Shown here: positions 1 to 25,156 of the stretch, in pieces
Numbering within the stretch: the stretch's first letter is position 1
How the letters are laid out: the number at the start of each line of letters is the position of its first letter
IMG/VR virus record: IMGVR_UViG_3300025011_000183
Coordinates: 1-25,156 of that record
Length of the DNA: 25,156 nucleotides
Strand: one strand, 5' to 3'
Origin: a virus
Notes under the pieces: generated by a model
Told to the model about the DNA's origin: nothing
What the model saw: only the letters and a program-made list of their open reading frames with translations
Database searches by the model: none
Made by a program: the position numbers and the translations under genes

Positions 1-319
1 CCATTTCCTCATTTGTGCAGAAACCATCAGCGCACCTTAACCTTGTACTCTCCGATGATTCCTTCTCCCTTCGATAATTAATCTCAAGAGTGCAATATCC
101 TATAATGTCGTTAAGCGTGTCCTCAATTGACTCCGTCTTAACTTGCGCAGGATTAGAATCCAACTGTTCAATGCGGTTCAATTTATCCTCTATGCGAAGA
201 TAAAAGGCAACCGGTCCACGCTTCTCTCTACCCTGTTCATAGTTGTCTCCATAGTCGTTTCTTTTCTTGGTAAGTAGCTCAATAATTTGCTCAAGGATAG
301 AGCTAAACTTTTCCTCCAA
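1..319 (-). CDS. DUF1599 (nucleotide modification-associated domain 1) protein, 3' end cut by window edge
   Basis: This open frame runs off the left edge of the window and shows about 106 codons. The start is read as TTG, because a GGAGG lies 8 bases upstream of it. The protein contains RNDYGDNY near residue 20, then LRIEDKLNRIEQL, then ESIEDTLNDIIGY, which is the pattern of DUF1599. That family is common in phages and is linked by genome context to nucleotide metabolism or modification; its reaction is not established. It is the last visible gene of the leftward replication operon, 3 bases after a 35-codon ORF and downstream of dUTPase, which fits a role with nucleotides. The missing C-terminus is outside the window. 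The family call is good; the function is open. Confidence 0.8.
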   Translation of the reverse strand, partial: MEEKFSSILEQIIELLTKKRNDYGDNYEQGREKRGPVAFYLRIEDKLNRIEQLDSNPAQVKTESIEDTLNDIIGYCTLEINYRREKESSESTRLRCADGFCTNEEM

Positions 320-322
320 AAC

Positions 323-430
323 CTATTCCTCCTTCTCTGTCTTCCTCTGATCATCAACCCTCGGTAACGCCAAATACTTCTCGTTCAGGATTTTCAGCCA
401 AGTTCTGATGGTTTCCATAGTCAAGCTCAT
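323..430 (-). CDS. Small hypothetical protein, 35 aa
   Basis: The ATG overlaps the dUTPase stop as ATGA, and the preceding AGGAAAGG can serve as its ribosome-binding site, so translation is probably coupled. The product is short and charged, with a helical segment METIRTWLKILNEKYLALP and a basic/acidic tail ending KTEKEE. No family is recognised. The TAG stop lies just before the TTG start of the DUF1599 gene, so the ORF fills the gap between two confident genes exactly, which supports it as real. It could instead be only a coupling peptide. Confidence 0.45.
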   Translation of the reverse strand: MSLTMETIRTWLKILNEKYLALPRVDDQRKTEKEE

Positions 431-966
431 TCCTTTCCTGTCGATCCGAACCCCGCGGTTCCGCGCTCACTCTCTCCCAGCTCATCAACCTGCACAAACT
501 CAGTCTGTAGACAAGGCACCACAACGAGTTGGGCTATGCGCTCTTTTGGGTTGATAACTACATAATTCGAGTCGAAAGGATTAAATATATTCATGGACAT
601 TTCACCAGAATAACCGGGGTCAATTGTGCCAGTGATAACGAGCTTCCCCTCGGATGATGCTCCCGACCTTGGTTGTATTAGCCCAACATACCCTTCGGGG
701 ATAGATACCCCGATTCCTGATGGTATTTTAAGCATGTGTCCATGATGCAGGAGGACGGACGAATCTATCCTTGCTCGTAGGTCTGCCCCTGCATCGTCGG
801 CGCGCTTGCGGTATGGAAGGAATATGGGGTCTGTGGTACCCATTAGTTTGGTTGGGATAACAGGAGTTTTCGGTTCCCATTTTGGAAATCCATAGTGCTT
901 GTTACATACCCCACAAGTTTTTTCTAGTTGCTGGAATACGTGTTTGCAATGTCTGCAACTTTTCAC
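427..966 (-). CDS. dut: dUTPase with N-terminal zinc-ribbon extension
   Basis: Trimeric-type dUTP diphosphatase, which hydrolyses dUTP to dUMP and PPi and so keeps uracil out of phage DNA and feeds dTMP synthesis. All five family motifs are visible: DAGADL (58-63), PRSG (99-102), GTIDPGYSGE (113-122), RIAQL (143-147) and RGTAGFGSTG (168-177). The glycine-rich motif 5 is intact, so the enzyme is probably active. Residues 1-40 are extra to the usual core of about 140 residues and carry CRHC (4-7) and CGVC (18-21), a likely zinc ribbon. The GTG start overlaps the stop of the DUF1064 gene (GTGA). It sits with the deaminase at 3021 and SSB in the replication operon, suggesting a shared dNTP-pool role. 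Enzyme identity is firm; the purpose of the zinc ribbon is unknown. Confidence 0.95.
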   Translation of the reverse strand: MKSCRHCKHVFQQLEKTCGVCNKHYGFPKWEPKTPVIPTKLMGTTDPIFLPYRKRADDAGADLRARIDSSVLLHHGHMLKIPSGIGVSIPEGYVGLIQPRSGASSEGKLVITGTIDPGYSGEMSMNIFNPFDSNYVVINPKERIAQLVVVPCLQTEFVQVDELGESERGTAGFGSTGKE

Positions 967-1319
967 TTCATTACCACCTTAAAATTAATATCAGGATAAA
1001 CCTTTTCGAGTATCTTTTGCTTGAGCTTAAAAACGGGAGTCAGAACACCCTTTACATCCTCTATTTCCGCATGTCCGTCAGGATAAATAACTTCGAAGTC
1101 TGCAACATACTTAATGGCCCGTATTCTTTTTCCGTCTTTGCGCCTATATCCTTCTTGTAGAACAAACGAGGGTTGACATGTGAAGTCTTTAATTATTCCA
1201 ACCATTTTTAGATTCCTTAATTCAATATACCTAACACTTTCTTTGTTACTGTCAAAGATTATCCCATCGACAACAGTTTTTTTAGCGTGATATTTTCCAC
1301 CTGGTCGCTTAACCCTCAT
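963..1319 (-). CDS. DUF1064 phage endonuclease-like protein (PD-(D/E)xK fold)
   Basis: A 118-residue protein with the DUF1064 pattern: FDSNKESVRYIELRNL near 22-37, then YVADFEV (D74), then EDVKG (E87, K90) and a conserved FKLKQK stretch. D74, E87 and K90 match the spacing of a PD-(D/E)xK nuclease core. Family members are small phage proteins beside SSB and replication genes and are thought to act as Holliday-junction-type or structure-specific endonucleases; that role is inferred, not shown. The ATG overlaps the stop of the upstream gene (ATGA) and has GAAGG 7 bases upstream. Length is normal for the family. Confidence 0.85.
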   Translation of the reverse strand: MRVKRPGGKYHAKKTVVDGIIFDSNKESVRYIELRNLKMVGIIKDFTCQPSFVLQEGYRRKDGKRIRAIKYVADFEVIYPDGHAEIEDVKGVLTPVFKLKQKILEKVYPDINFKVVMK

Positions 1320-1606
1320 ATCTTAACCTTCCCCATCCACTGATGCGCTTCCCCAACCCCAACAACCCCTGCATCCTCGACTACCTTGCGAATATTCTCA
1401 TCCAACTCACAATCCTTCATGTACCTGCGACCACTCTGAATAGTTCCATTGCCACCCAATGTCAGTCTGTAATCTGTAATAGTTTTCCGACTCATACTCA
1501 AGTGGCAAGCAAGCTTTGATGCGTTTCCATGCTTTCCTATTGCCTTTTCGAGTTCAGCGAGCGTAGGGTAGAGGGTTTTTAGTCGAGCTGTTTTTGTGTT
1601 TTTCAT
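1316..1606 (-). CDS. Small HTH-like phage protein
   Basis: A 96-residue protein whose residues 14-50 read as a helix-turn-helix: LAELEKAIGKHGNASKLACH followed by LSMSRKTITDYRLTL, the second part resembling a Fis-type or phage HTH recognition helix. It probably binds DNA, but the target is not known. It lies between SSB and the DUF1064 nuclease and has GGAGG 5 bases before its ATG. A hairpin (1621-1647) ends 4 bases upstream of that Shine-Dalgarno and may tune translation. No closer family is recognised. Confidence 0.75.
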   Translation of the reverse strand: MKNTKTARLKTLYPTLAELEKAIGKHGNASKLACHLSMSRKTITDYRLTLGGNGTIQSGRRYMKDCELDENIRKVVEDAGVVGVGEAHQWMGKVKI

Positions 1607-1620
1607 TGTGGCCTCCTTCG

Positions 1621-1647
1621 AGGGGTGGATGGTTTGTATGCACCCCT
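1621..1647 (-). promoter_or_regulatory. Intercistronic hairpin before the HTH gene
   Basis: AGGGGTG and CACCCCT form a perfect 7-bp stem around a 13-base loop, between the SSB stop and the GGAGG of the 1606 gene. No U-run follows on the transcribed strand, so it is not a terminator of the operon. It resembles the hairpins at 8466 and 10113 in position, so a role in mRNA stability or in exposing the ribosome-binding site is possible. Confidence 0.5.
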
Positions 1648-1661
1648 ATTTATAATTATTA

Positions 1662-2048
1662 TCAGAACGGTATTGTTTCGTCTAATTGTACCTCTGTCCC
1701 AAAGGCAGGATTACCACTTGTTGCGTTGTTATTGCTTTGTTGCGCCTTGCCACCAATAAAGCCAACTCTCTCCGCTAAAATCTCTGTCTTGTATTGTTTA
1801 ACCCCATCTTTTTCCCATGTCGAGGTTTGAATTGATCCAGTAACGGATGCTTCGCTGCCCTTGAATAAAAAATTTGCAACATTTTCAGCAGTAGCTTTAA
1901 AACAAATCACAGGCAGAAAGTCTGCTGTTTTTTCTTTAGAAAACGGACGATTCACGGCAAGGGTAAATTTACATACGGCAACACCTGCTTGGCTATACGT
2001 TAAACTTGGGTCAGCACAAAGGCGACCAACTAAATTAGCACTATTCAT
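1662..2048 (-). CDS. ssb: Single-stranded DNA-binding protein
   Basis: A 128-residue SSB. The N-terminal OB fold is recognisable (NLVGRLCADPSL, FTLAVNRPF, FKATAENVANF, GSIQTSTWEKDG), followed by a short linker of N, Q, S and G residues and the tail LDETIPF. That tail matches the acidic DDDIPF-type tip by which bacterial SSBs recruit partner proteins. It coats single-stranded DNA at the phage fork. It is shorter than most host SSBs, mainly in the linker, as is usual in phages. GGAGG lies 9 bases before the ATG. The gene stands in the leftward operon beside nuclease and dNTP enzymes. Confidence 0.95.
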   Translation of the reverse strand: MNSANLVGRLCADPSLTYSQAGVAVCKFTLAVNRPFSKEKTADFLPVICFKATAENVANFLFKGSEASVTGSIQTSTWEKDGVKQYKTEILAERVGFIGGKAQQSNNNATSGNPAFGTEVQLDETIPF

Positions 2049-2077
2049 TATTATCTTCCTCCGATTATTTTAATTTA

Positions 2078-2809
2078 TTATCCCTGTACCCCGGCCATCA
2101 TCTCGGTCATTCGCTCGTCAAACTTAATCCCAGCTCGCTTAATTGTTCTCTCTCTGATTCCCTTCAGCCAGCCACCGATTTCTGTCAACAATTCTTCGTC
2201 ATCTTCTTCAGTTTCGAGTTTGTTAACTGCTCCCATTATCCTCGCTAACTGATTATCGCTTAATGTGCCCCACGCAGGTTCAGGCTCCGCTAATCCTTCG
2301 AGATCATCCTTATTTTCATCAAAATAACTCATGTCTGTATTCTTCAGCTCATCATTACAACTTTTGCACAGTCCGGTTTTCCCCTCAACCTCAAACTTTC
2401 CGCAATCAGGACAAATATCACCTTCTTTCCACTCAGGATGCTCGTGTCTCAATTCCTTCTCGGCCCATTCCAGTCCAAACTTTTCGTCCATATATGACGC
2501 TCTAGAACATTCCTCGCCACCTCCCCCAACAATCACACCCTCAACTTCTTTACTCTCTTTAAATGCCCCTTCCGTGCCCTCTGCTGACTTCTTAACGAAC
2601 TTACCTCGCTCGTCTCTCTTAGGCAACCCATCCACCCTCTTTCTGTATTCTGTAGGAGTTATAAACGCATCCCTACTCATCTCAAACTCTTCAGGACTCG
2701 AAATCCTCTCACCCTCAGCATTCACGAAGTAGCGAACGCAAGGACTAGCCCTTGTCGTGCATTTTTCGCTGGCTAGTTTTTCCGTGAGAATTGTGCCATA
2801 GGTTCGCAT
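2078..2809 (-). CDS. Hypothetical protein with central zinc ribbon, 243 aa
   Basis: No family is recognised. The N-terminal part is charged, with residues 50-70 resembling a short DNA-binding or linker segment (PTEYRKRVDGLPKRDERGKF). A central CPDCGK...GLCKSC (about residues 133-151) is a four-cysteine zinc ribbon. The C-terminal half is acidic and helical (ETEEDDEELLTEIGGWL). The Shine-Dalgarno is weak. It lies between SSB and the small gene at 2821. The frame is long, with clear protein-like composition, so coding is likely; an accessory role at the fork is only a guess. Confidence 0.75.
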   Translation of the reverse strand: MRTYGTILTEKLASEKCTTRASPCVRYFVNAEGERISSPEEFEMSRDAFITPTEYRKRVDGLPKRDERGKFVKKSAEGTEGAFKESKEVEGVIVGGGGEECSRASYMDEKFGLEWAEKELRHEHPEWKEGDICPDCGKFEVEGKTGLCKSCNDELKNTDMSYFDENKDDLEGLAEPEPAWGTLSDNQLARIMGAVNKLETEEDDEELLTEIGGWLKGIRERTIKRAGIKFDERMTEMMAGVQG

Positions 2810-2820
2810 GTTGCCGTGTT

Positions 2821-3024
2821 TTATTTTATTTCACCACCCATACAATCCCTTAATTCTCGCTGAATTTCCCGTATAGCGGAACAGATAGAATTGTTTCCTA
2901 TTTTAACCTTTTTACTGAAAATACACTTTCCATTGCATCCTTCGATAGATTCCCATATACAATCCCATTCGACATAGGAAGTAAGGGCCTTCAGTAATTC
3001 AACAGCTTTCTCCTTCTCGCTCAC
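2821..3024 (-). CDS. Small cysteine-containing hypothetical protein, 67 aa
   Basis: GTG start with GGAGG 7 bases upstream, and a GTGA overlap with the deaminase stop. The protein has an N-terminal helix (EKEKAVELLKAL) and cysteines in WDCIW, EGCNGKC, NSICS and LRDC, which might bind a metal. No family is recognised. Coupling to the deaminase gene suggests co-expression, not a known shared function. Confidence 0.65.
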   Translation of the reverse strand: MSEKEKAVELLKALTSYVEWDCIWESIEGCNGKCIFSKKVKIGNNSICSAIREIQRELRDCMGGEIK

Positions 3025-3632
3025 CCCTCAACCTCCTTCATCACCTTAACCCCTGCCCATTTCAGCAATTTTGCACACCCCGGGCATGGTATAGGATTCG
3101 GTTCGTCAGCACAGACTAGGTAGAGTTCAGCACCTTCCAATAACTCTTGCGGAGCATTAATCAAGGCAGAAACTTCAGCATGCACCGCTGGACAATCATC
3201 GTAACTCCCTGTGTTATGTTCGACATCCATCCTAACGCACGTAGTACATGCTGCGAGAGGTTGATTGTACCCAGTAGCTATGATTACCCCATCGTTAGCG
3301 ATAACACAGGCGTATCGACGCTTCCGGCAATTGCTTTCATGCAGGAGTTCCCGAGCTATGTTCCAGAAGTTAAGATTTATCGCTAAATCTTGTTTCGACT
3401 CATTTACAAAAATGTTTACCTTACATCTCGTTTCAACAACCAACTTTTTCATATCTTCAAAAACAATGGCATCCGCCTCCTCTTTCCTTTCGGCTGAATC
3501 ACTTTCGCAAACCCCGTATACTTTCATGAGTGCCACGCGAAGAAGTCGCTCGTCATCCTCTGTTATTCCGTATCCATCATCGTATATATCGCTTTCCAGT
3601 ATTGCCCCAAAGAGTAATAAATCCTTTTTCAT
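3021..3632 (-). CDS. Zinc-dependent cytidine/deoxycytidylate deaminase family protein
   Basis: The C-terminal half (about 85-203) is a CMP/dCMP-deaminase-type domain. It has HAE (151-153), with a zinc-ligand histidine and the catalytic glutamate, and PCPGC (182-186) with the two zinc-ligand cysteines, plus the conserved YACVIANDG and ATGYNQP strands. The likely reaction is dCMP to dUMP, which with dUTPase would supply dTTP; cytidine or another nucleotide cannot be excluded. Residues 1-85 are an extra N-terminal region of unknown role with no metal motif. GGAGG lies 7 bases before the ATG. It is coupled to a 23-residue upstream ORF (ATGA) and to the small gene at 3024. Confidence 0.85.
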   Translation of the reverse strand: MKKDLLLFGAILESDIYDDGYGITEDDERLLRVALMKVYGVCESDSAERKEEADAIVFEDMKKLVVETRCKVNIFVNESKQDLAINLNFWNIARELLHESNCRKRRYACVIANDGVIIATGYNQPLAACTTCVRMDVEHNTGSYDDCPAVHAEVSALINAPQELLEGAELYLVCADEPNPIPCPGCAKLLKWAGVKVMKEVEG

Positions 3633-3700
3633 CCTCTCACCTCCAACAACTTAACTATCTTTCTCGCAATTTCATCAAACTTTTCCTTTGACATTTTCAT
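3629..3700 (-). CDS. Very small ORF (23 aa) coupled to the deaminase
   Basis: The ATG is preceded by GGGGG at 7 bases. The product is a short basic helix, MKMSKEKFDEIARKIVKLL plus a short tail. Its stop overlaps the deaminase start (ATGA), so it is well placed as a coupling or leader peptide. No homology can be judged at this length. Support is the ribosome-binding site and the exact overlap. Confidence 0.4.
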   Translation of the reverse strand: MKMSKEKFDEIARKIVKLLEVRG

Positions 3701-3711
3701 TTTGATTCCCC

Positions 3712-3876
3712 CTATCCAAAGTTATTTCCTAATTCCTCGATCATATCTTCAATAATTTTACGAGCATCGGGATACTCAGGTCCGCCGCCATCATGCGGAT
3801 CATAAAATGTAGCCAATAGCGCGTTCATTTCCCCATAAACCTTTTGTAATTGCATTTGGCGAATCATGTATTTCAT
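3712..3876 (-). CDS. Small hypothetical protein, 54 aa
   Basis: The ATG has GAGG 7 bases upstream. The product begins MKYMIRQMQLQKVYGEMNA and has a middle DPHDGGGPEYPD turn and a C-terminal helix KIIEDMIEELGNNFG. The amphipathic helices and balanced composition look protein-like. It fills the gap between the primase-helicase gene and the deaminase leader, in the direction of the operon. No family is recognised. Confidence 0.55.
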   Translation of the reverse strand: MKYMIRQMQLQKVYGEMNALLATFYDPHDGGGPEYPDARKIIEDMIEELGNNFG

Positions 3877-3885
3877 TTTGGTTCC

Positions 3886-3966
3886 TCATCTCTCATCAGT
3901 TTTCTTCAGCACTCCTACCAATCTGGATATATTCTTCATAATGTCGTCGAATTCATCATCCTTCAC
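3886..3966 (-). CDS. Very small ORF (26 aa)
   Basis: GTG start with AAGGAG 9 bases upstream, lying immediately after the primase-helicase stop. The product is a short charged helix containing DDEFDDIMKNISRLVGVL. No family is recognised. The ribosome-binding site and tight packing support translation; function is unknown. Confidence 0.4.
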   Translation of the reverse strand: MKDDEFDDIMKNISRLVGVLKKTDER

Positions 3967-3984
3967 AGCTTGACACTCCTTTCA

Positions 3985-5925
3985 TTACCATGGACAACCA
4001 ACGTCCTTCTTTACCTCAACCCCTATATTCTTTAACCTCATTACCCCTTGAGCTAAATTTTTCCTGAAATAATCCTCTTCTTGGTAGATTGCTAAACTTG
4101 GGACAAGGACATATTCAATGGTTCCCTTGAACCCAGACAATTTGTTCTTCGCTACAATCAAGTCAACGATTGGAGAATGATGCTCCTTGCCATTTATCAT
4201 TGCGTCAATGTATTTTGTACTATCTTTATTTCGCTCACTATCGCTATGGAGTAGGAAAACTATGTCCGAATCATAATGTAGGTCAACCGTGTCCTTTAGG
4301 TCGTCAACCGTAGGAGGCTTATTTCCGTTTGGTTTTCTAAGCTCAACCGTCATAAGTACTGGGATATCGAATCTGTTTGTGATTCTCTTCATTTCCTCAG
4401 ACAATAGGGTGAATCTGTTCTTTGGTTCCGATGCTCCCCGGGATGGGGTTCGTATCTTATGGAAGTTATCAACCACCACGACCAATCTTGGATTAAGTTC
4501 ATGCAGCTTTTCGATGGTTTTTTCGATGTACCCCAGGCTATTACCGTCCATTTCATCAAGAAGGGTAAACCTGCTTAGTAGGACATCAATCATTGCTTTC
4601 CCAACCTCAAGGGTAGATAGTTTGCTCTTCTTATCTTCTTCGCTCATTTCCTTGTTATAAGTGACATGCTGTCCGATGTTTGAGACGAAGTTAATTTCCT
4701 GCATCGTTTGCATTGCCAGAAGTCGGTAATATATTTTCCTGAAATTATCATCAATCGAAAAGAATACAACTTGCAGTTCTTCGTTATTTTCAACCAGGCT
4801 TTTACATAAATTTAGTAGCCAGCTCGTCTTTCCGACATTAGAAATTGCTCCCAAAAGGTACATTCCAGGTTGTATTCCATCCAACTTGTGCATTAAGTCC
4901 TTGAATTGATCTCCTATTTTGTACCCAAGTATCCCTGTCCGGCGATACGACTGTCTGAAAAACATGTCCGCTCGCTTACTTGGACCCGAAAGTATTTCGT
5001 CTGCCGTTACCTCCGGAATAACCTCTTTTATTCTTTCTTCCTTCACCCTATAAACCTCGTTGCATCCGTCTATGGCCTTTCCTAACACAGACTGACCATA
5101 GGTTTTTCCAGAGCTAAAATGTCGTTCGTCCCATTTATCCCTGAATAATCCCGATTGCCTAAAAATTGAATCCATAGTTTGCTCGTTCGCCCCGGTCCAG
5201 AATGCCAATGAGTTACAGAATGCAAGATCGGCCTCGCTTTGGGATGATGCGTATCCTTGCCAGCTTCCGTTGTATAAATCCTTGAACTTATCTCCATTCT
5301 TACTACTCATGGCTTTTTCTAAAACGTCACCACCTCCAAGCGTTACTGTAGATGAAACTCGTTCCCTTTTTGGAGGTTCCGGCTTGTCCAAATATTTAGC
5401 GTGTATAGCCTGTATCTGCTCGTTGCAATCTGCAAGCGTTGGAGGGTGGCTAGTGAGCAGTTTACCGGTGAAGGTTAGGAAACGCCCCTCCGTGTAAATC
5501 TCTAGCCCCAGAGAGCTATTCTTGCGTCCCTTGGGTGGTAATGTTCCTCTACAGAAGATATGGAGTCCTGTCCCACTTGGGGAAATCTCAGCATAAGTAG
5601 GTAACTGTTCTAGAATCTCATCAGCCAAGGGGGATAATTCTCCCTGCTCATTTATGCAATGGTCTATGTCTATACCTACAAATGGGGGGGATAGCATAAA
5701 CCCGATGCCGTTCAAGTTGTTCTTGGCTGCATACTCCAATGCGATATTCAGGTTGCACCATGTTTCGGGATTATTGGATTGAGCCATACCCTTAGTCACC
5801 GCATTGACCGGAACTTTATCCATTCGCGTAGGATTGTCTTTGTTCTGCTTCAAGATCCATGCAACCCAATTCTTTTGTCGTTGCATTTCGGGAGGAATGT
5901 TCTTTATGAACCCTTCCTTCTTCAT
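3985..5925 (-). CDS. Primase-helicase fusion (AEP-like primase, HBD domain, DnaB-like ATPase)
   Basis: A 646-residue replicative enzyme in one chain. Residues 1-180 resemble the archaeo-eukaryotic primase fold of phage primase-polymerases, with GIDID (84-88, metal-binding aspartates) and SPSGTGLH (115-122). Residues 200-290 match the helix-bundle domain of NrS-1-type primase-polymerases (FKDLYNGSW, SQSEADLAFCNSLAFW, DSIFRQSGL). Residues 340-600 are a RecA/DnaB-type ATPase: Walker A AISNVGKT (360-367), with alanine in the first glycine position as in DnaB, and Walker B LVVVVD (481-486). It would prime and unwind at the phage fork. The ATG overlaps the upstream stop (ATGA). The upstream genes look like an initiator and a helicase loader. 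Domain calls are good; polymerase activity is not shown. Confidence 0.87.
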   Translation of the reverse strand: MKKEGFIKNIPPEMQRQKNWVAWILKQNKDNPTRMDKVPVNAVTKGMAQSNNPETWCNLNIALEYAAKNNLNGIGFMLSPPFVGIDIDHCINEQGELSPLADEILEQLPTYAEISPSGTGLHIFCRGTLPPKGRKNSSLGLEIYTEGRFLTFTGKLLTSHPPTLADCNEQIQAIHAKYLDKPEPPKRERVSSTVTLGGGDVLEKAMSSKNGDKFKDLYNGSWQGYASSQSEADLAFCNSLAFWTGANEQTMDSIFRQSGLFRDKWDERHFSSGKTYGQSVLGKAIDGCNEVYRVKEERIKEVIPEVTADEILSGPSKRADMFFRQSYRRTGILGYKIGDQFKDLMHKLDGIQPGMYLLGAISNVGKTSWLLNLCKSLVENNEELQVVFFSIDDNFRKIYYRLLAMQTMQEINFVSNIGQHVTYNKEMSEEDKKSKLSTLEVGKAMIDVLLSRFTLLDEMDGNSLGYIEKTIEKLHELNPRLVVVVDNFHKIRTPSRGASEPKNRFTLLSEEMKRITNRFDIPVLMTVELRKPNGNKPPTVDDLKDTVDLHYDSDIVFLLHSDSERNKDSTKYIDAMINGKEHHSPIVDLIVAKNKLSGFKGTIEYVLVPSLAIYQEEDYFRKNLAQGVMRLKNIGVEVKKDVGCPW

Positions 5926-6350
5926 AGAAGCTCTTCGATCTTTCGGCTTGCCTCAAGCTTTGTTAAATCATAGGTTCCCTCGTACCCCAACTTATTGAGC
6001 TTCCATATTTGCTTTTCAGTAATAGATTGCTGCCCCATATTTACCTCGATATATTCCTTGCCCTTAGAACGCTTCAGTTCTTCCTTTTCAGCATGAGACA
6101 GCTTTTCGTGTTCGATGTAGTAGGTAATCGCATCCATGAATAGGTCCTTATTCATCCCAAGGGTAAACAGTAAATCGCCATTATCGTCTGGGTATTTATT
6201 CAATTTAGATACTACGCTTATGGCAATCCCAAGTCTGTTAGTCCCCCCTAAACGTATTTGCTCAAGTATCTTGTTGCAAATCGTGCTTTTCTTATTAGCT
6301 GGGAATAAACTCACAAACTCATTCTTTTTTAAATCATCCAACATCTTCAT
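5922..6350 (-). CDS. Hypothetical replication-operon protein, 142 aa
   Basis: It is mostly helical. The C-terminal part, SITEKQIWKLNKLGY followed by DLTKLEASRKIEELL, is a short module often seen at the end of phage and plasmid replication or single-strand-binding proteins (a T-x-K-Q...L...LTK-x-EAS pattern); this is from memory and not verified. The rest (SLFPANKKSTICNKI, GTNRLGIAISVVSKL) is not recognised. AAGG lies 7 bases before the ATG, and both ends overlap neighbours as ATGA. Position between a loader-like gene and the primase-helicase suggests an accessory at the fork. Confidence 0.75.
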   Translation of the reverse strand: MKMLDDLKKNEFVSLFPANKKSTICNKILEQIRLGGTNRLGIAISVVSKLNKYPDDNGDLLFTLGMNKDLFMDAITYYIEHEKLSHAEKEELKRSKGKEYIEVNMGQQSITEKQIWKLNKLGYEGTYDLTKLEASRKIEELL

Positions 6351-6592
6351 TCACCCACCTTATCGTTACAAGCTACTGCCGAAGGATCACCCTGCCACAT
6401 CTGTTTAAAATCGGATATGTGCGGCGGCCTATTACTTTCAGAAACGTACTGCTGAACATATCTCCACATATCCTCTTTTTTGATTTTATGAATTAACATC
6501 TGCCAACGCTCAGGAGTTTTCTCTGTCATTTTCATTTCTGGATAAAAGTCAGTGATGATTTCCAGCATTGAAATAGTATCGTTTAATGTCAC
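6347..6592 (-). CDS. Helicase-loader-like protein (G39P-type), 81 aa
   Basis: A short helical protein with EIITDFYPEMKM, TPERWQMLIHKI and RPPHISDFKQMW. This resembles SPP1 G39P and related small proteins that load the hexameric helicase onto origin DNA, which typically have a YP...W...L...P-x-I-x-D pattern. The call rests on this pattern and on position between the initiator gene and the DnaB-type ATPase. The GTG start overlaps the upstream stop (GTGA), and GAGG lies 10 bases upstream. A different small replication accessory is possible. Confidence 0.6.
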   Translation of the reverse strand: MTLNDTISMLEIITDFYPEMKMTEKTPERWQMLIHKIKKEDMWRYVQQYVSESNRPPHISDFKQMWQGDPSAVACNDKVGE

Positions 6593-7389
6593 GACTTAAC
6601 ATCCTCTCTCGACTTCAATTCTTCTCTTTGCCTCCTAAGCATTGCCCTTGCATCTTCCCCCTGAAGTGGACTGGTTGACTTCTTGATGGATGAACCTTTT
6701 TCATTTAGATAGCTATCAAACTTTGTGCCAAACAATGTTTCCGGCCTAAGATACTTTTCGTGTTCAGTTCCAGTCCAACTAGACACCTTGTTATCAATAA
6801 CCTTTTTAAAATTATCTAGCCTGTATCCATCTTCCCATCTTGCATGAATCAGAGTTCTTATGGAATTTCCGCTAGACCTATAGGAAGATTTAGTCTGCAG
6901 GTTAAGATAGTCCACTATTTCCACATAGGGTATTTTATTTATAGAAGTATCACTAATAGAAGTATCTTTGTTATGCGATTCATGCGTAAGGCTTGTGCGT
7001 TCTGTGCATAAGCCCCCTTGTGCGTTCTGTGCATAAGGGTCATAGTCTTGCAGATTATCCAACTTTTCAGTAGGTGATACATAGGAGAAGTTTCCCTTTT
7101 GCCCATGTCTTGTTTTTTCTAGAACCCTTAATAGGAGATGCTCTTTTCCATATGATTCGATTCTACTCATTAGGTATCTTTTTTTCCCTATAATAGGTAT
7201 TTGCTTAGCTAGATATGTGTAGTTAATCCATACGTACTTAATTCCATCGAAATCTTTGAATTCCATTGATGCCGAGGAGTACATATCCTTTATAGTCCTT
7301 AATATTAAGGCATCATTCATGCATAACCCGTTCTCTATTAACTTCTCTTGTTGAAACCCTAAGACTGTGTATTTCAATCTTGTCACCAC
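6589..7389 (-). CDS. Phage replication initiator (winged helix plus Phg_2220-type C-terminal domain)
   Basis: First gene of the leftward replication operon. Residues 1-95 look like a winged-helix domain of phage replisome organisers (NDALILRTIKDMY, IKYVWINYTYLAKQIPIIGK). Residues 100-150 are a low-complexity linker. Residues 152-235 match the conserved phage C-terminal domain seen in DnaD/RepO-like proteins (VDYLNLQTKSSYR, WTGTEHEKYLRPETLFGTKF). It probably recognises the lytic origin and recruits the loader and helicase. The DNA encoding the linker carries two 21-bp repeats (6992-7037), so the origin may be inside this gene, as in lambda O. Two successive GTG codons can start it. An extended -10 promoter lies about 20 bases upstream. 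Confidence 0.8.
   Translation of the reverse strand: MVTRLKYTVLGFQQEKLIENGLCMNDALILRTIKDMYSSASMEFKDFDGIKYVWINYTYLAKQIPIIGKKRYLMSRIESYGKEHLLLRVLEKTRHGQKGNFSYVSPTEKLDNLQDYDPYAQNAQGGLCTERTSLTHESHNKDTSISDTSINKIPYVEIVDYLNLQTKSSYRSSGNSIRTLIHARWEDGYRLDNFKKVIDNKVSSWTGTEHEKYLRPETLFGTKFDSYLNEKGSSIKKSTSPLQGEDARAMLRRQREELKSREDVKS
6992..7037. repeat. Two 21-bp direct repeats with DnaA boxes; candidate lytic origin
   Basis: The 21-base unit beginning CTTGTGCGTTCTGTGCAT occurs identically at 6992-7012 and 7017-7037, a period of 25 bp. Because 25 is not a multiple of three, the initiator gene reads the two copies in different frames (AQNAQ in one, CTERT in the other), so the constraint is on DNA, not protein. 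Each copy contains TTATGCACA on the minus strand, a DnaA-box match, within an imperfect palindrome. An 11-bp repeat (ATAGAAGTATC at 6941 and 6956) lies beside it. Confidence 0.65.
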
Positions 7390-7406
7390 TTCCTTCCTAT
7401 ATTAGT

Positions 7407-7415
7407 ATTATACCA
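7407..7415 (-). promoter_or_regulatory. Extended -10 promoter for the leftward replication operon
   Basis: The minus strand reads TGGTATAAT, a perfect -10 hexamer with a TG extension, about 20 bases upstream of the 7389 start. The hexamer 17 bases upstream (TGGTAA) is a poor -35, as expected for an extended -10 promoter or one that needs an activator. It overlaps the CCATAC repeats, so the ribbon-helix-helix protein encoded at 7503 could control it. Confidence 0.6.
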
Positions 7416-7467
7416 TACCTTGCCACCGTTTACCATACCATACCATGTATATTTACACCTTGTATGG
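7411..7467. repeat. CCATAC operator-like repeats between divergent promoters
   Basis: CCATAC occurs at 7413-7418, 7433-7438 and 7438-7443, and inverted (GTATGG) at 7462-7467. The repeats sit between and over the leftward promoter (7407-7415) and the rightward promoter (7452-7480). Short, close direct repeats are typical binding sites of ribbon-helix-helix repressors such as Omega or CopG, and such a gene lies 36 bases away, so autoregulation plus control of the replication operon is the likely role. Confidence 0.55.
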
Positions 7468-7480
7468 CATATGCTATACT
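7452..7480 (+). promoter_or_regulatory. Sigma-A promoter of the ribbon-helix-helix gene
   Basis: TTTACA and TATACT are separated by exactly 17 bp, close to the TTGACA/TATAAT consensus. The GGAGGTG ribosome-binding site of the 7503 gene begins about 10 bases further on. An inverted CCATAC site lies in the spacer, consistent with self-repression. Confidence 0.75.
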
Positions 7481-7502
7481 TGATGTATTGGAGGTGTATC
7501 AT

Positions 7503-7655
7503 ATGGCTAAGAAGAAAATAACCATAACGATTGATCAGGATCTACACGATAAAATTCTAAAGCTATCAGAAAGGGAGAAGCGTTCATTTAGTCAGCAGAT
7601 TTGCAAATTAGCAGAAGATGGATTAAATAAGGATTCAGTCGGCAGAGAGGATTAA
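7503..7655 (+). CDS. Ribbon-helix-helix (Arc/CopG-type) regulator, 50 aa
   Basis: The start is the ATG with GGAGGTG 5-6 bases upstream; an in-frame longer reading would begin inside the leftward operon and cross its own promoter. The protein is MAKKKITITIDQDLHDKILK followed by LSEREKRSFSQQICKLAEDG: a short N-terminal strand, then two helices, the classic ribbon-helix-helix dimer. It is the only plus-strand gene between 1 and 19.5 kb. It probably represses its own promoter and the facing replication promoter through the CCATAC repeats. No toxin gene is adjacent, so a toxin-antitoxin role is unlikely. A terminator follows at once. Confidence 0.85.
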   Translation: MAKKKITITIDQDLHDKILKLSEREKRSFSQQICKLAEDGLNKDSVGRED

Positions 7656-7674
7656 TCTCTGCCTTATTTTTTTT
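7641..7674 (+). terminator. Rho-independent terminator overlapping the ribbon-helix-helix stop codon
   Basis: GGCAGAGA pairs with TCTCTGCC (8 bp, 7-base loop), followed by TTATTTTTTTT. The TAA stop lies in the loop. It ends the monocistronic transcript before the convergent methyltransferase gene, whose stop touches the T-tract. Confidence 0.9.
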
Positions 7675-8452
7675 ACCCCTTCTGTAGCTGCATCTGCTCA
7701 AATTCAAGATTGAAAAATGATCTTTGCACACTATTTGCTAATTTGTTTTTGAAATCGTCAACGTAATTCCTTTTAATCTCAAATCCATAAGGCTTGCGCC
7801 CTAATTGCTCGGCAGCAAGCAAGGTGACTCCACTTCCAGCGCACGGGTCTATTACTACGTCACCCACATCCGTAAAAATCTCAATAAGATGTTTTATGAC
7901 ATGAATACTCTTCTGGGTTGGGTGAATCTTTGGTGTCTCGGTATCTCTTTGATAATCCAAGCAGTTGAATACCATTTTCCCGTTGTTGTTAAATTTGGGC
8001 AGCTTATCCCTGTACAAGAGAACGGCATACTCACAATTCCCTACCACTTTCATATTTGCTTTAAGTACCTGCGCTGAATAATTTTTGCGAAAAACCATGT
8101 TGATATAGTGATTAAAGCCGTACTCTTTAGCCTTTGTTATCAAGGAAAATTGTTGCTCAAACTCGCAAAAAACGATCATGCAGCCAGCTTGCCCCTTCTC
8201 CTTCGGCTCTTTTTTCAGCATGGTATTTACGAAGTGCATGAATTCAGGTATTTTAAAGTTTTCGTCCGTATCAAAGAATGATGTTTTAGCAAGCTCACTC
8301 TCTCCGTTTTTGTTGTCACCATCCTTGTACCAAGAAGGCGAACTAGCATAAGCGTTCGTGGAAATATTATAAGGAATGTCTGCTATTACCAATTGAGCCT
8401 TTGGGATGTTATATCGCTTGTAGTTCTGAAAGTGGTCGTGAAATATTTCCAT
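7673..8452 (-). CDS. Orphan DNA methyltransferase (beta class, N4-cytosine or N6-adenine)
   Basis: A 259-residue enzyme with motif order IV then I, the beta class. Motif IV is ADIPYN (24-29), with isoleucine where DPPY is usual. HPTQK (177-181) and VIDPCAGSGVTLL (about 200-212), the SAM-binding motif I, are intact. The region between is short, so the target-recognition segment must lie about residues 30-170. It would methylate exocyclic amines in phage DNA, most likely protecting it from host restriction; no restriction enzyme gene is nearby. GGAGG lies 6 bases before the ATG, just after a hairpin. Adenine versus cytosine specificity cannot be told by eye. Confidence 0.85.
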   Translation of the reverse strand: MEIFHDHFQNYKRYNIPKAQLVIADIPYNISTNAYASSPSWYKDGDNKNGESELAKTSFFDTDENFKIPEFMHFVNTMLKKEPKEKGQAGCMIVFCEFEQQFSLITKAKEYGFNHYINMVFRKNYSAQVLKANMKVVGNCEYAVLLYRDKLPKFNNNGKMVFNCLDYQRDTETPKIHPTQKSIHVIKHLIEIFTDVGDVVIDPCAGSGVTLLAAEQLGRKPYGFEIKRNYVDDFKNKLANSVQRSFFNLEFEQMQLQKG

Positions 8453-8465
8453 CTATTTCCTCCAT

Positions 8466-8485
8466 AGGCCGGAATTACCCGGCCT
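8466..8485 (-). promoter_or_regulatory. Intercistronic hairpin before the methyltransferase
   Basis: AGGCCGG and CCGGCCT form a perfect 7-bp GC-rich stem with a 6-base loop, ending 2 bases before the methyltransferase GGAGG. Only the plus strand has a weak T-rich tail (TTATT), so it does not terminate the leftward transcript. It may shape ribosome access or protect the mRNA. Confidence 0.5.
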
Positions 8486-8501
8486 TTATTCGCTGTATTA
8501 T

Positions 8502-8648
8502 TTACTCGTCCTTCATCGCCTTTTCAAGATTTCTAAACCCCTCATCCCTCAACTTGCATTTAGGAACAGATACTTGGCAGTGTTGAGTTGGATAGCCTGA
8601 ATTGAATATGCATTTTAAGACTAGGCATTTACGCTTAGGAGTGGTCAC
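8502..8648 (-). CDS. Small cysteine-containing protein, 48 aa
   Basis: The GTG start overlaps the upstream stop (GTGA). The protein starts VTTPKRKCLVLKCIF, continues with QHCQVSVPKCKLRDEGF and ends KAMKDE. The four cysteines (8, 13, 24, 31) could hold a zinc ion. It has no ribosome-binding site of its own beyond coupling. No family is recognised; composition and exact overlap support it. Confidence 0.5.
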   Translation of the reverse strand: MTTPKRKCLVLKCIFNSGYPTQHCQVSVPKCKLRDEGFRNLEKAMKDE

Positions 8649-8992
8649 AGGATGTACCATTTTCCATACTTCAACTTTTCTTTATCAACATGCATTGCCA
8701 TGATGATTCCTCCAGCATCAAAGCCATGCCTATTCCCTTTGTATTCACATACAACAGAATTTCCATCCAGCCATAAGTTTATCGCTTCGTGCCAGGTTAC
8801 TTCTTGAGGAACTAATTCCCATTCCATATCATACGGAGCATAAACTAATGACTCATCTCTCCCTTCGCCCGTAACCAACTTGCCTACTTCGTTAAAATGA
8901 GCCTCAAATTCGGGGAATGGACCATTTTCGCTACTCATAAATCTAGCTTTTGGATTAGTCAGCGCATGGGTATAAATCTCGCCAGTTTTCAT
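8645..8992 (-). CDS. Phage protein of the dispersed GKW paralog family, divergent member
   Basis: The start is the ATG with GAGGAG 8 bases upstream (a GTG 9 bases earlier is less likely). The N-terminus MKTGEIYTHALTNPKARF aligns with the starts of the 9006 and 15895 genes (M-x-T-x-E...LT-x-NP...F), and MEWELVPQEVTWHEAI and GKWYIL align with their WEKV/WELV and GKW regions. So it is probably a third, more divergent member, with a longer middle. The molecular function is unknown; these are small soluble early-region phage proteins. Confidence 0.7.
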   Translation of the reverse strand: MKTGEIYTHALTNPKARFMSSENGPFPEFEAHFNEVGKLVTGEGRDESLVYAPYDMEWELVPQEVTWHEAINLWLDGNSVVCEYKGNRHGFDAGGIIMAMHVDKEKLKYGKWYIL

Positions 8993-9005
8993 CAATACCA
9001 CTCCT

Positions 9006-9332
9006 CTACTCTATTTCCCATTTCCCATTGATCATATCTAACGATAAATTCCAGTCGTTAAAATAAAGGAACCCGTCAATATCGTGATTAATTGGCTTGA
9101 TTCGCTTTCCGCTATTTGCGGCTGTCATGAAATCAACTTTCTCGCGAACTTTTTCCCAATCAGCCATTAAATCATGCTCGCACATTTCTAGTAAACAAAA
9201 CCTTCGAGCAGAGTTAATGTAACCTATGCAAAACGGATTAACCTTGGCAAATACTATTTTCTCGTCCCTATCGCTTGAAAATTGAATTTTCGGATCATAA
9301 CTTAACTCTTCGATCATGGAATATAATTTCAT
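9006..9332 (-). CDS. Phage protein of the dispersed GKW paralog family
   Basis: A 108-residue protein with ADWEKVREKVDFMTAANSGK and a C-terminus INGKWEIE, closely matching the gene at 15895 (DDWELVRTPVNFLAATESGK, CGKWLIE). The shared start region (MKLYSMIEEL versus MQTWEMVKEL) fixes the start at the ATG that overlaps the AbrB-like stop (ATGA). The family looks like a widespread Bacillales phage early protein of unknown function. It stops with TAG exactly where its paralog stops with TAA, so TAG is a true stop here. Confidence 0.75.
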   Translation of the reverse strand: MKLYSMIEELSYDPKIQFSSDRDEKIVFAKVNPFCIGYINSARRFCLLEMCEHDLMADWEKVREKVDFMTAANSGKRIKPINHDIDGFLYFNDWNLSLDMINGKWEIE

Positions 9333-9598
9333 CCTTCAGCAACCCCTTCCTTAACTCCCTTAGACAAAATATCACTCGCACATGCCCTGCAAACTTTATC
9401 CCCATGCCATGCCACAACCTTAACCTCAGACTCGCAGAACATGCATCCTATCGAGTGCTTCTGTATCCGCAACCCTTTCCCGTCGGCTAACATTTCCAAT
9501 GCCGTAGCTGGCTCGTATCCCATAGATAACCTGAGCGACTTTGGGATTGTAATTCTGCCGAATGAGTCCATTGTTATTGAGATGCCTAGTGGTTTCAT
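9329..9598 (-). CDS. AbrB/SpoVT-type regulator with C-terminal zinc ribbon
   Basis: Residues 1-48 form a swapped-hairpin AbrB domain (SITMDSFGRITIPKSLRLSM, then ALEMLADGKGLRIQKH), which binds DNA as a dimer or tetramer. Residues 52-73 carry CMFC and CRAC, a likely zinc ribbon also seen in some phage AbrB homologs. GGGAG lies 8 bases before the ATG. It sits among small early genes and may act on phage or host transition-state promoters; targets are unknown. Family call is firm. Confidence 0.88.
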   Translation of the reverse strand: MKPLGISITMDSFGRITIPKSLRLSMGYEPATALEMLADGKGLRIQKHSIGCMFCESEVKVVAWHGDKVCRACASDILSKGVKEGVAEG

Positions 9599-10098
9599 TG
9601 TTTTATCTCCCTTCTTGCAATGCTATTAATTAGCCTTTGACTCGTACCCTTTGCCATTAGGCCTATCTCCCTCTTCGTCATGACTGGTCTAGTTGCAGCG
9701 TCTTTCTGCGTCCACCCCAACCTGACTCTTGCGCGAAATGTCCCTAGCGGTATGCCGTTCTTTTTCGCCTTCTTCAGGATTTTCAAGGGATAAACTCGCT
9801 TCTTCGATTTTCTAGCGTGTTCCGCTTGTCCCTTGCGATCCTGAATAGGTTGAGTTGCTGCTCGTTCTAGTGACCATCCGTACTGGTTAGCCCTGCGGTA
9901 GAATGAGTTAGCACTAATGCCATTTTCCTTCGCTACGTCTGCCCATTCTTTGCAGGATGTTCTTTGTTGTGGCTTTGTTGTTGTTGCCTTTTCCATAGGC
10001 CAAGCAGACTCTCGCACTCGACGCTCTAATGTGTGTGCGCTTATGCCGTTTTTCTCAGCTTGCTCGTAGTGAGTTGGTTGGATATAGTAAGTGAACAT
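9595..10098 (-). CDS. Triple HTH-repeat phage protein, 167 aa
   Basis: Three tandem units of about 45-50 residues are visible, each with the pattern NGI(S/P)...T/F...R(R/A)...GW...(K/R)AAT-x-P: EKNGISAHTLERRV, KENGISANSFYRRA and KKNGIPLGTFRARV. Each looks like a helix-turn-helix, so the protein may bind three spaced DNA sites or one long one. The first unit has SAW in place of GW. The linkers are basic. GAGG lies 5-6 bases before the ATG. Similar units occur in several Gram-positive phage proteins, without a known role. Confidence 0.75.
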   Translation of the reverse strand: MFTYYIQPTHYEQAEKNGISAHTLERRVRESAWPMEKATTTKPQQRTSCKEWADVAKENGISANSFYRRANQYGWSLERAATQPIQDRKGQAEHARKSKKRVYPLKILKKAKKNGIPLGTFRARVRLGWTQKDAATRPVMTKREIGLMAKGTSQRLINSIARREIKQ

Positions 10099-10112
10099 AT
10101 TTCACCTCGATT

Positions 10113-10140
10113 GGGCAGTTGTTAGCTGCCCTTTGTTTTT
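10113..10140 (+). terminator. Hairpin with T-tract on the plus strand, inside a minus-strand operon
   Basis: GGGCAG pairs with CTGCCC (6 bp, 7-base loop) and is followed on the plus strand by TTTGTTTTT. No plus-strand gene precedes it. On the minus strand the hairpin lies 4 bases upstream of the GAGGTG of the 10098 gene and has no U-run. It could stop antisense transcription into the operon or act as an mRNA hairpin like those at 1621 and 8466. Confidence 0.5.
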
Positions 10141-10879
10141 AAAAAGGATAAAGCTCAAGTGGTATATTTTTCCCGGCCTCCGCAACAATAACGACTTTTC
10201 CTGTTAATTTCTCAATCTCCTGAACCATTCTTTTTGCGTCCGAGTTGGCACTTGATAAATGCAATAAGACGATGACCTTCACTTTAGACAAATCATTTGC
10301 CGATAAAAACTCTTTGACGTGTTCCAGCGAAAAGTGAGATTCTAGTAAACGGTTCTTTTGTTCGCAAGAGATATATCCGGCCTCGATATTTGCGTCTAGG
10401 GTGTCTTTGCAGTAGTTACTTTCTATGAGAATGTAATCTAGTCCAGAAAAACGATTGCGAATAAAGTATGTGTCTGTTGCAAAAATTAGCTTTTCGCCCG
10501 TTGGTTTGTATTGGATTAAATATCCTACTGATCCAGGCGCATCATGCTCGGTAGGGAATGGGAGGACAATGAAGTCCCCCACATTGAATTGATTACCTGC
10601 CTCGATGATATTTAACCGATGCCCCTCTGCTTTAACTGCGGTTGCCGTGTCAGGGGTCATATAAACGTCTATACCAGCCTCAAAGATGTCCTTGGTACAT
10701 TTGCTGTGGTCATTGTGTGAGTGAGTTAATAGACAACCCTGAACGCTTGCTGTGTCAAATTCTAACGCTTGTTGTATCTCCTTGAACCGAACCCCACACT
10801 CCAAGAGAAGATTTCCGGTGTCAGTGTGGAGGATGTAGGCATTCCCTTTTGATCCTGAACTGATAACTTTTAGGTTCAT
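10139..10879 (-). CDS. MBL-fold metallo-hydrolase, WalJ/YycJ-like, in recombination module
   Basis: A 246-residue metallo-beta-lactamase-fold protein. THSHNDH (52-58) gives the HxHxDH metal site, and TEHDAPGSVGYLI, FATDTYF, ESNYCKD and LLHLSSANSD supply further conserved positions. The start SSGSKGNAYIL is typical of the YycJ/WalJ branch, thought to be nucleases or phosphodiesterases. It is immediately downstream of recT (1-base gap) with no RecE or YqaJ exonuclease gene in sight, so it may supply the nuclease that pairs with RecT; this is inference. GGGG lies 7 bases before the ATG. The MBL call is firm. Confidence 0.88.
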   Translation of the reverse strand: MNLKVISSGSKGNAYILHTDTGNLLLECGVRFKEIQQALEFDTASVQGCLLTHSHNDHSKCTKDIFEAGIDVYMTPDTATAVKAEGHRLNIIEAGNQFNVGDFIVLPFPTEHDAPGSVGYLIQYKPTGEKLIFATDTYFIRNRFSGLDYILIESNYCKDTLDANIEAGYISCEQKNRLLESHFSLEHVKEFLSANDLSKVKVIVLLHLSSANSDAKRMVQEIEKLTGKVVIVAEAGKNIPLELYPF

Positions 10880-10880
10880 A

Positions 10881-11888
10881 TCAGAACCCCGGCCCAGTTG
10901 GTGGGTTGTTCAATTCTTCGGCTAGTTTGTCCATTTCAACTATCTCTGCATCGGTTATGCCTTCAGTTTCGTGGTCGTTTGAAACGTCCTCAGATTGAAT
11001 ATCGATGACATTACCGTTTGCATTTTCGGCAATCGTTTGTTCAACTTCAGCTTCCTTGAACTCGTTTTCCATTTGATTGAGTCGAAGATAATCATCGTCG
11101 ATCTTTTGACTGTCGATAGTGATGTCTTTGTAGGCAGCCCGGTAAATGGTCTTGTGGCACATCTTGTCGTACCAACCTTCTATCTTTTCCTTACCCACTG
11201 GTTTTCCGTCTTTCCAGACATCCTTTTCCCCACCCCAAAACTCAGCGGAAGCGTATTTCGGTTTTCTTTTTTCTATTTCCTTTAGTGGCATGACGACAAG
11301 TTTGTTTTTCTCTGGGTTTTCAAATGAATGGTAGTAGAACCCACCAACCAAGGTCCCGCGATCAAAGTCATTAGTAATTTCAAACTCATAAAGCTCAACC
11401 TTGTTCTTGTGGTCCTTTTTTATCGACCTAAATTTATCCGTAGAGTAAACTAGTTCAACGATAACAGCGGGGACATCTAGACCGTATTTCACGGCCTTTA
11501 ATTCAATACCTCGATACCCAGACATGAACGTCAGGTTATATTTAGTAGCCCCGTTTTCCTTATAAGGGATAAGGCTCACATGGTTGTCCTGCTGAGGGTC
11601 CCAACCAATCCTCGCGGCAGCTACAACGCTTTGAGAAAGTTTCTCCATGTCCACATTGGCCCAAGTGACGGGTAATGGGTCCTTGTTCTTAGTCTTCTTC
11701 AGGCGCTTCGCCTCTGCGGATTTTAGCGCCATATCGGCAACGATGAAATAGTTTTGAACTAGACGATGTTGGAAATTGGTAAGAACTATTCCCCCTACTC
11801 CACTTTTAAATTCAGCAAGTACCTTGTTTGTAAATCTCTCAGACATGGTTAGTTCGGATTCTGGCTTTACAGCTACTTCGTTTGCCAT
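10881..11888 (-). CDS. recT: RecT-family single-strand annealing recombinase
   Basis: A 335-residue RecT homolog. The core shows AARIGWDPQQDNHVSLIPY, YNLTFMSGYRGIELKA, VYSTDKF, FYYHSFENPEKN and KMCHKTIYRAAYKDI, the expected order for RecT/Bet-type annealases of Gram-positive phages. The C-terminal 60 residues are acidic and probably disordered, as is common. It would anneal complementary strands for recombination or end repair of phage DNA. Its ATG overlaps the SbcC-like stop (TAATG), and GGAGG lies 10 bases upstream. An ATPase upstream and an MBL hydrolase downstream complete the module. Confidence 0.93.
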   Translation of the reverse strand: MANEVAVKPESELTMSERFTNKVLAEFKSGVGGIVLTNFQHRLVQNYFIVADMALKSAEAKRLKKTKNKDPLPVTWANVDMEKLSQSVVAAARIGWDPQQDNHVSLIPYKENGATKYNLTFMSGYRGIELKAVKYGLDVPAVIVELVYSTDKFRSIKKDHKNKVELYEFEITNDFDRGTLVGGFYYHSFENPEKNKLVVMPLKEIEKRKPKYASAEFWGGEKDVWKDGKPVGKEKIEGWYDKMCHKTIYRAAYKDITIDSQKIDDDYLRLNQMENEFKEAEVEQTIAENANGNVIDIQSEDVSNDHETEGITDAEIVEMDKLAEELNNPPTGPGF

Positions 11889-13894
11889 TACACTTGTACC
11901 TCCACTCTCAATTTGGAATCCTGTTCGCTTACAATTAGCTTAATAACCTGCGCATTAACATCCACAAAACTAGTTAACGACTCTGCGTTATCCACGAATA
12001 TCGGGCAGTTAACCCCGTAAAACTCTGACAAAAGCCCAATAATTTCTAATCCTGTATTGATCTTTCCGCCGTTATTGGCTCCATCGAATTCAACCAGTAC
12101 CCCGTTTGTATTGACAAGTGTCCGGCAAACTTCTTTTTGTGTTCCATCATTCAGCGTATCGAATAGTTTGAATTTAACCGTCTTAAATCGATTGTTAATC
12201 GAATCCTCCAACATACGAACCTTCGCCCTTGTGAACTCTTTAATTAGAAAATCCTGACGCTCGTATTCGTTTAGTTCTGCCGCCAATTTGCTTTCTTCTG
12301 ACTTGAGTTCTTCAATGCGAAGTTTGGCTTTTTCGACTACTTCCTTTTGGTTGAGGGTTTTATTCAGGGATTCGATTAGTGATGTTGTTTCTTGTTTTTT
12401 GGTGAGGAGTTCGGTTGTCGTGTCCTCGATGGGTTTATTTAGTTCGGTTTGTAGGGCTTGGAGTTCGTCGGTCAGGCTTGAATATTTCAAATCAAGAGAG
12501 TAGTTGTACCTGTTGCCGCGTTCGGCTTTTTCACACTCTATGTCATTTTCCAACTCAACAATTCTCTCGTATATTTGAGTTAATCTGATTTCGTGTTTGG
12601 CTAGAGTCTCGGCATCTAATACTTTTTCTTCGTTAAGAACTTCAGATCTATTTCCTGCATCTGTACCCTGCTTACGAATACCAGAGATAACCTGAATTTT
12701 ATTCTTGTCAAAGTTTTCTTTTAACTTGTCGATCTTCTCCTGCGCCTTACCTTCGGGTAGTGGTTGTTCACAAGTTGGACAACTAAATCCATCAGGGGCA
12801 ACGAATTGCTTGGAGTTTTCCTCTGCCCATGTTTTACGTAGCTCAATAATTGACCTTTCGATATTTTCTAGTTCCATGGACCTTAATTCCGAATTAGAAC
12901 CCAACTTCTTAACCTCTGCGGAGATAAGGTATCTCTCTCCTTCGAGTTGCGATTTTTCCTCGATTGCCTTTTTTAATCCAGACAACGAGTAATTATCAAG
13001 TTCCTTCTTTCGGGCATCCAATTCGTTCTGCAGCTTATACGCCTGTTGCTGTTTCTGACGGTACAAACTAGCCCCTTGTGCGTTTGTAGCTAGTTCTAAT
13101 TCAATAGCCCGTAAAGCGTCTTTCTGCTCCTGTAGAGATGCTTTAGTCGCCGTGTAATCTACTGCATCTACCGTAATGCTTCGTTGCTGCTCATTGATTT
13201 GATAAGGAATCCCATCCATTTGGGATTTAGTGTTTTTGATCTTGTCGGCAACTACCAACTTGTGATTGTCAATCGTTCTGCCGGAGTTAATGACCATCTG
13301 CAGATCTAACATGCTTTTATCACCTACAGTAACCAATGAATCAATAACATCCGAATCCGAAACATCACCGCATATCTCGAAAAGAATCCTTCTTCTTTCC
13401 TGCCAACCAAAACCCTTGCCATCCGTATTGAAAAAGAGGGGATTTGTCAGGAGCTTAAAGATATTCTCCTTTATGAGCATGTTGATTTCGACAGCGTAGT
13501 CTTTAGCCTTTACTGGGACATCGTTGACCCAGTATTTTGTTTCATTACCTGTGAATTCTTTCGTTTGAGTGCCTTGTTTTTTAACCCACTTTTCAGAGAG
13601 TTGACGCTTGAGTTTGAGTGGTTTTTCATTAACCGTAAAAACACCCTCTACTATGCAATCCAAGTGATGGATCTCGTTTCCATCCTTATCCTGTGGCTTC
13701 ACTTGATAGTCTGCCCTTCCGGAAGAATCTTTCCCGAAAAGAAGCCATTGGCTACTGTCAAATAAGGTTGATTTGCCTGTGGCATTTCTGCCAAAAATAT
13801 CAGCATTCGCGCCGCCTAAGTTCAGGGTAAAATCCTCTACCCCTTTAAAGTTTTTAAGGGATAACGATTGGAGTCTGATATCGGTTTGATTCAT
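11888..13894 (-). CDS. SbcC/Rad50-like AAA ATPase with zinc hook
   Basis: A 668-residue SMC-like ATPase. Walker A is GRNATGKS (35-42). The long middle is coiled coil (about 190-370 and 380-560) interrupted by CPTC (372-375), placed like a Rad50 zinc hook. The C-terminal lobe ends with INTGLEIIGLLSEF and PIFVDNAESL, where the usual Walker B DE reads DN with a glutamate two residues on. It is shorter than SbcC (over 1000 residues). No SbcD nuclease gene is next to it; RecT and an MBL hydrolase follow, so it may process ends together with them. GAGG lies 7 bases before the ATG. Confidence 0.87.
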   Translation of the reverse strand: MNQTDIRLQSLSLKNFKGVEDFTLNLGGANADIFGRNATGKSTLFDSSQWLLFGKDSSGRADYQVKPQDKDGNEIHHLDCIVEGVFTVNEKPLKLKRQLSEKWVKKQGTQTKEFTGNETKYWVNDVPVKAKDYAVEINMLIKENIFKLLTNPLFFNTDGKGFGWQERRRILFEICGDVSDSDVIDSLVTVGDKSMLDLQMVINSGRTIDNHKLVVADKIKNTKSQMDGIPYQINEQQRSITVDAVDYTATKASLQEQKDALRAIELELATNAQGASLYRQKQQQAYKLQNELDARKKELDNYSLSGLKKAIEEKSQLEGERYLISAEVKKLGSNSELRSMELENIERSIIELRKTWAEENSKQFVAPDGFSCPTCEQPLPEGKAQEKIDKLKENFDKNKIQVISGIRKQGTDAGNRSEVLNEEKVLDAETLAKHEIRLTQIYERIVELENDIECEKAERGNRYNYSLDLKYSSLTDELQALQTELNKPIEDTTTELLTKKQETTSLIESLNKTLNQKEVVEKAKLRIEELKSEESKLAAELNEYERQDFLIKEFTRAKVRMLEDSINNRFKTVKFKLFDTLNDGTQKEVCRTLVNTNGVLVEFDGANNGGKINTGLEIIGLLSEFYGVNCPIFVDNAESLTSFVDVNAQVIKLIVSEQDSKLRVEVQV

Positions 13895-13896
13895 AT

Positions 13897-14091
13897 TTAT
13901 ACCTCTTCCTTCTTTTTAAATTTCCAGCAATGCGATGCTCTATTTAGGCACCCTCCTGTGCAGTAGGAATTGTGTTCGCATTTTGTGCAGTTCCCTAAAT
14001 CATCTTCGTGTTCTAATTCATCCCCAGAGTTTTCATAATCCTGCTCATGAAATTCTCGATACCATTCTCTGCCCTTAAACACAAGATTCAC
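13897..14091 (-). CDS. Small cysteine-rich protein, 64 aa
   Basis: The protein contains NCTKCEHNSYCTGGCLNRAS and HCWKF, so five or more closely spaced cysteines that probably bind zinc or an iron-sulfur centre. The first half is acidic (HEQDYENSGDELEHEDD). The GTG start overlaps the preceding gene by 17 bases. It lies 2 bases before the SbcC-like gene. No family is recognised. Confidence 0.6.
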   Translation of the reverse strand: MNLVFKGREWYREFHEQDYENSGDELEHEDDLGNCTKCEHNSYCTGGCLNRASHCWKFKKKEEV

Positions 14092-14464
14092 ATGGCCCTG
14101 GTAGTTCTAAAACTTCATCATTTCTGGTAAACTGTTCTTGAGTAGTTTTTCCTTCGGACTCCATTGCAGTGGGGTCCTTTTTCATGCAAAGATTTATCAA
14201 GGTTTCTCCATCAACATCTATTGAGAAATGTTCTGATATAATTCCGTCCTTAGTATCGATTCCAGACTTTCCGCGATACTCCAATTCTGGAAAGATGCTA
14301 TTTAGTAAGGCATCTACTCGATCCCAATCAGCGTTAACCTGAGATATCACAGTAATTCTGGTTAATGTATTGGAATGGCGGTCGGTGCTAACTTGCTCAA
14401 TTAGGGATGTATTGTCCGATAGGTCTTGGATTGCACTTAGCTCATCCTTGGTCAATTTACGCAT
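14075..14464 (-). CDS. Hypothetical protein, 129 aa
   Basis: It has an excellent ribosome-binding site, AAGGAGG 7 bases before the ATG. The sequence alternates strands and helices (TRITVISQVNADWDRVDALL, ISEHFSIDVDGETLINLCM), a compact alpha/beta fold, and ends with PGPCESCV. No family is recognised. It overlaps both neighbours by 13-17 bases, so it is co-translated with the Spo0A-like gene upstream. Confidence 0.7.
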   Translation of the reverse strand: MRKLTKDELSAIQDLSDNTSLIEQVSTDRHSNTLTRITVISQVNADWDRVDALLNSIFPELEYRGKSGIDTKDGIISEHFSIDVDGETLINLCMKKDPTAMESEGKTTQEQFTRNDEVLELPGPCESCV

Positions 14465-14805
14465 GACAGTTCCTCCTTATCTGCCATCCGAATCGTTATT
14501 ACTCGATGCAATGTTGCCAAGAACTCGGCTGTTCCCATTTCGTAATTAGTGCCTAGCACTTCCTTCTGAGTATAAAAATCAGTTTTAGCACATTGCAGAC
14601 AGTGATAGATATTGCCCTCTACTTGGCGAGGCGAACAGTCGTGGAGTTCGCTAATCTTGCCGTGGAGCTTTGCCCACTTTAGGAGGTACATAGGATTTGA
14701 GTTGATAAGATCCATTGCGGTTGTGATGAGCTTGAACCCCTTCATATGTTGAGGTATTTGGAGGGTGTTGATGATGGACAATACTTCTTCTTCATATGCG
14801 GTCAT
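14452..14805 (-). CDS. Phage protein with Spo0A C-terminal (effector) DNA-binding domain
   Basis: Residues 6-73 align by eye with the sigma-A-activating DNA-binding domain of Spo0A: LSIINTLQIPQHMKGFKLI versus the Spo0A [20 protein letters not shown] pattern, then AMDLINSNPMYLL and SPRQVEGNIYHCLQ, the latter matching TPSRVERAIRHAIE, the recognition helix. There is no receiver domain, so it would not need phosphorylation. The last 40 residues are different. It may bind 0A boxes (TGTCGAA) and bend host sporulation control, or act on phage promoters; targets are unproven. AAAGGA lies 9 bases before the ATG. Confidence 0.7.
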   Translation of the reverse strand: MTAYEEEVLSIINTLQIPQHMKGFKLITTAMDLINSNPMYLLKWAKLHGKISELHDCSPRQVEGNIYHCLQCAKTDFYTQKEVLGTNYEMGTAEFLATLHRVITIRMADKEELSCVN

Positions 14806-15094
14806 AGCGTTTGTTCCTTTCGCCCCAATTTACACAATCCATCCGAGAGAACACTGGATTAAACAGTTCAACCACTTTCATGCTGTCATCTTCCTTATCC
14901 TCGCTCCGCATACTGCCGCCTGACTTCATCAGGTCTGCCCAGTGATCCTTATTCCTCTGCATCTTCTGCTCATACAGTTGTTTTGCTTGCCTATCCTCAT
15001 AAGCTTGCACCTCTCTCCGAAACCACTCGAAACGCACTAACTGATTGCCAATTGCCTCGCAGACTCTTTTGCCGATTACTTTGATTTTGAACAT
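14792..15094 (-). CDS. Hypothetical protein, 100 aa
   Basis: The start is placed at the ATG giving MFKIKVIGKRVCEAIGNQLV, with GGCGGG 6 bases upstream; an in-frame ATG at 15121 has only a poorly spaced site and would overlap the upstream gene by 46 bases. The middle is a charged helix (YEDRQAKQLYEQKMQRNKDH). The C-terminal VVELFNPVFSRMDCVNW is more hydrophobic. No family is recognised. The stop overlaps the Spo0A-like gene start region. Confidence 0.6.
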   Translation of the reverse strand: MFKIKVIGKRVCEAIGNQLVRFEWFRREVQAYEDRQAKQLYEQKMQRNKDHWADLMKSGGSMRSEDKEDDSMKVVELFNPVFSRMDCVNWGERNKRYDRI

Positions 15095-15657
15095 CCGAAT
15101 CCCGCCTTTCTCTTCTCCCATAACTCCAATTGCTCAATTGCCTCTGTTTCTCCCTCACGCATTTGTTTCTTGCGGTATTCAACATCCTCATAGAATGAAA
15201 AGTAGGACTCATCCCGGTAATGGGCAATGCTTTGCTTATGCCTCTCAATCTGTTGTTCGCAATAATCTATATCCATGTACAAGTATTCAATCGGAGCGCG
15301 ATACCCATAGCGAACAGCGACATGATGATTAGTGATCCACATAGTTGTTTTCCACGGGAAGTTCGTTGAAGGTATATCGGCTTCTTGCGCCGCATCGTGA
15401 AGCATCCTGTCTGGTCCGTAGTCAACGCTCAAAATAACATCACGGTCTATTGATTCGAGTACTGGGATAATCTTTTTAGCTAAAATATCAGTGAATAGTT
15501 GCTTGGAATCGTTTTGAACAGGTTTTGTGCATAACATCGCCATCATCATAGTCATACCACCAGTTTGCGAAGAGTCTCCATTATCGAACTTAGGGTGACA
15601 AACCTTATCGGACCACCACTCTGCTGCTAGTTTAGTGACTTCCTCTACAGTTTTCAT
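15076..15657 (-). CDS. Hypothetical phage protein, 193 aa
   Basis: AGGA lies 8 bases before the ATG, and the start overlaps the upstream stop. Residues 30-130 are mixed alpha/beta with DVILSVDYGPDRML and TTMWITNHHVAVRYGYRAP; the C-terminal third is a long charged helix (CEQQIERHKQSIAHYRDES, KKQMREGETEAIEQLELW). It resembles hypothetical proteins common in Bacillales phage early regions, but no domain or catalytic motif is seen. Coding is likely from length and context. Confidence 0.7.
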   Translation of the reverse strand: MKTVEEVTKLAAEWWSDKVCHPKFDNGDSSQTGGMTMMMAMLCTKPVQNDSKQLFTDILAKKIIPVLESIDRDVILSVDYGPDRMLHDAAQEADIPSTNFPWKTTMWITNHHVAVRYGYRAPIEYLYMDIDYCEQQIERHKQSIAHYRDESYFSFYEDVEYRKKQMREGETEAIEQLELWEKRKAGFGCSKSK

Positions 15658-15881
15658 TTACTCATTCCTGCCTTTCTCTTTCGTTTATTCCTCGGACGAT
15701 CCTTCGTTAAAAAAGGGGCAACCTTCTCGACAGGTTCAAATGAGAACATCAAATTAGTGAACAGGATTCCTTCAGTGCTGATTTCCCATGGCCTAGAGCA
15801 GGAACAAACTGTTTTGACTTCTCCATCTGGCAAGTTGACTTCTTTGCCGCAAAGGCAGAGTTGAGGTTTTTGCTTCACCAT
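15654..15881 (-). CDS. Small zinc-ribbon protein, 75 aa
   Basis: AAAGGAGG lies 7 bases before the ATG. The N-terminal half has CLCGKEV and VCSCSRPW, a four-cysteine zinc ribbon; the C-terminus is strongly basic (KDRPRNKRKRKAGMSK) and could contact nucleic acid. No family is recognised. It is coupled to the following gene by a 4-base overlap. Confidence 0.65.
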   Translation of the reverse strand: MVKQKPQLCLCGKEVNLPDGEVKTVCSCSRPWEISTEGILFTNLMFSFEPVEKVAPFLTKDRPRNKRKRKAGMSK

Positions 15882-15894
15882 TGGGATACCTCCT

Positions 15895-16227
15895 TTATTC
15901 GATTAGCCATTTTCCGCATATCATGGATGCGTCAAGTCTACCGTTCAACCAATAAGCTAAAGAATAATACGCGCCTCCATAGCCTTCCGGTCTAATATCT
16001 TTACCGCTTTCGGTTGCCGCTAAGAAGTTAACAGGCGTGCGTACTAATTCCCAATCGTCTGTCAAGGTTATACACTCGAATGAAGTGTGCAAATCACTTA
16101 CATAATGCGTAATTACTAGTCCGCCCTTAATCTTAGGAGATGCTTTAAATATTTTCCTGTCACCAACTCTTTCGAATTCCTTGGTTGGATTTTCTGTCAA
16201 TTCCTTAACCATTTCCCATGTTTGCAA
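15895..16227 (-). CDS. Phage protein of the dispersed GKW paralog family
   Basis: This is a paralog of the 9006 gene about 6.9 kb away: shared M-x-x-(W/Y)-x-M-(V/I)-x-EL start, W-E-x-V-R, V-(D/N)-F-(M/L)-x-A-A-x-(N/E)-SGK, and a GKW-x-IE end. The TTG start has GGGGGG 8 bases upstream, and the paralog alignment supports it. Function is unknown. Two or three copies in one early region suggest either dosage or specialised targets. Confidence 0.75.
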   Translation of the reverse strand: MQTWEMVKELTENPTKEFERVGDRKIFKASPKIKGGLVITHYVSDLHTSFECITLTDDWELVRTPVNFLAATESGKDIRPEGYGGAYYSLAYWLNGRLDASMICGKWLIE

Positions 16228-16241
16228 TTCTCTTGCCCCCC

Positions 16242-16502
16242 TTAAATCCTTATAGAATCGTCTAGCTCCTTCTCAATCCGGCCAACTTCCTCCATTAGCT
16301 CCTTGAATCCAGTCGCCTTGGAAATCCTGATTTGATGGCGAAGAAGGAATTTATAGCATTGATTCAATGTGAGTAGGTGGGCAATCGTGGTAAGAACTTC
16401 CTCGCCATCCTTGTCGAACTTAGGTGGAACGTTTCTTTGGTTGACCATCATGGAGTTGGTATTTGAGGTTACACAGTATTTTTCGTTGATATTTATTCTC
16501 AT
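16242..16502 (-). CDS. Conserved small phage protein, 86 aa
   Basis: The sequence begins MRININEKYCVTSNTNSMMV, and its second half has LTLNQCYKFLLRHQIRIS followed by a short coiled-coil-like helix. This layout (INEKY...TSD...LLRHKIR.S) recalls a small family frequent in Bacillus and Listeria phages; I cannot name it with certainty. AAGGA lies 8 bases before the ATG. It is soluble, with no catalytic motif. Confidence 0.7.
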   Translation of the reverse strand: MRININEKYCVTSNTNSMMVNQRNVPPKFDKDGEEVLTTIAHLLTLNQCYKFLLRHQIRISKATGFKELMEEVGRIEKELDDSIRI

Positions 16503-16520
16503 TGGGCACTTCCTTTTTGA

Positions 16521-16694
16521 TTATTTAATTAACTTTGATGTGAAAACTTTCAACTGACCTTCAGTTAACTGCACCGACTTCAGAACATCCTTAAAGGTTT
16601 TGCCGTAGTTTGCCTTAATGCGTTGTTGCTCCTGATAAGATAAACGCCTTTTTTGATCTTTCCTCACTTGGTTTCCGGCTTTCTGATGCTGCAT
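16521..16694 (-). CDS. Small basic hypothetical protein, 57 aa
   Basis: The start is placed at the ATG giving MQHQKAGNQVRKDQKRRLSY, because GGGAG lies 7 bases upstream; a longer in-frame start at 16733 would overlap the DUF4406 gene by 70 bases and has no comparable site. The protein is basic and helical, with LTEGQLKVFTSKLIK at the end. No family is recognised. It may bind nucleic acid. Confidence 0.55.
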   Translation of the reverse strand: MQHQKAGNQVRKDQKRRLSYQEQQRIKANYGKTFKDVLKSVQLTEGQLKVFTSKLIK

Positions 16695-16978
16695 GGCGTA
16701 TCTCCCTCGAAAAAGATCAATTTGCCCAAACATCCGGCATAGTCCTTTTCCATATTTGCACCCCTGCTAGACCCCCAATCATTCAGTAAATAGATGGCAT
16801 CGCATATCCTCACCATCGGTAGACACACGCTCATATACTCTCCGTGTTCAAACCCAATAGGCAATAACGATGGGTTAATTACAACATGCCCTTTTTCCTT
16901 CAGCATTGTTTCTGCTTGCTTGAATTGTTCGACGAAATTGTCATTCCCAGTGATCTTTCCCGCCACGTATATTTTCAT
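16664..16978 (-). CDS. DUF4406 protein (nucleoside 2-deoxyribosyltransferase-like fold)
   Basis: The family pattern is clear: KIYVAGKITG at the start, VVINPSLLPIGFEHGEYM, the CDAIYLLNDWGSSRGANMEK stretch and LIFFEG. DUF4406 proteins share the fold of nucleoside 2-deoxyribosyltransferases, which exchange bases on deoxynucleosides; activity in this family is not established. The ATG at 16978 has GAGGAG 9 bases upstream and overlaps the upstream stop (TGATG); a TTG one codon earlier is possible. It may belong with the other nucleotide-related genes of the phage. Confidence 0.85.
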   Translation of the reverse strand: MKIYVAGKITGNDNFVEQFKQAETMLKEKGHVVINPSLLPIGFEHGEYMSVCLPMVRICDAIYLLNDWGSSRGANMEKDYAGCLGKLIFFEGDTPCSIRKPETK

Positions 16979-17229
16979 CAATAAGCACTCCTCTTCCCAA
17001 TCAAACTCCGCATTTGAGCGAACAACCTCGCCATGGGATTACCTGAACTACCGAGACGAGAGATAACCTTGTCTACGGCCTCGCGTTTCTCTTTGGCAGT
17101 TTCCTTCTTTCCACCCCAAACGAACTTTTGCACATGATGGGGTTGAGTTGATTCGATGTACTCCCAGTAGGATAGACCGCGTGATTTGGCCGCTTGACTG
17201 ATTTGATTGGCTGGGTTGTTAGTTTTCAA
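16978..17229 (-). CDS. Hypothetical protein, 83 aa
   Basis: TTG start with GAGG 8 bases upstream and a TTGA overlap with the upstream stop. The protein contains QISQAAKSRGLSYWEYIEST, which could be a short helix-turn-helix-like element, then a basic stretch (KKETAKEKREAVDKVISRL). No family is recognised. Context is the run of small early genes after the antirepressor. Confidence 0.6.
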   Translation of the reverse strand: MKTNNPANQISQAAKSRGLSYWEYIESTQPHHVQKFVWGGKKETAKEKREAVDKVISRLGSSGNPMARLFAQMRSLIGKRSAY

Positions 17230-17420
17230 TTAGATTTCCTCGCTTTCATTTGATTACTACGACCCCATAATTTCCTTTGAACCTTGATCACTTCGAGAAA
17301 AATATCAATTGATGCGTCTCGAATTACTTCGAATGATGGATGGTTGGCAACTTGTGCCTTTAGTTCGGATACCTCTTTTTCGAGGGATGCGATACGTTGT
17401 TCGAGCGTTTGGTTTGACAT
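17226..17420 (-). CDS. Small coiled-coil protein, 64 aa
   Basis: Residues 3-25 form clear heptads (LEQRIASLEKEVSELKAQV), so it probably dimerises; the rest ends with a basic tail (KLWGRSNQMKARKSN). GAGG lies 6 bases before the ATG. No family is recognised. Its stop overlaps the next gene. Confidence 0.65.
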   Translation of the reverse strand: MSNQTLEQRIASLEKEVSELKAQVANHPSFEVIRDASIDIFLEVIKVQRKLWGRSNQMKARKSN

Positions 17421-17434
17421 GATTCACCTCGGTT

Positions 17435-17704
17435 TTATTTGATTTCAAAATGAACAACCTTAGTCTTCTTGAACATCAAGCACGGATTTCCGCCTTGCTT
17501 ACCGTTGCATTTCCCCATGTTTGATTTGCAGAGTTGACAGCGTAGGCATTCGTCATTCATAAGACTCCTTAGTAGATATTCGGTAAAACCTTTTAGGTTT
17601 GGTATACTTTCAGTTTGCGTTCTGTGCTTTATGGCTCCTTCGATTAGGTGAACGCGGCTTTCTTCTGATAATGGTTTTTCTTCATCGAATTCGATATCCA
17701 CCAT
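17435..17704 (-). CDS. Cysteine-rich hypothetical protein, 89 aa
   Basis: The second half has NDECLRCQLCKSNMGKCNGK and then NPCLMF, five cysteines in a pattern compatible with a zinc or iron-sulfur site. The first half is acidic and helical. The ATG overlaps the antirepressor stop (TAATG). No family is recognised. Confidence 0.65.
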   Translation of the reverse strand: MVDIEFDEEKPLSEESRVHLIEGAIKHRTQTESIPNLKGFTEYLLRSLMNDECLRCQLCKSNMGKCNGKQGGNPCLMFKKTKVVHFEIK

Positions 17705-18459
17705 TACTCCGATTCACCCACTAACTCCCTCAGCTTCTCAAACCCACATTCGTTATACCTAAACGCCGGAACCTGCTTACTGCTATATGGGGACTTGTCC
17801 AGCACAGTAATTCCATACTCATCCGTTTTGAGATTGTTCGCATTTGCTAACTTGCCGATCTTAGTTGAGGTAACTCCCAATGCTGCGCCAATCTCCGTAG
17901 CTGTGTAAGTTTTATCAATCGTCGGCATCGGGAGAAGTGGCCTGCCCATTAGAAGTTCGGTAATTCCACCTAGTAGAAGTTGAACAGCTTCGCCGGATAA
18001 CTTGCTCTGGAACTCTGATGCAATTTCCTTCATTAGCTTTGCTTGTGCCGCAACTGCGTTTTTGTGCATTGCTTGTGCTCTTAGCATTTGTGCTTCGTTC
18101 GGTACGTTTGATTTAGGTAACGACTTCTTGACTGAGTAATAATCATCGACCAATATCTCATACGCTTCCCATGCTTTGTCAGTGTTGAGAGATTTGGCAT
18201 GGAGCCATGCTCCCTTTTCTGTCCAGAGCAGAAGGATTGAGGTAAATTTAAGGCTATCGGAAATTTTCGGATACCCTTCTTTGAACCTAGATAGTGCTTC
18301 TCCTTCTAATTTGAATAGATGCTTCCCGATGGTGTACCTTGATGAGTTGTTGACGTAGTTGTCAGATATGTGTTTGTTGTCCGTCCCATACGACTCGGCC
18401 AATTGTGAAGTCGTAAGAATTCTTTGACCTTGATATTCAACCGGAATTAAATTACTCAT
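17704..18459 (-). CDS. Phage antirepressor with ORF6N-type N-terminal domain
   Basis: Residues 5-100 match the ORF6N domain of phage antirepressors (PVEYQGQRILTTSQLAESYG, then HLFKLEGEALSRFK, and LLLWTEKGAWLHAKSLNT). Residues 180-250 contain a second DNA-binding-like region, with TYTATEIGAALGVTSTKIGK reading as a helix-turn-helix, and a C-terminal FRYNECGFEKL. The middle is helical, rich in A and K. Such proteins counter the lysogenic repressor and favour lytic growth. GGAGG lies 6 bases before the ATG; the start overlaps the HTH gene upstream. It is the second gene after a probable early promoter. Confidence 0.85.
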   Translation of the reverse strand: MSNLIPVEYQGQRILTTSQLAESYGTDNKHISDNYVNNSSRYTIGKHLFKLEGEALSRFKEGYPKISDSLKFTSILLLWTEKGAWLHAKSLNTDKAWEAYEILVDDYYSVKKSLPKSNVPNEAQMLRAQAMHKNAVAAQAKLMKEIASEFQSKLSGEAVQLLLGGITELLMGRPLLPMPTIDKTYTATEIGAALGVTSTKIGKLANANNLKTDEYGITVLDKSPYSSKQVPAFRYNECGFEKLRELVGESE

Positions 18460-18715
18460 GCTTGTCCTCCCTATTCGTTACGCTACCCTCAATATTGACC
18501 TGTAATAACTCCAAGTCCTGTATCTGTCTTCTCAGTGATGAAATCTGTTCTCCGATCATTGAGTTAAGGAAGAATGCCGAACTCGCCCTATGTGTTAACG
18601 AGTAATTATTCAATACTTGATGGACAAACTGCCGACTAACATTGTACTTAGCGGCAATATCGCCACCGTTAAAGCCTGTCAACCGTCTGAATTCATCTAC
18701 TAGAATCTTCTCCAT
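18452..18715 (-). CDS. HTH regulator, first gene of the early leftward operon
   Basis: The start is the ATG with GGAGG 8 bases upstream; a longer in-frame start at 18784 would begin inside the promoter. Residues 5-35 read as helix-turn-helix (EFRRLTGFNGGDIAAKYNVS then RQFVHQVLNNY). The C-terminal half is a coiled coil (EQISSLRRQIQDLELLQVNI), so it probably acts as a dimer. It may regulate the switch together with the antirepressor that follows with an 8-base overlap. Targets are unknown. Confidence 0.75.
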   Translation of the reverse strand: MEKILVDEFRRLTGFNGGDIAAKYNVSRQFVHQVLNNYSLTHRASSAFFLNSMIGEQISSLRRQIQDLELLQVNIEGSVTNREDKHE

Positions 18716-18781
18716 TACCTTCCCCTCCTTGACGAAACGTTTCCAAAACATACTTTTTCTAATACTTTTTTGCAAATTTGT

Positions 18782-18810
18782 CATAAATTAATTGAAAAAC
18801 CTCTTGTCAA
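18782..18810 (-). promoter_or_regulatory. Probable early leftward promoter
   Basis: On the minus strand a perfect TTGACA (18810-18805) is followed after 17 bp by TTTATG, a weak -10. It lies about 65 bases before the 18715 start, with a 15-bp near-palindrome (18817-18831) just upstream that could be an operator. A perfect -35 with a poor -10 fits a regulated promoter. Confidence 0.5.
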
Positions 18811-18816
18811 GCTATT

Positions 18817-18831
18817 GTTTATAGTGTAAAC
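18817..18831. promoter_or_regulatory. Near-palindromic operator candidate
   Basis: GTTTATAGTGTAAAC is a palindrome but for one mismatched pair around a central G. It lies 6 bases upstream of the -35 of the early leftward promoter, a usual place for a phage repressor or Cro site. A related half (GTTAAAC) follows at 18840. Confidence 0.5.
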
Positions 18832-18840
18832 TGAACACAG

Positions 18841-18998
18841 TTAAACAAGAGCGTAGCAAACAAGCCCTATGGACTACGGCGGTGTTTAATGCAGGTATTG
18901 AAGTACCTGAATCGTTCTGTGGTGGGACGAAAAATTACTCAGAGCAATGTTGCTCATTCGGCGTACTTTCGGCTTATCAATACCTGGTCCGTATTGAT
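18841..18998. other. Gene-free region dense in hairpins; possible structured RNA
   Basis: The gene-free gap between 18785 and 19128 holds no convincing ORF. Within 158 bases it has TTAAACA/TGTTTAA (18841/18883) enclosing CGTAG/CTACG (18852/18874), CAGGTA/TACCTG (18892/18904), CGTTC/GGACG (18913/18925, one G-U pair on the plus strand), GAGCA/TGCTC (18942/18951) and ATCAATAC/GTATTGAT (18976/18991). In addition CAGGTATTGA (18892-18901) can pair over 10 bp with TCAATACCTG (18977-18986), which excludes two of the local hairpins. A structured RNA or several operators are both possible; no promoter was found with confidence. The stretch 19004-19128 is AT-rich and shows nothing more. Confidence 0.4.
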
Positions 18999-19128
18999 TG
19001 ACTGGAAGTATGCCAAATCCATTAAATAAAATAAAGGTAATTGACTCCCTTCTATTTGCTGGTCAGGCAATCGGAAGGTTTGATTAAGGTTAATGGACTT
19101 TTTAAATAGTAAAATAAAAAAGAAAGAT

Positions 19129-19335
19129 TTACACCGTTTGGAACAGGCAGGCAACTTCGATCTCAAGGGCTTCAGCTACCCTTCTTAGCGACCTTAAACT
19201 TGGATCGCACTTATCATTTTCAATATCGCTCAGAGTGTTACCCTTGAGCTTTGCGCGTTCCCCAAGCTCGCTTAATGTCCATGCTTTCTTATTTCGATAT
19301 TTACGAACTTGGCTGCCGATTGTCAATTCATCCAC
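19129..19335 (-). CDS. Cro-like XRE-family regulator, 68 aa
   Basis: A single XRE helix-turn-helix domain: IGSQVRKYRNKKAWTLSELG, then KLKGNTLSDIENDKCDPSLR and LRRVAEALEIEVACLF. It has no other domain, as in Cro proteins. It is divergent from the larger XRE gene at 19552, which is the classic layout of a temperate phage switch. GGGGG lies 3-5 bases before the ATG. Its promoter (19403-19431) has a palindrome filling the spacer, so it is probably repressed by the 19552 product. Which of the two acts as lysogenic repressor is inferred from layout only. Confidence 0.85.
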   Translation of the reverse strand: MDELTIGSQVRKYRNKKAWTLSELGERAKLKGNTLSDIENDKCDPSLRSLRRVAEALEIEVACLFQTV

Positions 19336-19352
19336 CCCCTTTTAAAGTAATA

Positions 19353-19370
19353 CCGAATACTTGGTTTCGG
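19353..19370. promoter_or_regulatory. Inverted repeat upstream of the Cro-like gene
   Basis: CCGAA and TTCGG flank an 8-base spacer, between the Cro-like promoter and its start codon. A second TTTCGGAAT lies at 19448. It may be a regulator site in the leader; evidence is only the short symmetry. Confidence 0.35.
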
Positions 19371-19402
19371 AGTTCTAGACCATTAATCTATAACATATGC
19401 TT

Positions 19403-19431
19403 AGTATATATCGGTGACGGCGATAAATCAA
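19403..19431 (-). promoter_or_regulatory. Promoter of the Cro-like gene with palindrome in its spacer
   Basis: On the minus strand TTGATT (19431-19426) and TATACT (19408-19403) are separated by exactly 17 bp. The 17-bp spacer itself (19409-19425) is TATCG-N7-CGATA, an inverted repeat with 5-bp arms. A repressor bound there would block RNA polymerase directly, so this is a strong candidate for the main lytic/lysogenic operator. Confidence 0.7.
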
Positions 19432-19458
19432 GCATAAATATAGCCTATTTCGGAATAA

Positions 19459-19487
19459 TTGTAAAAATATTTAGTTTCAGTTATAAC
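19459..19487 (+). promoter_or_regulatory. Probable promoter of the XRE repressor gene
   Basis: TTGTAA and TATAAC are separated by 17 bp, about 65 bases before the 19552 start. It is divergent from the Cro-like promoter, with about 28 bp between the two -35 elements, so one operator could affect both. Another weaker candidate lies 22 bases downstream. Confidence 0.55.
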
Positions 19488-19526
19488 GAACATGTGTAAA
19501 TGAGAATACTAATAATTAGATAATAC

Positions 19527-19551
19527 TTTACATGGATGGAGGATATGTAAA
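19527..19551 (+). promoter_or_regulatory. Hairpin that holds the repressor's ribosome-binding site in its loop
   Basis: TTTACAT (19527-19533) and ATGTAAA (19545-19551) are perfect 7-bp inverted arms ending directly at the ATG of the 19552 gene. The 11-base loop contains the GGAGG. It could act as an RNA element controlling translation or as a DNA operator. Confidence 0.5.
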
Positions 19552-19935
19552 ATGGACTATGGTCACAAAATTAGATATATAAGAGAAACTGTAAGAGGAA
19601 TGACGCTTGCCGATCTGCGCGACTTAACAGGTTTTTCCTTGTCTTATTTGTCTGATGCAGAAACAGGAAAAAGCAACATGTCGATTAAGGCATTGGAAAA
19701 AGTAGCTACAGCGCTTGGAGTTGACTCTGCCTATCTCCTAGACAACAACATCATGTCTCTCCGTAAACTCACCGAGTTAAACAACGTTGATCTACCGGAT
19801 GATGTAATAGAGTTCTTCGCCAAACAGGAAAGCTTGCCATACGCTATGTTGGCAAAGGACTTGTACAACGAGCAAATTGACCCCATATTCCTCCGCGATC
19901 TCCTAGAGACTATAAAAAAAATGAAGTCTAAATGA
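19552..19935 (+). CDS. XRE-family transcriptional regulator, probable lysogenic repressor
   Basis: Residues 1-62 are an XRE helix-turn-helix domain (GHKIRYIRETVRGMTLADLR, FSLSYLSDAETGKSNMSIKA, LEKVATALGVDSAYLL). Residues 75-127 form a small helical tail (DDVIEFFAKQESLPYAMLAK, FLRDLLETIKKM), shorter than a lambda CI cleavage domain and without a self-cleavage motif, so induction would not be by RecA-type autoproteolysis; the antirepressor at 17704 may do this instead. The SD is GGAGG within a hairpin loop. A strong terminator follows. Divergent layout with the Cro-like gene supports the role. Confidence 0.85.
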   Translation: MDYGHKIRYIRETVRGMTLADLRDLTGFSLSYLSDAETGKSNMSIKALEKVATALGVDSAYLLDNNIMSLRKLTELNNVDLPDDVIEFFAKQESLPYAMLAKDLYNEQIDPIFLRDLLETIKKMKSK

Positions 19936-19941
19936 ATATTT

Positions 19942-19986
19942 AGAGAGTATCCAATCGCAATACATCGGATACTCTCTTCTTTTTGT
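19942..19986 (+). terminator. Rho-independent terminator after the repressor
   Basis: AGAGAGTATCC pairs with GGATACTCTCT (11 bp, 14-base loop), followed by TCTTCTTTTT. It separates the repressor transcript from the replicon-like block downstream. Confidence 0.9.
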
Positions 19987-20092
19987 ACATTTATGCACAT
20001 AAGGAAATATATAGTCGGAAATATAGTTTTTGTTACCCCCTTAATACAAAGGAGGGATATTGTATCATGGGATAAGAAAGGAAGGTTTGCGG

Positions 20093-20206
20093 ATGATTAT
20101 TGAAATGGATTTAGGCGGATTCTTTAAGTGGATAGTCGTTGATAATGACCTGACCATACTCGATCCTCGGTATCTCCATGAGTTCGTTACTTATTTTTTT
20201 AGCTAA
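20093..20206 (+). CDS. Small hypothetical protein, 37 aa, upstream of the rep leader
   Basis: The ATG has AAAGGAAGG 7 bases upstream. The product is MIIEMDLGGFFKWIVVDNDL followed by TILDPRYLHEFVTYFFS, a compact acidic and aromatic peptide. An in-frame TTG at 20060 with AAAGGAGGG just upstream would add 11 residues. It ends about 45 bases before the antisense-target hairpin. No family is recognised; it may be a leader peptide or a small regulator of the replication unit. Confidence 0.45.
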   Translation: MIIEMDLGGFFKWIVVDNDLTILDPRYLHEFVTYFFS

Positions 20207-20248
20207 GGTAGGATAATAGATTCAACCTGTCGAATTAGGGAGAAAAGG

Positions 20249-20321
20249 AAAAACCTCTCCGAACTACCCACCGCCAAAGTGATTGTTCGAAGAGGCCCCC
20301 GACAGGAGTCTATATGTGCTT
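20249..20321 (-). ncRNA. Predicted antisense RNA (about 73 nt) against the rep leader
   Basis: A minus-strand promoter (20328-20356) would start an RNA near 20321. The RNA would end in a hairpin, CCTCTTCGAAC with GTTCGGAGAGG (10 of 11 positions paired) around a 20-base loop, followed by TTTTTCCTTTT, a full intrinsic terminator. The loop contains TTTGGCGG, which has the YUNR U-turn signature found in antisense RNAs such as plasmid R1 CopA/CopT. The RNA is complementary to the leader of the initiator gene at 20390, including one of two competing GACAGGAGT segments. This is the arrangement of pT181- and pIP501-type copy-number control RNAs. It is predicted from sequence only. Confidence 0.65.
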
Positions 20322-20386
20322 TAATTTAGTATAAAACACATTCCTACTTCTGTCATCCTTTAATTTGATTAGACAGGAGTTTTTTT
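20301..20386 (+). promoter_or_regulatory. Transcription attenuator in the rep leader
   Basis: ACTTCTGTC (20346-20354) can pair with GACAGGAGT at 20372-20380, making a 9-bp terminator stem (one G-U) followed directly by TTTTTT, or with the identical GACAGGAGT at 20301-20309, making an antiterminator. The antisense RNA covers the upstream copy, so its binding would favour termination. The downstream copy also contains the AGGAG ribosome-binding site of the 20390 gene, so terminator and translation control overlap. Confidence 0.65.
20328..20356 (-). promoter_or_regulatory. Promoter of the antisense RNA
   Basis: On the minus strand ATGACA (20356-20351) and TATACT (20333-20328) are separated by exactly 17 bp, 5 of 6 matches in each hexamer. 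It points against the rep gene, with no minus-strand ORF downstream before the terminator at 20253. Confidence 0.7.
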
Positions 20387-20389
20387 ATT

Positions 20390-20785
20390 GTGCAAATTCC
20401 AAAAATGTCAACAGAGTACAAGTCTGACCTACTCATACATGACGGGCACTTGGTTGTTATTCAGGAGAGGCTAGTTAAGGTTCTGGGGCTTGATAAGGCT
20501 GTCTTTGTGCAGAAGTTACACTATTGGCTCAACACGGAGTCAGGGGTCATTATAGAGCGTAGGAGATGGGTATGGAATACTTATGAGCAATGGCACAAAC
20601 AGTCCCCGTGGTGGTCGGCAATGACAATCAGGAGGATGATAAAAGATCTTGAGGGATTAGGGGTAGTTGTAAGTGTAGAATTAAATGGAGATAAAGGCGA
20701 CCATACTAAGTGGTACACCATAGATTATGGCAAACTTAACGAGCTATGGAATGCCTATTTAGAGAAGAATAGTGAGCATCTATAG
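20390..20785 (+). CDS. Replication initiator-like winged-helix protein (Rep), 131 aa
   Basis: GTG start with AGGAG 10 bases upstream, inside the attenuator; an ATG at 20405 is an alternative. The protein resembles the N-terminal winged-helix domain of phage and plasmid replication initiators (QERLVKVLGLDKAVFVQKLH, WVWNTYEQWHKQSPWWSAMT, IRRMIKDLEGLGVVVSVELN). It ends at TAG, yet the same frame stays open for another 38 codons through the iterons (with LIKMN, LIKMN and DQNEQ readings), so a longer ancestral protein may have been cut. Usual relatives carry a further C-terminal domain that is absent here. Control by antisense RNA and the adjacent iteron cluster support an initiator role. Confidence 0.7.
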   Translation: MQIPKMSTEYKSDLLIHDGHLVVIQERLVKVLGLDKAVFVQKLHYWLNTESGVIIERRRWVWNTYEQWHKQSPWWSAMTIRRMIKDLEGLGVVVSVELNGDKGDHTKWYTIDYGKLNELWNAYLEKNSEHL

Positions 20786-20968
20786 GGGTTTCAGGACTTA
20801 TCCACAGGGGTAGGAAACCGTCTGATCAAAATGAACAGGCAACGCCTGATCAAAATGAACAGGCCGTCTGATCAAAATGAACAGATCTACATACATAAAT
20901 AACTACTCATAAATAACCTTTACATATTATCTTATTAATAAGTTATCCACAGGAAAGGTTGTGCATAA
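20786..20968. other. Candidate replication origin: iterons, DnaA boxes and AT-rich segment
   Basis: The gap between the Rep-like and Par-like genes holds a DnaA box TTATCCACA at 20798, three iterons (20822-20884), an AT-rich stretch (20885-20942) with the 10-bp repeat CATAAATAAC at 20894 and 20908 and the palindrome CTTATTAATAAG at 20931, then TTATCCACA at 20943 and TTATGCACA (minus) at 20960-20968. This is the layout of an iteron-type plasmid origin: initiator sites, DnaA sites and an unwinding element. Confidence 0.7.
20822..20884 (+). repeat. Three 17-bp iterons
   Basis: CTGATCAAAATGAACAG occurs identically at 20822-20838, 20846-20862 and 20868-20884, with centre spacings of 24 and 22 bp, close to two helical turns. 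TGATCA in each is palindromic. They lie right behind the Rep-like gene and are probably its binding sites. Confidence 0.8.
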
Positions 20969-21515
20969 CATGGATTTAACCCTAAAACAGATAGCGGAAA
21001 GAGTTGGAATCGGAGCAAGCCTTGCTGCCTTCTACCGTGATCGCTTTGAAGAATATCTAAAAGTATCAGGAGAAGGCCGACACCGTAAGTATGATGAGTC
21101 AAATATTGAACTATTCCTGCTCGTTGCCAAGCATTATAAAGATGGGCTTGATTACGAGCAAATAAAGCAGGACCTTGACAAAAAGTATGGATACGCTATA
21201 CCTAATTCAACCGAGTTGATGGAAAATAACAGAACAAAAGTAGTACAACAGGAAGATTTAGCGCAGAATATCCGCCATACTCTACTCGAAGAACTAGCTA
21301 AACAGAACCACATTATACTCAAACTTCAAGATGAACTTGAGGACATGAGGGCAGAATTCGATAAAGGATTCGTAAAGCTCTACGAGAAAGCTGAGGATAG
21401 CCGCAGGAGCGCAGAGAGCAGAGACGCTGAAGTGCTACAGAAGCTCAACGATATCAAGTTGATACAGCAGCAACGCAATAAAAAACCCTGGTGGAAATTC
21501 TTCAGCAAAAGCTAG
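20961..21515 (+). CDS. MerR-type HTH plus coiled-coil protein, Par/RacA/DUF3967-like
   Basis: Residues 1-70 are a MerR-like helix-turn-helix (LTLKQIAERVGIGASLAAFY, then a GRHRKYDESNIELFLLVAKH segment). Residues 95-170 are a long coiled coil (LLEELAKQNHIILKLQDELE). The end, LQKLNDIKLIQQQRNKKPWW plus KFF, resembles DUF3967-type proteins of Bacillus plasmids and phages. The architecture equals that of RacA and of pSK1 Par, single-protein DNA-segregation factors, and the gene follows an origin, so a partition role is likely but inferred. The GTG start at 20961 has AGGA 6 bases upstream and overlaps a DnaA box; ATG at 20970 is an alternative. Confidence 0.75.
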   Translation: MHNMDLTLKQIAERVGIGASLAAFYRDRFEEYLKVSGEGRHRKYDESNIELFLLVAKHYKDGLDYEQIKQDLDKKYGYAIPNSTELMENNRTKVVQQEDLAQNIRHTLLEELAKQNHIILKLQDELEDMRAEFDKGFVKLYEKAEDSRRSAESRDAEVLQKLNDIKLIQQQRNKKPWWKFFSKS

Positions 21516-21558
21516 TCATATTTCCTGCAAACTCCCATAAACATATATCAACTTGATA
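21452..21558. repeat. Two copies of the palindrome TATCAA-N-TTGATA
   Basis: TATCAAGTTGATA (21452-21464) lies in the end of the Par-like gene, and TATCAACTTGATA (21546-21558, extended to 8-bp arms at 21544-21560) lies just before the ribosome-binding site of the 21575 gene. Two perfect 12-bp-specified palindromes 94 bp apart are very unlikely by chance. They are probably binding sites for the ribbon-helix-helix product or a centromere-like site. Confidence 0.6.
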
Positions 21559-21574
21559 TAAGGGAGGTTGCTCC

Positions 21575-21790
21575 ATGGAAAAGAAAAAGAAGCCGGCACT
21601 AATTCACTTCTCCACCCCACTCTTGAAGGATTTAGATGCTTATGCAAAGGGCTGCGGGATCTCACGTAATGCTGCAGTTAATTTAGCCTGCTCAGAATTA
21701 CTAGGAGAAACAGAACGATTGAAGGAAGAGGCTGACCGATTGCGCTCCCTTGTGATAAAGTTAGCAATGTCAAAGGGGGAACAAGCGTGA
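21575..21790 (+). CDS. Ribbon-helix-helix regulator with coiled-coil tail, 71 aa
   Basis: Residues 8-45 fit a ribbon-helix-helix domain (PALIHFSTPLLKDLDAYAKG, CGISRNAAVNLACSELL); residues 48-65 form a short coiled coil (ETERLKEEADRLRSLVIKL). GGGAGG lies upstream of the ATG, preceded by the palindrome at 21544. It probably represses its own operon. In a replicon block such proteins act in copy-number or partition control, for example CopG, Omega or ParG; which one is unknown. It is coupled to the following membrane-protein ORF (GTGA). Confidence 0.8.
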   Translation: MEKKKKPALIHFSTPLLKDLDAYAKGCGISRNAAVNLACSELLGETERLKEEADRLRSLVIKLAMSKGEQA

Positions 21791-21921
21791 CATGGATTAC
21801 CTTAGCGATTGTATTCGGTCCACTCTTATTTATTTTTATGTTGCCTCAGCATCGTGAGGCTGTTCCAGTATTCCAACCTAAGAAGCGCAAGAAGGGTTAT
21901 AGAGTTAGGCGAACGTTATAG
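21787..21921 (+). CDS. Small single-span membrane protein, 44 aa
   Basis: The GTG overlaps the stop of the ribbon-helix-helix gene (GTGA). The protein has one hydrophobic segment (ITLAIVFGPLLFIFML, residues 4-19) and a strongly basic C-terminus (KKRKKGYRVRRTL), so the tail would face the cytoplasm. No family is recognised. Last gene of the plus-strand block; the following 140 bases up to the terminator show nothing else. Confidence 0.55.
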   Translation: MTWITLAIVFGPLLFIFMLPQHREAVPVFQPKKRKKGYRVRRTL

Positions 21922-22061
21922 CGACATTATATAGCCGATTGTTCGGGTAGCCTCCCTCCTATCCTTGTAGATTGTGCAAAAGAGGGCATTTGGACAGAGA
22001 TGAGTTGAGCAGGGGAGAGTGGGGGAGGTAGAATATCCGAACGTTGGTACCTGGAATAGAT

Positions 22062-22093
22062 AATACCATCCGAGTTGGATGGTATTTGTTTGT
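22062..22093 (+). terminator. Rho-independent terminator of the plus-strand block
   Basis: AATACCATCC pairs with GGATGGTATT (10 bp, 5-base loop), followed by TGTTTGTG, a modest T-rich tail. It lies between convergent genes (21921 and 22099) and ends the replicon-like transcript. Confidence 0.75.
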
Positions 22094-22098
22094 GTTAT

Positions 22099-22299
22099 TT
22101 ATTGCTGTCTAGTATAGGTAACGCACTTCTTATTAAACCATAACTTAACTTCTGAAGGATATTCTGATTTCCTATCTTTTTCACTAAATACTAACTCTTG
22201 TTTTTCTGGCTCCAAATGGGTTGATTCGCACCTATCAGCTTCCTTCTCTGAAGCGTGAACTGAATTACACTTTTCGCATTGAAATAACTTTCTTGCCAT
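22099..22299 (-). CDS. Small zinc-finger-like protein, 66 aa
   Basis: The start is the ATG giving MARKLFQCEKCNSVHASEKE, with GAGG 10 bases upstream; an in-frame ATG at 22338 lacks a ribosome-binding site and overlaps the Lar-like gene. CEKC...ADRCESTH gives a C2-C/H type zinc site. The C-terminal half is polar and ends with a tyrosine-threonine-rich tail. No family is recognised. It is the last gene of this leftward block. Confidence 0.65.
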   Translation of the reverse strand: MARKLFQCEKCNSVHASEKEADRCESTHLEPEKQELVFSEKDRKSEYPSEVKLWFNKKCVTYTRQQ

Positions 22300-22322
22300 C
22301 CCTCTTAATCCTCCCCACAATA

Positions 22323-22766
22323 TTAACTTTCTGTGCATAATGAGTTAAGTCCACAACCAGGACACTTACTATCCGGCCCGCCTTCTCCGTCGAACATAAA
22401 ATACCCACCATGCATATTAATTCTAAACACAGCATCCCTCTGTTCCATGAGGCCCGTTTCGTAATCGCAGTTATCGCAGGATATGGATGTTTTCATTCTG
22501 CCTTGCTGAATTATTTCCAGATTAGAAATGTTGTTAAATTCCTTTTTATTATCCCGTTGTTTAGATGATTCGTACTCCTGCACGCGCTTATTCCAATCCT
22601 CACCAGCTAGTTCTTCGCTACTTTTCCAATCTCCGCAAGAAATGTGAACACCGCAAAAATACTTCATACTTTGATGTTCTGGTTCACAAGAAACTAGATT
22701 TGGCTTATTTCCACATTCAGGACATGGTAATAGATTCAACTTCTTCACCACCCTAAAATTAATCAC
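22323..22766 (-). CDS. Lar-like restriction-alleviation family protein with second zinc ribbon
   Basis: Residues 12-62 match the Lar pattern: LLPCPECGNKPNLVSC, YFCGVHISCGDW, then an acidic helix and WNKRV (the WN-x-R end is typical). Lar proteins of enterobacterial prophages lessen type I restriction; many phage homologs have no tested role. Residues 95-147 add CDNCDYETG and CPGCG, a further zinc ribbon. It is coupled to the small gene at 22763 (ATGA). Together with the methyltransferase it may help the phage escape host restriction, as inference. Confidence 0.7.
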   Translation of the reverse strand: MINFRVVKKLNLLPCPECGNKPNLVSCEPEHQSMKYFCGVHISCGDWKSSEELAGEDWNKRVQEYESSKQRDNKKEFNNISNLEIIQQGRMKTSISCDNCDYETGLMEQRDAVFRINMHGGYFMFDGEGGPDSKCPGCGLNSLCTES

Positions 22767-22954
22767 ATCAACTCACCAACCGTAATAGGCTTTTCACACT
22801 TTGGGCACAAATTAAGATCGTCATCACGATGAATGTGCTTATAAAATTTTTCATTCCTTGATACTACACGCTTTTCGCCGCAATTGCTTTCAAAAAGCCA
22901 CTTGTTGTCGTCGATGAATTCTGTGCAAAACCATTTGCAATATTTAGTTAACAC
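22763..22954 (-). CDS. Small zinc-ribbon protein, 63 aa
   Basis: GTG start with GGGGG 8 bases upstream. Cysteines lie in KYCKWFC, SNCGEK and LCPKCEKPI, enough for one zinc site; the layout (CGEK...LCPKC) recalls small phage zinc-ribbon proteins. No function can be given. Its stop overlaps the Lar-like start. Confidence 0.65.
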   Translation of the reverse strand: MLTKYCKWFCTEFIDDNKWLFESNCGEKRVVSRNEKFYKHIHRDDDLNLCPKCEKPITVGELM

Positions 22955-22966
22955 AGTGGATTCCCC

Positions 22967-23334
22967 CTACAATATTTTCTTGACTGCTTGCCAAAGTGTG
23001 TCCATAAGCTCTCTTCCCTTAGAAAAACTTTCATCATTTTCCAGACTTCTATGGGTGTCGTACAACTCAACTGAGTTTGTAAAAATATCAATAATAAAAG
23101 ATTTTTTACCATTCTTTATAATTTGGATACATTGTCCGATTGATAGAAGCGGAACGGATTGGCTTAGAGGATTGCCGCCTCCATCCCATACAAATTCTTT
23201 TCCGCTTAAAAAGTCATTACCAAGACAAATAAATACATCGCCTTGCTGTTGGTGAATAGACCACCATTCCCTCAGTTTTGTTGGTCAGGAGAGAGTTGCT
23301 GGAGTTGATCAGCCATTATCCGTTGTCTCATCAT
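22967..23334 (-). pseudogene. Frameshifted paralog A of a small phage protein
   Basis: The first part starts at ATG with GGGGG 5 bases upstream and reads MMRQRIMADQLQQLSPDQQN, then stops at 23272. One base less in a run of A near 23276-23279 explains the break: in the next frame the text continues naturally as LREWWSIHQQQGDVFICLG, with SVPLLSIGQCIQII and the end LMDTLWQAVKKIL. The same order (LxxL, SIGQCI, LW-x-AVK-x-IL) is seen in the neighbour at 23344-23661. So this is one gene of about 122 codons split by a -1 shift, or a programmed frameshift, or a sequencing error. Function unknown. Confidence 0.65.
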
Positions 23335-23343
23335 TTTTACCCC

Positions 23344-23661
23344 CTACAATATCGATTTAACTGCGCCCCACAAAGCATCTGCCAACTCTGGATATGCTTC
23401 CTCGTTCCAGCTAATAGCTAAACTCGGTTCCGTTAGCGAAACATTTTCTAAGCCTCCATCCGTTTCCTATTCTGCCTTGTCACGCAGGAATTCAATACAT
23501 TGCCCAATCGTTAAAACAGGAACGCAAATCCCCTTTACCTCAATGCAATATTTCAAGGCATTCCTTTCGGTCCACGTTCCTCTAAACCAGTAATCATGAA
23601 GTTTATCCAGTTTGGTCATTGGAAGAGATTCTAGTTGCTCTTTTGTTATTTCTTGTTTCAT
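23344..23661 (-). pseudogene. Paralog B, interrupted by an in-frame TAG
   Basis: The first 64 codons (23661 to 23467) read MKQEITKEQLESLPMTKLDK onward to VPVLTIGQCIEFLRDKAE, then TAG. The same frame stays open past the TAG for 40 codons and ends with YPELADALWGAVKSIL, matching the end of paralog A (LMDTLWQAVKKIL). So the original gene was about 105 codons, and the TAG is a nonsense change or is read through. The short first part may still be made. No function is known for the family. Confidence 0.65.
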
Positions 23662-23681
23662 CGCTTATTTCTCCCTACTCA

Positions 23682-23888
23682 TCACATGCACATAATACCT
23701 TTATCAAATAAACAAGCATAAACCCCTTGAATTATCTCCCCGTCGAACTCTCTAGGTGATTCCTCGATATTCCTTAGTAAGGTTAACGCATCGCCAACTG
23801 AATACTGTTTCAACGCCTCAATCTTCTCTTGATTTGTCTTTTCTATCTGACTTTTGAAAAATAGATTAAATCTAATTCCGTATGTCAT
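23682..23888 (-). CDS. Hypothetical protein, 68 aa
   Basis: The ATG overlaps the stop of the DUF1653-like gene (ATGA), with GGGAGG 7 bases upstream. The protein is helical and charged, with KTNQEKIEALKQYSVGDALT and ends DKGIMCM. A faint likeness to the LxIGQ-x-I region of paralogs A and B is seen (YSVGDALTLL), but too weak to assign. Function unknown. Confidence 0.6.
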   Translation of the reverse strand: MTYGIRFNLFFKSQIEKTNQEKIEALKQYSVGDALTLLRNIEESPREFDGEIIQGVYACLFDKGIMCM

Positions 23889-24172
23889 GGTTTATTCCTC
23901 CCGTATTTCCTCAGCAGATTACTCATGTAGTTTTCTTTAGGCTTAACAAGATTCGTGCTTACTGCAGGAACAATCTCCTTTGGCTTAATCTCCGCGAACC
24001 TCGGTACACTCATTACCCCTACCTTAACCTTACCAAAAAACATATCCTAGGGTCTAGCGAATACTAAATCCTCCTTATCCCAATATATCACGAGTCTTTC
24101 ATCGGTTTCAGTATGGACAGCGAGGGTTATCAACGTGTAGATGCCACCTTTGTAGTGCTGGTATTTAGCCAT
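23885..24172 (-). pseudogene. DUF1653 protein interrupted by an in-frame TAG
   Basis: The first 41 codons (24172 to 24053) give KYQHYKGGIYTLITLAVHTE and LVIYWDKEDLVFARP, a clear DUF1653 domain. TAG follows at 24050-24052. The same frame goes on with DMFFGKVKVGVMSVPRFAEI, which is the expected continuation of the family (RPL-x-MF...V-x-V...VPRF). The TAG stands where leucine is usual, so one base change from TTG would explain it. A 42-codon downstream part could restart at the ATG at 24013 (AAGG 8 bases upstream). The gene start overlaps the upstream stop by 8 bases. Function of DUF1653 is unknown. Confidence 0.7.
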
Positions 24173-24401
24173 TATCACTATCCTCACTATGCCCGATTAT
24201 CAGTTTCCCGTCTTTAGGATTAAACCATAAGAAATCTTTTTCGTTAGGCTTATCATTAAAGAACCACGTTTCCTCCTTATCTGCAATATATTGGAGATGC
24301 TCCTCATCGCACCCCCGACAAGGACGTAGATCCTGATGAACACTTAACCAATAGCAACCCACTAAAGACATGTAGCATCTTTGCTTTTCCTTTTCGTTCA
24401 T
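24165..24401 (-). CDS. Hypothetical protein, 78 aa
   Basis: The ATG overlaps the upstream stop (ATGA). The protein has MSLVGCYWLSVHQDLRPC and RGCDEEHLQYIADKEET, with cysteines that might bind metal, and a tail WFNPKDGKLIIGHSED. No family is recognised. It is tightly packed between the zinc/HTH gene and the DUF1653 gene. Confidence 0.65.
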   Translation of the reverse strand: MNEKEKQRCYMSLVGCYWLSVHQDLRPCRGCDEEHLQYIADKEETWFFNDKPNEKDFLWFNPKDGKLIIGHSEDSDNG

Positions 24402-24859
24402 TTATCCAACGCTTCCTTTCCGACTCTACGCATAGTTTTGATTAACTTTTCCGGTAAAACAGGGTCACCCTCTACGCTGGGATTCATTATTGCCCTGACC
24501 TCATTATCCCTAAACATACCCTCAATCCTCTCCGCCATCTCCACAGGCAATGCAACTCTGCACTGCTCATAATTGCTATAATCTGAAGGAGATATGCCAA
24601 GCGACTTAGCCATCTTTGAGATAGTTATCTGCAGTTCTTTTCTTTTGGACCTGATCGATATCATTTGCACTTCGTTCCTGGCGTTTGCTTTGACTACTGC
24701 TTGTCTTTTTTCTTCCTCAGATTCAGCGTCTTTTATTTTGTCCTGCTTTGTCTTACAGTTGAGATTTTGACAATCAAATAGTTGTCCAAATGTACCGCAT
24801 TCTCCGTCCCAGAAGCCAGTTGTGTATTTAGTTGGAGTTGCGCAGGTTTGGCAGTTCAT
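24398..24859 (-). CDS. Zinc-ribbon plus XRE-type HTH protein, 153 aa
   Basis: The start is the ATG giving MNCQTCATPTKYTTGFWDGE, with GGAGG 8 bases upstream and an ATGA overlap; a start 5 codons earlier is less likely. Cysteines in CQTC, FDCQNLNC form a probable zinc site (residues 3-35). Residues 72-115 read as an XRE helix-turn-helix (RKELQITISKMAKSLGISPS, DYSNYEQCRVALPVEMAERI). The C-terminus is VLPEKLIKTMRRVGKEAL. It is probably a DNA-binding regulator; targets unknown. Confidence 0.7.
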   Translation of the reverse strand: MNCQTCATPTKYTTGFWDGECGTFGQLFDCQNLNCKTKQDKIKDAESEEEKRQAVVKANARNEVQMISIRSKRKELQITISKMAKSLGISPSDYSNYEQCRVALPVEMAERIEGMFRDNEVRAIMNPSVEGDPVLPEKLIKTMRRVGKEALDK

Positions 24860-25116
24860 TTTATATCCCTCCATGCATTTGAGGGTGATTCACGCATTAT
24901 TCGCTTAACTAAATCATCTTGTAAAGCATCCGATCTTTCGGCTAAATGTACAATAGCCCTCAGGAGTGCATTTTCATATGATATGTCGCCGCTTCTGTAG
25001 AATTTGAGACAAGTATTGACGATTGTGTTGTTAAGGTAAAGCTCTCCATTTACAAACTCTTTTAACTCATCATGGTTATTCATGCCGATGTCTTTGTAGT
25101 TGGTGTTATTTATCAT
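24856..25116 (-). CDS. Hypothetical protein, 86 aa
   Basis: The ATG at 25116 has GGAG 8 bases upstream; an in-frame ATG at 25137 (7 codons longer) would overlap a possible upstream stop (ATGA) and cannot be excluded. The protein is acidic and helical (LKEFVNGELYLNNTIVNTCL, ENALLRAIVHLAERSDALQD). No family is recognised. First gene of the leftward accessory block seen in this window. Confidence 0.6.
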   Translation of the reverse strand: MINNTNYKDIGMNNHDELKEFVNGELYLNNTIVNTCLKFYRSGDISYENALLRAIVHLAERSDALQDDLVKRIMRESPSNAWRDIK

Positions 25117-25156
25117 CGCCCCTACTCCACTTGTCATGGGTTTTCTACTTCTTCCT

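Follow-up and report, generated by a model that had tools for sequence, protein, structure and literature searches.

A likely antisense-controlled attenuator leader shared by exchangeable replication initiators in phage DNA

The window—by which we mean the whole stretch of DNA analysed here, a 25,156-nt IMG/VR virus record—is a phage fragment whose control region has, on its minus-strand side, genes for a CI-like protein and an ORF6N antirepressor. The plus strand carries, in order, an XRE regulator, a 37-aa ORF, a leader, rep, a MerR-like gene, and a ribbon-helix-helix-like gene (Table 1). Because a separate minus-strand operon encodes a second initiator (6589-7389) and a primase-helicase (3985-5925), the plus-strand replicon is an extra one.

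Table 1. Genes and sequence elements of the control region and replicon, in window coordinates
Feature	Position	Strand	Basis or remark
XRE/HTH_3 regulator	19552..19935	+	Pfam HTH_3, 6.9e-9
Candidate sense (rep) promoter, TTAATA-16-TATCAT	20041..20068	+	Inferred; score 9/12, not above shuffle expectation
37-aa leader ORF	20093..20206	+	Recognisable in relatives
S1, CCTGTC (20226-20231) plus conserved GAATTAGG	20226..20239	+	Pairs with S2 or S4
Predicted antisense RNA, ~73 nt	20249..20321	-	Promoter and terminator positions; transcription inferred
Antisense terminator hairpin H	20254..20295	-	Followed by TTTTTCCTTTT; fold, covariation, wobbles
S2, GACAGGAGT	20301..20309	+	Covered by antisense RNA; pairs with S3 (antiterminator) or S1
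Antisense promoter, ATGACA-17-TATACT	20328..20356	-	Score 10/12; -35 overlaps S3
S3, ACTTCTGTC	20346..20354	+	Pairs with S2 or S4
S4, GACAGGAGT plus T6 (20381-20386)	20372..20386	+	3' arm of attenuator terminator
rep, 131-aa O/DnaD-like initiator, N-terminal winged-helix part only, GTG start	20390..20785	+	PHROG 6493, 5e-28
DnaA box, TTATCCACA	20798..20806	+	After rep stop; kept in relatives
Three iterons (TGATCAAAATGAACAG)	20818..20884	+	Candidate Rep binding sites
Second DnaA box, TTATCCACA	20943..20951	+	3' of AT-rich stretch; kept in relatives
MerR-type HTH and long coiled coil protein	20961..21515	+	Structure prediction, structural matches, homologues
Small Arc/ribbon-helix-helix-like protein	21575..21790	+	PHROG transcriptional repressor, 1e-5

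The candidate sense promoter leaves a leader of ~315 nt and is weak on paper, which counts against our main reading; its TTGTATTATA/TTGTATCAT-like -10 region recurs across many relatives. The XRE protein is placed as CopR is in pIP501 (PMC5703833), and by this analogy it may be a Cop-like repressor of the rep promoter—the role is inferred. In several relatives (L003, L278, L280, and L314) the leader ORF, upstream of the leader, is longer and has a hydrophobic C-terminus. Structural matches of the predicted MerR-like protein model include the RacA DNA-binding domain, and homologues occur on small Brevibacillus, Niallia, and Priestia plasmids (Bacillota); a sequence search against solved structures gave no match. 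One possible role, again inferred, is that of a single-protein partition factor. Two copies of a TATCAAnTTGATA palindrome (21451-21464 and 21546-21559) flank the stretch where the MerR-like gene ends and the ribbon-helix-helix gene begins, and could conceivably form a partition or operator site.

The label Rep, given in a first-pass annotation, holds only in a broad sense: the product is an O/DnaD-like phage initiator and not of the pT181 or pIP501 type. It has no Pfam match, only O/DnaD-like families being matched, and it did not meet the tests for a PriCT_1-type RepR initiator (pIP501/Inc18), a Rep_trans (RepC) rolling-circle initiator (pT181), or a RepA_N initiator (pSK41-type). A search of the genome collection for close Rep relatives found the nearest at ~50% identity, mostly in Bacillaceae. 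In the candidate origin downstream, the iteron sequence differs among relatives, whereas the DnaA boxes and AT-rich stretch are retained. The rep frame also stays open past its stop through the first two iterons (20786-20880; GVSGLIHRGRKPSDQNEQATPDQNEQAV), as if rep formerly ran on into a C-terminal part; in the type C and D initiators described below, repeats are located inside the gene.

Within the leader, ACTTCTGTC occurs once in the window, at 20346, and can pair with either of the only two copies of GACAGGAGT, at 20301 and 20372; only the second pairing is followed by T6. The first-pass annotation had claimed as much, and these claims held; it had overlooked S1, the Shine-Dalgarno sequence (SD) inside S4, the downstream origin, and the family of relatives. 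Since S1 can pair with S2 or S4, the attenuator is one of four segments, and S1 is nearly invariant across relatives. The rep SD, AGGAG at 20375-20379, lies inside S4, which carries AGGAG or AGGGG in relatives; the S3:S4 hairpin can therefore affect both transcription and translation, and a comparable action on both has been described for stem-loop IV of pT181 (PMC5703833). A T-rich run directly follows the S3:S4 stem on its 3' side in all relatives seen, and its retention favours termination as a genuine part of the control. The elements and their conservation are shown; termination and SD occlusion are inferred from sequence alone.

The minus-strand promoter, the hairpin with its T-rich tail, and the coverage of the first GACAGGAGT copy by the resulting RNA, all proposed earlier, also held. 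For the predicted RNA, a 77-nt stretch folds at -28.6 kcal/mol; hairpin H was absent from a simple terminator scan, its loop exceeding the length that scan permits. All 19 leaders found (below) carry a minus-strand sigma-70-type promoter with its -35 in S3, a 17-18 nt spacer, and a TATAAT-like hexamer, and this was the leader's best-scoring promoter in the 18 given a full scan. In each of the 19, the predicted antisense RNA of 70-90 nt finishes with a hairpin, and in most of them a U-run comes next—the run is broken in L200, L314, and L320. Under a strict rule, the minus-strand promoter and terminator anatomy was present in 12/15 leaders and in 0/900 dinucleotide shuffles, and so cannot be put down to chance, as the first-pass annotation had judged.

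Strand-specific evidence comes from the stems themselves. In stem H, 8/11 pairs have changed on both sides, and the covariation exceeds all 500 shuffles. When each distinct arm pair is counted once, H comprises 108 Watson-Crick pairs, 12 G-U pairs possible only on the minus strand, none possible only on the plus strand, and 1 mismatch; for S3:S4 the counts are 82 Watson-Crick pairs, no minus-type wobbles, 22 plus-type wobbles, and 4 mismatches. With wobbles this strand-specific, stem H behaves like a piece of an antisense-strand RNA and S3:S4 like a piece of the sense RNA. The pair changes in H and S3:S4 are not all independent events, yet they are spread over several positions; the MAFFT alignment (A2) misregisters some H stems, and H was also counted via hand-registered arms. 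This contrast in wobble pairs offers a simple test of which strand's RNA owns a hairpin. The H loop is strongly conserved, being UUGG (YUNR-type) or an equivalent in most relatives, and loops vary between groups; for pIP501, the target loop's U-turn is known to be important (reference in PMC7430163). One mark of the antisense-driven attenuator class, an antisense RNA gene opposite the leader, is present as judged by promoter, terminator, and wobbles, with transcription itself inferred.

Switching between the alternative pairings was predicted by folding the leaders at equilibrium, with the antisense duplex itself left out. In the free window leader, S1:S4 and S2:S3 are predicted to coexist (both >0.99), and predicted folding of the growing RNA has S1:S2 forming first, S2:S3 supplanting it at ~20355, and S1:S4 following. 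When the antisense footprint is masked, S2:S3 is lost and S3:S4 and S1:S4 reach 0.47 each; a wider mask favours S1:S4 (0.83) over S3:S4 (0.17), and S1:S4 is likewise favoured in L010 and L280. Across relatives, S2:S3 is dominant in the free form of 10/15 leaders, 5/15 adopt the terminated fold at equilibrium in that form, and S3:S4 is at or above 0.5 in the antisense-bound form of 12/15. Of the checks proposed in the first-pass annotation, folding predicts the switch in most relatives, with the window's own outcome depending on the mask, and covariation supports the antisense hairpin through compensatory changes and strand-specific wobbles. The S2:S3 stem cannot be tested in the latter way: its covariation is not above shuffles and its pairing is kept mainly by sequence conservation, and for S2:S3 and S1:S4 alike covariation is uninformative because the segments hardly vary.

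Relatives were sought with Rep, with the XRE protein, with a 14-mer from the loop, and with a spaced pattern; the loose 14-mer search returned many unrelated contigs, and only contigs showing the complete anatomy were retained. This gave 19 distinct leaders in viral contigs: window/L002, L003, L005, L006, L008, L010, L167, L186, L246, L261, L278, L280, L281, L282, L284, L200, L314, L320, and L328. Most come from one metagenome series and are not fully independent. Two divergent leaders were matched by the RNA model—L008, which lies outside the model, at E 5.7e-7, and L328, whose anatomy agrees, at E 4e-5. The same leader stands ahead of four initiator types: A (window, L003, L005, and others), B (L167, L246, L278, and others), C (L281, L282, and L328), and D (L200, L314, and L320); the L284 contig stops short of the initiator gene. 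Initiators A, B, and C/D have no significant mutual similarity, and C against D gives 34%. Near-identical leaders are joined to different initiators (A, B, and D for the window-type leader; A and D for the L005-type), so that reuse of the leader with different Reps is shown; because identity ends near the start codon, the leader recombines as one unit and the initiator as another.

Beyond these contigs, the RNA model (R1) gave no convincing leader near the more distant Rep homologues that were tried, many of which come from bacterial genome contigs (a weak match, L142, had E 0.011); an RNA-model search of 10 reference genomes, which scores only part of the candidates, was negative; and a nucleotide search of phages and plasmids gave no match. 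Rfam at the gathering threshold gave no countertranscript family match, and no ctRNA appeared among matches at E<=10 either. Relatives of the type C initiator (~50%; L308 and L309) were observed on Enterococcus faecalis plasmids of 28-33 kb and on one plasmid from Carnobacterium; these have ParA-like genes upstream, and the R1 model found no leader there.

Phage character is evident from a terminase in seven leader-bearing contigs and a P22-like portal in G005. A tyrosine integrase was not found in the leader-bearing contigs tested, except L008/L009, which carry a tyrosine recombinase, and a serine recombinase was found in none of them. One relative, G011, has a terminase and no integrase, and is probably complete and circular because it has a 127-nt direct terminal repeat; a circular assembly can also be obtained from permuted virion DNA, however, and is no proof of a plasmid prophage. 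In L282 (type C) the gene order is leader-rep-ParA-ParB-like. A further contig, G033, has CI, XRE, SbcC-like, and MBL genes in common with the window and lacks Rep, with a serine recombinase at the position held by the replicon in others. The marks of a phage-plasmid—phage structural genes with plasmid replication or partition and no integrase—are thereby met, with L008/L009 as the exception, and the plasmid prophage state remains inferred. The plasmid-like replicon of the first-pass annotation is supported by the iterons, the DnaA boxes, the partition genes, the integrase-free complete relative, and the integrase exchange.

Some further observations concern these neighbourhoods. In L327 (~4674-6233, compared with 19129-20785 of the window), a relative with the same CI-XRE pair, a large serine recombinase takes the place that leader-rep has in the others. 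An FtsK/HerA-like ATPase with an adjacent small gene lies near the replicon in L295 (12779-15307), L298 (13972-15760), and L302 (5334-7323), and in L295 the small gene matches Replic_Relax. L324 (G032; 4381-6900) has CI, XRE, and a distant MerR-like gene, without a leader (by the model) and without a type A-D initiator; it possibly harbours another replicon.

We consider it likely that this region, as a leader, sets the copy number of a plasmid-like replicon in a temperate phage through antisense-driven attenuation. The sequence evidence supports this claim of the first-pass annotation; in the absence of RNA data, expression, termination, masking of the SD, and control of copy number rest on inference. 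Weighing against it, besides the weak sense promoter, are the wider-mask fold of the window leader, the five leaders that take the terminated fold when free, the broken U-runs, S2:S3 covariation no higher than in shuffles, and the tyrosine recombinase of L008/L009. In this reading, rep mRNA would start near 20074 with a leader of the length given above. In the absence of antisense RNA, S2:S3 would pair once S3 is made and S1:S4 would pair, leaving no terminator, and rep would be transcribed. The ~73-nt antisense RNA would be made in proportion to copy number and would bind hairpin H and S2, probably beginning at the H loop—a binding pathway that is likewise inferred. Once it is bound, S3 would be freed, and the S3:S4 hairpin with its T6 would stop transcription just before rep while also concealing the rep SD. 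Reduced Rep would mean fewer initiations at the adjacent iteron/DnaA-box origin, and the upstream XRE protein may add a second, repressor-based control.

The best-surviving alternatives, both unlikely in our view, keep parts of this scheme. The first is translational antisense control, in which S3:S4 hides the SD as in pSK41 with little or no termination; it draws on the SD within S4 of relatives and on the pSK41 precedent of an 83-nt antisense RNA (PMC5703833). However, the T-rich run kept after the stem in all relatives seen is unneeded for hiding the SD, and termination and SD hiding may coexist, as proposed for pT181. The second is that the replicon serves lytic replication of an ordinary phage, the antisense RNA timing early replication and not plasmid maintenance. 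The phage O/DnaD-type initiator and the terminase and portal genes on the contigs agree with this; against it stand the separate initiator and primase-helicase in the other operon, the partition genes, the integrase exchange at the replicon position, and the failure to find the leader at the distant Rep homologues tested.

It is much less credible that the leader senses something else, such as translation of the 37-aa ORF or a protein, with the minus-strand RNA incidental. The ORF ends 20 nt upstream of S1 and is recognisable in relatives, and S1 is near-invariant, as a binding site might be; however, the H wobbles indicate selection as an antisense-strand RNA, the promoter position is kept in all leaders, and the RNA elements persist even where the ORF differs in length and sequence. 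Equally hard to sustain is an ordinary minus-strand terminator shielding the immunity region from leftward transcription, with the repeats a simple rep attenuator or terminator: minus-strand genes do lie on both sides, but a promoter directly precedes the hairpin in all leaders, the loop is strongly conserved, and the element travels with different rep genes.

Returning to antisense-driven attenuation, a bolder version is possible, though we give it less than even odds: the leader would be a transferable, four-segment, double-locked copy-control cassette that recombines with unrelated phage initiators and whose varying antisense loop would set incompatibility. If this were true, the antisense RNA would also exclude incoming related phages—an RNA-based superinfection immunity between phage-plasmids. 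How phage-plasmids set copy number has been little studied, and in the partial literature library searched we found no paper joining phage-plasmids, copy number control, and antisense. With one RNA switch, four initiator types, and an integrase at the same place in a relative, the choice between integrating and plasmid lifestyles is now directly testable, as is the way replication modules are swapped while the control leader stays constant.

Among known systems, the pT181/pIP501 logic invoked by the first-pass annotation held as a working mode; family membership failed on the initiator and Rfam tests. The system shares with RNAIII-repR and CopR of pIP501/Inc18 an XRE-type protein upstream, a leader of ~320 nt in the plasmid, an antisense promoter within the leader, and, immediately ahead of rep, inverted repeats with poly-T (PMC5703833). 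The pIP501 layout of an XRE Cop, long leader, antisense promoter, and terminator before rep is met, with the sense promoter and repressor role inferred. In contrast to pIP501, the initiator is not PriCT_1/RepR, the SD lies in the terminator, there is an extra S1, and the system is phage-borne, with one leader used with several Reps. With RNAI-repC of pT181 it shares a design that combines an antisense RNA, of 87 nt in pT181, with a pre-emptor set against a terminator hairpin; that terminator hairpin (stem-loop IV) is predicted to contain the RBS (PMC5703833). Where pT181 has the rolling-circle RepC, the phage system has an O/DnaD-like initiator, an iteron/DnaA-box origin, and no Rfam match.

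With pSK41 RNAI the shared feature is an antisense RNA, 83 nt in pSK41, acting on the leader (PMC5703833), and the inferred hiding of the SD is a further likeness; pSK41 acts on translation, however, its RNAI lying ~100 nt upstream of the start region, and the phage system has no RepA_N domain. The pPR9 chimera, with the same control region before a swapped phage-type Rep N-terminal domain, parallels the mixing of leaders and initiators and is, by analogy, an earlier instance of initiators being exchanged behind a single antisense leader (PMC5703833). In extrachromosomal mycobacteriophage prophages (RepA or RNA-based, with parABS), a plasmid-type replicon and partition likewise replace integration, and the serine recombinase swap in G033 resembles their exchange of integration cassettes for parABS (PMC7157519); they differ in having other replicons, and the relevant sections of PMC7157519 describe no such antisense attenuator. 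The CI RNA of phage P4, an enterobacterial satellite able to exist as a plasmid, is a phage small RNA that prematurely terminates a replication operon; it is processed from the leader itself and not made from an opposing promoter. New in the present system are its occurrence in phages, the extra segment S1, and the reuse of the leader with four initiator types.
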